Of a stretch of 64,000 nt of DNA, positions 1-64,000 are shown piece by piece (the stretch's first letter is position 1; every line of letters starts with the position of its first letter). A model generated the notes under the pieces. The model had not been told where the DNA came from. It ran no database searches and saw only the letters and a list, made by a program, of their open reading frames with translations. The stretch is from an uncultured Planctomyces sp. GTDB lineage: Bacteria > Planctomycetota > Planctomycetia > Planctomycetales > Planctomycetaceae. The translations under genes were made by a program, and so were the position numbers. The stretch spans positions 62,001 to 126,000 of the forward strand of contig CALGTK010000268.1 in NCBI GenBank assembly GCA_937904325.1. Reading direction: 5' to 3'.

Positions 1-1199
1 TGCCGATCCTCGACGCTCCGGAGAAATTCAAGACCGAGGTTTCCATCGATGTCCTGAAACTTCTAGCCGACATGTACGAACTGGCCATGATCCTCCGCGG
101 ACGCCGCTTCGAAGACGGCTCGCTCGAGCTGCACCTTCCCGAAGTGAAAATCGAACTCGACAAAGACGGAGTGGTCTGCGGGGCTCATGAAACGTCTCAC
201 GACGAAAGTCACCAGATCATCGAAGAGTTCATGCTGGCAGCCAACACGGCCGTCGCCACGAAACTCATGGATGCCGACATTACATTCATCCGCCGAGTCC
301 ACGGCAGTCCTGACCCGATCAAACTCAAAGCGTTTTCCGAATTCGCCGACAGCCTTGGCCTGGAAGTCAGTCCGAATCCCAGCCGATTCGAACTTCAGAA
401 ACTTCTGTCAGAAGTCCGAGGCAAACCATTCGAGCAGGCTCTCAGCTTCGCGCTTCTCCGCAGCATGAAATCAGCTGAGTACACCGGTCTGGTCAACGGC
501 CACTTTGCCCTGGCCATCGAAAACTACTGCCACTTCACGAGTCCGATTCGGCGATATCCCGATCTCACCGTTCATCGACTCTTCGAAAAAGTCATCGAAG
601 GAAAAACGAAGAAGATCGGTCTGAGCCAGATCGAAACGATCAAACTCGGAGCCCACTGCTCGGGCATGGAACGTCGAGCGGCTCAGGCAGAACGTGAACT
701 CACCCGAGTCAAACTGTTGATGCTACTTGCGACGAAAACCGAGGAAACATTTCGGGCGGTAATCACCGGCGTCGAGAAGTTCGGCATCTTCTGCCGCTGC
801 GAGAAATACCCGGTGGATGGCTTTGTCCATGTCAGCAATCTGGCCCACGGCGAACGCCTCGACTACGACCGAGCGACGTACACGATGACTGCTCGACAAA
901 GCGGCCGAGCCTTCCGCATGGGAGACCGCGTCCAAGTACGCATCGCCCTGATCGATCCCGACGAACGAACACTTCATTGGGAACTGGTCGAAAGCGGAAA
1001 GCCAGGCAGCACCAGCACGAAAAAGAAGTCACAAAAGCGAAAATCTCGCAAGCCCAGTCCCGTCAAGAACACTTCAACAAAGACCCGCACCGGCCGAAAG
1101 AAGAAGAAGGCCGACGCTGCTCCAAAAGTTCGACACAAGAAGAAGTCAGCTCGTCGATCAAAACCAAAATCGAAGAGACAACCACGCGGCGAAACTTAA
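1..1199 (+). CDS. rnr: Ribonuclease R, C-terminal part (5' end outside window)
   Basis: 3'-to-5' exoribonuclease of the RNase II/R family, which degrades structured RNA in the cytoplasm. The frame is open from base 3, so the gene starts upstream; about 398 codons are present. The RNB catalytic domain is recognised by the HFTSPIRRYPDLTVHRLF signature near base 530-590. An S1 RNA-binding domain follows (roughly bases 750-980, with FGIFCRC and DGFVHVSNL). The protein ends in a Lys/Arg-rich tail of about 65 residues (KKKSQKRKSRK and similar), as in many RNase R proteins, where it helps bind structured RNA. The N-terminal cold-shock domains cannot be seen. Family assignment is firm; RNase R rather than RNase II is inferred from the S1-plus-basic-tail layout. 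Confidence 0.93.
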   Translation, partial: PILDAPEKFKTEVSIDVLKLLADMYELAMILRGRRFEDGSLELHLPEVKIELDKDGVVCGAHETSHDESHQIIEEFMLAANTAVATKLMDADITFIRRVHGSPDPIKLKAFSEFADSLGLEVSPNPSRFELQKLLSEVRGKPFEQALSFALLRSMKSAEYTGLVNGHFALAIENYCHFTSPIRRYPDLTVHRLFEKVIEGKTKKIGLSQIETIKLGAHCSGMERRAAQAERELTRVKLLMLLATKTEETFRAVITGVEKFGIFCRCEKYPVDGFVHVSNLAHGERLDYDRATYTMTARQSGRAFRMGDRVQVRIALIDPDERTLHWELVESGKPGSTSTKKKSQKRKSRKPSPVKNTSTKTRTGRKKKKADAAPKVRHKKKSARRSKPKSKRQPRGET

Positions 1200-1277
1200 T
1201 TTGAGTTTTTTATCCCGCGCAGCACAGGTTGCTCGCAACCTTTGTCTCGAAGCGACAAGAGAAAAGTCGAAGTTGGT

Positions 1278-2230
1278 TTAGCGAACAGCTTCGGCGACCG
1301 CGGTACAGGCCAATTTGCCGATGGCCGACCTGTCGTACGCTTCTTCTGCCAACTGGCTACCGCGTTCTGCGAATTCGGTTGCCAGTTCTGGAGCCTCAAT
1401 TGCTTCGAGCAGCCCTTCCGCAAACTGATCACGTTCGGTCACCCAAAGATGCTCACCATGCCGACAGTCGATTCCTTCGCAACCGACCACCGTGCTGACA
1501 ACTGGAAGTCCTGCGGCAAAAGCTTCAAGAATCTTCAATCGAGTACCGCCACCAGAATCCAGCGGCACCGCCAGCATCGATGCCTGTTCGAGATAGACTC
1601 CAACATCAGGCACGTTGGCATGTACTTCGACATGCGGCAGTTCCGTAAGAGCGCTGACCCCGGGGCCTGGATTCCGACCAACAATCTGAAATCGCACGTC
1701 GGGACGTTCTTTCACAATTCGAGGCATCACATCACGAGCCATGAACTCGGCAGCTTTTGCGTGCGGTTGCCAGGAGAGTACTCACAGATGGAGCAGCATT
1801 GGCGGTTCGTGATTTCGGCCGACGGTGTTATGCCTGAAGGCGGCGCAGTCCACTCCGTTTGGCACTAGACGAACCGCTCGGCCACCGAGTTTCTGCAGGT
1901 GGCCCTGTTCCATATCTGGGACGGTCGTGATGATATTCACGACGCCGCAACCTGCTTCTCCATATAGCCAAGCAGCCGAGCTTCGTTGTGCAGATACAGA
2001 TTGACCGGAAACTTTCTCTCAGAAGCAACTCGCTTGGCGAGTATCAAGTAGACCTTAGTGAAGGTCCGAAACGATTGGAACGTTCTTCGGAAAGAGTCCC
2101 CGAAAAGCCAACAGGCGAGATGGTCCAGGTAGAGAACATCGGGCGTCTTTTCGGAAAGCTGTTGCCGAATGGTCTGTCTCATGGACGACCTGATATGCCG
2201 GTTGAACATCACGTACGGCTCTTCGCGAAT
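1278..2230 (-). pseudogene. Decayed GT4-type glycosyltransferase, copy C
   Basis: Remnant of a nucleotide-sugar glycosyltransferase whose conserved pieces lie in the right order but in different frames. Reading the minus strand: near 2215-2150 EEPYVMF and DVLYLDHLA (N-terminal Rossmann domain), near 2010-1960 NLYLHNEARLLGYMEKQ, near 1935-1850 a VPNGVD motif, near 1770-1700 WQPHAKAAEFMARDV followed by PRIVKERPDVRFQIVGRNPG, and near 1570-1490 SGGGTRLKILEAFAAGLPVVST (donor-sugar site). At least two frameshifts and a stop after the VPNGVD segment separate these. The last 154 codons (1278-1742) remain open. Intact proteins of this type have about 380-420 residues and build exopolysaccharide or glycoconjugates. 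The loss of frame looks real, not a single sequencing slip, because neighbouring copies are also broken. Confidence 0.8.
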
Positions 2231-2285
2231 CTACGCCCGCGCGATGCGCCCAAACTCGGCGAACGGATTCCTCTGATGATGAAAT

Positions 2286-2720
2286 GCCGGCGCCCATAGC
2301 TTCAATCAACGAGAGCGGAATGCCCTCGCTGATGCTGCTCAGCAGAAATGCGTCTCCTGCCGTAAGTAGCAGTAGAATGTCGCTGCGTGCTCCCAGGAAG
2401 ACGACGTCACTCTCGACAGCTTGATCGACAACGAGTCGTTCCAGTTCAGCCCGTTCTTCACCGTCGTCAACAAGGATCAACTGCGTTGGTACATGCTCGT
2501 CTCGAAGGCGTTTCAACGTCCTGACGGTCGCCACGTGATCGTTTCAACGCGTTAAGCCTCGCCACCTGAACGATCGCAAACTCGCCATCGTCGATGCTAC
2601 CGTTACTTGCGATGATGTTGAACGGGCAACGACGGGCTGCGTTGCCACAGTAACGTGTGAATTCGTGCGGGCTGAGTAAGCCACAAACGTTAGCCTCGGG
2701 GCTTGAGTCTCGACCATTGA
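2286..2720 (-). pseudogene. Decayed GT4-type glycosyltransferase, copy B
   Basis: A second glycosyltransferase relic. On the minus strand one frame gives PEANVCGLLSP, then RCPFNIIASNGSIDDGEFAI and VQVARLNALK (about 2710-2545), the usual lead-in to the GT-B C-terminal domain. A one-base shift then moves reading to DHVATVRTLKRLRDEHVP, QLILVDDGEERAELE and SISEGIPLSLIEAMGAG (about 2540-2286), a typical donor-binding region. After that motif the family pattern is lost and the N-terminal part of copy C begins soon after, so the end of copy B appears deleted. The N-terminal domain is also missing or unrecognisable. Family is clear from motif order; inactivity is inferred from the shift and truncations. 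Confidence 0.78.
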
Positions 2721-2754
2721 TGTGGTTATGCCCGACGCTGCCACGTTCGACTCA

Positions 2755-3260
2755 GGACTTGTCGACCCGCGGTCTGACGTGTGGATTCCGGTGAGCAGTC
2801 CGTCGTAGACAGCCGCCACTTTCTGCATCCGGCATACAAAACTGTATTGTTCTTCGATCGTGCGAAGGCCAACGGAAAGGATCTGATTCCGCAAAACTTC
2901 GTTTAAAAGCAGTCACGACAGGGCAAGCGTAAGTGGTGCTGCATCGCCGGGTTGAATCAGCAGTCCGTTCAGTTCGTCGATGGTGACACTCGGCACGGTT
3001 CCAACAGCGGTCGCCACAACTGAACTTCCACACGCCATCGCTTCCAGTAGTGAATTTGAAAAACCTTAAGAAATGCTGCTGATCGCAAAAACGTCGGCGG
3101 TCGCGTAAACACAACGTGGATAAGAAACGTGCCCGACCAGTCAGATCGAGTTTTCACAGCCGAGGTTTCCGATCTGCGCCTGCAGCGAGTCTCGTTCAAG
3201 GCCGCCGCCAGTTCCGGTCACAACTCGAGCGTGCAGGACAACAGAACGGTTCGATGAATT
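2755..3260 (-). pseudogene. Decayed GT4-type glycosyltransferase, copy A
   Basis: A third glycosyltransferase relic. Near 3242-3200 the minus strand reads VVLHARVVTGTGGG, the N-terminal glycine-rich start typical of these enzymes. Near 3060-2945 another frame reads SNSLLEAMACGSSVVATAVG and then DELNGLLIQPGDAA, the C-terminal donor-binding loop. It runs into an in-frame TGA close to 2916, after which the same frame resumes as LLLNEVLRNQ, RTIEEQYSF and KVAAVYDGLL, the usual C-terminal helix. Only about 150 bases separate the N-terminal motif from the donor-binding loop, against several hundred in an intact gene, so there is a large internal deletion as well as the stop and frame changes. Confidence 0.75.
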
Positions 3261-3597
3261 TACTTCGGATAACCTGGAGTTGCGGTAACCGGGTTCGCGC
3301 GGAATGAAACGGCCGTACGAGCGGTTCGGATTTACAGGTACGAATACGAAGTTGCAGGAAGCGTCCGCTCGACTCACACGCCTTTGGTTCAGGTCACGCG
3401 GTAAGGTAGGCAAGTGGGATCCCGCAGCGACGATCGTCGACGTCAATCGCTCAGTTCGCTGGTGCAGACTGGTTTGACTTGTCAGGAGAAGCGGTGACTG
3501 CAAGTCAGGTTTTTCCTGAAGGGTTCCAGAACGGCCTTTGATTCAAAATCTGTTGTCCAGGTCACCCTTGTACCAACTTCATCAAGCAGAACCTGAT
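3261..3597. other. Non-coding or decayed DNA upstream of the glycosyltransferase relics
   Basis: No intact gene. On the minus strand a short open stretch near 3595-3490 (reading VLLDEVGTRVTWTTDF and onward) ends at a stop, and a different frame continues to about 3260 without recognisable motifs. This is probably more decayed coding sequence from the same lost locus, but the family could not be identified. Confidence 0.4.
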
Positions 3598-4593
3598 CTA
3601 CTGCCCACTGAAATTTCCAGACTGCAGTTGGACTCGGAGTTGAGCTCGTTCAGCAGGGGTGAGCGAGTTTTCATACTGCTCAAGCTGCGTCGCATTCATC
3701 GTGGCTGGATTTAGACCCGTTGGATGTACAGGAGCAATGGATGCGGCAGCCGATCCAGACGTTGGAATAATGCTGGGGGCCGATGGTGGAACGTCGCCGG
3801 CTGTTGGAGCTTGTGCTGCAGCGGGCAAGGCGGATGACGGAGTCGGTGATTGCGGTCGTGCAGCGGCGACAGGCGCAGAGCTCTGTCGAGTGGGAGCGAA
3901 GGCCAACAATCCTTTTGCCTCGTGTTCCTGACGCACGGTGTCGAGCCAGTGCTGGGCAGGAGCGAGTGTTGGCTTTTTGAGGACTGCCTGAAGGAATCGT
4001 TGTTCGGCTTCAGCAGTGTGCCCCTGCTCGTAGAGTATGAGACCGATATTGTAGTCGGCTTCTGCGTTGCCAACCGCTTGAACGAATTGAGGTTCGGCGG
4101 CGATGATGTTGCCTCCTCGAGCCAGTGCAATTCCCAACTTGTGCCGCAGACGTTTGTTGCCAGGAGTGACGGCCAACCCTCGCTGCAGTTGAGCCGCGGC
4201 CTCGGTATATCGATTCTGAGTAAGATAGAACTGTCCCAATGCTTCATTTGTCAGCGGGCTCTTCGGTGCGACTTCCACGGCTTCTATAAAGCGACGTTCG
4301 GCTTCGGCATGACGTCCGGCAAGAAGATCGAGGCGTGCGAGTCCAAGAATGGCTTCTTCGGTTTGCTGATTCTGACGCAGCGCTGTTTCGTAGCTCTCGC
4401 GGGCGGTCGCGTAGTCGCCGGTTTGCTCGCTAAGTTTTGCGTAGGCGAGGTGAAGCCGTTCCGGATCCTTCAGATCCGCTTGCGGATCATTCGAGAATGT
4501 TTGCCAGAGCGAGCGGTTTCCAGTTGACTGGCAGCCGACGCTGATAAACAGGCAAACAATTGTCGCCGCGCGAAAAAGTTTCTTCGCTGGCAT
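3598..4593 (-). CDS. TPR-repeat lipoprotein
   Basis: Predicted outer-surface or periplasmic lipoprotein of 331 residues. The start at 4593 was chosen over an upstream ATG at 4620 because an AGGAGG box lies about 7 bases before it and because it gives a clean signal peptide (MPAKKLF, hydrophobic stretch, then SVGC as lipobox). About five TPR units occupy roughly residues 45-220, with the typical alternation A.Y..G.Y..A...Y..AL and the motif EAILGLARLDLLAGRHAEAE. A Pro/Ala/Ser-rich linker of about 80 residues and a short helical tail (LTPAERAQLRVQLQSG) follow. TPRs mediate protein contacts; the partner is unknown. The AAA+ ATPase gene downstream in coordinates starts 134 bases away on the same strand, so cotranscription is possible. 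Confidence 0.85.
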   Translation of the reverse strand: MPAKKLFRAATIVCLFISVGCQSTGNRSLWQTFSNDPQADLKDPERLHLAYAKLSEQTGDYATARESYETALRQNQQTEEAILGLARLDLLAGRHAEAERRFIEAVEVAPKSPLTNEALGQFYLTQNRYTEAAAQLQRGLAVTPGNKRLRHKLGIALARGGNIIAAEPQFVQAVGNAEADYNIGLILYEQGHTAEAEQRFLQAVLKKPTLAPAQHWLDTVRQEHEAKGLLAFAPTRQSSAPVAAARPQSPTPSSALPAAAQAPTAGDVPPSAPSIIPTSGSAAASIAPVHPTGLNPATMNATQLEQYENSLTPAERAQLRVQLQSGNFSGQ

Positions 4594-4727
4594 CCCACAC
4601 CTCCTTGTGCAGTACCCCACGTAATGATTGATCGACCCGACGATCAGCCAGATCGGGGCAGAACGGCTGACGCTTTTGAACTACGTCTGCTCTGTCTGCA
4701 TGCCAGAAAGGCTGCACGCCGGAGGGG

Positions 4728-6548
4728 TCAAACTTTCGCGAAGAATCGCTGAGCCGCTTCGTCCACCAGCTCTTGAGTCAAAACAAGACGCTGGTTCCTG
4801 AATCGACAGATCGACTGAATAATCTCCAGCAAATCCCTGGGATCGCTCGATCTTGGCAGTTGTCCGTGATCGTAATATTTACTGTAAAGGTACTCGACGG
4901 CCCGCGGTTCGAAGGCAATTTTCCGCTGGTTACAACAAAGATTAAAGATTTCAGTGTAGAGCTCCCGCGCCGGCGTCCCGATCTTGATTTTATGCCGGAT
5001 TCGCCGCAGGAACGCGTCGTCGGCCAGGTCGGCCGGATCCAGGTTTGTCGAGAAGATGATTAACTGCTCAAACGGAACCGGGAACTTCTTGCCAGTCGCC
5101 AGCGTGACGTAGTCGATGCGTTCTTCCAACGGGAGAATCCATCGATTCAAGAGGTCTCTTGGCTTGGCAATCTGACGTCCAAAGTCGTCGATCATGAAAA
5201 CGCCGCCGTTTGCTTTGACCTGAAGCGGCGCAACGTAGAAGTTGCTGGCTTGGTTGAAGCGAAGGTCGAGCATGTCGAGCGTCAATTCGCCGCCGGTCAC
5301 AACGACGGGACGACGAACACGCCGCCATCTCATGTCCGGATGGTTTTCGTGCAGCAGATTGTTGATGTCGTGATGCGTCTGCGCGTTCTTGGTGTCACCC
5401 AGCAAAGCCGAAACTTCTCCATCATCCGTCGTGTGATGAAGGCTTGGATCGAAAATCGTGATGATGCTGTTTTCGCTCTGGATTGCGTACGGAACGTAGA
5501 TCTCACCGCCGTGCAGGTTGAGAAACTTTCCGAGCCCTTTGGCAATCTGTGACTTACCGTTTCCCGGAGGACCGTATAGAAAGATTGACTTGCCACTGCA
5601 GACGGCTGGGCCGAGTTCGGCCAGAAGGTGCGGCTCGATGATCAGCGACTCGAACGCTTCGAGCAGCGGTTCCGAAGTGCAGTTGATGCCGCTGACGGCT
5701 TGCCGGCGACACTGCTCAACATACTGTTCCAGCGGCACCGGTGCCGGGCCAACGTAACGGCAGTAATCAAATGCTTCCTTCGCGCGGGTCCTGCCAATTT
5801 CTGTCAAATTGAAACGATACGAAACTCTGCCAATGACTTCTCCGGAAGTGACCTCGATGCAGCGGTCGTCTTTCAGAAACCGCAGACATTCATCGATTAC
5901 GTTAAATGGCAAGCGAGCGTTTCGAGCAACCTCGACACCGAGCAACGTTCCTTGAAGATAGAATTGCTTAAGAATCAGATCGCAAACCTGATTAACGCTG
6001 AGCCCGCTTTCCTGAAGGGTGCGCGGGCTCTGCGGCGGCGGTGCCTGAACCTGCTGCAACATCTTCTGTCGATGCTCTGCTGCTCGCGATTGTCGAGGAG
6101 CTGGCGCGACGCCGAAAAGCTCGGCGTAAAGCTCAGCCTGCCGTGAGAACCCGCGAGTCGGTGACCCGGCGGTGGCTGCATTCTGCGCTGCTGAACCATT
6201 ACCGGAACTTGCTCCGAGGCCTGCACCTGGCCGGCTTCCTGGAGGCACAGGAGTCGTCCCGAATGGTGACGATGTTGAGTGAGATTGGGGTGGTGTTGCC
6301 GTAGCCGAAGTCGCGATACCTGCAACGGCATCGCTCTCGCTCTGTCCAGACAGTCCCGCGAAGAAGGTGCTCGCAGAGCCATTTGCACCTGCTGCCTCGG
6401 GGCCGGTGGATGACTGGCTCGCCGATGCCTGGGCCTCAGCTGGCAAGGGAGGAGGCAGGTGAGCCCCAGCAGCTGAATCCTGTGCGGAATGCTCACCTGC
6501 AGCAGATGGATTTCCGCCTTTTGGATGATCCTGGTTACTGCCGATCAA
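4728..6548 (-). CDS. AAA+ ATPase with disordered N-terminus and winged-helix-like region
   Basis: A 606-residue ATPase of unknown substrate. Residues 1-180 are low-complexity (Ala, Ser, Pro, Gln, Gly). Residues about 183-265 look like a winged helix (LSVNQVCDLILKQFYLQG, then LPFNVIDECLRFLKDD and VSYRFNLTEIGR). The AAA+ core follows: Walker A GPPGNGKS at 326-333, Walker B VFMIDDFGRQ near 450-459, sensor-1 IIFSTNLDP near 497-505, and arginines RRIRHK near 515 as candidate Arg finger. It differs from MoxR by the long N-terminus and the WH segment. The start codon is TTG at 6548 with GGGAG about 9 bases upstream. The TPR lipoprotein follows it on the same strand; no catalytic partner gene is seen. 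Confidence 0.85.
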   Translation of the reverse strand: MIGSNQDHPKGGNPSAAGEHSAQDSAAGAHLPPPLPAEAQASASQSSTGPEAAGANGSASTFFAGLSGQSESDAVAGIATSATATPPQSHSTSSPFGTTPVPPGSRPGAGLGASSGNGSAAQNAATAGSPTRGFSRQAELYAELFGVAPAPRQSRAAEHRQKMLQQVQAPPPQSPRTLQESGLSVNQVCDLILKQFYLQGTLLGVEVARNARLPFNVIDECLRFLKDDRCIEVTSGEVIGRVSYRFNLTEIGRTRAKEAFDYCRYVGPAPVPLEQYVEQCRRQAVSGINCTSEPLLEAFESLIIEPHLLAELGPAVCSGKSIFLYGPPGNGKSQIAKGLGKFLNLHGGEIYVPYAIQSENSIITIFDPSLHHTTDDGEVSALLGDTKNAQTHHDINNLLHENHPDMRWRRVRRPVVVTGGELTLDMLDLRFNQASNFYVAPLQVKANGGVFMIDDFGRQIAKPRDLLNRWILPLEERIDYVTLATGKKFPVPFEQLIIFSTNLDPADLADDAFLRRIRHKIKIGTPARELYTEIFNLCCNQRKIAFEPRAVEYLYSKYYDHGQLPRSSDPRDLLEIIQSICRFRNQRLVLTQELVDEAAQRFFAKV

Positions 6549-6614
6549 GGCACAACTCCCTACGCGTCTATTGCGTGGCCCGCTATGAAGATGAATCGAA
6601 GAACGCTTTTTTAA

Positions 6615-6646
6615 GACCGAAGCTGCCGTAGTAAGCAGTTTCGGTC
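6615..6646 (-). terminator. Stem-loop between the secreted hypothetical gene and the ATPase gene
   Basis: GACCGAAGCTGC at 6615-6626 pairs with GCAGTTTCGGTC at 6635-6646: a 12-bp stem with one G-U pair and an 8-base loop. It lies after the stop of the gene at 6674-7393 and before the TTG start at 6548. No T-run follows it on the minus strand, so it may be a factor-dependent terminator, an RNA-stabilising hairpin or an attenuator. A smaller hairpin AAGCCAA/TTGGCTT (6659-6675) overlaps the stop codon. Confidence 0.45.
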
Positions 6647-6673
6647 AGCCGAACTTCCAAGCCAATTGTTGGC

Positions 6674-7393
6674 TTAAGGCGTCACCCCACCGCCGCCACC
6701 ACTACTTAATGCGGGACTGATGCGTGGTACCGGCTGAGAACTCATGTCGCTTCGTTGAATGCCGTCAATTTCCAAGGCACTGCGACCAATCGGTGCTGTA
6801 ACGCGAGGAATGACCGGCGGCAGATTCTCAAGGCCAACCAGTTCCTCGGTAATTCCCCGAACGCTGGTCATGCGTAGCTCCGTCGCCTGACTCGCATCGG
6901 CCGTCTGGACATACAGAATCCGGCGTTTGGCGGGAGCAGCTCGCAGGATCCACTTCAGATGAAGCGTCCCGGAACGGTTCAACAACTGAGTACCTTTGTC
7001 GAAATGGTATTCGTAGAGCGTCGTCTGATTCACCCAGCCAGCATCTTCTTGAGTCGAAACGAACTCTCGAACCGACGCTCGGTCCTGGCAGACATACGGG
7101 TGGGGCCAATAGTGAGCCGTGTGAAACCGGTGTGAAGGAATCATCGACAACCCTTCCGGCCGCGGGTATGGAGGCCATATCTTGCCTTTCACATACCGCT
7201 GTCGGGACCCCACTGGATCGAGCGCTCGACGAGCGTACCAGTCAGCTCGGACGTCATCCCGCTCCTGTTTCCAAGCGTAGTAACGGCTTGTTTCAAGCCA
7301 TGGCCATGGGATCATCGGCTCCGCAAATACAGCCGTTGGACTCGCCAGAAGGACCAGAATAAGGAGCTTCTTCGCCATAGTTCGATTAACCAT
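6674..7393 (-). CDS. Secreted hypothetical protein
   Basis: A 239-residue protein of unrecognised family. A signal peptide is visible (MAKKLLILVLLASPTAVFA, probably cleaved after VFA), followed by an aromatic-rich region (MIPWPWLETSRYYAWKQER) and a middle part rich in Tyr, His and Arg. The C-terminus is Ser/Gly-rich and ends GGGGGVTP. The start at 7393 has GGGGGAG only 3-4 bases away, and a second ATG five codons later sits a little far from it, so the exact start is uncertain. It is probably periplasmic. The ATPase gene lies 125 bases downstream behind a stem-loop. Confidence 0.7.
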   Translation of the reverse strand: MVNRTMAKKLLILVLLASPTAVFAEPMIPWPWLETSRYYAWKQERDDVRADWYARRALDPVGSRQRYVKGKIWPPYPRPEGLSMIPSHRFHTAHYWPHPYVCQDRASVREFVSTQEDAGWVNQTTLYEYHFDKGTQLLNRSGTLHLKWILRAAPAKRRILYVQTADASQATELRMTSVRGITEELVGLENLPPVIPRVTAPIGRSALEIDGIQRSDMSSQPVPRISPALSSGGGGGVTP

Positions 7394-7907
7394 TTCTCCC
7401 CCAATCGGTGACTCGACCGGCGTAGCGAATCCATCGTACGCATCGCATTTCCGGTCAGCCGTTGTCCGTGCTCATTCGGGACATTCGGCCACAAGGGTAA
7501 GCCCAGATTCAAAGTGAACGAAGCAGTGGACCGACAGTGACCTGAGTGATTATCGGCTGCTTTTTGACGCGGTCATGACGGGAAAACTAATTCCGTCAAA
7601 GCCAACTGCAACTCCATCTGCAAAGATGTGTGAGGGTTTAACGATTGCGCAAAGTTGCCGGTCCCTGGTCAGCAAGCTCGGCAAATATCGTCTGTGGGTT
7701 CCTCAATTCACCAGCGTTGGTGAGTCCAAATACCGGCTTCTGGTCAATGCCGTTAAGTCTAATTTGAAGGGCTTATCGGGTTGCCGTATGGGAACAGGCT
7801 GTACAAAATGAAGGAGAAGCGGGCTTGCTTCCTCGCCAACTTTGGTGAGGCATTTGACTCTCGACGGATACCGTCGTTCTTTGCCTTATTTATTCGGAGA
7901 ATTCAAA
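7394..7907. other. Divergent intergenic region, no gene recognised
   Basis: Separates the minus-strand secreted protein gene from the plus-strand LRR lipoprotein gene, so it should carry both promoters. A 78-codon open frame at 7575-7811 on the plus strand has no clear ribosome binding site or family pattern and was not called. Confidence 0.5.
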
Positions 7908-9149
7908 ATGCGCTCCAAGAGCAAGCCATGGCTGTCACTACCTGACCAGCCTGCACCTCGGGTTTTGATCGCGACACTCGCAATTGTTGGCTTTACGATC
8001 GCAGGCTGCGACAAAGTTGAAGGCTTAGTTGAAGACGGAAAGAGCTTCGTAAATGGTCAAGAGCCGCCGGTCACTGAAACAGCTCCCATCACCGCAGCAC
8101 AACCAACGGTCACCGTTCCTGAACCGGTCGTTCCAGCAGGCCCCACGCCAGAGCAGATTGTTGAGCGATTCAGATCACTACGCTCGGATCAAATCACTGA
8201 TGGCATTCTGGCTCAGCTGGCCGGATCACCTCAAGCAGCAGCAGCGATCACCGAAATCGACATGAGCGGCGCAAAGGTTTCTGCGAATGGCCTGGGGGCA
8301 CTCAGCACATTGCCGAATCTCGAGTCGCTCAACATTAGTAATTCCCGAGTAGGATCAGATTCACTCGTTGCGATCGGAAAATCGCAGTCACTTAACACCA
8401 TCAATCTTGCCAACTCAGATGCCAATGATCGTGTCGTAAGCGAACTTTCTCAAATTCCGCATCTTCAGTCGCTGGATCTTTCGGGTACCCTGGTCACAGG
8501 CGGTTCCGCCACCGGTTTTGGCTCCATGCCAGAACTCATTGAACTGTCACTCTCTGGAACTAGTGCCGACGACCAGGTAACAGCAGTTCTTGCGACTCTG
8601 CCAATCCGTAATCTGGATCTATCTAAGTCAAGAATTACAAATGCATCGCTCCCACTGATTCTCAGAATTTCGACACTCGAAAAGCTGAACGTCTCTTTCT
8701 GTGGGCTGAGCGGGAACGGCTTTAAAGGCTTCGGCAGATCCGATATCAAGGAACTTAACGTTGGGGCAACGCCGTTTGGCATCGAAGGATTTAAAGCGAT
8801 CAAGGGCATGAAATCACTTGAGAGGCTTAACGTTTACCAAACAGGTCTTGTTCAACATCAATCCTGCAACGTGTTCAGAACGTTTCCAAATCTCAAAACT
8901 ATGAATGCTGGCAAAAACGGAATCGGTGATCCTGGCATGAGCGTATTCTTTAAGGGCCATAAGACACTGGAGAAACTCGAACTTCACGACAACCAAGGAA
9001 TCACTGATAACGGACTTGCCGCCTTGGTTGGTGTAAAGACTTTGAAGATGCTGAATGTCGCTGGCACGTCTTGTGGCGCTGCTGGCGGTCGAGCACTGAA
9101 GGCGAAATTACCAGAATGTACGATTCATACATCGGACGGAGTTTTCTGA
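7908..9149 (+). CDS. Leucine-rich-repeat lipoprotein
   Basis: A 413-residue lipoprotein. The start at 7908 is favoured over an upstream in-frame GTG/ATG because CGGAGA lies about 7 bases ahead and it gives a lipoprotein signal ending TIAGC. After a Pro/Thr/Val-rich linker to about residue 85, repeats of about 23-25 residues run to the end (LESLNISNSRVGSDSL, LQSLDLSGTLVTGGS, LEKLNVSFCGLSGNGF, LEKLELHDNQGITDNGL), the pattern of GALA-like or ribonuclease-inhibitor-like LRRs common in planctomycetes. LRRs bind proteins; the ligand is unknown. It is a single gene, followed by a strong terminator. Confidence 0.88.
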   Translation: MRSKSKPWLSLPDQPAPRVLIATLAIVGFTIAGCDKVEGLVEDGKSFVNGQEPPVTETAPITAAQPTVTVPEPVVPAGPTPEQIVERFRSLRSDQITDGILAQLAGSPQAAAAITEIDMSGAKVSANGLGALSTLPNLESLNISNSRVGSDSLVAIGKSQSLNTINLANSDANDRVVSELSQIPHLQSLDLSGTLVTGGSATGFGSMPELIELSLSGTSADDQVTAVLATLPIRNLDLSKSRITNASLPLILRISTLEKLNVSFCGLSGNGFKGFGRSDIKELNVGATPFGIEGFKAIKGMKSLERLNVYQTGLVQHQSCNVFRTFPNLKTMNAGKNGIGDPGMSVFFKGHKTLEKLELHDNQGITDNGLAALVGVKTLKMLNVAGTSCGAAGGRALKAKLPECTIHTSDGVF

Positions 9150-9192
9150 AATTCGCAGTGGGCTTGACGAAACACAACAACTGAGAACAAAT

Positions 9193-9230
9193 GGGCAGTG
9201 AGTCGGTGAGCGACCTGCTGTCCGTTTTTT
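9193..9230 (+). terminator. Rho-independent terminator after the LRR lipoprotein gene
   Basis: GGGCAG at 9193-9198 pairs with CTGTCC at 9218-9223 (one G-U), and an inner stem GTCG/CGAC at 9202-9205 and 9211-9214 closes a GTGAG loop; six T residues follow at 9225-9230. It lies 44 bases after the stop codon. Confidence 0.75.
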
Positions 9231-9323
9231 CTTTTCGGCTACGTAGACCGCACTTGTTCGAGCTAGTTACCGACATCGGCAACTACAAGTTCATCGTCGG
9301 TGACTCGGTCGACTGTTAAATAA

Positions 9324-10493
9324 TCACAATGGCTGGCAGGATTTCTCGGCAATCAGGGCATCGAGTTCCTGACGGAGGCGAGGAAGAATTTCGTCGTAGG
9401 GGAATGCTCCTATTTCTTCAGAACCTCGTTTCAGGTTGACGAAGTTCGGAGCACACCAGAGGCCGAGATCAGCATCGTCCGTCTCGCCTGGCCCGTTTAC
9501 CCGGCACCCCATAACAGCAATGGTCAGTGCGTGCTCACGGGCATACTCGGTCATCTTCTTAACATCCTGAGCGAGCTCGATGAATGCCTCGTTCTCGACG
9601 CGCGAGCAACTTGGACAACTGATGATGTTGAGCGTGGGCAGTCCGTAGTCGACCACGGTTCGAACGCGACCAGCGGCAATGTCGGTAATGATTGATCTTC
9701 CGGCATCAATCTCTTCGCCTTTGCGGTCATTCGGGACGGTCAGTGAAACGCGAATCGTATCCCCGATCCCTCGACCAATAAGCTGCTCGAACGCGATTCG
9801 CGTCTTGATGATTCCATCCGGAGGCATCCCGGCTTCTGTCACTCCCAGATGCAAAGGTACGTCAGGACGTTGTTCTGCAAAACGACGATTGACGTCGATC
9901 ACTTTCTGAGGATCCGAATCTTTCAGCGAGACGCAGTACCGAGTGAAATCCAACGAGTCTAGAAAATCGCAATGCTCCAGCGCACTTTCGAGCATCGGCG
10001 AGATCGAGTCGTCTTCGTCGTATCGATCGACTTTGTCAGGGTCGACGGAGCCACAGTTAACGCCCACTCGAATCGCGCAATCATTTGCGGCCGCAATGCC
10101 AGCGATGAACTTCACTTTCTCCTGCCAAGGTTTCTCGCGTTCGTGGTGGTAAAGATGTCCAGGGTTGTAGCGGATTTTGTCAACGTGCGGGGCAACGTCT
10201 TCGGCAAGCCGATAGTTCTCCTGCAGGTCCACCGAAAGATTCGCAGTCGTCTGCTTGCGAATTTCAGCCAGAGCTTCGGCATCCTTTCGGCTGTCGACCG
10301 CAACTCGCACGATGTCGGCGCCAGCTTCCAGCAACGCATTGATCTGCCCGACCGTGGCGTCGACATTCTGAGTATGAGTTGCCGTCATACTTTGCACGGC
10401 AATCGGATTTCCATCTCCAATCGTTACCGAGCCGATCTTCACGCTTCGCGTAGGATTTCGCTCAATTATCAGTTCGGAACTGTCCACACCCAT
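9324..10493 (-). CDS. ispG: 4-hydroxy-3-methylbut-2-enyl diphosphate synthase (flavodoxin/ferredoxin)
   Basis: IspG (GcpE) converts 2-C-methyl-D-erythritol 2,4-cyclodiphosphate to HMBPP, the penultimate step of the MEP isoprenoid pathway, in the cytosol. The TIM-barrel domain begins at [15 protein letters not shown] and [18 protein letters not shown]. The C-terminal [4Fe-4S] domain is marked by [13 protein letters not shown] and [15 protein letters not shown], giving the three cluster cysteines. Length (389 residues from this start) fits the short bacterial form lacking the plant-type insert. An in-frame ATG at 10529 would add 12 non-conserved residues; neither start has a strong ribosome binding site. 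It stands alone, convergent with the LRR gene terminator. Confidence 0.95.
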
Positions 10494-10565
10494 TCTCCAA
10501 CTCAGGCCGCCGATCGACAGAAACCGCATCCAAATGCGGTGCGTGGCGAGTCTAGTGGACCGACT

Positions 10566-10820
10566 CTAGTCGAGCCAGTTGAGCGTAAATTCCAAAGCGT
10601 CCGCATCCAGTGCATGAGGCGCATTCAGCGAGTCAAGCTGAATGAATCTGTTGATCGTCTTGCCGTCTCAAATCGAAGCGCGGATCACGCTCGCCGCATT
10701 CATTTTCTCCAGCTCCTGAAACGTTCCCGCGGATGTGTCGCCGGACACGTTCAGAGCCAGCGTTCCGTCACGACCGGTAAGTGCTGCGCGCGAAAGGCGA
10801 TCCAAACCCTGGCGATCCAT
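10566..10820 (-). pseudogene. Possible gene remnant with one in-frame stop
   Basis: An ATG at 10820 opens a frame reading MDRQGLDRLSRAALTGRDG and ALNVSGDTSAGTFQELEKM to an in-frame TGA near 10670. The same frame then continues for 32 codons (GKTINRFIQLDSLNAPHALD, then ADALEFTLNWLD) to TAG at 10566-10568. Composition is protein-like on both sides of the stop. The family was not recognised. It occupies the 374-base gap between ispG and the ABC permease gene, which otherwise holds nothing identifiable. It could be chance. Confidence 0.35.
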
Positions 10821-10867
10821 TCGGGGGCCGAGCTAACGAAATAAGCTTTCCGGCTGCGCAGAGAGTG

Positions 10868-12466
10868 CTATCCCGGAACGACCGCGTTTGTCCCCTCAGT
10901 ATCCGAGGCCGCTGATTCAGAATTGGCAGCCGATGGCCAATCCAGTACGTCGGAAACACCTGCAATCAATGCTCGTAGATTGACGAGCAAAACAATTGCC
11001 GCCGCGATACCCAGTATAAATAGATAGACTTGGGCCTCTTCCGGACTGGAACCCGACCAGCCTCTGTTTGAACTGCTAATCCTTCCCAAGGTCGAAAACG
11101 GGTTCGTTACCCAATAGTAAGAACCCGATCGCACCTGGTATCTGTAGCTGAACATGCCAGGCACATAGGGGGCGACGATGGTCAACGGGACCAGAAGAAT
11201 CGTCAATACTCGCGAGTGAGCAGGTCGGAATTCCGGAGTGATTGCCTGCCCCAAACGTCCTACGGCGGAACCGAAACCAACGTAAATAAAAACGTAAAGA
11301 GCCAACGCAGTAGTCGCGTCGCCAACCCACGATTCCCAGACGGGAAGCGGCATCACATGGTTGCCGATCCACTGAGGCCACGAGGACCATCGGCCGATGA
11401 CGATCAGAGCCGCCAGATGCAACGTCAGCAGCAGCAACCCTCGACGACCGCCAGGTAGCCACGGCGCATAGAGTAGGCGAAGAAATTGCGACTGAGGAAT
11501 TCCGCGCCGAACTCGCCGCGAAATGTGTTCCGATTCCGTGCTGAAAATCAAGCCGGCAATCACCCAATGAATACTCGCTGATATGGCAAATGCGAAAACG
11601 GCATCGCCTTCGATATTCGAGAATCCGTACCAGCCTCCGTAGGCAAGTATTCCGACCCAGGTCAGCCAGAACTGCACAGTGGAAATGATCCGAATACCGG
11701 AACTGCGATTTCCTGACTCAAAAGTAAGTCGTGAAACCGCAATCTGCTGGGCAAGCAGCAAATAACCACCCATTCCAACCAACATGCTTCCAAGACCCCA
11801 CCAGAATTCGTCGTTGTCAAAGGGGATGCTTTCCGAAATAGCGATGCCGCCAAAAGCAAACGCCGTCACCATTTGCCATAGCAACAACGCGATCATGCCG
11901 ATCGTTGTTAACGCCTGCCACTGTCTGCTGTTTGCGAGAGTGCTCAACATGATCGCGACGGTCGAAACGAAAAGGCTCCACAGTAGTCCGAGAGACAGAA
12001 TCAGCACGACCAGTGGAAGATCGAAGCCCTGCAGCAACGATGTGAAAGCAATGAAGGGGGCGATGGCCGAGTAATAAATCAAGACCTGCGCCAGCGCGCT
12101 CAGCAGCTTACCTGTGACGATCTGGCGAGGGCTCAGTGTTGAAATACTGAGCAGTTCGTACGTGTTGTAGTCCCGTTCGTTGAGCATGCTGCGAAACGCC
12201 CCGAAAGGGACGACGAACAATGTGGCAAACCCCAACACGCCAACGTACCAGGCAAAAAACATCCGGCCAGCAGCGCCGAACTCAATCGCCGGTCCGTTCA
12301 ACACGACGCCAAAGACAGAAATCAGCCAGGCGACCGTCAGCAGCAGCATAAACGTGATGATGAATTGACGACTCTTCAGCGCCTGACGCGTTTCTTTCAC
12401 CAGGATCGGGTTAAGTCGATCGGTGACATAGTCGGTGAGGTGAAGGAACTTTTCGCCGCTGCTCAT
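10868..12466 (-). CDS. ABC-2 type transporter permease
   Basis: Membrane subunit of an ABC transporter, 532 residues. It starts in the cytoplasm (LNPILVKETRQALKSRQFI, a hallmark of this permease group) and then shows about twelve hydrophobic segments, for example FIITFMLLLTVAWLISVFGV and VLILSLGLLWSLFVSTVAIM. The C-terminus is cytoplasmic and Ser/Ala-rich. The ATG at 12466 was chosen because AGGA lies 6 bases before it; an upstream TTG at 12520, two bases after the ATPase stop, would add 18 residues. The ATPase gene is immediately upstream, so the two form an operon. The substrate is unknown; such pairs often act in export or envelope maintenance. Confidence 0.88.
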   Translation of the reverse strand: MSSGEKFLHLTDYVTDRLNPILVKETRQALKSRQFIITFMLLLTVAWLISVFGVVLNGPAIEFGAAGRMFFAWYVGVLGFATLFVVPFGAFRSMLNERDYNTYELLSISTLSPRQIVTGKLLSALAQVLIYYSAIAPFIAFTSLLQGFDLPLVVLILSLGLLWSLFVSTVAIMLSTLANSRQWQALTTIGMIALLLWQMVTAFAFGGIAISESIPFDNDEFWWGLGSMLVGMGGYLLLAQQIAVSRLTFESGNRSSGIRIISTVQFWLTWVGILAYGGWYGFSNIEGDAVFAFAISASIHWVIAGLIFSTESEHISRRVRRGIPQSQFLRLLYAPWLPGGRRGLLLLTLHLAALIVIGRWSSWPQWIGNHVMPLPVWESWVGDATTALALYVFIYVGFGSAVGRLGQAITPEFRPAHSRVLTILLVPLTIVAPYVPGMFSYRYQVRSGSYYWVTNPFSTLGRISSSNRGWSGSSPEEAQVYLFILGIAAAIVLLVNLRALIAGVSDVLDWPSAANSESAASDTEGTNAVVPG

Positions 12467-12522
12467 GATTGATCCTGAAAGCCCAGTCCTGAGTCGTCCA
12501 GCCAGAGATTGACCAGACAAGA

Positions 12523-13542
12523 CTACTGTGTGATTCCTTTGGTGATATTCATAAAGGCGTCTTCCAGACTTTGAGTCTTGCCATGAAACTCAATAATTGG
12601 ATGTCCCACTGCCATCAGATTCTGCAATAGCTGCTGCTGCTCGGTATCGTCACCCTCGATGTCGAACATGGCATGCCCGATCGAGCACTGCACATCCTTG
12701 ACCATTGGTTGTTCAAGCAGCCACTTCTCAAGCGAACTGGTCGCGGCCTCAAGATTGTCGACTGACGCAAGTCGCACATGCAGCGCACGTCTTCCTGTTG
12801 AATCGGCATCAACACTGACCTGCTGCCGCTGAATTTCGTCGATCGTTCCGTAGGCCAGAATCTGGCCCGCCTCGATGATCGCTGCCGAGTCACAAATCTC
12901 GCCCAACTCGGTAAGAATGTGCGAGCTGATCAGAACAGTCTTATTCATCTCCGTGGCCAGCAGACGAATTAATTCCCGCAGCTCGACGCGAGCACGAGGA
13001 TCAAGCCCTGCGGCTGGTTCATCGAGAATCATGACCTGCGGATCATGGATCAGGCATCGTCCCAGCCCCAGCCGCTGCGACATACCTTTGGACAGACTGT
13101 CAATCGACTTGTCGGCCAGCTTGCGGAGTTCAGTAAACACCAGGACGTGTTCAATTGCGTCTCGCCGCTCGGCGTCCTTTAACCCGTAGGCTCGCGCGAA
13201 GAAGTCCAGATACTCGACAACGTTCATGTTCGCGTACTTGCCGAAGCTATCCGGCATGAAACCAAGGTAACGTCGCACCTTGTCCGGGTCATCTACGACG
13301 GAGTATCCGCAGATAAACGCATCACCAGCGGTTGGCGTGTCGAGCGTCGCCATAACCCGCATGCTTGTTGTCTTGCCGGCACCGTTCGGTCCGATGAAGC
13401 CCATCACCTGTCCAGGCCAGGCTTTGAACGAAACATCGTCCACCGCTTTGAGTCGTCCGAAGAATCGATGCAGGTGCCGCAGCTCCAGCGAAGGTTCGCC
13501 GCGGTCAATAGATTCTGCGTCGCTGGGAACTGGCTCGATCAT
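12523..13542 (-). CDS. ABC transporter ATP-binding protein
   Basis: Nucleotide-binding subunit, 339 residues, partner of the permease just downstream. Walker A GPNGAGKT is at residues 51-58, the signature LSKGMSQRLGLG near 150, Walker B VMILDEPAAGLD near 170, and the switch histidine in LISSHILTELGEICD. The ABC domain resembles the CcmA/DrrA/NosF group used with ABC-2 permeases. About 100 residues after the ABC domain form a C-terminal extension that ends DAFMNITKGITQ, as in many exporter ATPases. Direction of transport (export) is inferred from the family; the substrate cannot be told. Confidence 0.92.
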   Translation of the reverse strand: MIEPVPSDAESIDRGEPSLELRHLHRFFGRLKAVDDVSFKAWPGQVMGFIGPNGAGKTTSMRVMATLDTPTAGDAFICGYSVVDDPDKVRRYLGFMPDSFGKYANMNVVEYLDFFARAYGLKDAERRDAIEHVLVFTELRKLADKSIDSLSKGMSQRLGLGRCLIHDPQVMILDEPAAGLDPRARVELRELIRLLATEMNKTVLISSHILTELGEICDSAAIIEAGQILAYGTIDEIQRQQVSVDADSTGRRALHVRLASVDNLEAATSSLEKWLLEQPMVKDVQCSIGHAMFDIEGDDTEQQQLLQNLMAVGHPIIEFHGKTQSLEDAFMNITKGITQ

Positions 13543-13593
13543 CGACGGCTCACAATGCGGAACTCGAATGAAGCATCAGCTTTGAGAAATCGT

Positions 13594-14553
13594 TTAGAGA
13601 ATGTCTTCAGAATCGTCATCATCAAAGACGGACGCATCTTGATCGATGATGTGCGTTTCAGGCGGCGGAGATTTCTTCATCATCGTTACATGGCAACCAC
13701 TTTCGCTGTAAGTGAGCTCATCCATGAACGACTTCATTAGTAGCATTCCTCGACCATTTGGACGATCGAGATACTCTGGGTCAGTAGGATCAGGGATCGT
13801 CTGTGGATCGAAACCTGACCCTTCATCACGAACTGAAAACCGCACACCATCCTGAGTGAGAGAAATGTCAACGTAGAGCTGACGATCGATGTACGGTTCC
13901 TGAAGTGAACGTCGGCGGGCCAGGTCTTCATAAGCAGTCTGATCCTCATACCGCAGGTCAGAACTGACTTCAAGATTTCCATGATAGAGAGCATTCAGCA
14001 ACGACTCTTCAAAGGCAATGCTGATTCGAAGACGGTCATTCTCGGAGAAAATTCGCATTGCTCGCATGGTGTCACGGACTTGCCCGGAAAGCGCGTGAAC
14101 CAGTCTTGTTTCGTTCGGCAGGATGTACGAGGTTTCGACGCTGGAAATTCGATTGAGCAGTCGTGTCTCGCCGCGATTGGACGAAGCGGCTTCGAGGATC
14201 TGGTGAATGGTCGAAATCAGATCTTCGCCGAGTCTGCGCTTGGTCACATAGCTGGCGGCTCCAAGACGAAGAGCCTCAACAGCCAGTTCCTCACTTCCCT
14301 GAGCGGTCATCAACAGAACCGGGATCAGTGGGTAGTCACTTTTGATTGTCTGGACCAGTTCGAGGCCATTCATCTCGGGCATATGCAGGTCTGTGAGCAC
14401 GGCGTCTGGGATGTCGAGTTCTAAACGCTCCAGGGCATCGCGGCCGTTTTCTGCGTAGATGACTTCGTACTCGCCCGTCTTCTGCAGGAGCCCTCCTACA
14501 AGACGACGGTCGACGCGTGAGTCGTCCACCACAAGTAACGTTTGCATAACCAT
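13594..14553 (-). CDS. Response regulator fused to RsbW-like ATPase (anti-sigma kinase-type)
   Basis: About 319 residues. An N-terminal receiver domain (TLLVVDDSRVDRR, phosphoacceptor in DAVLTDLHMPEMNG, conserved MTAQGS and Lys in YVTKRRLG) is joined to a C-terminal GHKL ATPase of the RsbW/SpoIIAB type (N box ISIAFEESLLNALYHGN; G1 box VRDEGSGFDP; G2 box NGRGMLLMKSFMDEL). No DNA-binding domain is present. By family, phosphorylation of the receiver would switch an anti-sigma or serine-kinase activity. ATG at 14553 is chosen; ATG 14547 and TTG 14589 are alternatives. The hybrid kinase gene lies on the same strand 89-126 bases upstream of the window coordinate start side, at 14679-17861, and is a natural candidate partner. 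Confidence 0.88.
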   Translation of the reverse strand: MVMQTLLVVDDSRVDRRLVGGLLQKTGEYEVIYAENGRDALERLELDIPDAVLTDLHMPEMNGLELVQTIKSDYPLIPVLLMTAQGSEELAVEALRLGAASYVTKRRLGEDLISTIHQILEAASSNRGETRLLNRISSVETSYILPNETRLVHALSGQVRDTMRAMRIFSENDRLRISIAFEESLLNALYHGNLEVSSDLRYEDQTAYEDLARRRSLQEPYIDRQLYVDISLTQDGVRFSVRDEGSGFDPQTIPDPTDPEYLDRPNGRGMLLMKSFMDELTYSESGCHVTMMKKSPPPETHIIDQDASVFDDDDSEDIL

Positions 14554-14678
14554 GCTTTCTGCGGCCCAACTGACATCACAAGCCTGCAAATCAGTTTGCG
14601 ATGGCTCGATCGTATTCAGTGTTTGATCTAAGTCCCGGCGGCAATCATCACTTCAGTCAATCGTGAACAATATGATAG

Positions 14679-17600
14679 TCATCCAGGAAACTGTCCGGTA
14701 TCGATGAAATCGCGAAGCTGTGAACTTACCACCTTAGATGCCTTTTGCAGCTCGGCAAGATGCTCTCTGATTTGATCAAGGTCTCCAGCCTCGCCAGCCT
14801 TTTCGCAGTCAAATGCAACGTCATGTGCATCGGTAACGCCGAACGTCCGAAAGTTTGCCTTAATCGTGTGAGCCATTCTTTGAGCCGTTTTCGCATCATC
14901 CTTTTTTAAGGCGTATTTCAAATCGGCCATGACAATGCGGACTTCTTCAAGAAAAGCGCCGGCAATTTCACGTAACAAACCCCGATCCCCCTGTGTGATT
15001 TTGAGAGCGACCGGCCAGTCCACCTGGTAGCTTTCCTGCGTGCTCGCTTCCCGATCCGCCGGTACACTCGCCGCAATTTTTTTTTCGCCAGATACACCAA
15101 CGGTGTGAGCGTCTTCGGCGAAGAACCGGCTTAGCGTATTAATCAGTTGCCATGGCCTGACTGGCTTGGAGACGTAGTCGTCCATGCCGGACTCGATGCA
15201 CAATTCGCGATCGCCTTTCATGGCATGAGCAGTCATCGCGATAATGGGCAGATGACGATCGGTTCCGACTTCGCTCTGACGGATTTTCCGCGTGGCTTCC
15301 AGACCGTCCATCTCTGGCATCTGAACGTCCATCAGAACGACGTCGAACGGCTCTCGCGCTACCAGTTCGACGGCTTCTTTACCGTTGTTGACAACCTCGC
15401 CCGAATGGCCCCACTTCTTAAGCAAGGACAACGCGAGCTTTTGATTCACAACGCTGTCTTCAGCCAGCAAAAATCGCAAGTGCGGGATAACAATTTCGTT
15501 ACGTTGTGACTTTTCTGCACCCGGCGTCCCCGAGTCGCCAGTTCCATCAATTGCCAACGCAGCGATCAGAGAATCGAACAACTCCGACTGCTTGATCGGC
15601 TTTCGAATGTAGGCAGACACTCCGAATTCGCGGCACTGTTGGACATCCTCTGCGCGATCGCCCGAAGTGAGCATCATGATTACTGCGCCAGCGAGTTTTT
15701 CGTCATTACGAATTTCTGACGCCAGCGCGAACCCGTCTTTGTCCGGCATGTGAACATCACTAAGAACGAGATCGTAACCATGGCCGACTTCGCAAGCTCG
15801 TCGCAACGATTCAATCGCCTGGTCGACGCCTTCGACACAGGATGTTTCGATTCCCCAGTTGGTCAACATCTCGTCAAGGATCAACCGGTTGGTTGCGTTG
15901 TCATCGACAATCAACACTCGAGAACCCTGCACGATCCGCTTCGAAGGGGTGTTCGGTGGTGTGTCGGAAATTCCAAGCCGAGCCGTAAAATGAAATGTGC
16001 TGCCTTGACCGAGTTCACTTTCAGCCCAGATCGTTCCCTGCATCAACCGCGTCAACTTAGAGCAGATCGTCAGCCCCAGGCCTGTTCCACCGTACTGTCG
16101 AGTCGTCGACGTATCGGCTTGCTCAAACGCCTGAAAGACAGACTTCAGTTTCTCTCGAGCGATTCCAATTCCCGTATCAGCGACTGCAAAATGCAGCAAC
16201 GCAGACTGGTCGTCTTTCCGGTCAACTTCGACGTGCACAATCACTTCGCCGCGCTGCGTGAACTTGATCGCATTTCCGACCAGGTTCACAACGACCTGCC
16301 GCAGCCGAGAGGGATCGCCAACCAACGCGTCGGGCACGGCCGGGTCGATATGGCAAGCAAGTTCCAACTCCTCTCTGTGAGCGCGCACCAACAATGAACG
16401 CAGAGTGTCCCCCAGAGTGTCACGAATACTGAAGACAGTGGAGTCAAGCTGGAGCTTTCCGGCTTCGATTTTCGAAAAGTCCAGAATGTCATTGATTAGC
16501 CTCAGCAACGAATTTGCAGAATCCCGCACCATCCCGAGGTACTCGTTCTGAGATTGTGTCAGCTCGGTATCAAGTACCAGCTCCGTCATGCCAATCACGG
16601 CGTTCATCGGGGTACGGATTTCATGGCTCATATTGGCCAGAAAATCACTCTTTGCCTGGTTAGCTGATTCGGCCACTTCCTTGGATTTTCGCAACTCTTT
16701 CTCTGCTTGTTTGCGATTTGTGATATCATGCACAAAGGCGCTGAAAATACACGAGTCGGCGACGTGAATCGGTGAAATCGTCACTTCTATCGGGAACTCA
16801 CGCCCGGACTTGTGCATTGCGACCAGTTCCAGCCGGCGTTGGATGACGCTGCCTTCACCTGTTTCGAGAAATCGTTTCAGGCCGGCAACATGAGCATCGC
16901 GAAACCGCTCCGGAATAATTGTGTCGGCGAGTGTTTGCCCAAGAGCCGCTTCTGGCTTCCACCCAAAGATGACTTCCGCCTGAGGATTCCAATCGATGAT
17001 CGTTCCTTCGGCATCCATCCCGACGAAGGCGTCGAGAGCCGTATCGACGATCTGTCGGTTGAGTCGTTCGCTCTGGCTGAGTGCATTCAATGCTTCCTGT
17101 TGAGCAGTAATATCGCGAGAAACTCCGAACGTGCCGACGACTTTTTTTTCGCGGTCTCGTAAAGGCAGCTTGCTGGTCGACACCCAGGTCGTGCGGCCGT
17201 CCGGCCAGGTTTCCTTCTCAATTTTGTCGAGCACCGGTTCGTTCTGGTCCATTAACTCGACTTCGTCGGCACGTGCCTGAGCTGCGTGCTCGTCCGTAAA
17301 GAAGTCTTCGTCGGTTTTTCCAATAGCGTCCGAGGGGTCGGCGAGATTAAACCAGTCGGCCATTGCTCGACTGACCCGGATGAATTTACTGTCGCGATCT
17401 TTGAAGTAGATGTTATCCGGAAGGTTCTCCAGCAGTGATCGCAGAAGGTACTGCTCCAACTCGAGCTCTTTGCTTAGTCGCTGACGTTCGAGCGCGTAGC
17501 GAATCGAATGTTCAAGCCTCGCGACGTCGAACACATCTTTAACGAGGTAGTCGGCTGCCCCGGCTTCAAGCGCCCGCTGATCGATCTCGCAATCACTCTG

Positions 17601-17861
17601 TCCCGTCAGGATGATGACAGGCGACTTCGAGCCCGCAGCTTTAGCCTTGCTGAGAACTTCAATTCCGTCCGTCGCGCCCAGTCGATAATCCAGGAGATAG
17701 ATCTCGTGCTGCCCAGCAAGAATTCCAGCGAGACCGGCCTCGGGATCTGCCGCCCAATCCAGCTCGACAGTGCGATCGTCGATTTCGCGCAGATGCTCCT
17801 TCGTCAGCGCGAAGGAATTTTCATCGCCATCGATCAACAGAATTCGCAGCGACTCGGGCAT
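14679..17861 (-). CDS. Hybrid sensor histidine kinase (REC-PAS-PAS-HisKA-HATPase-REC-REC-HPt)
   Basis: Soluble multi-domain phosphorelay protein, about 1060 residues, no membrane segment. Order: receiver 1 ([22 protein letters not shown]), PAS ([18 protein letters not shown]), second PAS ([18 protein letters not shown]), HisKA with the phospho-His in [15 protein letters not shown], HATPase_c ([28 protein letters not shown]), receiver 2 ([25 protein letters not shown]), receiver 3 ([26 protein letters not shown]), and a C-terminal HPt domain ([13 protein letters not shown]). This is a complete intramolecular relay. GTG at 17867 is an alternative start. It is transcribed ahead of the receiver/RsbW-like gene, which suggests one signalling unit. 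The signal is unknown; a PAS-bound cytosolic ligand is likely. Confidence 0.93.
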
Positions 17862-17979
17862 CAACACGTTCCATCGACAAGGGTCACGCTCCCGACGCTC
17901 GCTTCGGAAAACGAAAGAACGACGTCAGAGTATCACACCTACCCGCTCAGGTTCATGCTTGAAGCCGAATTCACCGAGG

Positions 17980-19653
17980 TCAGTCGCTCTTTTTATCACC
18001 GTCGTTCGGACGGCGACGTCTGCGACGTCGAGGTGGTCGCTGACCGTCTTCGCTCTTTCGCGAAGAACCTCCGCTACGGCTAGAACCTCCACGCGAAGAT
18101 CCACCACGTGCTTGACTAGCGCCTCGGATGTTTGCCTCAACAATGGACGACATGGCCTGTTCCCAGGTGGGTACGTCGTCCCAGTCGTTTTTTGCTCGCC
18201 GCGGACGGACTTCCGGCTCGTCCTCTTCTTCGTCAGCACCTTCCGCCTCGACATCTTCAGAATCATCGTCGCCGTCATCCTCTACTCTTGCGCGAGGCTT
18301 TCGGCGGCGACGGCGTTTGCGACGAGGTCGTGCTTCTTCTTCCGAATTATCGTCGTTGGCTGAAGCAACGTCGTCTTCAACTTCCGACTCGTCTTCAACT
18401 TCCGACTCATCTTCAACTTCCGACTCATCTTCAACTTCCGACTCATCTTCAACTTCTACGCGAGGCTTCCGACTTCGTCGTCGACGACGGCGGCGGCGGC
18501 GAGGTCGCTCTTCTTCGGCCTCTTCTTCGTCGTCAGACCCGGCGACAGCTTCGGCATCGTCTTCCGCTTCGTTTTCTTCGTCTGAGTCGATTTCCGCTCC
18601 AAAGTCATCAGCAGCCGGTTTCCGACGACGACGACGTTTCGGTCGTTCAGTTTCCTCTTCGCCAGAATTTTCTTCCGTATCGGACTCGAAACTGCCGACA
18701 TCTCCGGCTCCAGCACCAAATTCATCAGCAGCATCGCCCTCGTTGTTGCTGGAGTCTTCAACGGCATCATCATTAGCCGGTTTTCGGCGACGACGACGGC
18801 GGCGGCGGCGTTTCGGTTTTGCTTCTTCCTCTTCCTCGTCACGACTTGCCTCGACCGGAGCGACTTCAGCGACCTCTTCGTCTTCCGTTACGCCCGAATC
18901 AGCATCGTCTTCCTGGTCATACGCTTCGTGCTCAAAGAAGTTTTCTTCTTCATCGTCAAGAACGCCAACTCCAAACTCGAATGAATCATCATCCTGCGGT
19001 GGAGCCGGTTCTGATTTGCGCGGGGGCCGCCTTTTCTTCGGACGCTCCCCAGTTACTTGTTTCTTAGCGGCCGGCACAGACTCTTCGACACCGTCGTCCT
19101 CGTCGGCGGAATCAACTCGTTTCGCTCCTGAACTTGGATTCTTTTCTGAAGGTAAAGCCGATTCCGATGCTGGACGTGACGAGGTTTTCTTTCCGCTAGT
19201 ACCACCGACGTTCCAGTCGTCGAGCGGGTCCCAGAACGAATCGTCAGCGTCAGACTTCGGGACGCTTTTTCGAGCTGACCGCGGCTCGCGAGTTTCAGCT
19301 ACTGGCTCAGCCTGAGGGGACGACGCACGAACAGGTGCAGGCTCGGGCTCAGGCGCAACTTCTCCGTCGTCGTCCTCTTCAAAGATAATGTCAAATTCGT
19401 CGTCATCATCTTTTTCGAAGACGATATCAGCATCCTCGTCTCCAGCATCCGAATCGTCGGATTCTGCAACAGCCTCGGACTCGACCGACTCTTCTTCAAC
19501 GGGCTCTTCCGGCTCAGGATCCAGGGATGAAAGATCGATTACTTCGAACGGCTCGTCATCGGATTCATTTTTCCCAACGTCGATTCCAAAAAGGTCTTTC
19601 GCGAGACCTTCCCACGAGTCTGAATCGTTTGACGAATTTGAATTGGTAGTCAT
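17980..19653 (-). CDS. Low-complexity protein of alternating acidic and Arg/Lys blocks
   Basis: About 557 residues, almost entirely predicted disordered. Asp/Glu/Ser-rich stretches (DSDAGDEDADIVFEKDDDDE) alternate at least six times with basic blocks such as RRRRRRRRKP. A tandem hexapeptide ESEVED lies in the middle. The only ordered-looking piece is near the C-terminus: DWDDVPTWEQAMSSIVEANI, followed by a Gly/Ser/Arg segment and RPPRRRRRRRP. The start at 19653 gives MTTNSNSSND; a longer frame from 19689 is possible. Function unknown. Alternating charge blocks and Arg-rich tails are common in RNA-binding or condensate-forming proteins, so a nucleic-acid role is a guess. It is divergent from the TPR lipoprotein gene. 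Confidence 0.8.
   Translation of the reverse strand: MTTNSNSSNDSDSWEGLAKDLFGIDVGKNESDDEPFEVIDLSSLDPEPEEPVEEESVESEAVAESDDSDAGDEDADIVFEKDDDDEFDIIFEEDDDGEVAPEPEPAPVRASSPQAEPVAETREPRSARKSVPKSDADDSFWDPLDDWNVGGTSGKKTSSRPASESALPSEKNPSSGAKRVDSADEDDGVEESVPAAKKQVTGERPKKRRPPRKSEPAPPQDDDSFEFGVGVLDDEEENFFEHEAYDQEDDADSGVTEDEEVAEVAPVEASRDEEEEEAKPKRRRRRRRRRKPANDDAVEDSSNNEGDAADEFGAGAGDVGSFESDTEENSGEEETERPKRRRRRKPAADDFGAEIDSDEENEAEDDAEAVAGSDDEEEAEEERPRRRRRRRRRSRKPRVEVEDESEVEDESEVEDESEVEDESEVEDDVASANDDNSEEEARPRRKRRRRRKPRARVEDDGDDDSEDVEAEGADEEEDEPEVRPRRAKNDWDDVPTWEQAMSSIVEANIRGASQARGGSSRGGSSRSGGSSRKSEDGQRPPRRRRRRRPNDGDKKSD
18374..18455 (-). repeat. 18-bp tandem repeat inside the charged-protein gene
   Basis: Four full copies and a partial fifth of the unit TCTTCAACTTCCGACTCA (plus-strand reading; the first copy ends in G instead of A), encoding the ESEVED repeat on the minus strand. 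The unit keeps the reading frame, so copy number may vary between strains without breaking the gene. Confidence 0.92.
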
Positions 19654-19996
19654 GCGTAAATCATTCTCAAACACAAACAGGATTGGCATTCGGAGTTCTG
19701 CGAGAGCGGCCGCGTGGCCCGTGAACGCTGTTTGGCGTCAGGCTCCGGCACAGAAACCGTTAGATATTACTTGAAATCTGCCGTGTGGCAGCCTTTCAGG
19801 GAGTCGGAAAGAGCCGCGCAGTCTAGCGAGAAGGAACTTTCACCGCCATTTGGTCCTGGCGAAATCTATTTCGACCGAAATCCTGACGCCTCGTCGGAAT
19901 TCTTCCAGGATTGAATCCACATTGACACTTCTAGCCGGTCACAAATACAAACCTGCCTTCCAAATTTCACGATGCCAGGATTCCGGAGCGACAAGG
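19654..19996. other. Divergent promoter region, no gene recognised
   Basis: Separates the charged-protein gene (minus) from the TPR lipoprotein gene (plus). The plus-strand lipoprotein frame is open upstream from 19850, but that extension is not used because it would bury the signal peptide. Confidence 0.5.
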
Positions 19997-21313
19997 ATGT
20001 CCTCTCTCTTTTCGGCTCGAATGCTTCTGATTTTGTGTCTTTCCGTTGCTCTGGCCGGTTGCGGAGGCTCGGAAACCCCCGAATTGGACACCGCCAGAAC
20101 CGGAGCCGAGCAAACCGCTCCCGATGGAAAAGCCTCTGCAAAGCAGCAGGCCAGCAAGCTCGTCGAGCAGGCCATCGCTCAGATCAAAGATCAGAAGTTC
20201 GAGGATGCGGTCGCCAACCTGAACAAGGCTATCGAAACTGATCATCAGAACGCCGAAGCCAGCTTCCAGCGAGCAGGCATCCTCGCCGACGTCGGGCAGG
20301 ACCAGCTTGCTCTGAGCGATTATTCGCGAGCTGTCGAACTCAACCCGAACGACGTCCGCTTCCGAAACATGCGAGGCCTGTTCCTGCTGACTCGTAGTCA
20401 GCTCGACCAGGCATTGACCGACTTCACTGAAGCCGTCCGTATCGACCCGAAATACATCCAGGCCTGGAACAACCGAGGCCTGGTGAAACTTGCAAAGACC
20501 GACTTCCACGCCGCCATCGATGACTTTAACAAAGCCGTCGAAATTGACCCGACCTACGCCGACGGTTTCAACAACCGAGGCTTCGCGTGGTTCAAGATGG
20601 AGATTTACGACAAGGCTCTGGCCGATTTCGACAAGACGCTGGAACTGAAGCCGGGCTATGTCAACGCGCTGAACAACCGAGGAATGCTTCACCTTCGTCT
20701 CAAGCAGCATCGCGACGCCGTCGCTGACTTTTCCGAGGCGATCGCGAATGACGAGAACAATCCGAAGCACTACCAGAATCGCATGACCGCTTACACCGAG
20801 CTCGGCATGACCGACAACGCGCTGGCTGATCGAAGTCGCATTGAGTGGCTGCTCAAACTCGGCCAGATCAACAACATCGTTGCGCAGGCTCCGCAGAAAC
20901 CGGAAGGTTACATCCAACGAGCCAGCCATCTTGCCGAAGCCGGCAAGCACGAGATCGCTCTGGTCAATTTCGAACAGGCAATCAAGGTCGCTTCTGACAA
21001 GGCAACCCCGTGGACCAGCCGGGCAAATTACTGGCTGAAGCAAGGTGACTTCAGCAAAGCCATCGCCGACGCAACTAAAGCCATCGAAACAGAGTTCAGT
21101 CACCCGGCTCTTTCAATCCGCGGCGACGCTTACCTGCAGCAAGGCGACTTCGACAAAGCCATCGCAGACTTCACCGCCGCCAAACGTCTCGACTCTGGAG
21201 TTGCACAAGCTTACTACCAACGAGCATTGCAACGCCGACAAAAGGGTGATGAAGCAGGCTCTCGGGCGGACTACGAAGCGGCACTTCAGCTCGATCCGCA
21301 AGTTGGCCAATAG
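19997..21313 (+). CDS. TPR-repeat lipoprotein
   Basis: A 438-residue lipoprotein almost wholly made of TPRs. The start at 19997 has GGAG about 9 bases upstream and gives MSSLFSARMLLILCLSVALAGC, a good lipoprotein signal. From about residue 55, about eleven 34-residue repeats run to the C-terminus, with motifs such as AWNNRGLVKLAKTDFHAAID, FNNRGFAWFKMEIYDKALAD and ALNNRGMLHLRLKQHRDAV. These are TPR_1/TPR_2-type units with the NNRG variant. It probably scaffolds envelope protein complexes; the partner is unknown. A weak hairpin CATCTG/CAGATG follows at 21330-21346. Confidence 0.9.
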   Translation: MSSLFSARMLLILCLSVALAGCGGSETPELDTARTGAEQTAPDGKASAKQQASKLVEQAIAQIKDQKFEDAVANLNKAIETDHQNAEASFQRAGILADVGQDQLALSDYSRAVELNPNDVRFRNMRGLFLLTRSQLDQALTDFTEAVRIDPKYIQAWNNRGLVKLAKTDFHAAIDDFNKAVEIDPTYADGFNNRGFAWFKMEIYDKALADFDKTLELKPGYVNALNNRGMLHLRLKQHRDAVADFSEAIANDENNPKHYQNRMTAYTELGMTDNALADRSRIEWLLKLGQINNIVAQAPQKPEGYIQRASHLAEAGKHEIALVNFEQAIKVASDKATPWTSRANYWLKQGDFSKAIADATKAIETEFSHPALSIRGDAYLQQGDFDKAIADFTAAKRLDSGVAQAYYQRALQRRQKGDEAGSRADYEAALQLDPQVGQ

Positions 21314-21718
21314 CGTAGCGCTGACTGGCCATCTGATTTTCAGATGCTGACAGGTCAAAAATCTGGTCGAGCGTATCTCGACGCAATGCTTAGAGCGGCA
21401 GTGCGTCAATACACTCCCTGCAAGCCTCAACCGTTGCATTTGCTACGAAAATGCTGCACGCCAGTGACGTTCGACGACGCTGTTATCTGTTCGAAGCTCC
21501 CGCCAGGTAGAACACGCGTATCCACTCGCGATCTTTGACACCTGATGGCGTTGTTTATTCCTGAAGGTTTTGCATGATGGAACAATCATTTCCTATCAAT
21601 TCTGCGCAAACTATCTCACGCGCGCTGATGACTGCCCTGTATTTCCTCGTTACCCGGAACGTCGATCGTCAGATCCCGGGTGCGCCATTTCTCCCTATAT
21701 ATTCAGATGGGACGGGCT
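21314..21718. other. Intergenic stretch, no gene recognised
   Basis: About 400 bases between two plus-strand genes. Two short open frames (21344-21538 and 21574-21819) show no protein family pattern; the second overlaps the next gene in another frame. The promoter of the twin membrane-protein pair should lie here. Confidence 0.45.
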
Positions 21719-22648
21719 ATGACTTCAGAGACTACTTCTTCAGACGCCGGAGCAGCAGACGATGGCAGCGCCATCGACGCTCGAGTTCAAGCCGTGCAGG
21801 GACAGGTCGCCGCACTTGAATCCGCCCTGAGCGCATCACGTAAATCAAGACAGATCATCCTTGTCGGACTGGTCGCAGTCATCGCCGTTGTGGCGTACCT
21901 GTTTTATGGATTAGCAAATCAGCTTAAGTCCGAAGAATACATAACCAAGCTGAGCGAAGAAGCACAAACCTACGCCAACGACAACTCCGATAGCTATATG
22001 CGGGAAGTAAAGACGCTTACTGACAACGTCACGCCGGTTATCACCAAAGCGTTTTACGCGCAGGTAAAAAGAGACACTCCGAAGCTGACGCTCGCGATGA
22101 ACAAAGAACGCGAGCTTCTAATGAAGAATGTGCAGGCCCGCCTCGAGAAACAGATTAATGATCAGTACGCGAAGGTCCTGGCTGACTACGAGAAGATTCT
22201 GCTTACCGAATTTCCGAAAGCCGAAGACGACATGATTCGTCGCCGAGTCATGGCTAACTTCCGAGAAGCTATGAATCGCATGGTGAAAAAATTCTACGCC
22301 GACCAGTTCCAGACGGAACTGCAGGCCATGTATGACACCTGGGATGAATTCCCGGTCGCTGATGCCGTCGACGAAGGTGACGTCCCGATGGAAGACCAGC
22401 TCGTCGGGTACCTCCTCGAATTGACAACGCTCAAACTATCCGGCAAAGGTGGGTCGCTGCTCGCAGAACGGCAAACGTCGACATCCGCACCAACAGGCGA
22501 AGCAGCGAGTTCGACCGATGACACGACGACGACGGAACCGAAATCCGCAACAGAGGAAGCTCCTGTAGAAACCCCTGCCGAGAAAAAAGATGATGCCAGC
22601 CCGAGCCCAACGCCCGAGCCAGAAACGACGCCGAAGAAAACCGAATAA
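21719..22648 (+). CDS. Single-span membrane protein of unknown family (first of a pair)
   Basis: About 309 residues from ATG 21719 (upstream ATGs at 21680 and 21707 are possible). An N-terminal cytoplasmic segment with a short coiled-coil-like part (VQAVQGQVAALESALSASRK) is followed by one transmembrane helix (QIILVGLVAVIAVVAYLFYG). A long, mostly helical charged domain of about 190 residues follows (KALMNKERELL-like helices, ADYEKILLTEFPKAEDDMI, MNRMVKKFYADQFQTELQAM). The last 60 residues are a disordered Thr/Pro/Glu/Ala tail. The next gene has the same layout, 66 bases downstream, so the two probably make a complex. Function unknown. Confidence 0.78.
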   Translation: MTSETTSSDAGAADDGSAIDARVQAVQGQVAALESALSASRKSRQIILVGLVAVIAVVAYLFYGLANQLKSEEYITKLSEEAQTYANDNSDSYMREVKTLTDNVTPVITKAFYAQVKRDTPKLTLAMNKERELLMKNVQARLEKQINDQYAKVLADYEKILLTEFPKAEDDMIRRRVMANFREAMNRMVKKFYADQFQTELQAMYDTWDEFPVADAVDEGDVPMEDQLVGYLLELTTLKLSGKGGSLLAERQTSTSAPTGEAASSTDDTTTTEPKSATEEAPVETPAEKKDDASPSPTPEPETTPKKTE

Positions 22649-22714
22649 CCGCTGTTTCCTTCGTTCCGTTCTTACTCAATTTTTCGCATCATCATTCACT
22701 CAGGAGATTTCTCA

Positions 22715-23593
22715 ATGAGTTCCTCATCAAACGATTCCAAACTTCGGGCAGTCGAAAGAGAACTTTCAAAAATCAGTAGCAGCATGGCTCGTGGCGCCAA
22801 AATAACCGCCTTTATCGGCGTCATTTTGATGGCCGCGATGCTGGGCTATTTCACCTTCGGTTTCAGTGAAATCGAAGACCTGACTAAACCAGAAAACCTC
22901 GTCGCACTAGCCGGCCAAGTCGTCAACAGCAGCCTCCCTGAAATTCGCGAGTCCGTCCAGGAAACGGTCAACGATTCAGCTCCCGACTGGGCTCAGGCCA
23001 TCAGTGACCAGGCCATCGGAGCGACACCGACCATCCGCGAGTCACTCGAAGATCACATTCTCTCTCAAACGGAAGGTGTTATCTCGAACGGCGTAAACCT
23101 CGGTGAAGCCGAGTTCCGCAAGATCCTGCGTGAGAATAAGTCGGCGTTCGAGGACACTCTCGACGAGCTGGCTGAAGGCGAAGAGTTCTCCGAAGAAACG
23201 ATGCAGATCTTCCTCGAAGCCGTGAACAAGGAACTTGGGCGAGACATGGAAGATCAGGCTGAAGAAGTCCTCGGCACTCTGATTGCCCTCAACGAAAAAC
23301 TCCAGAAGCTCAGCTCGAACACTTCGTTGAACAAGGAAGAAGCCCTTGAACGACAAACTTTAATGGTCATCCGTCGGCTGCAGCTTCAGGAGCAGGACGC
23401 TCAAATCCTCGAAGCAAAGAAGAAGATCGCAGAAGCGGCCGCGGCAGCACGAGCTGAAGCCGCCAAAGCCGAACTGGAGTCAGAAGGTCCAGACGCCGCC
23501 CCTGCAGAAGGCGAAGAAGCAGAAAAGCCTGCTGATGAAAAACCGGCTGACGACGCACCAGCCGAAACGACCGAGGAAACTAAAGATGAATAA
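22715..23593 (+). CDS. Single-span membrane protein of unknown family (second of a pair)
   Basis: 292 residues. The start is supported by AGGAG about 10 bases upstream. Short N-terminal coiled coil (LRAVERELSKISSSMARG), one transmembrane helix (ITAFIGVILMAAMLGYFTFG), then a long helical domain with repeated amphipathic segments (IRESVQETVNDSAPDWAQAI, FRKILRENKSAFEDTLDEL, MQIFLEAVNKELGRDMEDQA). It ends in Ala/Glu-rich helix and a Pro/Ala/Asp/Glu tail (PADEKPADDAPAETTEETKD). Same topology as the preceding gene product although sequence similarity is low. A strong terminator closes this two-gene unit. Function unknown. Confidence 0.82.
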   Translation: MSSSSNDSKLRAVERELSKISSSMARGAKITAFIGVILMAAMLGYFTFGFSEIEDLTKPENLVALAGQVVNSSLPEIRESVQETVNDSAPDWAQAISDQAIGATPTIRESLEDHILSQTEGVISNGVNLGEAEFRKILRENKSAFEDTLDELAEGEEFSEETMQIFLEAVNKELGRDMEDQAEEVLGTLIALNEKLQKLSSNTSLNKEEALERQTLMVIRRLQLQEQDAQILEAKKKIAEAAAAARAEAAKAELESEGPDAAPAEGEEAEKPADEKPADDAPAETTEETKDE

Positions 23594-23639
23594 GACTGCA
23601 GGATGCGTCTCGACGGACCACTGACATTTCTGAATTAAG

Positions 23640-23675
23640 ACGGCGCGGACGATCTTTGTTCGCGTCGTTTTTTTC
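23640..23675 (+). terminator. Rho-independent terminator of the twin membrane-protein operon
   Basis: ACGGCGCGGAC at 23640-23650 pairs with GTTCGCGTCGT at 23658-23668 (11 bp with two G-U pairs) around a 7-base loop, followed by an uninterrupted T-run. It lies 46 bases past the stop and before the convergent Lhr gene. Confidence 0.88.
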
Positions 23676-23757
23676 ATTTCACGATCGAACGTTTCGTAGA
23701 TGGCAGGCCGAAACGAGAGCACCGCTGCTCCGGGCAGAAAGTAAGTGGTTCGACCAA

Positions 23758-26700
23758 TTACGAAATCGCCGGCCGAACAAAACGCTTACGCGACAACTTT
23801 GGCGATTGATCCGCTTCTCCAGTGTCGCGATTTTCGTCGACAGCGAAGCTTGCACTCTGACCAAGCAATGTCCGAGCAAGCTCGTCCCGTTGAGTCGCTC
23901 GAACCGTGTCCAGAAAACCGACTTCGCCGTTGATCAACGCGGCGATGGGTTTTCCATTCAGAAAAGCGATCCGATTGTGAGCCGTTGACGGAACGCGCGA
24001 ATGCCTTGTGATAACGCCCACAAGATTAAGAGGGTCCGCGGCAGAGATAATCACCAGCTCGTCGGAAGCTGCCACACTCAGCGTTCCATCACTTTGGACT
24101 TCTGAGCTGACGTCGACAACTGCAGGCATTCCGTCGGTGGAATCCGGCTTTTCGTCTGTCGAAAGAAAGCCTTCTCGAATTCCTGCCGTTCTGGAAATCG
24201 CTCGGTTGCCGGCATCTGGAGTTGCGTCCCGCAACTGCCGCAGTTTCTTGACGGTGTCTCCAAGAGCAAACTGCTCGCCAGCAACGCCAGTGACAAAACG
24301 TCCACCTCGAATTTCGCCACGAGCTTCCAGTCGACGATAAACCTGCAGCAACTCCCACCAGCTTGGCGTTCCCGATTCGCGTTCCAGCAGATCGCGAAAC
24401 ACGACGCCCCACCGACGAAGTAATTGCCACGCCCACTGCTCGACCGGCTCTTCAACGTCGGTTGCCATTAGAGAGTCATCGCTTTGCGAAACGCCAGCCG
24501 CTTCTGGCTTCCGCTGCCAGATTGACCAGCGACCGGTACTGCCGGCAGAGTTTCGAGTCCTCGTCAGTCCGGATCGACGACTCGCTGAAGGTGTTGGTTG
24601 TTTACTCTGCAGCAGAGAACGAAGTCCACCGAACCCGTCGGCCGAAATTCGACCAAGCGAGACCAGTTCCCCGATCGCGGCGTTCAGCTCGCCAATGTTG
24701 ACATTCAACTGCTGCTGAAGGTCTGTCGCAAAAACGGCGCCGCGGAGTTTCATCGTCTCAAAGATTTCGCGAGCGACGGAGCTTAGAGACTCGTCATCTT
24801 CTAATGCGGCCTCTGTCACGAGCCAGTTCAAATCGTTTCTTAGAAACAGCGAAACCGGCACCACGCGTGTCAACAAAGCAGGGGAATTCGCCTCGCGCTT
24901 CGGCGGAAACAGACGCCCCCAGGCAACCTCGCCCGACAGACAAAGTTCATCCAGCCATGCCGGACGATAGCCCTCAATACGACCCGGCAAAACGTCACGT
25001 TCCCAGCAGACAGCCGCCAGGTCGTAACCCTGCAAGAGTGAAACGGCCTCGAACAAGCCGTTCACGCCGGCTCGACGAGTCTTCGCGGTCAGCCCGTGGT
25101 GATGCGTCAGAAATCGCAGAAAAACGTCGGTCGTCACGGGCTGAATCTGCTGCCGTAATCCCTGCATCGTTAATCGATGAATCCGAGACAGCAACCGACG
25201 ATGGCACCATTCAGTCGGGTTCTCTGCCTCGCGATCAGAGCGAATTTCATCCCCTCCTTGAGGTGTAAGGGGAACTTTTTCCGTCTCGACACTGAACACT
25301 GAATCGCGATTCGATTTTCTGAATCTGCCGCGCAGAACGATGCCTTCTCCCTCCAAAGCTTCCAGCGCCGCAAACGCCTGATTCGGCTTAGTGCCAGTTC
25401 GCCGAGCTGCTTCCTGGTGGGTCAGAGGGCCGGACGTTTCAAGCAAGCCGCGCATCGCAGCAACTCGACCTTCAACGTCGTTCCAATCAACCCGCACTCC
25501 GTCCGGAACCTGAATCGCTGGGTCAAGTTGACCATTCGGGAACATCGCCACCGCGGCTGGTATTCGTTCGGCCGCTGTCCAGACTGGAACTCCGCCCGTT
25601 GCCGTCGTACTTGTTGCTCGATGTTGAGCGACCAGTTCTTCCAACCAGCCGCGCCAGTCCTCCATTTCAGCGTCCGGAACGACAATGCGAGTCAGCAACA
25701 CATCGTGCAACTCGTCAGCGTTTCGAACGACCGGCATAGCTTCGCTGGAAACCTGATCAATCGCCAGCGGATCAAGCCGACCCAGATCACTGACAGAATC
25801 AACCGTCAACGACCGGCGGGTTGAAACCGCTCGGGCACGGCGTTCCGGCAACTCGCCGCCGTCGAGAAACGCGTACGGATTCGAATTCAGCAATTCGTAA
25901 GAAAACGGCGACGGCTCGCGAGTGTCCCTCGCGACAAACTCAATTTCGCCCGCTTCAACTTTACGCAGAACATCTACCAGACCGTCGATATCGAGCGCCT
26001 CGCGCAGGCAATCATCCATCGTCTGTCGCAGCAGAATATGTTCGGGCATTTTCAACTCGCCAACCACGTTTTCCTGGCAACCCGTCAGCAGCGGAAATAC
26101 CGATGACAGCAGGTCGGCCGCTCGAAACCGCTGCAGGGCCGGCGGGATGCGTTTGCCTTTATCGCGACGAGGGACCAGCAACGCTCGGTTCGCATTCCAA
26201 CGCCAGCGGATCTGAAACATAGGGATGTAAAGAATCGCTTGTTCGAGCAAACGCTGAGCATTTTCCGACGTCAACATCGGAAACATCGACTCCAGCGGAA
26301 AACTGTGCTGAGGCCCCAGCGAAAGAATGAACCCGTCGTCGTCGGCAGTTGCCTGAAGTTCGAAGTCGAACGACACGCAAAACCGCTTCCGCATCGACAG
26401 ACCCCACGCCTGCGTGACTCGCGAACCAAACGGAGCATGTACCACCATCTGCATCCCGCCGGACTCGTCGAAGAATCGTTCAAAGATCACTCGCTTCTGC
26501 GTGGGTACGATTCCGACTGCAGCGATCTGGGATGCCAGATAGTTCACGATTTGCCGTGCCGCGTAATCCGAACAGTCCGTCTCTATGACTAACCACTTAA
26601 CGATGTCTGATGTCGAGGCACGGAACTCGGACTGCGTGGCCGGCCCTTCCTGATCCGGTGTTTCGCTGAACTGAGCCAAACGCGCTGTCGGCGAACCTTC

Positions 26701-28560
26701 ACCTGCCTGGCCGGCGGCTGACGCCGGCGGCTCACCCTCTTCCCACCAGCTTGCGATCACTGTTTCCGGCAAAGCCTTCAGTCGCATCTCAAGATCTTCG
26801 CGAATACGCGACACTTCTTCGCTCAGTTCGAGCGTTCGTCCCGGAGCTTCGCCTCGCCAGAACGGGACGGTCGGCGGCACTCCGCCTGCATCGCTGACAT
26901 GCACATCGGTGCCGCGCACGCCTTCCATTCTCCACGACGTGTTACCCAGCAGAATGATCTGCCCGGCGTGGGATTCCAGTGCGAAGTCCTCATCCAGCGT
27001 TCCGACGACAACACCGTCAGGTTGAGCGACGACGCGAAACTCGGCGACTTCCGGAATCGCACCCGCGTTGGAAGCCGCCACGATGCGAGCTCCGGGACGA
27101 GTTCGCAGCCGCTTCTGGACAAAATCCTGGTGAAGGTAGACCTTTCCACGGCCTGATCGATCGGTGAGCCCCTCGCTGAGAAACCGCAGCGTCTCGTCGA
27201 AGTCATCTCGTTTGAGATTTCGAAATGGCCACGCTCGGCGGAACAAAGCAAACAGGTCGTCTGTACCCCATTCACGACACGCAATCTCAGCGACAATCTG
27301 CTGAGCCAGCACGTCGATCGGACATTCGGGAATCGGGATCACATCCAGTCGTCCGGCACGGATTGCTCTGATCAGTCCCATACTTTCAACAAGTTCATCG
27401 CGAGTCAGCGCGAACAGTCGCCCCTTCGGTGTCTTACCCAGCGAATGTCCGGATCGCCCGACGCGTTGCAGGAACGTGGCAATCGCTCGCGGCGAACCAA
27501 TCTGAATAACCAGATCAATGAACCCTACGTCGAGCCCCAACTCCAGCGACGCCGTAGCAACGACAGCTTTCAATTCACCGTTCTTCAACTGCTGCTCGGT
27601 GTGCAGACGAATCGCCGAAGACAGTGATCCATGATGACTGCCGATGTGGTCCTCGCCGAGAATCTCGCTTAACTGATGCGTGACGCGTTCGGCCATCCGC
27701 CGAGTGTTCACAAAAATCAGCGTGCTACGGTGCGAATTGATCAGTTCGACAAGCCGCTCGTTAATCTCACTCCATTGCTCGGTCGAGCACACAGCAGAGA
27801 GATCACTCGGAGGCACTTCGATCTTCAAATCAAGGTCGCGCGAATAACCGACATCGACGATCGAGCAATTCGTCGTTTTATCGTCAGTCGAATCTGAAGC
27901 AGGCCCCACCAGAAATTCGGCGATTCGCTCAATCGGCTTCTGAGTCGCCGACAATCCGATTCGCTGCAACGACCGCTCGCAGAGCGACTCCAGCCGTTCG
28001 ATCGTCAGTGCCAGATGTGAACCCCTCTTGTCCCGCACCAAAGCGTGAATCTCGTCGACGATGATCGTATCAACGGACTTCAGCGCTGCTCGGCCTTTCT
28101 CGGCCGTCATAAGAAGAAACAGCGACTCGGGAGTGGTGACCACAATGTGCGGCGGTTTTCGAACGAGTGCCGCCCGCTGAGACGGCGTCGAGTCGCCAGT
28201 GCGCAGACCGACTCTAAGGCCAGCAATCGGCACGTCGGGAAACTCTTCGGCCGCCAGTGCGTTTAATTCTTCGAGCGGCTCGGACAGGTTCCGGTGCATA
28301 TCGTTGGAAAGTGCTCGCAGCGGCGAAACGTAAATCGCTCGGACGCCGTCCTCGAGTTTCCCGTCAATCGAGTCTTTCAGCAGACGATCAATCACTGCCA
28401 GAAACGCGGTCAGCGTCTTCCCACTACCGGTCGGAGCCGCAATAAGCGTGTTTTCGCCCTGCTCAATATGAGGCCACCCCAGCCGCTGTGGGGCAGTCGG
28501 CTCAGAAAACCGGCTTTGAAACCAGCGTTCGATCAGCGGATGGAATCCGAAAAATGACAT
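23758..28560 (-). CDS. lhr: Lhr-family DEAD/DEAH-box helicase (large helicase-related)
   Basis: A 1600-residue superfamily 2 ATP-dependent 3'-to-5' DNA helicase, cytoplasmic. Motif I APTGSGKT is at residues 42-49, motif II is DEIH (in TIIVDEIHALVRDK), motif III is LSATQKP, and motif VI is LQRVGRSGHS. After the two RecA folds come the Lhr winged-helix and beta-barrel domains (the Lhr-Core, through about residue 870). A C-terminal half of about 700 residues follows, with winged-helix-like ARRTGTKPNQAFAALEALEG and DLQQQLNVNIGELNAAIGEL. The length matches full-length bacterial Lhr (about 1500), not the short core form. Lhr is linked to DNA repair in other bacteria. The upstream AGGA is rather far (about 12 bases). 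Confidence 0.94.
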   Translation of the reverse strand: MSFFGFHPLIERWFQSRFSEPTAPQRLGWPHIEQGENTLIAAPTGSGKTLTAFLAVIDRLLKDSIDGKLEDGVRAIYVSPLRALSNDMHRNLSEPLEELNALAAEEFPDVPIAGLRVGLRTGDSTPSQRAALVRKPPHIVVTTPESLFLLMTAEKGRAALKSVDTIIVDEIHALVRDKRGSHLALTIERLESLCERSLQRIGLSATQKPIERIAEFLVGPASDSTDDKTTNCSIVDVGYSRDLDLKIEVPPSDLSAVCSTEQWSEINERLVELINSHRSTLIFVNTRRMAERVTHQLSEILGEDHIGSHHGSLSSAIRLHTEQQLKNGELKAVVATASLELGLDVGFIDLVIQIGSPRAIATFLQRVGRSGHSLGKTPKGRLFALTRDELVESMGLIRAIRAGRLDVIPIPECPIDVLAQQIVAEIACREWGTDDLFALFRRAWPFRNLKRDDFDETLRFLSEGLTDRSGRGKVYLHQDFVQKRLRTRPGARIVAASNAGAIPEVAEFRVVAQPDGVVVGTLDEDFALESHAGQIILLGNTSWRMEGVRGTDVHVSDAGGVPPTVPFWRGEAPGRTLELSEEVSRIREDLEMRLKALPETVIASWWEEGEPPASAAGQAGEGSPTARLAQFSETPDQEGPATQSEFRASTSDIVKWLVIETDCSDYAARQIVNYLASQIAAVGIVPTQKRVIFERFFDESGGMQMVVHAPFGSRVTQAWGLSMRKRFCVSFDFELQATADDDGFILSLGPQHSFPLESMFPMLTSENAQRLLEQAILYIPMFQIRWRWNANRALLVPRRDKGKRIPPALQRFRAADLLSSVFPLLTGCQENVVGELKMPEHILLRQTMDDCLREALDIDGLVDVLRKVEAGEIEFVARDTREPSPFSYELLNSNPYAFLDGGELPERRARAVSTRRSLTVDSVSDLGRLDPLAIDQVSSEAMPVVRNADELHDVLLTRIVVPDAEMEDWRGWLEELVAQHRATSTTATGGVPVWTAAERIPAAVAMFPNGQLDPAIQVPDGVRVDWNDVEGRVAAMRGLLETSGPLTHQEAARRTGTKPNQAFAALEALEGEGIVLRGRFRKSNRDSVFSVETEKVPLTPQGGDEIRSDREAENPTEWCHRRLLSRIHRLTMQGLRQQIQPVTTDVFLRFLTHHHGLTAKTRRAGVNGLFEAVSLLQGYDLAAVCWERDVLPGRIEGYRPAWLDELCLSGEVAWGRLFPPKREANSPALLTRVVPVSLFLRNDLNWLVTEAALEDDESLSSVAREIFETMKLRGAVFATDLQQQLNVNIGELNAAIGELVSLGRISADGFGGLRSLLQSKQPTPSASRRSGLTRTRNSAGSTGRWSIWQRKPEAAGVSQSDDSLMATDVEEPVEQWAWQLLRRWGVVFRDLLERESGTPSWWELLQVYRRLEARGEIRGGRFVTGVAGEQFALGDTVKKLRQLRDATPDAGNRAISRTAGIREGFLSTDEKPDSTDGMPAVVDVSSEVQSDGTLSVAASDELVIISAADPLNLVGVITRHSRVPSTAHNRIAFLNGKPIAALINGEVGFLDTVRATQRDELARTLLGQSASFAVDENRDTGEADQSPKLSRKRFVRPAIS

Positions 28561-28697
28561 CCCGGGGGAGTTTCCTCTTTACTGCAGCGAATTCAGGAAA
28601 TCATACGCTCCCGGATTGCGAGACCGTTGTCTAGACTCACGACTTAAACAGCTTCTCTGAGCACAATCTTTGAAACTTCAGCGAACGGAACGGCATC

Positions 28698-30086
28698 GTG
28701 ACAGGCAAAGCGTGGGGTGGGCGATTCCAGGAAGCGACTGACGCCCGAGTCGAACGGTTTACGGAATCCATCAGCTTTGATGCACGGCTCGCCGATGTCG
28801 ACATCACCGGTTCGCAGGCTCACGCCCGGATGCTCGCTAAGGTCGGCCTGATTTCGGACGACGAACGAGACCAGCTCATCGTCGAACTGGACAATATCCG
28901 CGGAGAAATCGAACGCGGCGAGATGGAGCACCAGACATCTCTCGAAGACATTCACATGCACATCGAGAGTCGCCTGACAGAACGACTCGGCGACGTCGGC
29001 CGGAAACTGCACACCGGACGCAGCCGCAACGACCAGGTTTCAACCGACCTGAAGCTCTACACACGAGCAGCCATTGACCGGATCGACGAACTGCTGCTCG
29101 ACGTCCAGAAAGCGTTCGTCGAACGAGCCGACCGCGACCGCGAAATCGTCATGCCTGCTTACACACATCTGCAACGCGCAATGCCTGTTCTGGCCGCTCA
29201 CTACTGGCTGGCCTATACCGAGAAGTTTGAACGAGATCGTCAGCGGCTGGCCGACTGCCGACGACGAGTCAACGTGTCTCCACTGGGAGCCGCCGCACTG
29301 GCCGGAACGTCACTGCCAATCGATCGTCAGGAAACGGCACAGCTTCTCGGCTTTGAAGACGTCGCTCGAAACAGTCTGGATGTTTCGAGCGATCGTGATT
29401 ACATGGTGGAGTTCGTACTCAACCTGTCACTGATCTCCGCTCACCTGAGTTCCTGGGCGGAAGAATGGATCATCTGGTTCTCGTGCGAATTCGGCTTTAT
29501 CCAGTTGCCAGACGCGTTTACGACCGGCTCGTCCATTATGCCGCAGAAGAAGAACCCGGACGTCCTGGAATTAATCCGCGGCAAGACCGCACGGGTCATG
29601 GCCGACGTGTCGCAACTGCTGGTCCTGATCAAGGGCCTGCCGATGGCGTACAATCGGGATCTGCAGGAAGACAAGCTCGCCCTGTTTGACGCGTTCGACA
29701 CGGTTGAAGCGTGCCTGGAAGTCGCCCCCGCACTGATCGCCGGAGCTGAACTTCAGGTTGATCGAATCAACGAAAAGATCGACGACGGATTCCTCGACGC
29801 CACTGCACTGATGGAATACCTCATCAAACGCGGAGTCCCCATGCGAACGGGACATGGCACCGTCGGCAAACTCGTCGCCGAATGCGAGGGCCGAAACTGC
29901 CAGTTGAAAGATCTCTCACTCGAAGATCTGCAAGCGGCCTGCAACCTGATCGACGAATCCGTCTACAACGTCCTGGGAACTCGCAACGCCGTCGCCGCCC
30001 TCCAAAGCTTCGGCTCCGGCGGCAAAGCACCCGTCGAAGAACAGATCACCTATTGGCAGGAAATCATTCGGCAAAGCAATCGTTGA
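28698..30086 (+). CDS. argH: Argininosuccinate lyase
   Basis: Last enzyme of arginine synthesis; splits argininosuccinate into arginine and fumarate in the cytosol. 462 residues, the normal length. The fumarase/aspartase superfamily signature [11 protein letters not shown] lies at about 277-287 and contains the catalytic serine. The catalytic histidine is in YTHLQRAMP (about 155-163), and [17 protein letters not shown] is the conserved argininosuccinate-binding segment. The start codon is GTG at 28698 ([10 protein letters not shown], the family's usual N-terminus). It is divergent from lhr and convergent with fumarase; fumarate is the shared metabolite but proximity may be accidental. Confidence 0.97.
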
Positions 30087-30469
30087 GGCGCAGTGTGATC
30101 TGTACCTGATACCGCAGCGAATGGCCAGCAAACTTCGCACGAAGAAGGACGTGAGACCTGCTCCAAACGGAAATGGATCGTCTGCAACCGCTCATATAAA
30201 AGTTATGACCGGTGGCGGAAACAGAGAGCGGGAATGACGTATCTCGCGATCAGGTTCTGCAAGCCTGGTTGAATCACATTTTTCATCAGTCAACGGCAAC
30301 GATGACTAAGTTGACCCTGGTAGAGCGCTACAACCGGTAATTCAATGCAGCTGAACCATCAGTTCCACCGCGCTGGTAGCCAGAAGACGCGAATCTGACA
30401 ATGACTGTGTCCTTCCACCTGATGCCGCGTTTTCGAGCGCAAGACGAATTAATCTTAACGTGGCATTCT
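30087..30469. other. Convergent intergenic region, no gene recognised
   Basis: About 380 bases between the 3' ends of argH and the fumarase gene. No convincing reading frame and no strong hairpin with a T-run were seen. Confidence 0.5.
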
Positions 30470-31978
30470 TTAAAGCATTTTGAGGGCGATTAGTTCCTGC
30501 CAATGCGCTGGACCAGTTCGGTGGACCGAGATGCCCTGACTGTCGACGGCGACAGTGACTGGCATATCTTCCACTTCGAACTCATAGATTGCTTCCATTC
30601 CGAGTTCTTCGAAAGCCACAACTCTGGAACTCTTGATCGCTTTGGACACCAGATACGCCGCGCCGCCGACGGCCATCAGATACACCGCGCCGAATTCTTT
30701 GATCGCATCGATGGCGACGTCGCCGCGTTCTGCCTTCCCGATCATTCCGGCCAGTCCCGTCTCGGCCAGCATCTGACGCGTAAACTTGTCCATGCGAGTA
30801 GAAGTTGTAGGCCCGGCAGGCCCAACAGCCTCGTCACGCACGGGTTTGACCGGTCCAACGTAGTAGATGAACCGTCCTTTCAAATCGACCGGCAAAGACT
30901 CACCACGATCAAGCATTTCGGTCATGCGCTTGTGTGCCGCATCACGGCCGGTGAGTAGTTTTCCATTCAGCAGAATGGTTTGCCCAGGTTTCCAGGATTG
31001 AATCTCGGCAGGTGTCGCTGTTTCCAGGTCCACACGAATCGCGTCCTCGCCCGCGTCCCAGGTAATGTCTGGCCAGTCACTGATACTCGGCGGAGAAAAA
31101 CTCGCAGCTCCAGAGCCGTCCAGTACAAAATGCAAGTGACGAGTCGCCGCACAGTTAGGGATCATCGCGACGGGTTTGGATGCCGCGTGAGTCGGGTAGT
31201 CGAGAATCTTCACGTCAAGGACAGTCGTTAGTCCTCCGAGCCCCTGCGCTCCAATGCCGAGCTGATTAACCTTGTCCATCAGCTCAAGCCGAAGTTCTTC
31301 GACGCGGTTATCTGGACCACGCTCACGAAGCTGATGAATGTCGATTGGATCCATCAGCGATCGTTTAGCAAGGACTGCTGCTTTCTCTGCTGTACCACCG
31401 ATACCGATTCCCAGCATGCCTGGCGGGCACCACCCGGCACCCATCTTTGGCACGGTTTCCAGTACCCAGTCGACGATGCTGTCTGAAGGATTCAACATGG
31501 CAAGTTTGGCTTTGTTTTCTGACCCGCCTCCCTTCGCTGCAATAAAGACTTCGACTTTGTCACCCGGAACGATCTCGTAATGGATGACCGCCGGTGTGTT
31601 GTCGCCGGTGTTCTTTCTCGCGCCGGCAGGGTCAGCCAGTATCGAAGCTCTCAGTACATTATCAGGGTGTGTATAAGCGCGGCGGACGCCTTCGTTAATC
31701 ATGTCGCTCAGGGACAATTCAGCATCCCAGGAGACATCCATCCCAACATTGACAAAGACGGTGACAATCCCCGTGTCCTGGCAGATCGGACGCCGCCCTT
31801 GAGCACACATGCGCGAGTTAATCAGGATCTGAGCCATCGCCGCTTTGGCCGCCTGTGACTCTTCCCGCTCGTACGCCTCGTTGACCGCTGTGATGAAGTC
31901 GAGCGGATGGAAGTAGGACATGAATTGCAGACTATCAGCAATACTGTCGATCAGGTCTGTCTGAGTAATTGTCGCCAT
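30470..31978 (-). CDS. fumA: Class I fumarate hydratase (iron-sulfur, heat-labile)
   Basis: Interconverts fumarate and malate in the TCA cycle. 502 residues, the single-chain class I form with the alpha part (to about residue 280) and beta part fused. The three [4Fe-4S]-ligand cysteines are in CQDTGIVTVFVNVG, GWCPPGMLGIGIGGTAEKA and MIPNCAATRHLHFVLDGSG. The beta part shows LLTGRDAAHKRM and GRFIYYVGPVKP, and GPTTSTRMDKF. The start is supported by AAGGAG 7 bases upstream. Oxygen-sensitive clusters are a family property. Single gene, convergent with argH. Naming as fumA versus fumB is only by convention. Confidence 0.95.
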   Translation of the reverse strand: MATITQTDLIDSIADSLQFMSYFHPLDFITAVNEAYEREESQAAKAAMAQILINSRMCAQGRRPICQDTGIVTVFVNVGMDVSWDAELSLSDMINEGVRRAYTHPDNVLRASILADPAGARKNTGDNTPAVIHYEIVPGDKVEVFIAAKGGGSENKAKLAMLNPSDSIVDWVLETVPKMGAGWCPPGMLGIGIGGTAEKAAVLAKRSLMDPIDIHQLRERGPDNRVEELRLELMDKVNQLGIGAQGLGGLTTVLDVKILDYPTHAASKPVAMIPNCAATRHLHFVLDGSGAASFSPPSISDWPDITWDAGEDAIRVDLETATPAEIQSWKPGQTILLNGKLLTGRDAAHKRMTEMLDRGESLPVDLKGRFIYYVGPVKPVRDEAVGPAGPTTSTRMDKFTRQMLAETGLAGMIGKAERGDVAIDAIKEFGAVYLMAVGGAAYLVSKAIKSSRVVAFEELGMEAIYEFEVEDMPVTVAVDSQGISVHRTGPAHWQELIALKML

Positions 31979-32137
31979 GCGAGGCTCCTTGCCGTTATCT
32001 GGTTGGTTGGAGATTCACATTCTAATGAGATGTCCCGATTCAGAAACTAATGGCACAACCGAAGGCGCTTGACGCCCGATTCCTGATATGTAGCCAAAGA
32101 TTTCCAGTGCGGAGTTCGATGGCCGTTACCGAGGCCA

Positions 32138-34447
32138 CTACTGGCAGTGTACCTGTACGGCGCAGGCTTTGTAGGATGGTTGTTTTGAGTAGGGGTCGAA
32201 CACGGCGTCGGTGAGTTGATTGACCTCTTCGTAGTGCATCGGCAGGAAGAGCTGGCCGGGTTGGACGCTGGGAGTCACGAAAGCGCTGGCGGTGACTTGG
32301 CCGCGCTGAGACATGACGACGACATTGTCTTGAGGTTTGATGCCTCGTTTTCGCGCGTCGCCCGGGTTGATCTCGACGTAGAGATTCGCCGGGTACAGCT
32401 TCTTCAGGACGGCTGACTTTGACGTTCGCGTTTGAGTGTGCCACTGAGAGGCAGTGCCTCTGCCGGTCAGAAGGACGAACGGAAACTGGTCAGACGGTGG
32501 CTCGGGCATGGGTCTGGGATCTTCGAACAGGAACTTCGCTCGCCCGTCAATGTGGTAGAAGCGACCGTCTTCGAAGAGGCGACGTTCGGATGATGGTTGA
32601 GGGTCAAGGGGCGAGGGATGAAAGCCTTTGTCTTCTGTCCCTCGACGCTGGCCGCTTGACCGTCGTCCCGGACCAAACGGCCACTGGATGCCGCCCATTT
32701 CGTCGAGCATGCGGTAATCTTCGACGCCCGTGATGTCGCAGGGCTGACCTTCTGAGAGTTGTTTGAGGATCTGGAAGACCGCCTCGGGCGAACTCCATTT
32801 CTTGAACATATTTTCGACGCCCCAGTATTCGGCGATCAAGCGGAAGATTGAGAAATCGGACAGTGCCTCACCAGGAGCTTTACAGACTTTTTTCAAAACT
32901 CCGATGCGGCGTTCTGAGTTGATTATGGTTCCTTCCTTTTCTCCCCAACCAGCAGCGGGAAGAACCAGGTCCGCCATTCTTGCAGTTTCGGTTGTGTGAT
33001 ACATGTCCTGCACAACGAGGAAATCCAGTCGTTCGAGAATGTCTCGACATTGGGTCTGGTTGATCCATGAGTGCGCCGGGTTTGTGCAGATGACCCACAG
33101 ACCTTTGATTTTCCCTCGCAGAATGCCTTCGATGATTTCGTGATATGCCCATGATGGTTCTCGCGGGATTTGTTCCGAATCAATTTCGAGAATGTCAGCA
33201 ACTTTGCTGCGGTGATCATCGTTGGTGAAGTCGTGACCGCCGAGCAAGTTGGTTGTGTTGCTGAAAAGTCGAGAGCCCATCGCGTTGCACTGGCCAGTGA
33301 TCGAGTTGGCTCCCGTACCTGGCCGGCCGATGTTTCCCGTCATCAATGCCAGATTGATAATTGCCTGAGCAGTACGCACTCCCTGGTAACTCTGGTTAAC
33401 GCCCATCGTCCACCAGAATGACACTCGTTTCCCGGCGTAGATTGTCTCAGCGAGACTTTCGATCTGTTTGGCATCCAGACCGGTGTCTGCTGAAACTCGT
33501 CCACGAGTAAACTGCTGAACGTACTCAGCGAAGTCGGTAAATCCGCTTGTGCTTTGCTTGATGAACGAGTCGTCGATCCAACCGTTCTCGATCAAAATCC
33601 TGGCGAGCCCGTACAGCAGCGACTGATCCGACTTCGGAGCCAGCGGCAAGTGTTGCGTTGCCTGCATAGCGGTTTCGGTCATGCGAGGATCAATTACGAC
33701 GATCTCAGGGTTGTGCGGGTTTCGCATAACGCGTTCCCACATGATCGGATGAGCGATGCACAAGTTGCTTCCGATCAACACGATGACATCGGACTCTTCA
33801 AAATCCTTGTAGGTGTAAGGCGGTGCGTCGAAGCCGAACGATTGTTTATACGCGACGACCGAAGTCGCCATGCACTGCCGAGTGTTGCCGTCTCCGTGCA
33901 GGATGCCCATCCCGAATTTCGTCAGAGCACCGAGCAGAGCCATTTCTTCCGTGGGAATCTGCCCGGTGCTGAGAAACGCCACGGAATCCGTCCCATGACG
34001 CTGCTGAATCTCTTTGAAGCGATCGGTGAATGTTGTGAGCGCGGTGTCCCAATCGGTCGGAGCCAACTTACCACTCGCGTCTTTCATAAGTGGCAGAGTG
34101 GCTCGATCGGGCGAATCCAGCACAGTCAACGCTTCCCAGCCCTTCGGGCAAGCCATGCCCAGATTGACCGGGTACTCCGTGGCCGGAGTGAGGCTGACCG
34201 CTTCGCCGTCTTTCAGGTGAATGTTGAGTCCGCAGCCGGTCGAGCAGTAGCCGCACGTCATCTTCGTTGTCGCGTCGGGTTTCGTTTTCGCCGGTACATG
34301 ACCGAGGCCGAACCCGCCCGGCTCAAGCAATAGCTCGCGCGTGAGATGCCCGTCGCGTTGGTGCATGAACGCGGGCAGTCGAGATTCCTGCACGACTGGA
34401 AGTTCCAGGTCAACCGATTCCGCTTCTTCAACAACGTCTGACGACAC
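32138..34447 (-). CDS. nasA: Assimilatory-type nitrate reductase, molybdopterin catalytic subunit
   Basis: Reduces nitrate to nitrite at a bis-MGD molybdenum cofactor. 769 residues. Four cysteines for the N-terminal [4Fe-4S] cluster are at 65, 68, 72 and 100 ([22 protein letters not shown]). Family motifs include [12 protein letters not shown]-type cofactor-binding segments, and the C-terminus ends with [16 protein letters not shown] and [13 protein letters not shown], the NasA/NarB signature. About 60 N-terminal residues precede the Fe-S motif, more than usual. GTG start with AGGAG about 10 bases upstream. No twin-arginine signal, so cytoplasmic. It is the last gene of the operon, 6 bases after the Fe-S/membrane subunit. 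Confidence 0.92.
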
Positions 34448-34453
34448 GGCGAA

Positions 34454-36238
34454 TCAACTCCTGAGTGAGCCTGGCATTCGCGGCGAAGCGACTGCGGCAA
34501 AGAAGAGGTAACGCTCCAGCAGCTCACCGGCCAGGCACGCGATGAACAGCATGCTTGTCACGATGATCAGGAAGACGGGATCCTGCGGAGACTCGGAGAT
34601 CGCTTTCAGAAGTAGTGCCGGCATGGCGAGACCTCCAAGCACTCCGCAGGCAAATCGAGCAATAGTCACGCTGGCGAGCGATCCGGTCATCAGCAGGGCC
34701 GATCGTTTCATCGGAGTCGTTTGACGACTCAACAGTGGCCGCAGTTGATTGGCTTCGAAGACGATTTTCAGGCCCGTCAGCAGCAGGAGCGTCTGACAGA
34801 AACGGCGTCCGTAGGCGGCGATGATCCCCGAAACGTTGGCGGCGGCGTCACCGGAACCGAAAAACGAAATCAGCAGCAGTGTCAGCCAGACGGCGGCGAC
34901 ACCCAGCAGGCACGTCGTCAATCCGAATCGAGCAGACGTCTTTGTAAAGCTCCAGAATATTCGTTGTGTGAATGCGTAAATCATAACCGAGCAGAACACG
35001 CCAGCCAGACCTGACACAGCGACTCCCCAGCCCAGCCACTGCTGCCAGTACTGGCTGCCAACGATCATCTCGGGCCCGAACCAGCTGCTGGCTGCGTAGA
35101 TCACGGCTAGCTTCGCGAACACGCCAAAGGCAACGATCTCTCGACTCAGCCACGAATGCCGCAGTCCGATGATCGCCCGGTACGCATACTGGGGTCGTCC
35201 CAGATGGAGCGTGCTCGCCGCCAACGCGAGCAGACCAAAGACGAGCGCACTCAGCGAGTGGACCGGTCGCATGGCTGCGATCAGAGTTTCATCAAGGAAT
35301 CGTTCCAGGACGAGCCCAGACAGAAATGCTCCAACCGAAAGCTGCGTCAGCACCAGCATGATGATCAGCGGCCAGTGAGGATGCTGTGCGGACACCGAGT
35401 AATAATCCGCCGGAAGCAGGTTCCGCGGGAACACACGCTTTGTTCGATAGGTCGTGGTCGGCAGAGTGATGTGCGGTTCGGGTGCCGCCGGAAGGAAGCG
35501 GTCTGCTTCGGAGTCCTCGATAATCTGTTCGCAATCAACAATGCGAATTGAAATCGCTTCGTGTGGGCATGACTGCACGCAGGCAGGTGCTTCACCGGCG
35601 GACAGCCGGTCCGAACACATGTCGCACTTCCGGACGATGCCCTTCTGCTTGTGATACTTCGGTACGTCGTACGGGCAGGCCAGCGTGCAGTACTGACACC
35701 CGAAACATTGATCGTCCAGATGTTTGACGATGCCTGTGACGGGGTTCTTCTCGTACGCGTCAACCGGGCAGGCCGCCATGCAGCCCGGTTCAAGACAATG
35801 GTGGCAGGCGGTTGTCACATGCTGCATGACCGGGTTCGTACTCGTCCCTCCGACCAGTAATCCGACATCGCGCCAGGTTTCTGTTTCATCGAGCCCATTC
35901 AACGAGTGGCAAGCCGTAACGCAGGCCTTGCACCCGGAGCACGCATCAAGATCGACATCGAACGCGTACTGCTGACCCGGCCCTGGTTCCGTCGCTGGAA
36001 TTAGCGACGAATAATATCGCGATTGCGCAGGCGAGCCCTGTTTGTTGTAGACCTGAGAAAACTGCTCAACTGCCGTCAACTCCTGCTGGTCCGCCAGCAG
36101 ACGTTCCAGAAGAGTTGGTCCTTGCGAATCTGCTTCTGAGGGATCGTCCACGGAGGGAGGCACAACGGTTTCCGCGGTCTCGGAATTGTCATTCGAAACG
36201 TCGATACTCGATTCAATGATGGCCGCGTCTCTAGTCAT
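34454..36238 (-). CDS. Fused Fe-S (DmsB-like) and membrane-anchor (DmsC-like) subunit
   Basis: 594 residues joining two subunits of DMSO-reductase-type enzymes. Residues about 93-235 hold four [4Fe-4S] motifs: ACSGCKACVTACHSL (from C100), ACHHCLEPGCMAACPVDA, QCFGCQYCTLACPYDVPK and KCDMCSDRLSAGEAPAC. From about 270 to the end there are eight hydrophobic segments (WPLIIMLVLTQLSVGAFLSG, IVAFGVFAKLAVIYAASSW, LLTGLKIVFEA and others) of the DmsC/NrfD-like quinol-oxidising type. A disordered 90-residue acidic N-terminus precedes them. By family it would pass electrons from membrane quinol through Fe-S clusters to the adjacent NasA. This would make the assimilatory enzyme quinol-linked; that is inferred from gene order. 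Confidence 0.88.
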   Translation of the reverse strand: MTRDAAIIESSIDVSNDNSETAETVVPPSVDDPSEADSQGPTLLERLLADQQELTAVEQFSQVYNKQGSPAQSRYYSSLIPATEPGPGQQYAFDVDLDACSGCKACVTACHSLNGLDETETWRDVGLLVGGTSTNPVMQHVTTACHHCLEPGCMAACPVDAYEKNPVTGIVKHLDDQCFGCQYCTLACPYDVPKYHKQKGIVRKCDMCSDRLSAGEAPACVQSCPHEAISIRIVDCEQIIEDSEADRFLPAAPEPHITLPTTTYRTKRVFPRNLLPADYYSVSAQHPHWPLIIMLVLTQLSVGAFLSGLVLERFLDETLIAAMRPVHSLSALVFGLLALAASTLHLGRPQYAYRAIIGLRHSWLSREIVAFGVFAKLAVIYAASSWFGPEMIVGSQYWQQWLGWGVAVSGLAGVFCSVMIYAFTQRIFWSFTKTSARFGLTTCLLGVAAVWLTLLLISFFGSGDAAANVSGIIAAYGRRFCQTLLLLTGLKIVFEANQLRPLLSRQTTPMKRSALLMTGSLASVTIARFACGVLGGLAMPALLLKAISESPQDPVFLIIVTSMLFIACLAGELLERYLFFAAVASPRMPGSLRS

Positions 36239-36295
36239 GCCTGATTCACATTGCCCGGCGCTGTTTGTCAGAGTTTCTTTTTGCGATGTTCCGAG

Positions 36296-39200
36296 TCAAA
36301 CGGCGACGGGCTCACATTTTGATTGGCACAACGTGGCCATGCTGCAGCCGATTTCGGTCGCAAGCAATTCGTCGAGAATCTCGTTCGGAGGCAGCTCCAG
36401 AAAGACGTTTCCGTCTTCAACCTTCACGGGAAAGGTCCGGATGTCGTAATCCTCTCCTTGCAGAGATTCGCCAGTTTCCAGAGAGAACGTTTTCTTATGC
36501 AGCGGGCAGGCGACTTTGGGAGTGCCGGATTGGTCTCCCACAATGCCGCGTGACAGGACAAATGCTTTTTTGTGCGGGCACATGTTCTGCGAGGAGTACC
36601 ATTCTCCACGGCTGGTGAAGTTGAAAACCGCGATCTGCGACTTCCCGTACTTAATCGTTGCCCCACCGTCCTGCGGGAAGTTCTCGACCATACCAACCTG
36701 CACCCAGCGAGTTTGCTCAATCAGATCTGCGCCGTCGCCGCTCAATAAATTCTCTTCGCGTTCTTTCAGTTCGCCGAAGAGTTCAAGCGAGGTCAGTTCG
36801 TCATTCCAGTCGGCAGGCCGCGATTGATCACGTTGCGCGATGAATTCGATGACGGGCTCTTCAGCCTCGGTGTTGACGAACTGGCGGAAGCGGGCTCGTT
36901 GAGCGGGGTCATTGACGACGCGAGTCCACTCGCACTGATAGTTGTCGATGAGGTTCTGCATCTGAGCTTCCAGCTCGTCGCAGAGACCGAGCGAGTCTTC
37001 AATAACGACATCTCGCAAGTGATCGAGTCCGCCTTCCAGCTTCTCCAGCCAGACACTTGTTCGAGTCAACTTGTCGGCGGTCGAGATGTAGTACATCAGC
37101 AGCCGGTCGATATAACGGATGGCAGTTTCTTCATCGATGTCGGCGACAAACAGGTCGGCATGACGGGGCGTTGCACCGCCGTTGCCACACACGTAGAGGT
37201 TGTAGCCGTTGTCAGTGGCAACGAGCCCGACGTCTTTGCATTGAGCCTCAGCACACTCTCGAACGCACCCTGAAACAGCCATCTTGATTTTGTGCGGCGA
37301 GCGAACCCCCTTGTACCGGTTTTCGATTCGAATCGCGAAACCGACTGAATCCTGCACACCGTAGCGGCACCACGTTGAACCGACGCAGCTCTTCACGGTC
37401 CGCAGAGATTTCCCATAGGCGTGTCCACTTTCGAAACCAGCATCGATGAGACGTTCCCAGATGTCGGGCAAGTCCTGAACGTCGGCACCGAACATGTCGA
37501 TCCGCTGCCCGCCGGTGATCTTTGTGTAGAGACCGTATTTCTTTGCCGTTTCACCTATCACGACCAGCTTCTCGGGTGTGATCTCTCCGGCGGGCACTCG
37601 AGGAACAACTGAGTACGAACCGCCTCGCTGCATGTTGGCGAGAAATCGATCGTTTGTGTCCTGCAAGGTCCCGTGCGGGTCTTCCAGAATGTTCTCGTTC
37701 CAGAGTGACGCGAGAATCGATGTCACTGCCGGCTTGCAAACTTCGCAGCCGTTGCCAGAACCGCACTCGTCCATGACCTGGGCAAAGGTTTCCAGCTTCT
37801 TAACATTTACGATGGCAAACAGCTCTGGCCGTGAGAAATGAAAATGTTCGCAGAGATGATTAGTGACTTCTTTGCCGGCCTTTGCCATTTCGAAATCAAA
37901 CAGGTCGTTCACCAGCGGCATGCACCCACCGCAGCCGGTACCGGCTTTCGTGCACATTTTGACGGCACCGACCGAATCAAGTTCTTTGCCGCAAATCGCC
38001 TGGCAAATGTCGCCTTTAGTGACGTTGTTGCACGAGCAGATTTGAGCTTCGTCGGGCATCCCATCGATGTTGCCGAGCGGTGCTCCGCTGCTGGAACCAA
38101 CGATCAGTTCGTGCGGTGCACACGGCAGATCCTGATCCGCCTTGCTCATCATCAACAGTGTGCCGTACTCAGCGGCGTCGCCCACAAGGATGCCGCCGAG
38201 CAGACGCTTCCCGTCGAGACTGAACAGGAGTTTTTTGTAGACACCGGAGAATGGCTCTTCGAATGACAGCGGGACTGCTTTGTCGGAACCAGATTCGTAG
38301 TCTCCGAAACTGGCAACGTCGATGCCCATCAGTTTGAGCTTGGTCGACAGGTCCGTACTGTCGAACTTTCGATCTCCACCAGTCAAATTCGCCGCGACGG
38401 CTTCCGCCATGTCGTAACCTGGAGCGACCAGTCCGTAGACCATGCCGCCGTGCAGAGCACATTCGCCGATCGCGTAAATATCCGGGTCGGACGTCTGTAG
38501 CCGGTCGTTGACCTGGATTCCTCCACGTTCGCCGACTTCAAGTTCGCACTCCCGGGCGACATCGTCACGCGGACGAACTCCGGCCGACACGATGATCATG
38601 TCGACGTCGAGCGTTGAATCATCGTTGAACGTCATCTGCTCAACATGGCCGCTGCCGCTGATCTCTTTCGTTCCTTTGTTCAGAAGAACTCGAACGCCGA
38701 GTTGTTCGATCTTCTGAACAAGAATTCGTGAACCAGCAGTGTCGATTTGTCGCGGCATCAACCGATTGCTGTACTCGATGACGTGCGTCTCTAGATCGAG
38801 ATCCGTTGCCGCTTTGGCTGCTTCGAGCCCCAAGAGTCCGCCGCCAATGATCGCACAACGCTTTGCCTTCTTTGCGTAATCGATGATGTGCTCAAGGTCT
38901 TCGATCGTTCGGTAAACGAAGACTCCTTTCATATCGACTCCTGGAACCGGCGGCACGAACGGGTACGAACCCGTCGCAATCACTACCGAGTCGTACGCAA
39001 TCTCGACGCCCTTCGTAGAACGAACGAATTTGCCTTTGCGATCGATTTCCGACGCCCGATCTCCCAGATGAAGCTCGACGCCATTCTGATTGTACCACTC
39101 CATTCTGGCCAGCATTAGCTTCTGAGCATCGCGGTGGGCAAAGAACGACGTCAGGCCGACACGGTCGTACGCCGCTCGCGGTTCTTCACAAAACGTGACG

Positions 39201-39352
39201 ATGCGGTATTGCTTCGTTGTGTCGAACTCGACAAGTTTTTCGCAGAAACGTAGCCCAACCATCCCGTTGCCGATGACGACGATCGTCTTTCGATCTTCGG
39301 TCGGAACAAGTTCGACCGAGGTTTCAACAATTTCATCAGCGGGAGAAATCAT
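36296..39352 (-). CDS. nirB: Nitrite reductase [NAD(P)H], NirB-NirD fusion
   Basis: Reduces nitrite to ammonium with six electrons, cytosolic. 1018 residues. Order: FAD/NAD(P)H-binding oxidoreductase (VVIGNGMVGLRFCEKL, IGGGLLGLEAAKAA), two BFD-like [2Fe-2S] domains (CSCNNVTKGDICQ with GTGCGGCMPLV; then CGSGNGCEVCKPAV), and the siroheme/[4Fe-4S] region (GGQRIDMFG, SCVGSTWCRYG, SGCVRECAEAQCKD). A C-terminal Rieske domain equivalent to NirD (MCPHKKAF, ACPLHKKTFSLETGES) is fused on instead of being a separate gene. The start has AGGA 9 bases upstream. It follows the nitrate transporter by 53 bases and precedes the Fe-S/membrane gene by 57 bases. Confidence 0.95.
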   Translation of the reverse strand: MISPADEIVETSVELVPTEDRKTIVVIGNGMVGLRFCEKLVEFDTTKQYRIVTFCEEPRAAYDRVGLTSFFAHRDAQKLMLARMEWYNQNGVELHLGDRASEIDRKGKFVRSTKGVEIAYDSVVIATGSYPFVPPVPGVDMKGVFVYRTIEDLEHIIDYAKKAKRCAIIGGGLLGLEAAKAATDLDLETHVIEYSNRLMPRQIDTAGSRILVQKIEQLGVRVLLNKGTKEISGSGHVEQMTFNDDSTLDVDMIIVSAGVRPRDDVARECELEVGERGGIQVNDRLQTSDPDIYAIGECALHGGMVYGLVAPGYDMAEAVAANLTGGDRKFDSTDLSTKLKLMGIDVASFGDYESGSDKAVPLSFEEPFSGVYKKLLFSLDGKRLLGGILVGDAAEYGTLLMMSKADQDLPCAPHELIVGSSSGAPLGNIDGMPDEAQICSCNNVTKGDICQAICGKELDSVGAVKMCTKAGTGCGGCMPLVNDLFDFEMAKAGKEVTNHLCEHFHFSRPELFAIVNVKKLETFAQVMDECGSGNGCEVCKPAVTSILASLWNENILEDPHGTLQDTNDRFLANMQRGGSYSVVPRVPAGEITPEKLVVIGETAKKYGLYTKITGGQRIDMFGADVQDLPDIWERLIDAGFESGHAYGKSLRTVKSCVGSTWCRYGVQDSVGFAIRIENRYKGVRSPHKIKMAVSGCVRECAEAQCKDVGLVATDNGYNLYVCGNGGATPRHADLFVADIDEETAIRYIDRLLMYYISTADKLTRTSVWLEKLEGGLDHLRDVVIEDSLGLCDELEAQMQNLIDNYQCEWTRVVNDPAQRARFRQFVNTEAEEPVIEFIAQRDQSRPADWNDELTSLELFGELKEREENLLSGDGADLIEQTRWVQVGMVENFPQDGGATIKYGKSQIAVFNFTSRGEWYSSQNMCPHKKAFVLSRGIVGDQSGTPKVACPLHKKTFSLETGESLQGEDYDIRTFPVKVEDGNVFLELPPNEILDELLATEIGCSMATLCQSKCEPVAV

Positions 39353-39405
39353 AACCGTAATCCTGTGAGCGCCGGAGCCAGTCTGGTGAGCCGAAGCGGT
39401 CGCGC

Positions 39406-40776
39406 TTAAGTTGCCGCTCCGAGCAATTCGCGTCGGTGGCGAGCGGTGGCTTCCTCAGTAATCATTCGAGCTTCTGATTCAGCATCCCGCGAAAACTGCA
39501 CGGCAAACGCCAGGAACGAACACACGGTGACGATGGCGCCAAGAATCAGGAACGCCGTCGGCCAGGTGAAGGCATCCGTCTTGAAAAGGAAGCCCCAGGC
39601 AATCGCGCCAGCATTTCCACCGGCTCCAACAATCCCGGCTACTGACCCCAGAGCTTTGCGGTTTACGAATGGGACGATCGAGAACGTTGCACCGTTTGAC
39701 ATTTGCACAAAAACCGCAAACACCATCAACGTTGGGATGGCAATGAGCAACGAACTGAGCTGCGAAAACAGCATCAACAGCAGCCCTTCGAAAAACAGAA
39801 CCGCGAACAGAAAACGGACTCGGCCATTTAGTCCCCATTTCCGCCCGCAGCGGTCGCTGATCAAGCCACCGCACGTACGAGCAAAGAGATTCATCATCCC
39901 GTATCCCGCAGCGACAAAACCCGCCATGCGTGCCGCATCGACCGTGCTCAACTGCTTGAAATAATCGAAGTAGTCAGTGAAGTAGAGTGCACCGAAACTG
40001 GCAAACGTCAGCTCGACGCCAAAACACAGACCATAAATCAAAAACAACGCCCAGACGCGGCGATCTTTACAGACGATCGCAAGGGAGTTCTTGATCGCCT
40101 GCTTCGATTCAAGCTGCCCGGATGCCCGCAGTTCTTTGAAGTTACCGTCCGGAGCATCCTGAGTCAGAAAAAAGTATGCCACGCCGGTAACAGCACAAAC
40201 AGCGCCGGCCACCACCATCGACACTCGCCAACTCGACTCCTCGGAAAATCCGAAACTTGTTACGAAAAACGCACACAGCGCCGGCATCGCCCATTGCGTG
40301 ACACCCGCTCCTAAGTTGCCCCATCCGGCCGTCGTTGCATTTGCCGTCCCGACACAATTCGGAGCAAACATCACTGACGTGTGATACTGAGTGATCACGA
40401 ATGCCGCGCCGATCGCTCCAATCAGGACACGGAACAGGAGAAACGTTTCAAAGTTTTCCGCCAGTCCGATTCCCATGACAGGTAGCGAGCCAAGAATCAG
40501 CAACCACGTGTAGGCCAGTCGCGGGCCGATCCGATCGCACAGCCAGCCAATCAACAATCGAGCGAGTACGGTGATCGACACGGCACCGATGCCACACCAA
40601 CCGACCTGCTCTTTCGTCAGTGACATTTCATCGCGGACAAGGATCATCAACGGAGCCATGCCGAACCAGGCGAAGAAGCACAGGAAGAAGGCAAACCACG
40701 TCATGTGGAACGCTCGCATCTGTGGTGAACTGAAGTCGAGAAGAAAAATCCGAGTTGCTTTGTTTCTGAGTTCCAT
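39406..40776 (-). CDS. narK: MFS nitrate/nitrite transporter
   Basis: Nitrate importer of the NNP family (NarK/NasA-type), about 456 residues from the chosen ATG at 40776 (MELRNKATRIFLLDFSS). The frame stays open to 40890 but the extra 38 residues look unrelated. About twelve membrane segments are seen (MTWFAFFLCFFAWFGMAPLM, LIYGLCFGVELTFASFGALY and others). NNP hallmarks include F.SPQMRAFHMTWFAFFLCF, GIGAVSITVLARLLIGWLCD and the glycine-rich nitrate signature near AGIVGAGGNAGAIAWGFLF. First gene of the operon, so the operon promoter should lie in the upstream 850-base gap. narK and nasA names both occur in the literature for this family. Confidence 0.92.
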   Translation of the reverse strand: MELRNKATRIFLLDFSSPQMRAFHMTWFAFFLCFFAWFGMAPLMILVRDEMSLTKEQVGWCGIGAVSITVLARLLIGWLCDRIGPRLAYTWLLILGSLPVMGIGLAENFETFLLFRVLIGAIGAAFVITQYHTSVMFAPNCVGTANATTAGWGNLGAGVTQWAMPALCAFFVTSFGFSEESSWRVSMVVAGAVCAVTGVAYFFLTQDAPDGNFKELRASGQLESKQAIKNSLAIVCKDRRVWALFLIYGLCFGVELTFASFGALYFTDYFDYFKQLSTVDAARMAGFVAAGYGMMNLFARTCGGLISDRCGRKWGLNGRVRFLFAVLFFEGLLLMLFSQLSSLLIAIPTLMVFAVFVQMSNGATFSIVPFVNRKALGSVAGIVGAGGNAGAIAWGFLFKTDAFTWPTAFLILGAIVTVCSFLAFAVQFSRDAESEARMITEEATARHRRELLGAAT

Positions 40777-41505
40777 GTTCCAGTGCTTTCGCGTGTTTAT
40801 TCTTCTTTGCTGCCGACGGAATCCGAGAGTCATGGCTGCTGAGCGCACACCGGTCCCGTAATCTGTAAATGGCCATTTCTGAAAATTCATCCGGGGCAGA
40901 TAACGTTGGGGAGAAACATTCAGAATCGATCGATCGCTGTTTCAACTACTCACAGGATCAGGTCTGCGTTGATTCATTTTCCGTCATTGCCTACCTGATT
41001 TTTGCTGTCTGTGGGCGCGCTTGAGGAAGGCAGTCGCGGATACGACCGTGCGAGCTGACCTTTCAGAATATTTGGATCAGACCATGTGTTTCCTTTCACA
41101 CAGGTTGCCGGGACCAGAATGTTTCAAAGAGCGAGTCCAACAAAATTCAGAATTCTTCATCGCTCACGTCTCAAGCAATGGCCGTGCCAATCTGTGGCGA
41201 AGAAGTCTCGGCCCGCTGTCAATTAACAGGAATCCGCCATCAGGTATCGGTGGCTGCTGATGCCTTAGGCACTTCCGGAGTTGCCGTGCCGTTTGGCTGT
41301 CGTACCTGCGCGCAGGGCTGCGCGATCATTGAACAGATCGAGCACAAACCGATGCGTCGTTGCCGACATACTCAAATGCGTTTGACGCGTGACTTGTCGC
41401 AGGTGTGCAACGCAGCAGAGCACGACTGTCTACGAAGCGTGCAAACGGAGACGAACGTGGACGACGACGTCAATGTCGAATGCTCGCAGTCGATCTTCAA
41501 TCACG
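40777..41505. other. Long leader/intergenic region upstream of the nitrate operon
   Basis: About 730 bases with no gene called. It separates the nitrate operon start from the terminator of the DUF1571 gene on the same strand. A plus-strand open frame 41178-41636 (Cys-rich, 152 codons) runs through the terminator hairpin and is not supported. No sigma-54 (TGGC-N8-TTGC type) site was found by eye; the operon promoter and regulator site remain unplaced. Confidence 0.45.
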
Positions 41506-41545
41506 AAAAAGCCGCGTCGTACCAATTGAGATACGACGCGGCTTT
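41506..41545 (-). terminator. Strong rho-independent terminator of the DUF1571 gene
   Basis: AAAGCCGCGTCGTA at 41508-41521 pairs perfectly with TACGACGCGGCTTT at 41532-41545 (14 bp) around a 10-base loop. On the minus strand the stem is followed by T residues (plus-strand A-run 41506-41510). It lies about 90 bases after the stop codon at 41633. Confidence 0.92.
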
Positions 41546-41632
41546 ATGCTTTTACGTGCGGCTTTGTGCTTCTACGTATCGACCGACGCTAATCCACCGT
41601 CAAGAGTGGAGTCGCCCGTCGATCACGACTGC

Positions 41633-42469
41633 TTAAAATTCGTAGGCAGAATTTTTGACGTCAAAATCGATGTCCTTCAGCCCACCGTTTGGTTTGACGT
41701 TGAGATACGTATACTGCTCAAGAATCGGGGCTTTACCACCGGCACTGGCCGGGAAGTCGAACTGCTCGACTCGAACCGGGAAGGCCGTCTTTTTGTCGAC
41801 GTACATCCGAGTCATGTGGAACTTCACACCCTTATGCTTCTTGTCGTACGAGCTTTCGAAGACTCGGCATTCGACGTTGCCAACTTTGGCATTCGGGAAA
41901 TATCGGACTTTGACACCTGGAATGTTCAGTTCCGAATTCCACTGGGCGATCGTCAGTTCGAGCAGGTTCCGCATGCCGATATTTGTGATCGGGTAACGGC
42001 TTTCTTCGAGTGCCCGATCCCCGCTCGGGTCCAGTTTCAATGTGCCGACGATGCCTTCAATGCCAGTTCCATGAGCCAGCATTTTGTCGCTGTTTTTACC
42101 AGAAACATAGATCGCTTCTCGTCCTTTATGGGGCTTTTCGTACCGAAGGTATGCGCTGAAAGGAGTCTCGCGAACCTTCAATGTGAGCTGATGTTTGACT
42201 CGTGTCTTGCCAACCATCTCCTCTTTGAAGAATGAGGCAGAGTAGTCTTTCACACTGTCCAAGGCACGTCGACTCTCAACGGCCAGACGCAATCCCGGAG
42301 CCAGAGGGTGAGACGTGCCACCAATCCGGACAGCGGTGGCGATTCTCTCGTCTTCTGCGATTAGCAGACCAGTCGGCAGTGCGATAGCCATCGCTCCACC
42401 GGCCAACAGGCGACCAATGGCTTCTCGTCGGTTCAGACCAGTCGCTTCTATATTGAAAGATGTCATCAT
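41633..42469 (-). CDS. DUF1571 family secreted protein
   Basis: 278 residues. The N-terminus has a twin-arginine-like signal (GLNRREAIGRLLAGGAMAIA, then GLLIAEDER). The body matches the DUF1571 family common in planctomycetes, recognised from LAVESRRALDSVKDYSASF, FKEEMVGKTRVKHQLTLKVR, YLRYEKPHKGREAIYVSGKN and VRVEQFDFPASAGGK. These proteins are lipoprotein-carrier-like in outline (LolA/LolB-type beta folds), but the family function is not established. AAGGA sits a short distance ahead of the start (ATGATG; either may be used). It has its own terminator and appears monocistronic. Confidence 0.82.
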   Translation of the reverse strand: MMTSFNIEATGLNRREAIGRLLAGGAMAIALPTGLLIAEDERIATAVRIGGTSHPLAPGLRLAVESRRALDSVKDYSASFFKEEMVGKTRVKHQLTLKVRETPFSAYLRYEKPHKGREAIYVSGKNSDKMLAHGTGIEGIVGTLKLDPSGDRALEESRYPITNIGMRNLLELTIAQWNSELNIPGVKVRYFPNAKVGNVECRVFESSYDKKHKGVKFHMTRMYVDKKTAFPVRVEQFDFPASAGGKAPILEQYTYLNVKPNGGLKDIDFDVKNSAYEF

Positions 42470-42854
42470 TTATTTCCTTCATTCCGCTGCAAGAGTGGCT
42501 TTCCTTGCCGCTGCTGACAGAGCAGTGACTTGATTGACTGTTCACCACTCATCTCTCAAGTGAGTGGTCACTCGGCAGAAGTCCCATCCCAGAAACTTCT
42601 ACGTCTCTGTGACTCTCTATCGACCATAAGCAGTCTCTTATTCGACCGAATTCGCCAGCCAGGCGGGTTTCCGAAACACGATCAACAGTCAGAAATCCTC
42701 ATAGCCGATTCAGCTAAATCGAGAAACGTCTACTTGATGAATCCGGAGCTGGATGACTCAACCTTGCAGAAAACAGAAAACCCCGCCGTGAAAACCACGT
42801 CGAGGCTGTTGGTCGATCAAAACATGTGAATGAGTGGCTCGATTGCTTGAGCAC
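42470..42854. other. Intergenic region between two minus-strand secreted-protein genes
   Basis: About 385 bases without a gene. It holds the likely terminator at 42777-42805 of the gene on its right and presumably the promoter of the DUF1571 gene. Confidence 0.5.
42777..42805 (-). terminator. Probable terminator of the carboxypeptidase-regulatory-like gene
   Basis: CCCCGCCGTG at 42781-42790 pairs with CACGTCGAGG at 42796-42805 (8 of 10 pairs) with a short loop; read on the minus strand the stem is followed by TTTT (plus-strand A-run at 42777-42780). It is about 50 bases past the stop at 42855. Confidence 0.6.
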
Positions 42855-43487
42855 TCAGTTCAGTGTTGCAAGTAATGCGTCCAGCTTGGCGTTAGCAGCG
42901 TCGGCTTCGTCGTTGGCTTCGCTGGCTTCGCTGATTCCGATAACGCCCAAAGTCACTCCAGTAATCCCTGAGGCGGTTGCGGCTAAAGTCCCAGGTTGAA
43001 TAAATTCGAGCGGACCAACTCCATTCTGGCCACGAACCAATCGTTTTCTGACAACAATCAGCGCGTTGGTTTTGGCACTTTTTGGTGCAGTTCCATTGGC
43101 CCAAACTCGGAACACCGAAATGCCCGCAGCATGAACGATCTGATAGATACCTCCACGGAGACCTTCAACTCTGAATTGTCCGGCATCGTTTGTCGTCGTC
43201 GTGGCTACAGCCTTTCGGCCACGCTTGACCACCACCTTGCTGCTAACAAGCGCTTTGCCCTGCTCGTTTACAACAATTCCAGTAAGTTCGCCCTTCTTAC
43301 CGAGCACCACGTCCGCGATCTTTACTGCCGTCTCCTTCCTCACTGTGGGGGAAGTACGGGCGTCGGTCGAATCCGCAACGGTCTGAGAAGTTGAACGCCC
43401 CGCGGCGATTACGACCGAGGTTGGTAAGAGGGTTCCGACTGCTCCCAGAACGACTATCGCAGACTTCAAGAGGCCATAAGACTTCAT
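42855..43487 (-). CDS. Secreted protein with carboxypeptidase-regulatory-like domain
   Basis: 210 residues. A signal peptide is visible (MKSYGLLKSAIVVLGAVGTL, LPTSVVIAAG). Residues about 65-125 look like a carboxypeptidase regulatory-like beta-sandwich (GELTGIVVNEQGKALVSSKV, TTTTNDAGQFRVEGLRGGIY). It then has VFRVWANGTAPKSAKTNALI and a hydrophobic Gly/Ala-rich stretch (PGTLAATASGITGVTLGVIG), possibly a membrane anchor, and an Ala/Asp/Glu helix at the end. Planctomycete genomes carry many such short envelope proteins. AAGGA lies about 11 bases before the start. Function unknown. Confidence 0.75.
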   Translation of the reverse strand: MKSYGLLKSAIVVLGAVGTLLPTSVVIAAGRSTSQTVADSTDARTSPTVRKETAVKIADVVLGKKGELTGIVVNEQGKALVSSKVVVKRGRKAVATTTTNDAGQFRVEGLRGGIYQIVHAAGISVFRVWANGTAPKSAKTNALIVVRKRLVRGQNGVGPLEFIQPGTLAATASGITGVTLGVIGISEASEANDEADAANAKLDALLATLN

Positions 43488-44015
43488 AGTTAAGCAATCC
43501 TTTTTTCCGTCCAGCAGCTCCGCGTCAAATGACGGCGGACACGTTCACGCTCATATTTTGGTGGTAAGTAGGTGGATAACTGAACAGAATCCACCCAGAC
43601 CGACATTTCCATTTCTAAACGAGCGGCGCCCTCCTTCCACTGTCGGACAAGGCAATCCCACTCTATCTCTGACCATCGGAAAGCACGTCTTCCCGACTGG
43701 ACACCATGCTCACCATGCAGCCGCGCGCTCAGCATTTTCGACTGAAACCACTGCATAATCACTACAATCGGAACAGTCACCCGAATACTGCTGCCCAGAC
43801 CTGCCAGCAAAAAGTAAAAAATACCGGTTTTGATGATTATGTGGCTTGTGAAAGCCGACGTGCAGCGCCGACATTAGCATCCTCCCCGGGAATTCTATGA
43901 TGTTGAGTCGGCGGTCGATTCGATGCCCATTGTTCTTTCGATTAAGTTCGTTATGTGTCGATGGGCTCACCAGGGCCGCAATGATGCCACCATATAACTC
44001 AGGAATAAACGGACG
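43488..44015. other. Divergent intergenic region, no gene recognised
   Basis: About 530 bases. A minus-strand open frame of 106 codons (43490-43810) would abut the secreted-protein gene, but has no family pattern or ribosome binding site that I can support; it is left uncalled. Confidence 0.45.
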
Positions 44016-45185
44016 ATGACGCTCAGCACACTCCCCCTCAGTTACTGCACCAACGTTCATCCGGGGTTGACCGTCGGCGAGGTCGTAACCGGACTGCGTG
44101 AAAACACAGTCGCTGTTCGAGGCAGAGTGGGCGAACTTGCTGCCGGACTCTGGCTCGCCCGACCGGTGGCGACAGAACTTCTCGATTCACCATCCAACCT
44201 GAACCGTTTCTCTGGCTGGCTGAATGAGACTGGCCTGACCTGCTACACACTTAACACGTTTCCGTTTGGAAATTTTCATGATGCTCGTGTCAAAGAAAAC
44301 GTTTACCTGCCGGATTGGTCCCGCGACGATCGCATCGACTACACTCTGGACAGTGCTCGGATACTGGCCAGGCTGATGCCCGACGATGGAACTGAAGGCA
44401 GCCTCTCGACCGTACCATTGGGCTTTAAGCCGTTTGACTATCCCGAATCGTTTGCCGACGAATGCGCTAAGCGTCTGATTGCGCTTGCTGAGTCGTTCAA
44501 GCAGCTCGAAGAAGAAACCGGGCGAAAGATCAGGCTGGCAATCGAGCCGGAACCATTCTGCATCATCGAGACAACGTCTGAAACGATTCAATTCTTCCGC
44601 CGACTGCGAGAACTGGCTGCCGAAGCGGGATCGCTCGACGTTGTGAACGAGTACCTCGGAGTCTGTTACGATGTCTGCCATCAGGCCGTGGAATTCGAAG
44701 ATGTGGCCGACTCAATCAAACAGCTTGTCGATGAGCAGATTCGCATTAACAAAGTGCACATCACCTGCGCGATTCGGGTCGAAAATCCCGGCGACAATGA
44801 AGATGCCAGACAGGCTCTGGCGAGATATGTCGAACCTCGATATCTCCATCAAACGATGGGCCGCGCCACCGACGGCACGATTCACAGGCAAGTCGACCTG
44901 ACCGAGGACACAGCCCTGTCTCCACCCGACTCTTTCGCTGCCGCTGAGGAATGGCGCGTTCATTTTCACGTGCCCGTTAATGCCGAATCACTCGGCCCGT
45001 TGCAGACGACTCGTGGAGACCTGAAGAACGCTTTGGTCGCCGTCCGAAACCTCGACTATGCACCTCACCTTGAAGTCGAAACATACACTTGGGAAGTCTT
45101 GCCGGACGGTCAGAAAACGTCGCTCGTTGACGGGCTTACTGCAGAAGTCGAAGCGACGCGTACTCTGCTCGATGGATTGAGCTGA
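44016..45185 (+). CDS. eboE: EboE-like TIM-barrel protein (sugar-phosphate-isomerase fold)
   Basis: 389 residues with a xylose-isomerase-like TIM-barrel. The N-terminus LSYCTNVHPGLTVGEVVTGL matches the opening of EboE proteins, and the barrel contains VKENVYLPDWSRDDRIDYTL, LAIEPEPFCIIETTSETIQF and GVCYDVCHQAVEF, with His and Glu residues in metal-binding-like positions. EboE belongs to the eboABCDEF cluster, linked in some bacteria and algae to moving precursors to the periplasm; the biochemical reaction is not established. Here no other ebo gene is seen next to it. The stop (TGA, 45183-45185) directly abuts the stop of the convergent hydrolase gene. Assignment is from motif memory, not a search. 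Confidence 0.75.
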   Translation: MTLSTLPLSYCTNVHPGLTVGEVVTGLRENTVAVRGRVGELAAGLWLARPVATELLDSPSNLNRFSGWLNETGLTCYTLNTFPFGNFHDARVKENVYLPDWSRDDRIDYTLDSARILARLMPDDGTEGSLSTVPLGFKPFDYPESFADECAKRLIALAESFKQLEEETGRKIRLAIEPEPFCIIETTSETIQFFRRLRELAAEAGSLDVVNEYLGVCYDVCHQAVEFEDVADSIKQLVDEQIRINKVHITCAIRVENPGDNEDARQALARYVEPRYLHQTMGRATDGTIHRQVDLTEDTALSPPDSFAAAEEWRVHFHVPVNAESLGPLQTTRGDLKNALVAVRNLDYAPHLEVETYTWEVLPDGQKTSLVDGLTAEVEATRTLLDGLS

Positions 45186-46436
45186 TCACGCACCGCCTTC
45201 TTCAAGCTGGTCTTCTTCAAGCCATTTGAGTAACAGTGCAAGGTGGCCAGGCAGCCAGCCTGTCAGGGTATAAATGCCGTGCCCGAGCGCGGCCTGCCGA
45301 GCGGGACCAAAACGAGTTAGTTGTGACGACTCGTAGTCAACCAACAGGTTACGACCGTCAGCATGCAGCCGCGTCCGAGTCTTCCACCGGGCACACGTGA
45401 CTTTAAGTTTTTCCTTCAGCTTATGAGGCGTCGCTTCAGGCAATCCGCGTTCGAGAAACTCGCCCAGTCGAGCGTTCGCTGTTCGTTTGAGCGGCGGTGC
45501 AATGTCCGTTCCCGCAATCGCAAATGCCTGAACCCAGTCGCCATGTTTTGCAGATAGGACATCCGCAACTCCGGTTGTCGCAGCAGTGAAGTTGTCACCC
45601 AGACTGTTGCCTTCGCATCCGAAGGTAACGGCTGGCACAATTGCTGCCGGATCATCGTCGTCCTTCAATGATCGGTGATGAATAACATGAACGAGCGATC
45701 GCAAACCGTTCGTGTCCCAGCCGTATCTGACCGGTGTGCCGAATGTTACAACGTAAATTGCATTCGCCATCGGATGCGGAGTCGGCGCTGTGGCCAACGC
45801 TCGACGAGCAACTTCGCCAGCCGGCCCTAATGAATCACCAGCCGCATCAAAAAAAGCTTCGACGCTCGCTCGATCGTTCGCCAGCAGGTTTGAGAGAACG
45901 GCAAACCCGTTTCCGGCGTGACTATGTCCCCAAAGCAAAACACGCTCGTGAGCAGGATCGAAACCTTCTGCTTGTAGTTCAACTAGTTCGTTCAGCAATC
46001 GAACCGCGAGTCCTGCTCGGGCGATATGATTGTTCTCGCTGCTCCAGGTTGGTTCGAGACGCCGCACTTCGGGATCGTCCCCTACGAGTGTCTGAAACCG
46101 TTTTCGGTATCCGTCGCTGTAATTCGCAACGTCAGCAGTGATTGTGTCCGTGAGCCGTTTCGTCTGTTCGGACAAGCGATCAATCACAGGGTTAACCGCC
46201 AGCCTGGCCGGCGCCGGCAACGATTCGGCACTGGCTCGCATCATCGCGTGAATGCCAAACGGGTCGTCCCCGGCAAACGTCCCATGAACCAGCAGCACTT
46301 TCTGCACGCCAAACTGTGTATGCAGATGTCCGAAATTGAGACTCTGCGCAGCATCGCCGTCAAGCTGCAGGACGACCGGAGGAACCGACGGCTCGGTCGG
46401 ATAAGACTGATGTCGAAAGCCGTTTTTACGAGGCAT
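45186..46436 (-). CDS. Alpha/beta-hydrolase-like protein
   Basis: 416 residues, no signal peptide. Early strand VQKVLLVHGTFAGDDPFGIH carries the oxyanion-hole HG motif. The nucleophile elbow is WGHSHAGNGF (Ser of GHSHAG), as in lipase/esterase-type hydrolases. Later parts include PVRYGWDTNGLRSLVHVIHH and GDWVQAFAIAGTDIAPP. The substrate is unknown. The start is supported by AGGAG 7 bases upstream. The GntP permease gene precedes it in the same direction 43 bases upstream, which suggests cotranscription, but a metabolic link (sugar acid lactone or ester) would be speculation. Confidence 0.78.
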   Translation of the reverse strand: MPRKNGFRHQSYPTEPSVPPVVLQLDGDAAQSLNFGHLHTQFGVQKVLLVHGTFAGDDPFGIHAMMRASAESLPAPARLAVNPVIDRLSEQTKRLTDTITADVANYSDGYRKRFQTLVGDDPEVRRLEPTWSSENNHIARAGLAVRLLNELVELQAEGFDPAHERVLLWGHSHAGNGFAVLSNLLANDRASVEAFFDAAGDSLGPAGEVARRALATAPTPHPMANAIYVVTFGTPVRYGWDTNGLRSLVHVIHHRSLKDDDDPAAIVPAVTFGCEGNSLGDNFTAATTGVADVLSAKHGDWVQAFAIAGTDIAPPLKRTANARLGEFLERGLPEATPHKLKEKLKVTCARWKTRTRLHADGRNLLVDYESSQLTRFGPARQAALGHGIYTLTGWLPGHLALLLKWLEEDQLEEGGA

Positions 46437-46479
46437 GACGCACTCCTGGAATTCCGACTCCGCCTTCCAAAACCAATTC

Positions 46480-47895
46480 TTAAGTAAGCGGCATCACCGT
46501 TGCCAGGATCAATGTCATGATCATACTGACTACGCCAAGTACGACGAGCAACGGTGTCCACGTTTGCAGGGCTTCCTTTTCCGTAAGACCACCCATTTTG
46601 GCGAAAATCCAGAACCCTGAATCGTTCATCCAGGATCCAACCAGCGAACCGGCGCCGATCGCGGTCGCCAGATAAACAACGTCGTACGGCAGATCGACGC
46701 CGTCGATCATGCCGACCATCATTCCTGAAGTGATAATCATTGCCGCGGTACTGGATCCCTGGGCAACTTTCAGAACAGAGGCGATTCCGAAACCAAGGAA
46801 CAACATCAGCATGCCTTCGACTGACCCTGCGCCGAACGTTGATTCCGCCAGATTCTTGATGGCATCTCCAACATGAGCAGCTTTAAGCATTGCTCCGAAT
46901 GCAGATCCACCAGCAGTGATCAGGATGATGACGCCACCACTCATCAAAGAAGTTTCTACGAGCTTGGCAACTTCTTCTTTGGATGGCTTTCGCTGACGCA
47001 CATAAGTCCGTAACGCCAGCATTGTTGAAACCAGTAGAGCAAAGCTTGGATTTCCGAACACTGCCGTGTAGTGAGAAATTCCTTTCGCCGTTTCGGCCAG
47101 ATCACCTTCCGCCATACTGGCGATCGAGCCTGCAGCGGTGTGGCAGGCAATCATGATGACCGGCAACACGACCGGCAGCAGCGATTCGCACAGCCCAGGC
47201 AATTCATCATCAGAGAACGGCTCCGGTTCCACATGTCCGACCACTTCACGCATCTCAATGTTGTACATCCTGTCGAACAGTCCAGCGATCCAGATACCTG
47301 CGATTGCGGCGGGCATAGCAACCATGGCGCCGACCATTATCATTTTGCCGAGGTCAATCCCCAATGTAGCCGCCATCGTTAGCGGCCCCGGCGTCGGTGG
47401 TACGAGCGTGTGGGTAATCGCACCACCGGCAGTAATTGCCAGAATACATTTCAGATAGGATTTACCCGTTCTACGATAGAACGACCGAGCCAATGGAACG
47501 AGCAGATAGAAGACAGTGTCAAAGAAGACCGGGACGGCAAGAATGTAGCCGCTGCCCATAAGCGCCCACGGTGACCGTTCTTCTCCAAGCAGTTTCATAA
47601 ACGCCCGAACGACTCGATCCGCCGCTCCGCTGTCCATCATGCATGTGCCAATAACGGCTGCCAGTGCGATCACAATTCCGATGCCGCCACAAGCATTACC
47701 AAACGCCTCGGCCACACGCGAAATGGCGTTGCTGGCTAGTTCTGATTTTCCGGTGTCCGGGTTTTCGTCGAACGCCATCAAACTAACAGCCATTGCAGCT
47801 GTGATCAGCGCAATGAACGCATTCACCTTCAGCTTCATGATCAGGAAAATGACCAGGACGATCCCGATCGTCATGATGAGCAACGGATGAAGCAT
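46480..47895 (-). CDS. GntP-family permease (gluconate or related hydroxy-acid:H+ symporter)
   Basis: 471 residues with about twelve membrane segments, for example [20 protein letters not shown] and [20 protein letters not shown]. GntP features include [58 protein letters not shown] and [17 protein letters not shown]. The family imports gluconate and related acids; the specific substrate cannot be assigned. The start is supported by GAGGAG about 9 bases upstream. The alpha/beta hydrolase gene follows on the same strand. Regulatory sites in the upstream gap were not identified. Confidence 0.92.
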
Positions 47896-48173
47896 CAGGG
47901 AGTCTCCTCAAAGGTTGAGCAGCGGTGGGGATAGCAAAATTGATGATCGAAATTACTGCTTGGGGCGATTCGGCTCGGAGAGAACCATAACTCGTTCCGC
48001 TCCGCAGCGATAAATCCTACCGAGCCGTCCTCACGCAATAAACCGGCTGGGGCCTCCGAGCGTCACTTCAGTCAGGATTCAGGGTTTCCAGTTTCGGGCT
48101 GTTCAACGACCATTCTGGACTAACGGACCGTCTGATGATTTCCGATCTATTCGATTCCTGAACCGTTGTGCCA
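47896..48173. other. Divergent promoter region
   Basis: About 280 bases between the GntP gene (minus) and the receiver-like gene (plus). No specific site recognised. Confidence 0.4.
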
Positions 48174-49016
48174 ATGCCCGAAACTCTGCAACCAGTTGTT
48201 CTGCTGATTGGTGAGTGCCAGTCGCCACAGTTCTGCGCAGCGCTCTCAGACGGTCAGACAGCCGACATTTTCGAAGCCGTAGACAGCCACAACGTACATT
48301 TGCTGCCAGAGGCGATCTCATTGGTTCAAACTGGCGATTTTATTCCGGACCTGGTCATCTCATACCAGAGCATTCCGGACGAGTACTCCGCGGACGACAT
48401 TGACCAACTGATCGGGATGCTGCCGCTCAGCCGGTTTGTTGTTGCGTTCAGTCCGTGGTGCGAATCGATTGGGCGGACAGAGCAACGCTGGCCATCGGCC
48501 TGGAGCGTGCCACTTGCTCATGCGGCGACCAGAATTCGACTTGAGCTGCAACAACTGGCTGACGACTCTACGCCGCTTCTGGCGACAACTTCCCGAGACG
48601 AAGCCTTCGCAACGCTCGCTGCCCACAGCCTGGAGCAAACCGATCACCCCGGTCGACGGATGTCCGCCCACGTTATTTCTGCAGACGTTTCACTCAAAGA
48701 ATGTTTCGAAAGTATCGCCTGTTCACTCGGCTTCGAAATTCTCGACACTGATCCTTCAAGTCAGGCAGCGACTGTCCATATCCTGGTAGCGCCGTTTATC
48801 GACGGCGAAACTTTCAGGCTGATTCAACAACTTCGGGACGACAACCCCGCAGCAAGAATTATTGTTACTTCGGACATGCCGACGCCAGGCGAGAAAATTT
48901 TACTCCGAGACGCCGGGGCTGCCGCAGTGATCTCGCAGCTTCGCTTCGCCGAAGATCTCGTCGATCAACTTCGCGTCGGGTTGCTATCCGAACCAGAAGC
49001 GACGGCTGAAAAGTAA
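48174..49016 (+). CDS. Protein with two degenerate receiver-like domains
   Basis: About 280 residues (GTG at 48168 would add two). The N-terminal half has a receiver-like alternation (VVLLIGECQSPQFCAAL, then PDLVISYQSIPDEY, with Ser where the phosphoacceptor Asp is expected). It also has an unusual WCESIGRTEQRWPSAWSVP segment. The C-terminal half again follows receiver spacing (HVISADVSLKECFESIACSL, VHILVAPFIDGETFRLIQQL, ARIIVTSDMPTPGEKILLRD, AGAAAVISQLRFAEDLVDQL) and also lacks the Asp. No output domain. It would be a phosphorylation-independent regulator, if a regulator at all. The product two genes on (50957-51967) shows a related loss. Confidence 0.65.
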   Translation: MPETLQPVVLLIGECQSPQFCAALSDGQTADIFEAVDSHNVHLLPEAISLVQTGDFIPDLVISYQSIPDEYSADDIDQLIGMLPLSRFVVAFSPWCESIGRTEQRWPSAWSVPLAHAATRIRLELQQLADDSTPLLATTSRDEAFATLAAHSLEQTDHPGRRMSAHVISADVSLKECFESIACSLGFEILDTDPSSQAATVHILVAPFIDGETFRLIQQLRDDNPAARIIVTSDMPTPGEKILLRDAGAAAVISQLRFAEDLVDQLRVGLLSEPEATAEK

Positions 49017-49027
49017 GCTCGCCGCTC

Positions 49028-49966
49028 TTACTCGGCATCTTGATGCAACTCGGGCTTGAGCCAAACGAAACTCTTCCCCAGGCGGCCGCCGTAGTTGCCT
49101 GCGGTTATTTTAACCAGGCCGGGTGTCTCAGCGGACGCGTTGATTGCGGCCTGTGTTGCATCGGAAATCGCCTGAAGGCTGCTTCCGTTGATCACGATTT
49201 CCATGACAGAGTGAACATTTTCCGGGAGCCGCGTTTTAACGTCGGGCGAGTCTCGCAGCGTTGGGCAATATTCGGCGTACGTGCTGGCGATGAGGAATGA
49301 GTATTTGCTGCCGGCTTTCGACGCGCTGGCGGCAACGCCTCCGGGGAACGTCATGATCGCGCCGGGGCAGTCGTTGACTGCGGCGGCTCCACGTTCGGCC
49401 GCGTCGATGGCAATGTCTTCGGTCTCGCCGAGAAACCACAGATTGCCGCCCATGACTCCGTCGGAAAACCCAAAACGACGGTCCAGAACAAAGTCACCTC
49501 CCATCGTCGGGACCGTCCAGACTTTGCGGCCGAAGCGTTCTTCGCGTTTCTGATGACCGTCTCCGAAAAACGAGACTTTCTTACCAAGCTTGAAGAACGG
49601 ATCGGTGTCGAGGAGGTTGAAACAGCGAGCTGTCGGGCACGTCATCACGTTCTGGCTGATTCGGACGAGCAACGAACGCTCCAAAGCATCGACCCGATCC
49701 TTGCGGAATCGGGGTACGTGGATCTGCACAACTGCTCCGGGTCGACCATCAGGAGTTTCGAACGACTCATCGCCTCCGGGACCAACGTATCGATCCAACC
49801 CGGCTTCGCAATCGCAAAGAATCGTGCTCGACGCGTTGCCCGTTGCTTCGTGGAGCGCATGGTCCAACCACTTTCGATCCCGAGCGGTGATCAGAAACTC
49901 GGCATAGATCGATCTAAATCCTTCGGCGTATGTGTCCTCGACTTCAGCTCGGTGGTTAGCTGACAT
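49028..49966 (-). CDS. ftr: Formylmethanofuran:tetrahydromethanopterin formyltransferase
   Basis: Transfers the formyl group between methanofuran and tetrahydromethanopterin (FhcD/Ftr), part of the H4MPT-linked C1 pathway of formaldehyde oxidation. 312 residues, the normal length. Recognised from EDTYAEGFRSIYAEFLITAR, CDCEAGLDRYVGPGGDESFETPDGRPG (start EAGLDRYV), MTCPTARCFNLLD, FFGDGHQKREERFGRKVWTV and MGGNLWFLGETEDIAIDAAE. Start supported by GGGAG 8 bases upstream. It is outside any visible C1 cluster: no fhcA, fhcB, fhcC, mch or mtd is nearby. It is convergent (11-base gap) with the receiver-like gene. Confidence 0.93.
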   Translation of the reverse strand: MSANHRAEVEDTYAEGFRSIYAEFLITARDRKWLDHALHEATGNASSTILCDCEAGLDRYVGPGGDESFETPDGRPGAVVQIHVPRFRKDRVDALERSLLVRISQNVMTCPTARCFNLLDTDPFFKLGKKVSFFGDGHQKREERFGRKVWTVPTMGGDFVLDRRFGFSDGVMGGNLWFLGETEDIAIDAAERGAAAVNDCPGAIMTFPGGVAASASKAGSKYSFLIASTYAEYCPTLRDSPDVKTRLPENVHSVMEIVINGSSLQAISDATQAAINASAETPGLVKITAGNYGGRLGKSFVWLKPELHQDAE

Positions 49967-50058
49967 TTCGATACTCCCTTATCCCGATCAGTTCCTTGCG
50001 ACGTCTGGTGTCGTCAAGTTTTGAACGACGTGCCGCTCAAAACTTTGCAAGGCGCATG

Positions 50059-50087
50059 CAAACGGCGGCCACATGGACCGCCGTTTG
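50059..50087 (-). terminator. Perfect stem-loop downstream of the Lys/Asp-rich protein gene
   Basis: CAAACGGCGG at 50059-50068 pairs perfectly with CCGCCGTTTG at 50078-50087 across a 9-base loop. It lies between the stop at 50124 and the ftr start at 49966, both minus strand. No T-run follows, so termination is probable but unproven. Confidence 0.55.
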
Positions 50088-50123
50088 ATTTGAAACGTAT
50101 TTTACGCTGAACGCGACTCCGAC

Positions 50124-50618
50124 TTATTCGTCATCCGGATCGTCGTCCAGGCCTTCTGCTTCATCATCGTCGTCATCTTCGAAGTCTGCGTCATCGACTT
50201 CGACATCACCCAGCTCATCGCCTTTCGGAGCAGTTGCCTTCTTCTTGACGACTACGACTTCCTCATCGTGTTCCAGAGCGGGTTCAACTGCCTGGAAGCC
50301 GTCTGCAGAGCCAGTAATCAATTCTTTGACCATCTGCATGAAGTAGAGCTTCTTACCACGCCCCTGCAGAACAGCTAGTCGCTCCTCGGCGGCTTCTTTC
50401 TGGTCGTACGGGTACCGGCCTTCCTCTTTCATACTGCCGCTGTAGAGGACCCAGACCGCTCGTTTGCGTTCCGGTGGCTTCTCGCGAGTTTTGCGGGCAG
50501 CCGCCTTCTTACGAGTGGCCTTCTTCTTCTTCCTGGGGGTTTCTTCACCGCTATCGGTGATACCGGCCGCTTCTGCGGCCTCTGTCTCTCTGCGAAGTTC
50601 AAGTCGACTTTTTGCCAT
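50124..50618 (-). CDS. Small protein with basic N-terminus and acidic tail
   Basis: 164 residues from ATG 50618 (MAKSRLELRRETEAAEAAG); an ATG four codons earlier is possible. Three parts: a Lys-rich segment (PRKKKKATRKKAAARKTREK), an ordered middle (RAVWVLYSGSMKEEGRYPYD, RLAVLQGRGKKLYFMQMVKE), and an acidic tail (DFEDDDDDEAEGLDDDPDDE). The middle looks like a small folded domain that would be the functional core. Family not recognised, although such proteins with KKATRKK repeats occur in planctomycetes and may bind nucleic acid. Same-strand neighbour ftr lies downstream past a hairpin. Confidence 0.75.
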   Translation of the reverse strand: MAKSRLELRRETEAAEAAGITDSGEETPRKKKKATRKKAAARKTREKPPERKRAVWVLYSGSMKEEGRYPYDQKEAAEERLAVLQGRGKKLYFMQMVKELITGSADGFQAVEPALEHDEEVVVVKKKATAPKGDELGDVEVDDADFEDDDDDEAEGLDDDPDDE

Positions 50619-50956
50619 CTTCGGTCTCACTACTGCCGCGGGCAGAACGCGCTAAATCCGGAATACCGGCTGCGCTGCAATTTTCTATACAGCTTCCGAG
50701 TGCGATTTCGGCCGCACTGCATTGGCCAAACGGGACCACAGGAAGGGGGCACAGAATAGCGAGACGAATTACCGCTGACCATCGTCCCGCTGAATGAACA
50801 GAAAACTACGTTCAGACAATGATTCTCGGCCATCTCACATGACGTAACATCCTGTTGACACAGAATTTCGGCCACGGATATAAGTTTGCACTGCCGAACC
50901 GGACAGATTCCCGAAAGACCTCATCGGCTACTTGCTACACCCAGATTGGACGTACG
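50619..50956. other. Divergent intergenic region
   Basis: About 340 bases between the small charged protein gene (minus) and the receiver-like gene (plus). The plus frame is open from 50855, but the part before 50957 has no start signal or conserved look. Confidence 0.4.
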
Positions 50957-51967
50957 ATGGTCACGGAAGACCAGATTCCCGCACAGAAGACCGACTGGCT
51001 GGATGCTCCACCGAGCAGCGGGTTACCGCCAGAATTCCGGCTGTTGTGCGTTGGTCCGACTGAACCGGACTGGATTGGCCTGACGCTGCAACTCGACGCA
51101 GTTGGCTGTAATGATCCCAAATTCAAGTGGGTCAGTTCTGCCTCGGATGCGATGAAGCTGCTTCGAAACGAAAACTTCGACTGCATCGTCATCGAATGCT
51201 GGCCGACAAATCTCGACGACGTGCGATGGGACGCCACCGACCTGGTTCACGCGATCCGCTCGTCTGGTTGCAGCGACCCGATCGTTCTATTGACGCGACA
51301 GCCTGATGACGGTCTGACCGTCGAAGCGTGCAGCTCGCATTGCGAGATTCTAGTTTCGTCGGCGCTTTGGAGTTCGCGAGCCCTTGTAAACGTCATTCAG
51401 CAGAGCATTCGGCTGGTGGAGACCGCTCAGCAGAATCACCACCACGCCGTAGCAAATCATCGTCGCCTCGTTCGCGAACGCGACGAAGCTGACCACCTGC
51501 TCCGTCAGCAACGTGACATCATCAGCGAACTCGAGGCGATCACTCAGGGATCAACGAAGCCTGTTTCGGACCAGGCAGACAACCGATCCGTTAACACAGC
51601 AGATCACTCGGCGGCACGGAAGACTCGCACACTCCAGATTCCTGAAAAGATCAAAACGTACTACCATGAGTTGCTCCGCACTTACGTCATCATGGGTTCT
51701 GGAAGTCTCGGTGAGGAAATTGCTCAGCTGGCTAACGTGCTCGCCGAAGTCGGGCTTTCACCGCGCGACACACTATCGCTGCATCTGGAACAGGTCGAAC
51801 ATCTTGTCAGCGGCCTGGGGAATCGCAGCAGCCGGCACGTGATGTCTCGCGCCGATCTGCTCGCTCTGGAACTCGTGATCCACATCGGTGAGTGCTACCA
51901 GCAAGCCGCAGATCGCAACGACGCGAGTACGAATCCAACAGTGGTGAGCGACGACAATGTCGCATGA
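50957..51967 (+). CDS. Degenerate receiver-domain protein with coiled coil and helical C-terminal domain
   Basis: 336 residues from ATG 50957 (MVTEDQIPAQKTDWL; GGA 6 bases upstream). Residues about 25-150 follow a receiver fold (EFRLLCVGPTEPD, DCIVIECWPTNLDDVRWDAT, DPIVLLTRQPDDGLTVEACS, ILVSSALWSSRALVNVIQQ). Glu (in VIECWP) replaces the phosphoacceptor Asp, and the usual N-terminal acidic pair is missing. A predicted coiled coil (NHRRLVRERDEADHLLRQQR) follows, then a helical domain of about 110 residues (PEKIKTYYHELLRTYVIMGS, LANVLAEVGLSPRDTLSLHL). The Glu may mimic constitutive phosphorylation. It is on the same strand as, and upstream of, fliD, so a role in flagellar regulation is an inference from position only. 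Confidence 0.72.
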   Translation: MVTEDQIPAQKTDWLDAPPSSGLPPEFRLLCVGPTEPDWIGLTLQLDAVGCNDPKFKWVSSASDAMKLLRNENFDCIVIECWPTNLDDVRWDATDLVHAIRSSGCSDPIVLLTRQPDDGLTVEACSSHCEILVSSALWSSRALVNVIQQSIRLVETAQQNHHHAVANHRRLVRERDEADHLLRQQRDIISELEAITQGSTKPVSDQADNRSVNTADHSAARKTRTLQIPEKIKTYYHELLRTYVIMGSGSLGEEIAQLANVLAEVGLSPRDTLSLHLEQVEHLVSGLGNRSSRHVMSRADLLALELVIHIGECYQQAADRNDASTNPTVVSDDNVA

Positions 51968-52065
51968 ACAGATAAACCGTTAGACGCGCCCTGATTCCCG
52001 TCGATGCCTGACGACAAGGTTAAGCCGCCGACCGCTTTTACTTTCGACAGCAGAGCGGCCGATGG

Positions 52066-52344
52066 GTGAACTACTGGTATCATGTGTTGGATCGCTCGAT
52101 CGATGAGCAAACCCGAATATCGACACTGGCAAAGTTTGTCGAACGTGCCAAATGCGTCCGTTCCGAAGTTACTGTCGAACTTTTCTTCTCAGAACAAACC
52201 GAATTCGACGTTGCAACGGCGGACAAACTCGCCAGAGGCATCGAATCCAGCCTCACCAAATTGTTCCCGCCCGACCCGCTACGAGGTTCACGTCGCCATC
52301 CATCCTTGATGGTCACCGACACGTGCGTTCTCGACGCCGAGTAA
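52066..52344 (+). CDS. Possible small protein upstream of fliD
   Basis: 92 codons from GTG 52066, starting MNYWYHVLDRSIDEQTRIST and ending SLMVTDTCVLDAE. Codon usage matches neighbours (third-position G/C preference), and the frame is free of rare-looking runs, but no family is recognised and no strong ribosome binding site is seen. A long inverted repeat follows at 52472-52502. It may be a real small gene of the receiver/fliD stretch or chance. Confidence 0.45.
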   Translation: MNYWYHVLDRSIDEQTRISTLAKFVERAKCVRSEVTVELFFSEQTEFDVATADKLARGIESSLTKLFPPDPLRGSRRHPSLMVTDTCVLDAE

Positions 52345-52471
52345 TTTACCTCGTCGTTGCAGTGATCATCCTCCACCGCTGATCACTTGAGGGAGTGTGA
52401 AGTTTAGCAACTGCTGACTTCCGCCCTGAAAACGCAATCAGTTTGCAATTTGCGTGCGGCAAATCCCCCAA

Positions 52472-52502
52472 CCGCTGAAACCCGCAGTCGTTCTTTCAGC
52501 GG
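52472..52502 (+). terminator. Stem-loop between the small frame and fliD
   Basis: CCGCTGAAA at 52472-52480 pairs perfectly with TTTCAGCGG at 52494-52502 around a 13-base loop. It could end the upstream transcript or shape the fliD leader. There is no T-run. Confidence 0.4.
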
Positions 52503-52601
52503 CCAACTTTCTATGACCGATACTTGTGCTAGTTGAGAGACACTTGAGTTCGGTGCTGCGCGTCAAACTTCTGCCAGAATTCAATTAGACAGTAATTTGC
52601 C

Positions 52602-55337
52602 ATGTCTGCCATTAGATCGTCTGTCGGGCTGAACAGTGGAATCGATATCGCTGGAATTACTTCCCAGTTGATCTCGCTTCAGCGCGCGCCAGCTCGAGTG
52701 ATGGAAGCTCGAATCGATGGCTACAAAGGCCTGAAGCTGGGCATCGAGGCTCTCGAAACCAACGTCCTGCAGATTTCGTCAGCCATTTCTGCATTAAAGC
52801 TTCCAACGACTTTCAAAGCCGTTTCCGTTTCAAATTCTGACACGTCTCAACTGACCGTTTCTGCCAATTCCGACGCGACGCTCGGCTCGTTTGCCTTTCA
52901 GACGTTAAGACTCGCAACAGACGAACAGCGAACATCTAAAGGCTTCGCTAATTCCGACGAGCAGAAGATCGGCGCCGGCACATTGACATTTTCACAGGGC
53001 GGCAAACTCGCAACAGCCACAAGGCTCGATACGTTCAACGGCGGAGAGGCCGTACAGCGAGGATCGATCAAGATCACTGACCGCTCAGGTTCTTCCGCAA
53101 CGATCGACCTCACCAAGGCGTACTCGATCGACGACGTCCTGAGCGCGATCAATGATGAAAACAGTTTGTCAGTAACCGCCACCACGGTCGGCGGGCAAAT
53201 CATTTTGAACGACTCGTCCGACAGCGAGACGTCTAACTTAATCGTCGAAGAAGTCGGAACCGGTACGACGGCAACCGATCTGGGTATTCAACAGTCCGTC
53301 GCAGCCAACACTCTAAGTGGCGCCGAGGTTTACTACCTGACAGAAGACTTCACGCTCGATCAGCTCAACGATGGTAACGGCGTGTTTCAATTCGATGGTG
53401 CAGACGATCTGAGGTTCACAACAACCGACGGGACGCAGATTGATGTCAACCTCGACAATGTTTTCAATTTGGGCGAACTGGTCAGCGCCGTCAACGATGA
53501 CGCGGCCAACGGTGGAAAGCTGACGGCCGGACTATCGAACGGTCGGCTCGTCCTGACCGACAACGCAGTCGGCGGAGGTTCGCTAACCGTCGAAGATATC
53601 AACAGCGGAAATTCGGTCGAGGCGTTAGGGCTTGACAACGCCGCAGTCGGGAAAACGCTTACGGGCGACCGATTGTTGGCCGGCCTCGGTTCCAGGTTAA
53701 TTCGTAATCTGAACGGCGGACAGGGAATCACTACACCCGGCAGCATAACCGTTACTGATCGATCTGGATTGATCGCAACGCTGGACCTCAGCAGTGCAGA
53801 GTCAATCGATGAAGTCCTGAATGCAATCAACGGAGCGAGCGACGATTCCACGGGGGACGCATTATCGCTGACTGCTCAGTACAACGAACGCGGTACTGGC
53901 ATCGAAATTGTGGACTCATCCGGAGCGACGACCAGCAATCTGATCATTGCCGACGTTGGCGGAGGTTCGGTCGCTGCCGATCTTGGGCTGACGGTTGACG
54001 CCGCGCAGACGTCTGTTGATTCGGGGTCGCTTGGAATGCGTCGAATCGGACAGCAGACTTCACTGGCTGACTTCACGGCCGATGGCGAAAGTGTCGCTTC
54101 GGGTTCGTTCCTGATTACGGACTCGGCAGGTAACCAGGAATCGATCGCGATTTCTTCTTCCTCATCGACAATCGGCAACGTACTGCAGCGAATCAATGCA
54201 GCATCGACCGCTCAAGTGACGGCCCGACTGAACGACACGGGCGACGGATTCATCATCGAAGACAATGCCGCGGGTGACGGCACGCTGACGATCGAAGAAG
54301 TCGGCAGTACTACCGCAGCTGATTTAAGAATCCTTGGCACTGGAATCGTCGGCGCGGGCGGCAGTCAGGAAATCTCGGCACAAGATCAGACGGCCATCAC
54401 AATCGAAGCCGACGACACGCTCGACACGCTGGTCACCAAAATCAACGACGCGAAGATCGGCATCAGTGCTGGAGTCTTCAACGACGGCTCGGCGTTCAAT
54501 TCGTTTCGACTCTCGCTGACTTCTGACAACTCAGGAACGAGCGGCAGTTTCACTATCGATGATGGAAATCTGGACCTCGGACTGGCGATCAGTACAGAAG
54601 CCAAAAACGCGTTGCTTCAAGTCGGGGCCACGCCTGCCACGTCGTTCCTGATTGGATCGAGCACAAACCAGTTCGACGCCGTTGCTTCTGGAGTCAGTGT
54701 CACGATCAGCGAGGTCGGCACCAGCGCTGCGAACGTGGATGTTACTCGTGATAATTCAAAAGCGCGAAACGCCATCAAGTCGCTGGTCAGCACGTACAAC
54801 TCGTACATCAATACAACAGATCAGTTGACGAAATTCAACGAAGATCCAACCCAACGAGGCATCCTGCAAGGGCAGGGGATTGTGCTGCGAGTTTCGACTC
54901 GATTAAGCAATCTTATCAACAAGTCGTACTTCGGCACGAACGATCCACTGCAGAGCTTCGCAAATCTGGGCGTCCGAACAACGGATGGTGGGAAACTCGA
55001 ATTCGACGAAGACGTCTTCAACGATGTCGTTGAAGCTACACCCGACGCCGTGCAGACATTCTTCCGTGACGAGAACAACGGAGTCGCCGCAAAGTTTGAA
55101 ACCACACTCGAAACGTTGACCGACAGTTTCACCGGTACGTTCACGAACGAAAAAAACGGTCTGAACAATTCAATCAGTGCTTTGGAAAACCGTATCGAGC
55201 AGATTGACGAAGTTCTGGCGATCCGCCAGGAACGCCTGCTGCGTCAGTTCATTCAGATGGAAGAAATCATCGGCCAACTCCAAACACAAGGTAGCGCAAT
55301 CACCGCACTACTCGGCACCGGCTCATCTGGCAGTTAA
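52602..55337 (+). CDS. fliD: Flagellar filament cap protein FliD (hook-associated protein 2), long form
   Basis: Caps the flagellar filament tip and helps flagellin fold into it; exported by the flagellar type III system. 911 residues, about twice the enterobacterial length. The N-terminus SAIRSSVGLNSGIDIAGITSQL and the following coiled-coil part are FliD-type. The C-terminal domain resumes near 720 (ARNAIKSLVSTYNSYINTTD) and ends in the coiled coil ALENRIEQIDEVLAIRQERL. The extra length is about five repeated flagellin-IN-like modules at roughly 155-230, 268-345, 380-463, 500-580 and 600-660 (for example SITVTDRSGLIATLDLSSAE followed by SIDEVLNAIN). No ribosome binding site is obvious before ATG 52602. 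No other flagellar structural gene is in the window. Confidence 0.92.
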   Translation: MSAIRSSVGLNSGIDIAGITSQLISLQRAPARVMEARIDGYKGLKLGIEALETNVLQISSAISALKLPTTFKAVSVSNSDTSQLTVSANSDATLGSFAFQTLRLATDEQRTSKGFANSDEQKIGAGTLTFSQGGKLATATRLDTFNGGEAVQRGSIKITDRSGSSATIDLTKAYSIDDVLSAINDENSLSVTATTVGGQIILNDSSDSETSNLIVEEVGTGTTATDLGIQQSVAANTLSGAEVYYLTEDFTLDQLNDGNGVFQFDGADDLRFTTTDGTQIDVNLDNVFNLGELVSAVNDDAANGGKLTAGLSNGRLVLTDNAVGGGSLTVEDINSGNSVEALGLDNAAVGKTLTGDRLLAGLGSRLIRNLNGGQGITTPGSITVTDRSGLIATLDLSSAESIDEVLNAINGASDDSTGDALSLTAQYNERGTGIEIVDSSGATTSNLIIADVGGGSVAADLGLTVDAAQTSVDSGSLGMRRIGQQTSLADFTADGESVASGSFLITDSAGNQESIAISSSSSTIGNVLQRINAASTAQVTARLNDTGDGFIIEDNAAGDGTLTIEEVGSTTAADLRILGTGIVGAGGSQEISAQDQTAITIEADDTLDTLVTKINDAKIGISAGVFNDGSAFNSFRLSLTSDNSGTSGSFTIDDGNLDLGLAISTEAKNALLQVGATPATSFLIGSSTNQFDAVASGVSVTISEVGTSAANVDVTRDNSKARNAIKSLVSTYNSYINTTDQLTKFNEDPTQRGILQGQGIVLRVSTRLSNLINKSYFGTNDPLQSFANLGVRTTDGGKLEFDEDVFNDVVEATPDAVQTFFRDENNGVAAKFETTLETLTDSFTGTFTNEKNGLNNSISALENRIEQIDEVLAIRQERLLRQFIQMEEIIGQLQTQGSAITALLGTGSSGS

Positions 55338-55374
55338 GGGCCGACAGCCAACTTCTGCATCGCTTTGAATAACT

Positions 55375-55752
55375 CTATTCGCCGCACGATCCGCCGCAGG
55401 GTGGTGACTCTTCAGTCGGCTCATCCGATGCCTCTTCTTTTCTTTCCGGAATCTGCACCTCGATCATGCCAGCTTTAACGCGGACCGTGTAGCACTCCGT
55501 TCTGATCCTGGGATTGTCAAGCCACGTACCGTCTTTCACGCTGAACCGCCAGGCGTGCCAGGGACAACTGACCGCGTGATCTTCGACGTAGCCGCTTGCC
55601 AGCGACGCTCCCATGTGTGGACAGAAGTCGTTCATCGCGAAGTGCTCGCCATCGATCAGGTAAACGCCGACCATCCGTCCTTCAACAGCAAACGCGCGAC
55701 CTTCACCTTCCGGAACAGTTCCCTCTTTGGCAACTTTGAAAAATTTCGACAT
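55375..55752 (-). CDS. Rieske [2Fe-2S] domain protein
   Basis: 125 residues, single Rieske domain of the NirD/ferredoxin-subunit type. Cluster ligands are in CPHMGAS and CPWHAWRF (two Cys, two His), preceded by AFAVEGRMVGVYLIDGEHFA. Short length and lack of other domains suggest an electron carrier or oxygenase ferredoxin component. The N-terminus SKFFKVAKEGTVPEGEGRAF also fits this group. The C-terminus is acidic and Cys-containing (EESPPCGGSCGE), which may bind metal. It is convergent with fliD at 37 bases. Partner enzyme not identified. Confidence 0.9.
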   Translation of the reverse strand: MSKFFKVAKEGTVPEGEGRAFAVEGRMVGVYLIDGEHFAMNDFCPHMGASLASGYVEDHAVSCPWHAWRFSVKDGTWLDNPRIRTECYTVRVKAGMIEVQIPERKEEASDEPTEESPPCGGSCGE

Positions 55753-55807
55753 TCAGCACTTTCCATCATTCAATTGGGGCGATCAGCAGCCAGTAAGCAG
55801 TGCCGAT

Positions 55808-56299
55808 TCAGGACTCCCCGTGGGACGATCCGCCGTCAGGCAGTTCGGCAACGTCGGAAGAATCCAAACCTTTGCCCTTTCGCAGATACCACAACTGGTC
55901 GCCTGGGTGCTGTTCGGGCAACGGCTGGCGAGTGAGCATTCGAATTCTTCGTGCCCACAACGCGACGAGGATGATCAGCACGAGAAACACGATGCAAATC
56001 AGACTGAGCACGAGCAATCCTGCCATCGCCGACTTGCGGAGCTTTTCCTTATCCGCTTCCTGTTCATCGATCATCCGCAGCGCCGCGTCAGCTACCTCGG
56101 TGGATTCCGGATCGGAATCGCTTGACGACTTTGTTTGCGCATCCGTCGGTTTGACGGCTCCATTAGCGGGCTGTTCCGTAACCGTTGTTTCGGATGGTTC
56201 GTCCTGAGCAACGGCTGAGTGTCCAAGCCAAGACACGACAACCGCTGTCAATAGAACAGCGATCAGCACTGGCGATCGATAACTTTGTCGAAACATCAT
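55808..56299 (-). CDS. Small single-span membrane protein, unrecognised family
   Basis: 163 residues. A signal peptide (YRSPVLIAVLLTAVVVSWLG, cleaved near AVAQ) is followed by a Glu/Thr/Ser-rich linker (DEPSETTVTEQPANGAVKPT). Next comes a helix (VADAALRMIDEQEADKEKLR) and a transmembrane segment (MAGLLVLSLICIVFLVLIIL). The short cytoplasmic end is basic then acidic. Function unknown. The start is ATGATG with GAGGA immediately ahead; the second ATG (56296) is better spaced. It follows the VOC gene on the same strand at 86 bases. Confidence 0.7.
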   Translation of the reverse strand: MMFRQSYRSPVLIAVLLTAVVVSWLGHSAVAQDEPSETTVTEQPANGAVKPTDAQTKSSSDSDPESTEVADAALRMIDEQEADKEKLRKSAMAGLLVLSLICIVFLVLIILVALWARRIRMLTRQPLPEQHPGDQLWYLRKGKGLDSSDVAELPDGGSSHGES

Positions 56300-56385
56300 T
56301 CGTCCTCGACAGCCCGCCGAGTTTATTCAGGATTCTACTCTACGCGTTGCAACTGCCAGTTCAAAAGGTTCAGTCTTAGTTCAGT

Positions 56386-56766
56386 TTACTCTGGTGCCGT
56401 GCCTGGTGGAGTACAAAGTTCGATCGCGTGGCCGTCCGGGTCTGTGACGTAAATCTGGTAGGCACCGTCAGGGCGATTTCTTCGCTCTTCGTAGGGAATA
56501 TTGTTCTCACGAAAATATCCTTCCCACTCGTCCATGTTGTCGATCAACAGGGCGTAGTGGTTGCCTCGACTGTGCGAATTTGTGGCGGCATCACGGCCAC
56601 CGATCAGGTGCAGTTCCTGAACTTCCCCCAGCAGATACCACGCGCCTGGGAACGTAAAAGCCGGCCGAGAAATTTTCTTCAGTTGAAGAACTTTTTCGTA
56701 GAACTCGCAACTTTTATCGACGTCTTTGACGTGTAACGCAACGTGGTTCAGTTCAAGAAACTTCAT
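56386..56766 (-). CDS. VOC (glyoxalase/bleomycin-resistance) superfamily protein
   Basis: 126 residues with one paired beta-alpha-beta-beta-beta VOC fold. Candidate metal ligands are His in LNHVALHVKDVDKSCEFYEK, His in SRGNHYALLIDN and Glu in GHAIELCTPPG near the end. Such proteins include dioxygenases, isomerases and glutathione- or thiol-transferases; the reaction cannot be told from sequence. The motif YVTDPDGHAIEL is typical of glyoxalase-like members. A GGAATTGTC sequence sits just before ATG 56766. Same-strand neighbours suggest possible cotranscription with the small membrane protein, but no functional link is visible. Confidence 0.88.
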   Translation of the reverse strand: MKFLELNHVALHVKDVDKSCEFYEKVLQLKKISRPAFTFPGAWYLLGEVQELHLIGGRDAATNSHSRGNHYALLIDNMDEWEGYFRENNIPYEERRNRPDGAYQIYVTDPDGHAIELCTPPGTAPE

Positions 56767-56889
56767 GACAATTCCATGCTCGTAAATTCTAGAGCCGCGA
56801 CAATCAGAACAACCTGCAGTTTCAGCGCGGCTGGAGTACCTGCAAGCCTATTTTAGAGGTAACGATTGATTCCCGCACCCAATGAAGTT

Positions 56890-58446
56890 TCAGCGAGGTG
56901 CGACTGCCTGAGCGGATCTGTGAAATTTTTCCAGTGTCGCCCGCGCCGTTTCCACAACCGTCTTGTTCGAGTCTGATAAGCAGTTTTGAATCGAGTCGGC
57001 CGTAGATTCTGCATGAGCAGCAAGATGCCCCAGGGCCTGCAGTGTCGCAATTTTCACGTTGTCCTGTCGTGAAGAAAGATTGCCAGCGAGCAATGTTAAG
57101 TCGCCCTTGATTGATGCTCCCATTTGAGCCAGAGCGCCAACAGCAGACTGCACTACGGAAGGCTGCGGATCTTTTAACGCCGCGATCAATGCCGGTGCGG
57201 TCTTGCTTGCAAGAGGCCCGATCGCCCCCAGGGCTTTTGCTGCAGCTTCGCGAATCTCATGGTCGGAAGACTCAAGAAGAGCGACTATCTCATCGACATG
57301 TGCGGCTGCGGCTGCACCAATCTGACCGAGCGACTTTCCGGCAGCAAGCTGAACTGCCTGGTACTTGTCAGAAAGAAGTTCGACCAGGTCCGATGCTCCA
57401 GAGTCAGCTGAAGCACGGAGTCGCCCAACTGCTTCCGCTGCCGATCGCCGGACACTACCTCGGCTATCGCTCAGCAAGTTCAGCAAGCGACGCACAGTCA
57501 CTGGATCAGCGCACCCAGCTTGTCCTGCCGCACGAGCCGCTGCTTCCCGAACGCCCCAGTCGCGATCATCAAGACACCTTGCGATTCCTTCTTCTGCCTG
57601 CCGCGACCCCGGGCCAATGCCCGCCAAAGCGTCCATAACTGCCTGACGGAGATCTCGAGACGGATGCTCGACGTAGCGACTCAACGGAACGACGGCCTTC
57701 TCAGCGTCGACGCCCATTTTCCCAAGAGCCTGCGCTGTCGCGACCTGAACGCCAATGTCGTCGTGCTCGAGCTGCTCGATCAGCGTCGGTACAAATACGC
57801 GAGTAACAGGGCCGATTTTCCCAACCGCAGCGCTGGCTGCGTCTCGGACTGCTTTCTCGCGATGACCGACCAGGCCCATCAGTTGTGGCACGACAGACTT
57901 CGCGGCAGGACCAATGCGTCCCAAAGCTGTCGCCGCAGCGGCCGCTTCCTTGATCTGGTCGGAATCAAGATGACTTGCCACTTGAGCAACACTGTCAGCC
58001 GCGCCGGAACCAACAGCTCCGATGGCAGTCAGCACGGCCACTCGCAATTCAAGAACCGACGATCCCAACTGCTGGGTCAATAACTGAAGAGCTGGTGCAG
58101 CCTCGGGACCGACCACCGCCAGTGTCTTCGCAGCGACCCTTTGAGCTGGCGAAATTGGCTGAGCCAGCTGTCGCATCGCCGGTTCGACGATGATTCCACC
58201 AAGCGATTTTATCGCCGCCACCACGTCGCTCTGAATATCCGGATCGGACGTACCAAAAAGTTTAAGCAACTGCTGCGCAGCGGAAGTCGACCGCGACTTG
58301 CACAACTTCTGAACGGCCTGTGCGCGGACGTTCGACGGGAAAAATTTCGTACCGGCAACCAGCCCCAATATTACATTCATCAAACGATCCCCGTGTGGCC
58401 CAGAGTTTGACTCACTCGCCACGGCCAGGTGAGAATCCTGCGACAT
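56890..58446 (-). CDS. HEAT-repeat protein
   Basis: 518 residues, almost entirely HEAT/PBS-lyase-type alpha-helical repeats of about 37 residues, with no signal peptide. Examples: VVAAIKSLGGIIVEPAMRQL, AVRDAASAAVGKIGPVTRVF, RDLRQAVMDALAGIGPGSRQ, GVREAAARAAGQAGCADPVT, EIREAAAKALGAIGPLASKT. About ten to eleven repeats are visible. HEAT repeats scaffold protein interactions; the partner is unknown. The first 40 residues are non-repetitive (MSQDSHLAVASESNSGPHGD). The ribosome binding site before ATG 58446 is weak. Cytoplasmic location is inferred from the missing signal. Confidence 0.88.
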   Translation of the reverse strand: MSQDSHLAVASESNSGPHGDRLMNVILGLVAGTKFFPSNVRAQAVQKLCKSRSTSAAQQLLKLFGTSDPDIQSDVVAAIKSLGGIIVEPAMRQLAQPISPAQRVAAKTLAVVGPEAAPALQLLTQQLGSSVLELRVAVLTAIGAVGSGAADSVAQVASHLDSDQIKEAAAAATALGRIGPAAKSVVPQLMGLVGHREKAVRDAASAAVGKIGPVTRVFVPTLIEQLEHDDIGVQVATAQALGKMGVDAEKAVVPLSRYVEHPSRDLRQAVMDALAGIGPGSRQAEEGIARCLDDRDWGVREAAARAAGQAGCADPVTVRRLLNLLSDSRGSVRRSAAEAVGRLRASADSGASDLVELLSDKYQAVQLAAGKSLGQIGAAAAAHVDEIVALLESSDHEIREAAAKALGAIGPLASKTAPALIAALKDPQPSVVQSAVGALAQMGASIKGDLTLLAGNLSSRQDNVKIATLQALGHLAAHAESTADSIQNCLSDSNKTVVETARATLEKFHRSAQAVAPR

Positions 58447-58814
58447 GATCCGGAAACTCGAAACTCTGTTGGCCGAAGTCTGCCTTCAAAGGATGCCGAA
58501 CCGGCATCAGCATCGCAACGGTATGATCACCGCTGGACAATCCGGACGAGATTCATAATTCTGTGCCCTTCCATTTGTTTTTTCGCAACTCTCCAATGTT
58601 TCATGGGGTCCAATACACGGCCTGATCGGCAGAAAACCTGTTCAAAATCAGGCAGATAGACCACACCACAGTTGGCGGAAAACCTTAAACAGGCTAAAAA
58701 AGTTTTTAAGATGGAACGTCAGCGGGCCAGAAGTCGATTGGTAAAAATTCCGGTCAACAGGTTGCGAGATGGTAGCAGCAGACTTCACGACTGTACGATA
58801 TGAGGAAACTAGTC
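58447..58814. other. Divergent intergenic region
   Basis: About 370 bases between the HEAT gene (minus) and the zinc-ribbon gene (plus). Only very short open frames; nothing recognised. Confidence 0.45.
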
Positions 58815-59258
58815 ATGCCCACATGGACCGGGGGTCCCTGCCCCGATTGCGGACAGGACATGCCTGCCAATCTGATCCACTGTCAGTTCTGTAGAGCATT
58901 GCTGAACCCGGATCTGCATCGCAGTGATGTGGAAGTTCCGGCGTTCTTTGAGCTAAAGGAGATCGGCAACATGATCGACGTCGAAGTTGCAGGATATTAT
59001 CTGGTCTGCCCGCACTGCACCGAAGAGTTGCGTATCAATCGGAAATACGCCGGTGTCGGAGTTGCGTGCAAACACTGCAGCGGCCAGTTCCAGATCGACC
59101 TCGCCAGTCCCCGCATCAGAACGAAAGCATTCTACGCCGCTTGCGGACACTGCGACAAAGAACTGCGAGTCGCTCCGAAATACCTCGGCATCAAAGTCGC
59201 CTGCAAATTCTGCCAGGGCCACGTCTGCGTCCAGACGGGTTCTGAGAGCGTGTATTGA
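58815..59258 (+). CDS. Zinc-ribbon repeat protein
   Basis: 147 residues. The ATG at 58815 is chosen over one at 58800 because GAGGA lies 8 bases before it. Three Cys4 zinc-binding motifs are visible: CPDCGQDMPANLIHCQFC near the start, CPHCTEELRINRKYAGVGVA followed by CKHC in the middle, and CGHCDKELRVAPKYLGIKVA followed by CKFC at the end. The last two are clear duplicates. Zinc-ribbon modules bind DNA, RNA or protein; the context gives no further hint. No membrane segments. Confidence 0.85.
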   Translation: MPTWTGGPCPDCGQDMPANLIHCQFCRALLNPDLHRSDVEVPAFFELKEIGNMIDVEVAGYYLVCPHCTEELRINRKYAGVGVACKHCSGQFQIDLASPRIRTKAFYAACGHCDKELRVAPKYLGIKVACKFCQGHVCVQTGSESVY

Positions 59259-59276
59259 CCCAGCACGCTACTTACC

Positions 59277-59429
59277 GTGAAGCAAAACGAGATGCTCGAA
59301 ACTGCGGAACAGCCAATGTCAGAACCTGAATTACTGCCACCGTGGTTAGAATTTCCTGATCTATTGGCTGGCGGATGGGTGATGGCGAAGGAGATCTCTG
59401 CAAATTTCGGGACTGGATTTCAAAGCTGA
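59277..59429 (+). CDS. Possible 50-codon small frame after the zinc-ribbon gene
   Basis: GTG at 59277, 18 bases after the zinc-ribbon stop, opens a frame containing SEPELLPPWLEFPDLLAGGW and ending at TGA 59427-59429. The Pro/Trp-rich piece looks protein-like, so it may be a small gene or the remnant of a larger one. There is no strong ribosome binding site. The rest of the gap to 59460 holds nothing recognised. Confidence 0.3.
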   Translation: MKQNEMLETAEQPMSEPELLPPWLEFPDLLAGGWVMAKEISANFGTGFQS

Positions 59430-59460
59430 CCTGCTAGGAACAGTTGGAGTATCTGCTGCA

Positions 59461-59610
59461 TTATCGACCACCCCCTCGTGAAGGACTGCTGATATCCTTA
59501 CGTTGCTGGCGGGCCTTGACGATGCCTTTGGTATTCTCATCAAAGACCTGGTCTATTTCCCGACGGTTAAGCCAGCTCCCGAGCGGAATTCGAACGTCAA
59601 ACTCAGTCAT
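59461..59610 (-). CDS. 49-residue frame coupled to the glycosidase-like gene
   Basis: ATG at 59610-59608 overlaps the stop of the upstream gene as ATGA (stop TGA at 59609-59607), the classic arrangement of translational coupling. The product reads MTEFDVRIPLGSWLNRREID and continues QVFDENTKGIVKARQQRKDI to TAA at 59461-59463. It has no signal peptide and is mildly basic. No family recognised. Being so short, it would be missed by usual gene finders. The overlap is real in the sequence; that the product is made is an inference. Confidence 0.5.
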   Translation of the reverse strand: MTEFDVRIPLGSWLNRREIDQVFDENTKGIVKARQQRKDISSPSRGGGR

Positions 59611-61001
59611 CTGAACCGGACCGAGTAAACATCACCGTTTTGAATGACGAATCGGATTCGGATTGTTTTGCCGGATAGCTTTGCAACGCTGCCAGAAGTC
59701 TTCCAGGTGACCGTTTGCTCGATCGAGTCTCCGATAAGTGGCTGGCACTTCGAGAGTTCAAAGCCGGGAATTGGCTGCCCGGTCTCGTTCTGCAACTCCA
59801 CTTTGACGCTGCCACCCTTCTTAGTCGCGAAGTTGAGGACAAGCTGTTCGCCATGGAACTTTAACAGTTTTGTCAGCAGTTCTCCGCCTTCGGACTTAGT
59901 GCGTATCGAAACAAAACCGTCGACTCGGTAAGCAAAGCGGCGCAGTCGGCTGTCGGGGCCTTCGTAGTAAGCCTCGCTACCGTACACGGCGAGTTCCCGA
60001 TCGTTGCCTTTCAGCGAAACCAGGGCGTTGGCCATGTAGTTGCTGCGATTTCCGTCTCGTTCCTTCGGAGCATCCGGCGGAATGACCGCTTTGTTCCAAC
60101 GTTGAAAGTTCAGTCCGTCGCGGCTGGACATGAAGATTGGTTCGACCTGACTGTCGCTGGGACGGTACCGTGTAGGAAAACCGACTTTGATATGCGGAGC
60201 TCGTTCGTAAGGTCGAATCGCGTTTGTATAAAGATGCTGATCTGGGGTACTCGCCGGATACTTCAGTAGAACCGGATTCGTCCAAGTCACAAAGTCTGGC
60301 GAAGTACACGTCATAATTGTTCGAATTTTGTTGGTAAACGTCCGGTGGTAATCAACGTACTGCTTCTCGACCGGATCCCAGAACGCGAGGTTCTGCGAAT
60401 CGAAATATCCGTCCGTAATGACCGGCCCATTCTTCGTCAGTGACCAGCGAATCCCGTCCGCCGAGTGAAATACGTAGAGCCCTTTCTTACCGACAGGCCG
60501 TCCGCGCGAGATACCCTTGTAACGAGCTTCCGGCGGGCAATTCGGATTCTCATCGCGAAACGCGACGAAGCAGTGCGTTCCCAGGCCTTTCAGAATGATG
60601 TTGTTCTCTTTCGAACCGTCCCATTCAACGAGCCCCAGATTCGGCTTCGTAAATTGAATCCCGTCGCGACTTTCAGCGTAACACGTGAATTCGGGATGCT
60701 GAGCCTTCCTGGTTTTTACATCAAAGTGCGACGCTCGGTAGTACATCCGGTAAACGTCGCCGTCGCGAAAGATCGAGTAGTACGCGCACGTGTTGCCTTC
60801 CCAGGGCTCGCCCGTCACCAGCACCACCTCACGAGGTTGCGGCTGATGCACAAACTGCTGAGCATCGCCCTTCAACTCGCCGATCAGGAAGTCATCGACA
60901 AACAGCTCAAGCCGAGATCCAATGTCAATCGATTCTTCAGCAACAACATCAGACGGTGCAAGCAAGGCACCGACAACTACTGCAAACAATCCAATTTTCA
61001 T
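59607..61001 (-). CDS. Secreted beta-propeller glycosidase-like protein (GH32/43-like fold)
   Basis: 464 residues from ATG 61001 (MKIGLFAVVVGALLAPSDVV, a signal peptide; GGAG 7 bases upstream). The frame is open to 61160 but the extension is not expected to be coding. The N-terminal SIDIGSRLELFVDDFLIGEL and the repeated motifs YYSIFRDGDVYRMYYRASHF, CYAESRDGIQFTKPNLGLVE and FHSADGIRWSLTKNGPVI are typical of five-bladed propeller glycosidase-like proteins in planctomycetes. A beta-sandwich-like end follows (FHGEQLVLNFATKKGGSVKV). Substrate unknown; secretion suggests polysaccharide handling. It is divergent from the DUF1549/DUF1553 gene. Confidence 0.8.
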   Translation of the reverse strand: MKIGLFAVVVGALLAPSDVVAEESIDIGSRLELFVDDFLIGELKGDAQQFVHQPQPREVVLVTGEPWEGNTCAYYSIFRDGDVYRMYYRASHFDVKTRKAQHPEFTCYAESRDGIQFTKPNLGLVEWDGSKENNIILKGLGTHCFVAFRDENPNCPPEARYKGISRGRPVGKKGLYVFHSADGIRWSLTKNGPVITDGYFDSQNLAFWDPVEKQYVDYHRTFTNKIRTIMTCTSPDFVTWTNPVLLKYPASTPDQHLYTNAIRPYERAPHIKVGFPTRYRPSDSQVEPIFMSSRDGLNFQRWNKAVIPPDAPKERDGNRSNYMANALVSLKGNDRELAVYGSEAYYEGPDSRLRRFAYRVDGFVSIRTKSEGGELLTKLLKFHGEQLVLNFATKKGGSVKVELQNETGQPIPGFELSKCQPLIGDSIEQTVTWKTSGSVAKLSGKTIRIRFVIQNGDVYSVRFR

Positions 61002-61332
61002 AAGAAGCTCCACAGCAAAGTGGTTGTAATAACACCCAGAGTCAAAGCAGAATCGACGGGATTCCGTCTGTAGGTGAACGTTGACCAGACGAGATATTCT
61101 TGATCGCATCAGGTCGGCCCATTCGCACATCAGCTTGTCGACAAAGATCCCGAGTCGCAATCGATTCAGAGCAAAACACGGAAGGCACTTTCACAATTTA
61201 TGTCTTGCGAAAGGCCAGATCGCCTCTGAGAGGTTATTCTGAAATCGTTCTACGCTACTAATCGCGAATCGCCCTGGTGATGCTGCTGTCCGCTGCAACG
61301 TATTTTTCCGGCTACTGAGTTGGAGTTGGCGC
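61002..61332. other. Divergent promoter region of the glycosidase-like and cytochrome-like genes
   Basis: About 330 bases with no gene; it should contain the promoters of both flanking genes. Confidence 0.45.
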
Positions 61333-64000
61333 TTGTTTCAGAAACTTCACATACCGGTCATTGTTTGGATGGTCACATTCAACTTCGCGGCGCTGCCAGG
61401 TGTTGCGGGTAGTGATGATGTCTCATCTGGTTCCGATGTCTTTTTTGAAGATGCGGTTGCGGCGACCGTGAAGTCACAATGTGTCTCGTGTCACAACACC
61501 CGGAAGCAGGAAGGTGGAGTTGATCTGTCGACGCCAGCAGGAATTGTCGCTGGCGGCGATGCTGGAGTGATCATTGACCGCGACCGTCTTAATGCAAGTG
61601 TTCTTCTTGAACGCGTTGTGTCCGGCGAGATGCCGCCGGAAGCTGAGCCACCGCTGTCCGCTGGTCAGATTCTCCGGTTTCGACAATGGATCGAGTCCGG
61701 AGCGAAGTTTCGGAAACCTCCGCGTCAAAAAGAGATTTCGCAGCACGACGTGATTCCGATTCTGCTTCTCCGCTGCACCGCATGTCACGGGACACGGCGT
61801 CAGGAAGGAGGACTCGATCTCAGAACTCGCAAGTCGATTCTGAAAGGAGGAAAATCCGGGCCGGCCGTTGTACCCGGCGAGCCGGACGAGAGCCTGCTGA
61901 TTCAGCGGATTCACAAAGAGGAAATGCCCCCTCGACGAAAGCTCGTTTCGGTCAGCGTAAAACCAGTGACTGGGTCTGAACTGAAAACCATGGAAGCGTG
62001 GATTCGCAATGGGCTAGCGATTGCCAAACATGCTCTGGCTGATGAGGTGAATCAACGTTCAAAAGTGACGGAGCGAGCCTGCTGGTCATTTCAGCCTCCC
62101 GGTGCGGTTAAGGTTCCGTCGAACGCGGTCTCTTCAAGTAACCCGATCGATGCCTTCGTTGCCTCGAAGCTGGCGGAACGTGGATTGAATCTTGTGCCTC
62201 AGACGGAACGAAACACGCTGATGCGGCGGGCCTGCTTCGCTCTGCACGGTCTGCCCCCGGACCCGGATTCGGTCGACGCATTTGTCGCCAATTCGGCTCC
62301 CGACTCATTCCAACATCTGGTTGATCAGCTGCTTGCATCGCCTCGGTATGGCGAGCGTTGGGCAAGGCACTGGCTCGACGCAGCCGGGTATGCGGATTCG
62401 GAGGGCGCGCAGAACGAGGATCGCATTCGACCACACATGTGGCGCTACCGTGATTATGTCATTCGCGCCTTCAACGAAGACAAACCCTACGACCGATTCC
62501 TGATGCAGCAGATCGCGGGCGACGAACTGGTTGACTACAGCGACGAGAGCGCGATTACGCCTGAGGTCTACGACAGTCTTGTGGCCACCGGATTTCTGCG
62601 AACTACTCCCGACAGAACGTTTGCGAATATTACGAATTTCGTCCCGGATCGATTGGAAGTTATCGCCGACGAAATTCAAGTCTTCAGTTCGACAGTGCTC
62701 GGCCTGACTTTGCAATGCGCCCGGTGTCACGATCATAAATTTGACCCGCTATCGCAACGCGACTATTACAACCTGACGGCGATCTTCAAGGATGCCTACG
62801 ACGAGCATGACTGGTTGAAGTCACAGGGGCCGCGAACGCTGCCTCACGTCACCACGGCAGAGCGCAGTACCTGGAAGAACAACGTCCAGGAGATCGACAA
62901 GAAGATCGCCGCATTGCAGAAACGGGTCGAAGCCGAATCCGACGCAGATAAACAGGCCGCCCTTCGACAACAGATCACAAAGCTGAATTCACATAAACCA
63001 CCGGAACCACGAATCCGAGCACTCTGGTCGCGAGGCGTGCCGTCACCAGCGTATCTGTTGCTCCGAGGAAATTATCTGACGGCTGGCGAGCCGGTGTCTC
63101 CGAACATTCCGGCGGCACTCGTTCCGGCCGGTTTCAAATTTGAACCATTGCCGCCGAAATCTCAGCAACCGGGAACTGGTCGCAGGTCAGCACTCGCTCG
63201 CTGGATTACACGCCCGGATCATCCGCTGACTGCGCGTGTCCTCGTAAATCGAATCTGGAAACATCACTTTGGACGTGGGATTGTGGCGACGGTCGACAAC
63301 TTCGGGACGACCGGAGAACGGCCATCGCATCCGGAATTGCTCGATTGGCTGGCGATGGAGTTCGTTCGAAATGAGTGGAGTATAAAGTGGTTGCATCGAC
63401 AGATCCTGACGTCGGCGACATGGCAACAGTCATCGTTGATTTATCGCACGGATGGCAGTGAAGATTCAGCCGTGTCAGGCGATGATCGAATTTCGTTGCT
63501 GTATGGAGCACCTTTGCGACGAATGGAAGCTGAAGTTGTGAGAGATTCTTTGATAAGTCTTTCCGGCCAGTTGGATTTGACTCCATTTGGTAGTCCAGAC
63601 TCCGTCACAGAGCGTTCCGACGGACTGGTGACGTCTGTCAGGTCGAAAGCAGGCTGGCGACGGAGCATTTACGTTCTGCAGCGCCGCACCAAAATTCCCA
63701 CGCTGCTTGAAAACTTTGACTCCCCTCAGATGGGGCCAAACTGTCTGCAACGGAGTGAATCGATCGTCGCTCCACAGGCATTGCATCTGCTTAACAACGG
63801 AATGGTTCACGAATTGGCCGGTCACGTCGCGGATCGCGTCATTCGACGAGTCGGGGCTGACTCACAAAAGCAGATCACAGAAATATGGCGACTTGCATTA
63901 AGCCGGCATCCAACATCGGAGGAACTGCACGAAGGCCAGGGATCACTGACTCGACTGACGACGCACTGGCGACAGGTTGAAGGCGAAACGGACCACTCAG
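61333..64000 (+). CDS. PSD1 and planctomycete cytochrome c domain protein (DUF1549/DUF1553), 3' end outside window
   Basis: Secreted c-type-cytochrome-like protein; at least 889 codons are present and the frame is still open at 64000. A TTG start at 61333 (GGAG about 7 bases ahead) gives a signal peptide ([20 protein letters not shown], then PGVAG); ATG 61369 is an alternative. Two haem-type motifs, CVSCH (near 61480) and CTACH (near 61770), are planctomycete cytochrome c domains, and a third CARCH occurs near 62716. DUF1549 is marked by [15 protein letters not shown] and [23 protein letters not shown]1553 by [20 protein letters not shown]. Family function is not established. Confidence 0.93.

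Follow-up and report, generated by a model that had tools for sequence, protein, structure and literature searches.

PilN and PilO, like GspL and GspM, are two type II bitopic membrane proteins of similar size, encoded by adjacent genes in pil or gsp operons, that combine a coiled coil with periplasmic ferredoxin-like alpha/beta domains. FtsL and FtsB, the products of near-universal division genes, form a small type II bitopic pair zipped together by a coiled coil that is periplasmic and short. Other described systems share single elements of such architectures, namely the Rz spanin, whose partner is an outer-membrane lipoprotein, and apolipoproteins A-I and E, which consist of proline-punctuated amphipathic helical repeats on an 11/22-residue lattice and have no transmembrane segment. 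PilN and PilO are known to form a heterodimer (cf. PMC5805733). The pair of genes described here, A and B, lies in the genome of an uncultured Planctomyces sp., within a stretch of 64,000 nucleotides that was analysed as a whole and is referred to as the window.

The locus and its two proteins

ORF A (21719..22648, plus strand, 309 aa) and ORF B (22715..23593, plus strand, 292 aa) are consecutive genes separated by 66 bases, and the initial annotation was correct in placing the pair at 21719-23593. The gap contains a Shine-Dalgarno sequence, AGGAG, rated good, at 22702-22706 ahead of ORF B, and the two genes share a frame in the arrangement A-TAA-B, with that TAA as the sole in-frame stop between them. 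Both have homologues, and in a congener (L012/G001) A and B are each 80-82% identical to the window copies. Comparison with the congener gives dN/dS values of 0.043 (A) and 0.059 (B) for the ectodomains and of 0.36 (A) and 0.10 (B) for the C-terminal tails, figures that are rough because synonymous sites are near saturation. ORFs A and B are real genes, constrained by purifying selection.

The same comparison delineates a conserved 5' leader of the pair (21577..21718, plus strand), which near the ATG is about 90-100% identical to that of the congener, whereas the DNA farther upstream is far more diverged, and which is non-coding, because it has indels relative to the congener. The leader is unique in the genome and contains the inverted repeat ACCCGG-N18-CCGGGT (21652-21681). 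It yielded neither an Rfam match nor a stable RNA fold, and an RNA element was rejected on these grounds; the leader is probably a promoter/operator, with the inverted repeat as a possible operator. An intrinsic terminator with a 16-pair stem and a T run lies 3' of B (23637..23671, plus strand) and is kept in the congener, consistent with the earlier reading of one strong terminator common to both genes. The upstream neighbour of the pair is a gene with TPR-repeat matches (19850-21313), and the downstream neighbour is a convergent helicase-like gene encoding 1600 aa. On the minus strand, at 17980-19689, the window also encodes a 569-aa protein in which acidic blocks alternate with arginine-rich ones, and which has no Pfam or NCBIfam match.

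Protein A has an N-terminal heptad arm (residues 19-40, 21773..21838), a coiled coil predicted from sequence and topology to be cytoplasmic, whose a/d hydrophobics are read as I19, V23, V26, V30, L33 and L37. A single transmembrane helix follows (residues 46-64, 21854..21910; Kyte-Doolittle peak 2.67), flanked by three K/R on its N side and by balanced charge on its C side, and then a helical ectodomain of 174 aa (residues 65-238, 21911..22432; prolines at 91, weak, 106, 121 and 166), and a disordered T/P/E-rich tail (residues 245-309, 22451..22645). Protein B, likewise read on the plus strand, has a heptad arm at residues 10-24 (22742..22786; a/d hydrophobics L10, V13, L17, I20 and M24), a single transmembrane helix at about residues 28-48 (22796..22858), placed by hydropathy and alignment, a helical ectodomain of 175 aa (residues 49-223, 22859..23383; prolines at 59, 75, 90 and 105), and a disordered acidic tail (residues 229-292, 23399..23590). 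In most homologues of A and B positive charge lies on the N side of the transmembrane helix, and the positive-inside rule predicts an N-in/C-out orientation for both. The window pair shows the features that define the family: adjoining genes on the same strand, A first, with one transmembrane helix each and an ectodomain of about 175 residues. The long tail of A is limited to the window's genus and is lineage-specific, the tail of B varies or is missing across relatives, and an acidic tail is no part of the family definition. Of the layout first proposed as common to the two proteins, the arm, the single transmembrane helix and the helical ectodomain therefore stand, but the acidic tail does not.

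Pairing, paralogy and matched length

Profile scans covered Planctomycetota, with samples of 170 genomes of the order and 362 genomes across the phylum. Within the order, A was found in 24 genomes and B in 25; all 24 genomes with A have B, and the one further B, in G015, is 18 bases away from the end of its contig. Across the phylum 25 genomes carry both, including one (G269) whose A was recognised only on close reading, while A without B was seen in two genomes (G264 and G429), both times at a contig end, and B without A in a single genome, G517, where A is neither adjoining nor elsewhere. This solitary B (L118:6471-7184) adjoins cstA and is sister to the B of G128, of another family. Two copies of B, in G071 (L076:9114-10460) and G318 (L114:5458-6200), are split over two frames by sequencing error or decay, and weak matches in G117, G112, G076, G088, G030 and similar cases (E 1e-4 to 1e-5) were dismissed as chance, being short stretches in long unrelated frames. 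Every complete pair in either sample consists of A then B, adjoining and on the same strand, and in many lineages the start and stop of the two genes overlap by a few bases. Side-by-side conservation across planctomycetes had been set beforehand as a check, and what was found is near-perfect co-occurrence in a fixed order: across Planctomycetota the two genes behave as one evolutionary unit, which is sparsely distributed.

The two proteins were initially described as having little sequence similarity, and their sequences are indeed diverged, but real homology underlies them. The first A profile already aligned with the first B profile (hhalign 96%), and each of them, used in a genome search, also retrieves genes of its partner (E 4e-7 and 6e-9). 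When each profile is built from 25 diverse members, the hhalign match rises to 99.2% (E 9.5e-20) over 229 columns that include the transmembrane helix and the ectodomain. A tree of 98 proteins has a single branch (support 99/88) that separates every A from every B and is present in 200/200 bootstrap trees, and this clean split indicates that one duplication predates the spread of the pair through the sampled phylum. Profile alignment and tree thus identify A and B as full-length distant paralogues from one ancient duplication. The A and B trees also mirror each other (r 0.94; 0/2000 permutations), as may arise from shared vertical descent alone.

From the end of the transmembrane helix to the conserved C-terminal helix, the ectodomains measure 174 residues in A and 175 in B, and in 37 of 46 pairs they lie within 4 residues of these lengths, at identities down to 10-25%. 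The largest departures affect both partners (A/B 241/243 in G244, 196/219 in G316 and G456), a co-variation that is based on about two independent lineages and is broken by G269 (187/173). In G244 (L116:5537-7602) both partners are some 67-70 residues longer and have extra amphipathic repeats, which could show how the rod-like ectodomain grows. The N-terminal arms of both partners are shortened together in the clade of G018, G039 and G499.

The most conserved positions of both proteins are prolines, in A P106 (100%), P166 (94-96%) and P121 (88%), with P91 weaker, and in B P75, P90 and P105 (81-88%), with P59 weaker. Their spacings are 15, 15 and 45 in A and 16, 15 and 15 in B, and pairwise profile alignment pairs A 106/121 with B 90/105. 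Hydrophobicity has a period of 93-97 degrees per residue (97 in B), which in both proteins exceeds the 95% limit obtained by permutation and is as expected for a 15/4 lattice. AlphaFold gave all-helical models of the fused A-B chain (pLDDT 40, from a 3-row alignment with relatives from the window and L012) and of the A monomer (pLDDT 43, from a 2-row alignment), which at this low confidence are uninformative. The ectodomain would be either a single helix with kinks or several short helices, capped by prolines and stacked on one another. The conserved columns are prolines and hydrophobics, not clustered catalytic polar residues; no catalytic signature is visible among them, which points to a structural role in the envelope, whether as scaffold, tether or ruler.

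Pairing in fixed order with overlapping starts, co-transcription, paralogy, mirrored trees, matched lengths and joint shortening of the N-terminal arms fit a hetero-oligomer. From these features we infer physical interaction: A and B probably form a two-part complex, much as the initial annotation had suggested. It is rather improbable that they are instead co-transcribed homo-oligomers that do not bind each other and are kept for dosage or partial redundancy. Paralogy and the solitary B of G517 would both be compatible with separate homo-oligomers, but these predict that loss of a single copy should be common across the phylum, where it was seen once, and the lengths and N-terminal arms of A and B change together.

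Family searches, neighbourhoods and distribution

Searches with the window proteins against Pfam and NCBIfam (E 1), PHROGs and PADLOC returned noise only, and no family among PDB sequences fits A or B. With 25 diverse members per side, Pfam and NCBIfam (E 0.003) gave only single-member matches, at E 0.0004-0.003, to unrelated families, and a literature search of partial coverage found no description of the pair. The impression that A and B belong to no known family has thus held for the window proteins and for 25 members per side, and by these profile comparisons the pair is an undescribed family that the searched releases of Pfam and NCBIfam do not contain.

By analogy with two similar-sized type II bitopic proteins encoded side by side on the same plan, A and B might be accessory parts of some larger machine in the envelope, either a pilus or secretion alignment complex (PilN/PilO, GspL/GspM) or a divisome-like assembly (FtsL/FtsB). 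This is about as improbable as separate homo-oligomers, since the pair is patchily distributed and matches to the PilN, PilO and FtsL families are lacking in Pfam and NCBIfam (25+25 members at E 0.003; window proteins at E 1); DivIC appeared only below threshold (5 members, best E 0.01) and was gone at E 0.003 with the 25+25 members. Pilus, secretion and division genes are absent next door as well: the 66 neighbours of 33 loci include no pil/gsp cluster and have no Pfam theme, the commonest family, ABC_tran, occurring in 4. An all-against-all comparison of neighbourhoods found no other family common across genera. Operon partners were rejected, as the upstream TPR gene is common only to the congener and the sole synteny lies inside genus g71, in which (L082, L083, L084, L087-L090) a gene of 586-674 aa and one of 158-183 aa are syntenic upstream of the pair.

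One weak resemblance recurred, to ApoA-I, at E 0.0007-0.0025 (best PDB match E 0.0007), with an apolipoprotein Pfam match (E 0.0018) in one member only. The regular prolines and the amphipathic periodicity of 93-97 degrees per residue would likewise suit 15-mers that rest on a lipid surface and so curve or tether membranes, in a role like that of apolipoprotein or Mic60, and Planctomycetota, with their unusual cell envelopes, are known for membrane invaginations. A forward ectodomain profile alone reaches E 0.011 against ApoA-I, however, and a reversed ectodomain profile used as a control scores E 0.0009 against an unrelated protein, so that E-values of the ApoA-I level are noise. ApoA-I kinship was rejected on this control. 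The proline spacing is 15, not 22, Mitofilin is absent among the Pfam matches listed, and a membrane-shaping role is distinctly doubtful.

Within the window's genus 2 of 6 genomes carry the pair, and in the order about 15% do, a sparse presence that marks it as an accessory trait. In a quick tree both the A and the B of G018 (family f1) fall beside those of G039 (f4) and G499 (f5), and different lineages of the pair occur in the two g73 genomes; together with the patchiness, these placements make it likely that lineages have exchanged the pair or have repeatedly lost it as a whole. The same three observations would also be expected of an accessory or defence module that spreads horizontally, but such a module is highly unlikely, as PADLOC gave no defence model (only Cmr4, at E 0.08, for B), neighbours include housekeeping genes such as gyrA, purH, nadA and cstA, and single-protein searches with B found no relative on viral contigs, phages or plasmids.

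A proposed complex and the described systems

The reading preferred here is that neither A nor B would function without the other, the two forming an inner-membrane hetero-oligomer. In the cytoplasm their arms would zip as a coiled coil, their transmembrane helices would run parallel to each other, and helical rods of equal length, each made of proline-punctuated 15-residue amphipathic repeats and the conserved C-terminal helix, would extend next to each other into the periplasm. Such a unit would be structural, not enzymatic, and would serve the envelope as scaffold, tether or ruler. Taken as one statement, an obligate hetero-oligomer that forms an inner-membrane scaffold with side-by-side periplasmic rods comes close to an even chance, and the scaffold role by itself is proposed somewhat more tentatively. 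A phylum-wide envelope device, in which paralogous, length-matched rods on a 15-residue lattice set or sense periplasmic distance as a ruler or tether, is an unlikely extension of this model; if true, it would be a device whose two partners were lengthened in step in some lineages.

Two isolated hypothetical proteins thereby become one testable evolutionary unit, an ancient duplicated pair, whose fixed length, proline lattice and obligate pairing make clear predictions for structure and knockouts. Partner genes, of which none is conserved, a catalytic motif, of which there is none, and the tails, which are least important, are unpromising places to look.

Among described systems, A and B are comparable in architecture to PilN/PilO or FtsL/FtsB, and by the tests run they are a member of neither. 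The Rz-like spanin family phrog_739 gave a weak match (E 0.024), and resembles A and B in having an N-terminal transmembrane helix and a long periplasmic helix, but A and B have no lysis cassette or phage genes, and the partner of each is a paralogue. With apolipoproteins A-I and E they have in common proline-punctuated amphipathic repeats, from which they differ in spacing, 15, and in possessing a transmembrane helix. FtsL/FtsB (DivIC) are likewise two type II bitopic proteins with coiled-coil arms, whereas A and B are patchy in distribution and their arm is predicted to be cytoplasmic. With PilN/PilO and GspL/GspM the likeness extends to adjacent genes, type II bitopic topology, similar size and a coiled coil, but A and B have no machine genes nearby, and their ectodomain is predicted to be all-helical, on a 15-residue proline lattice.
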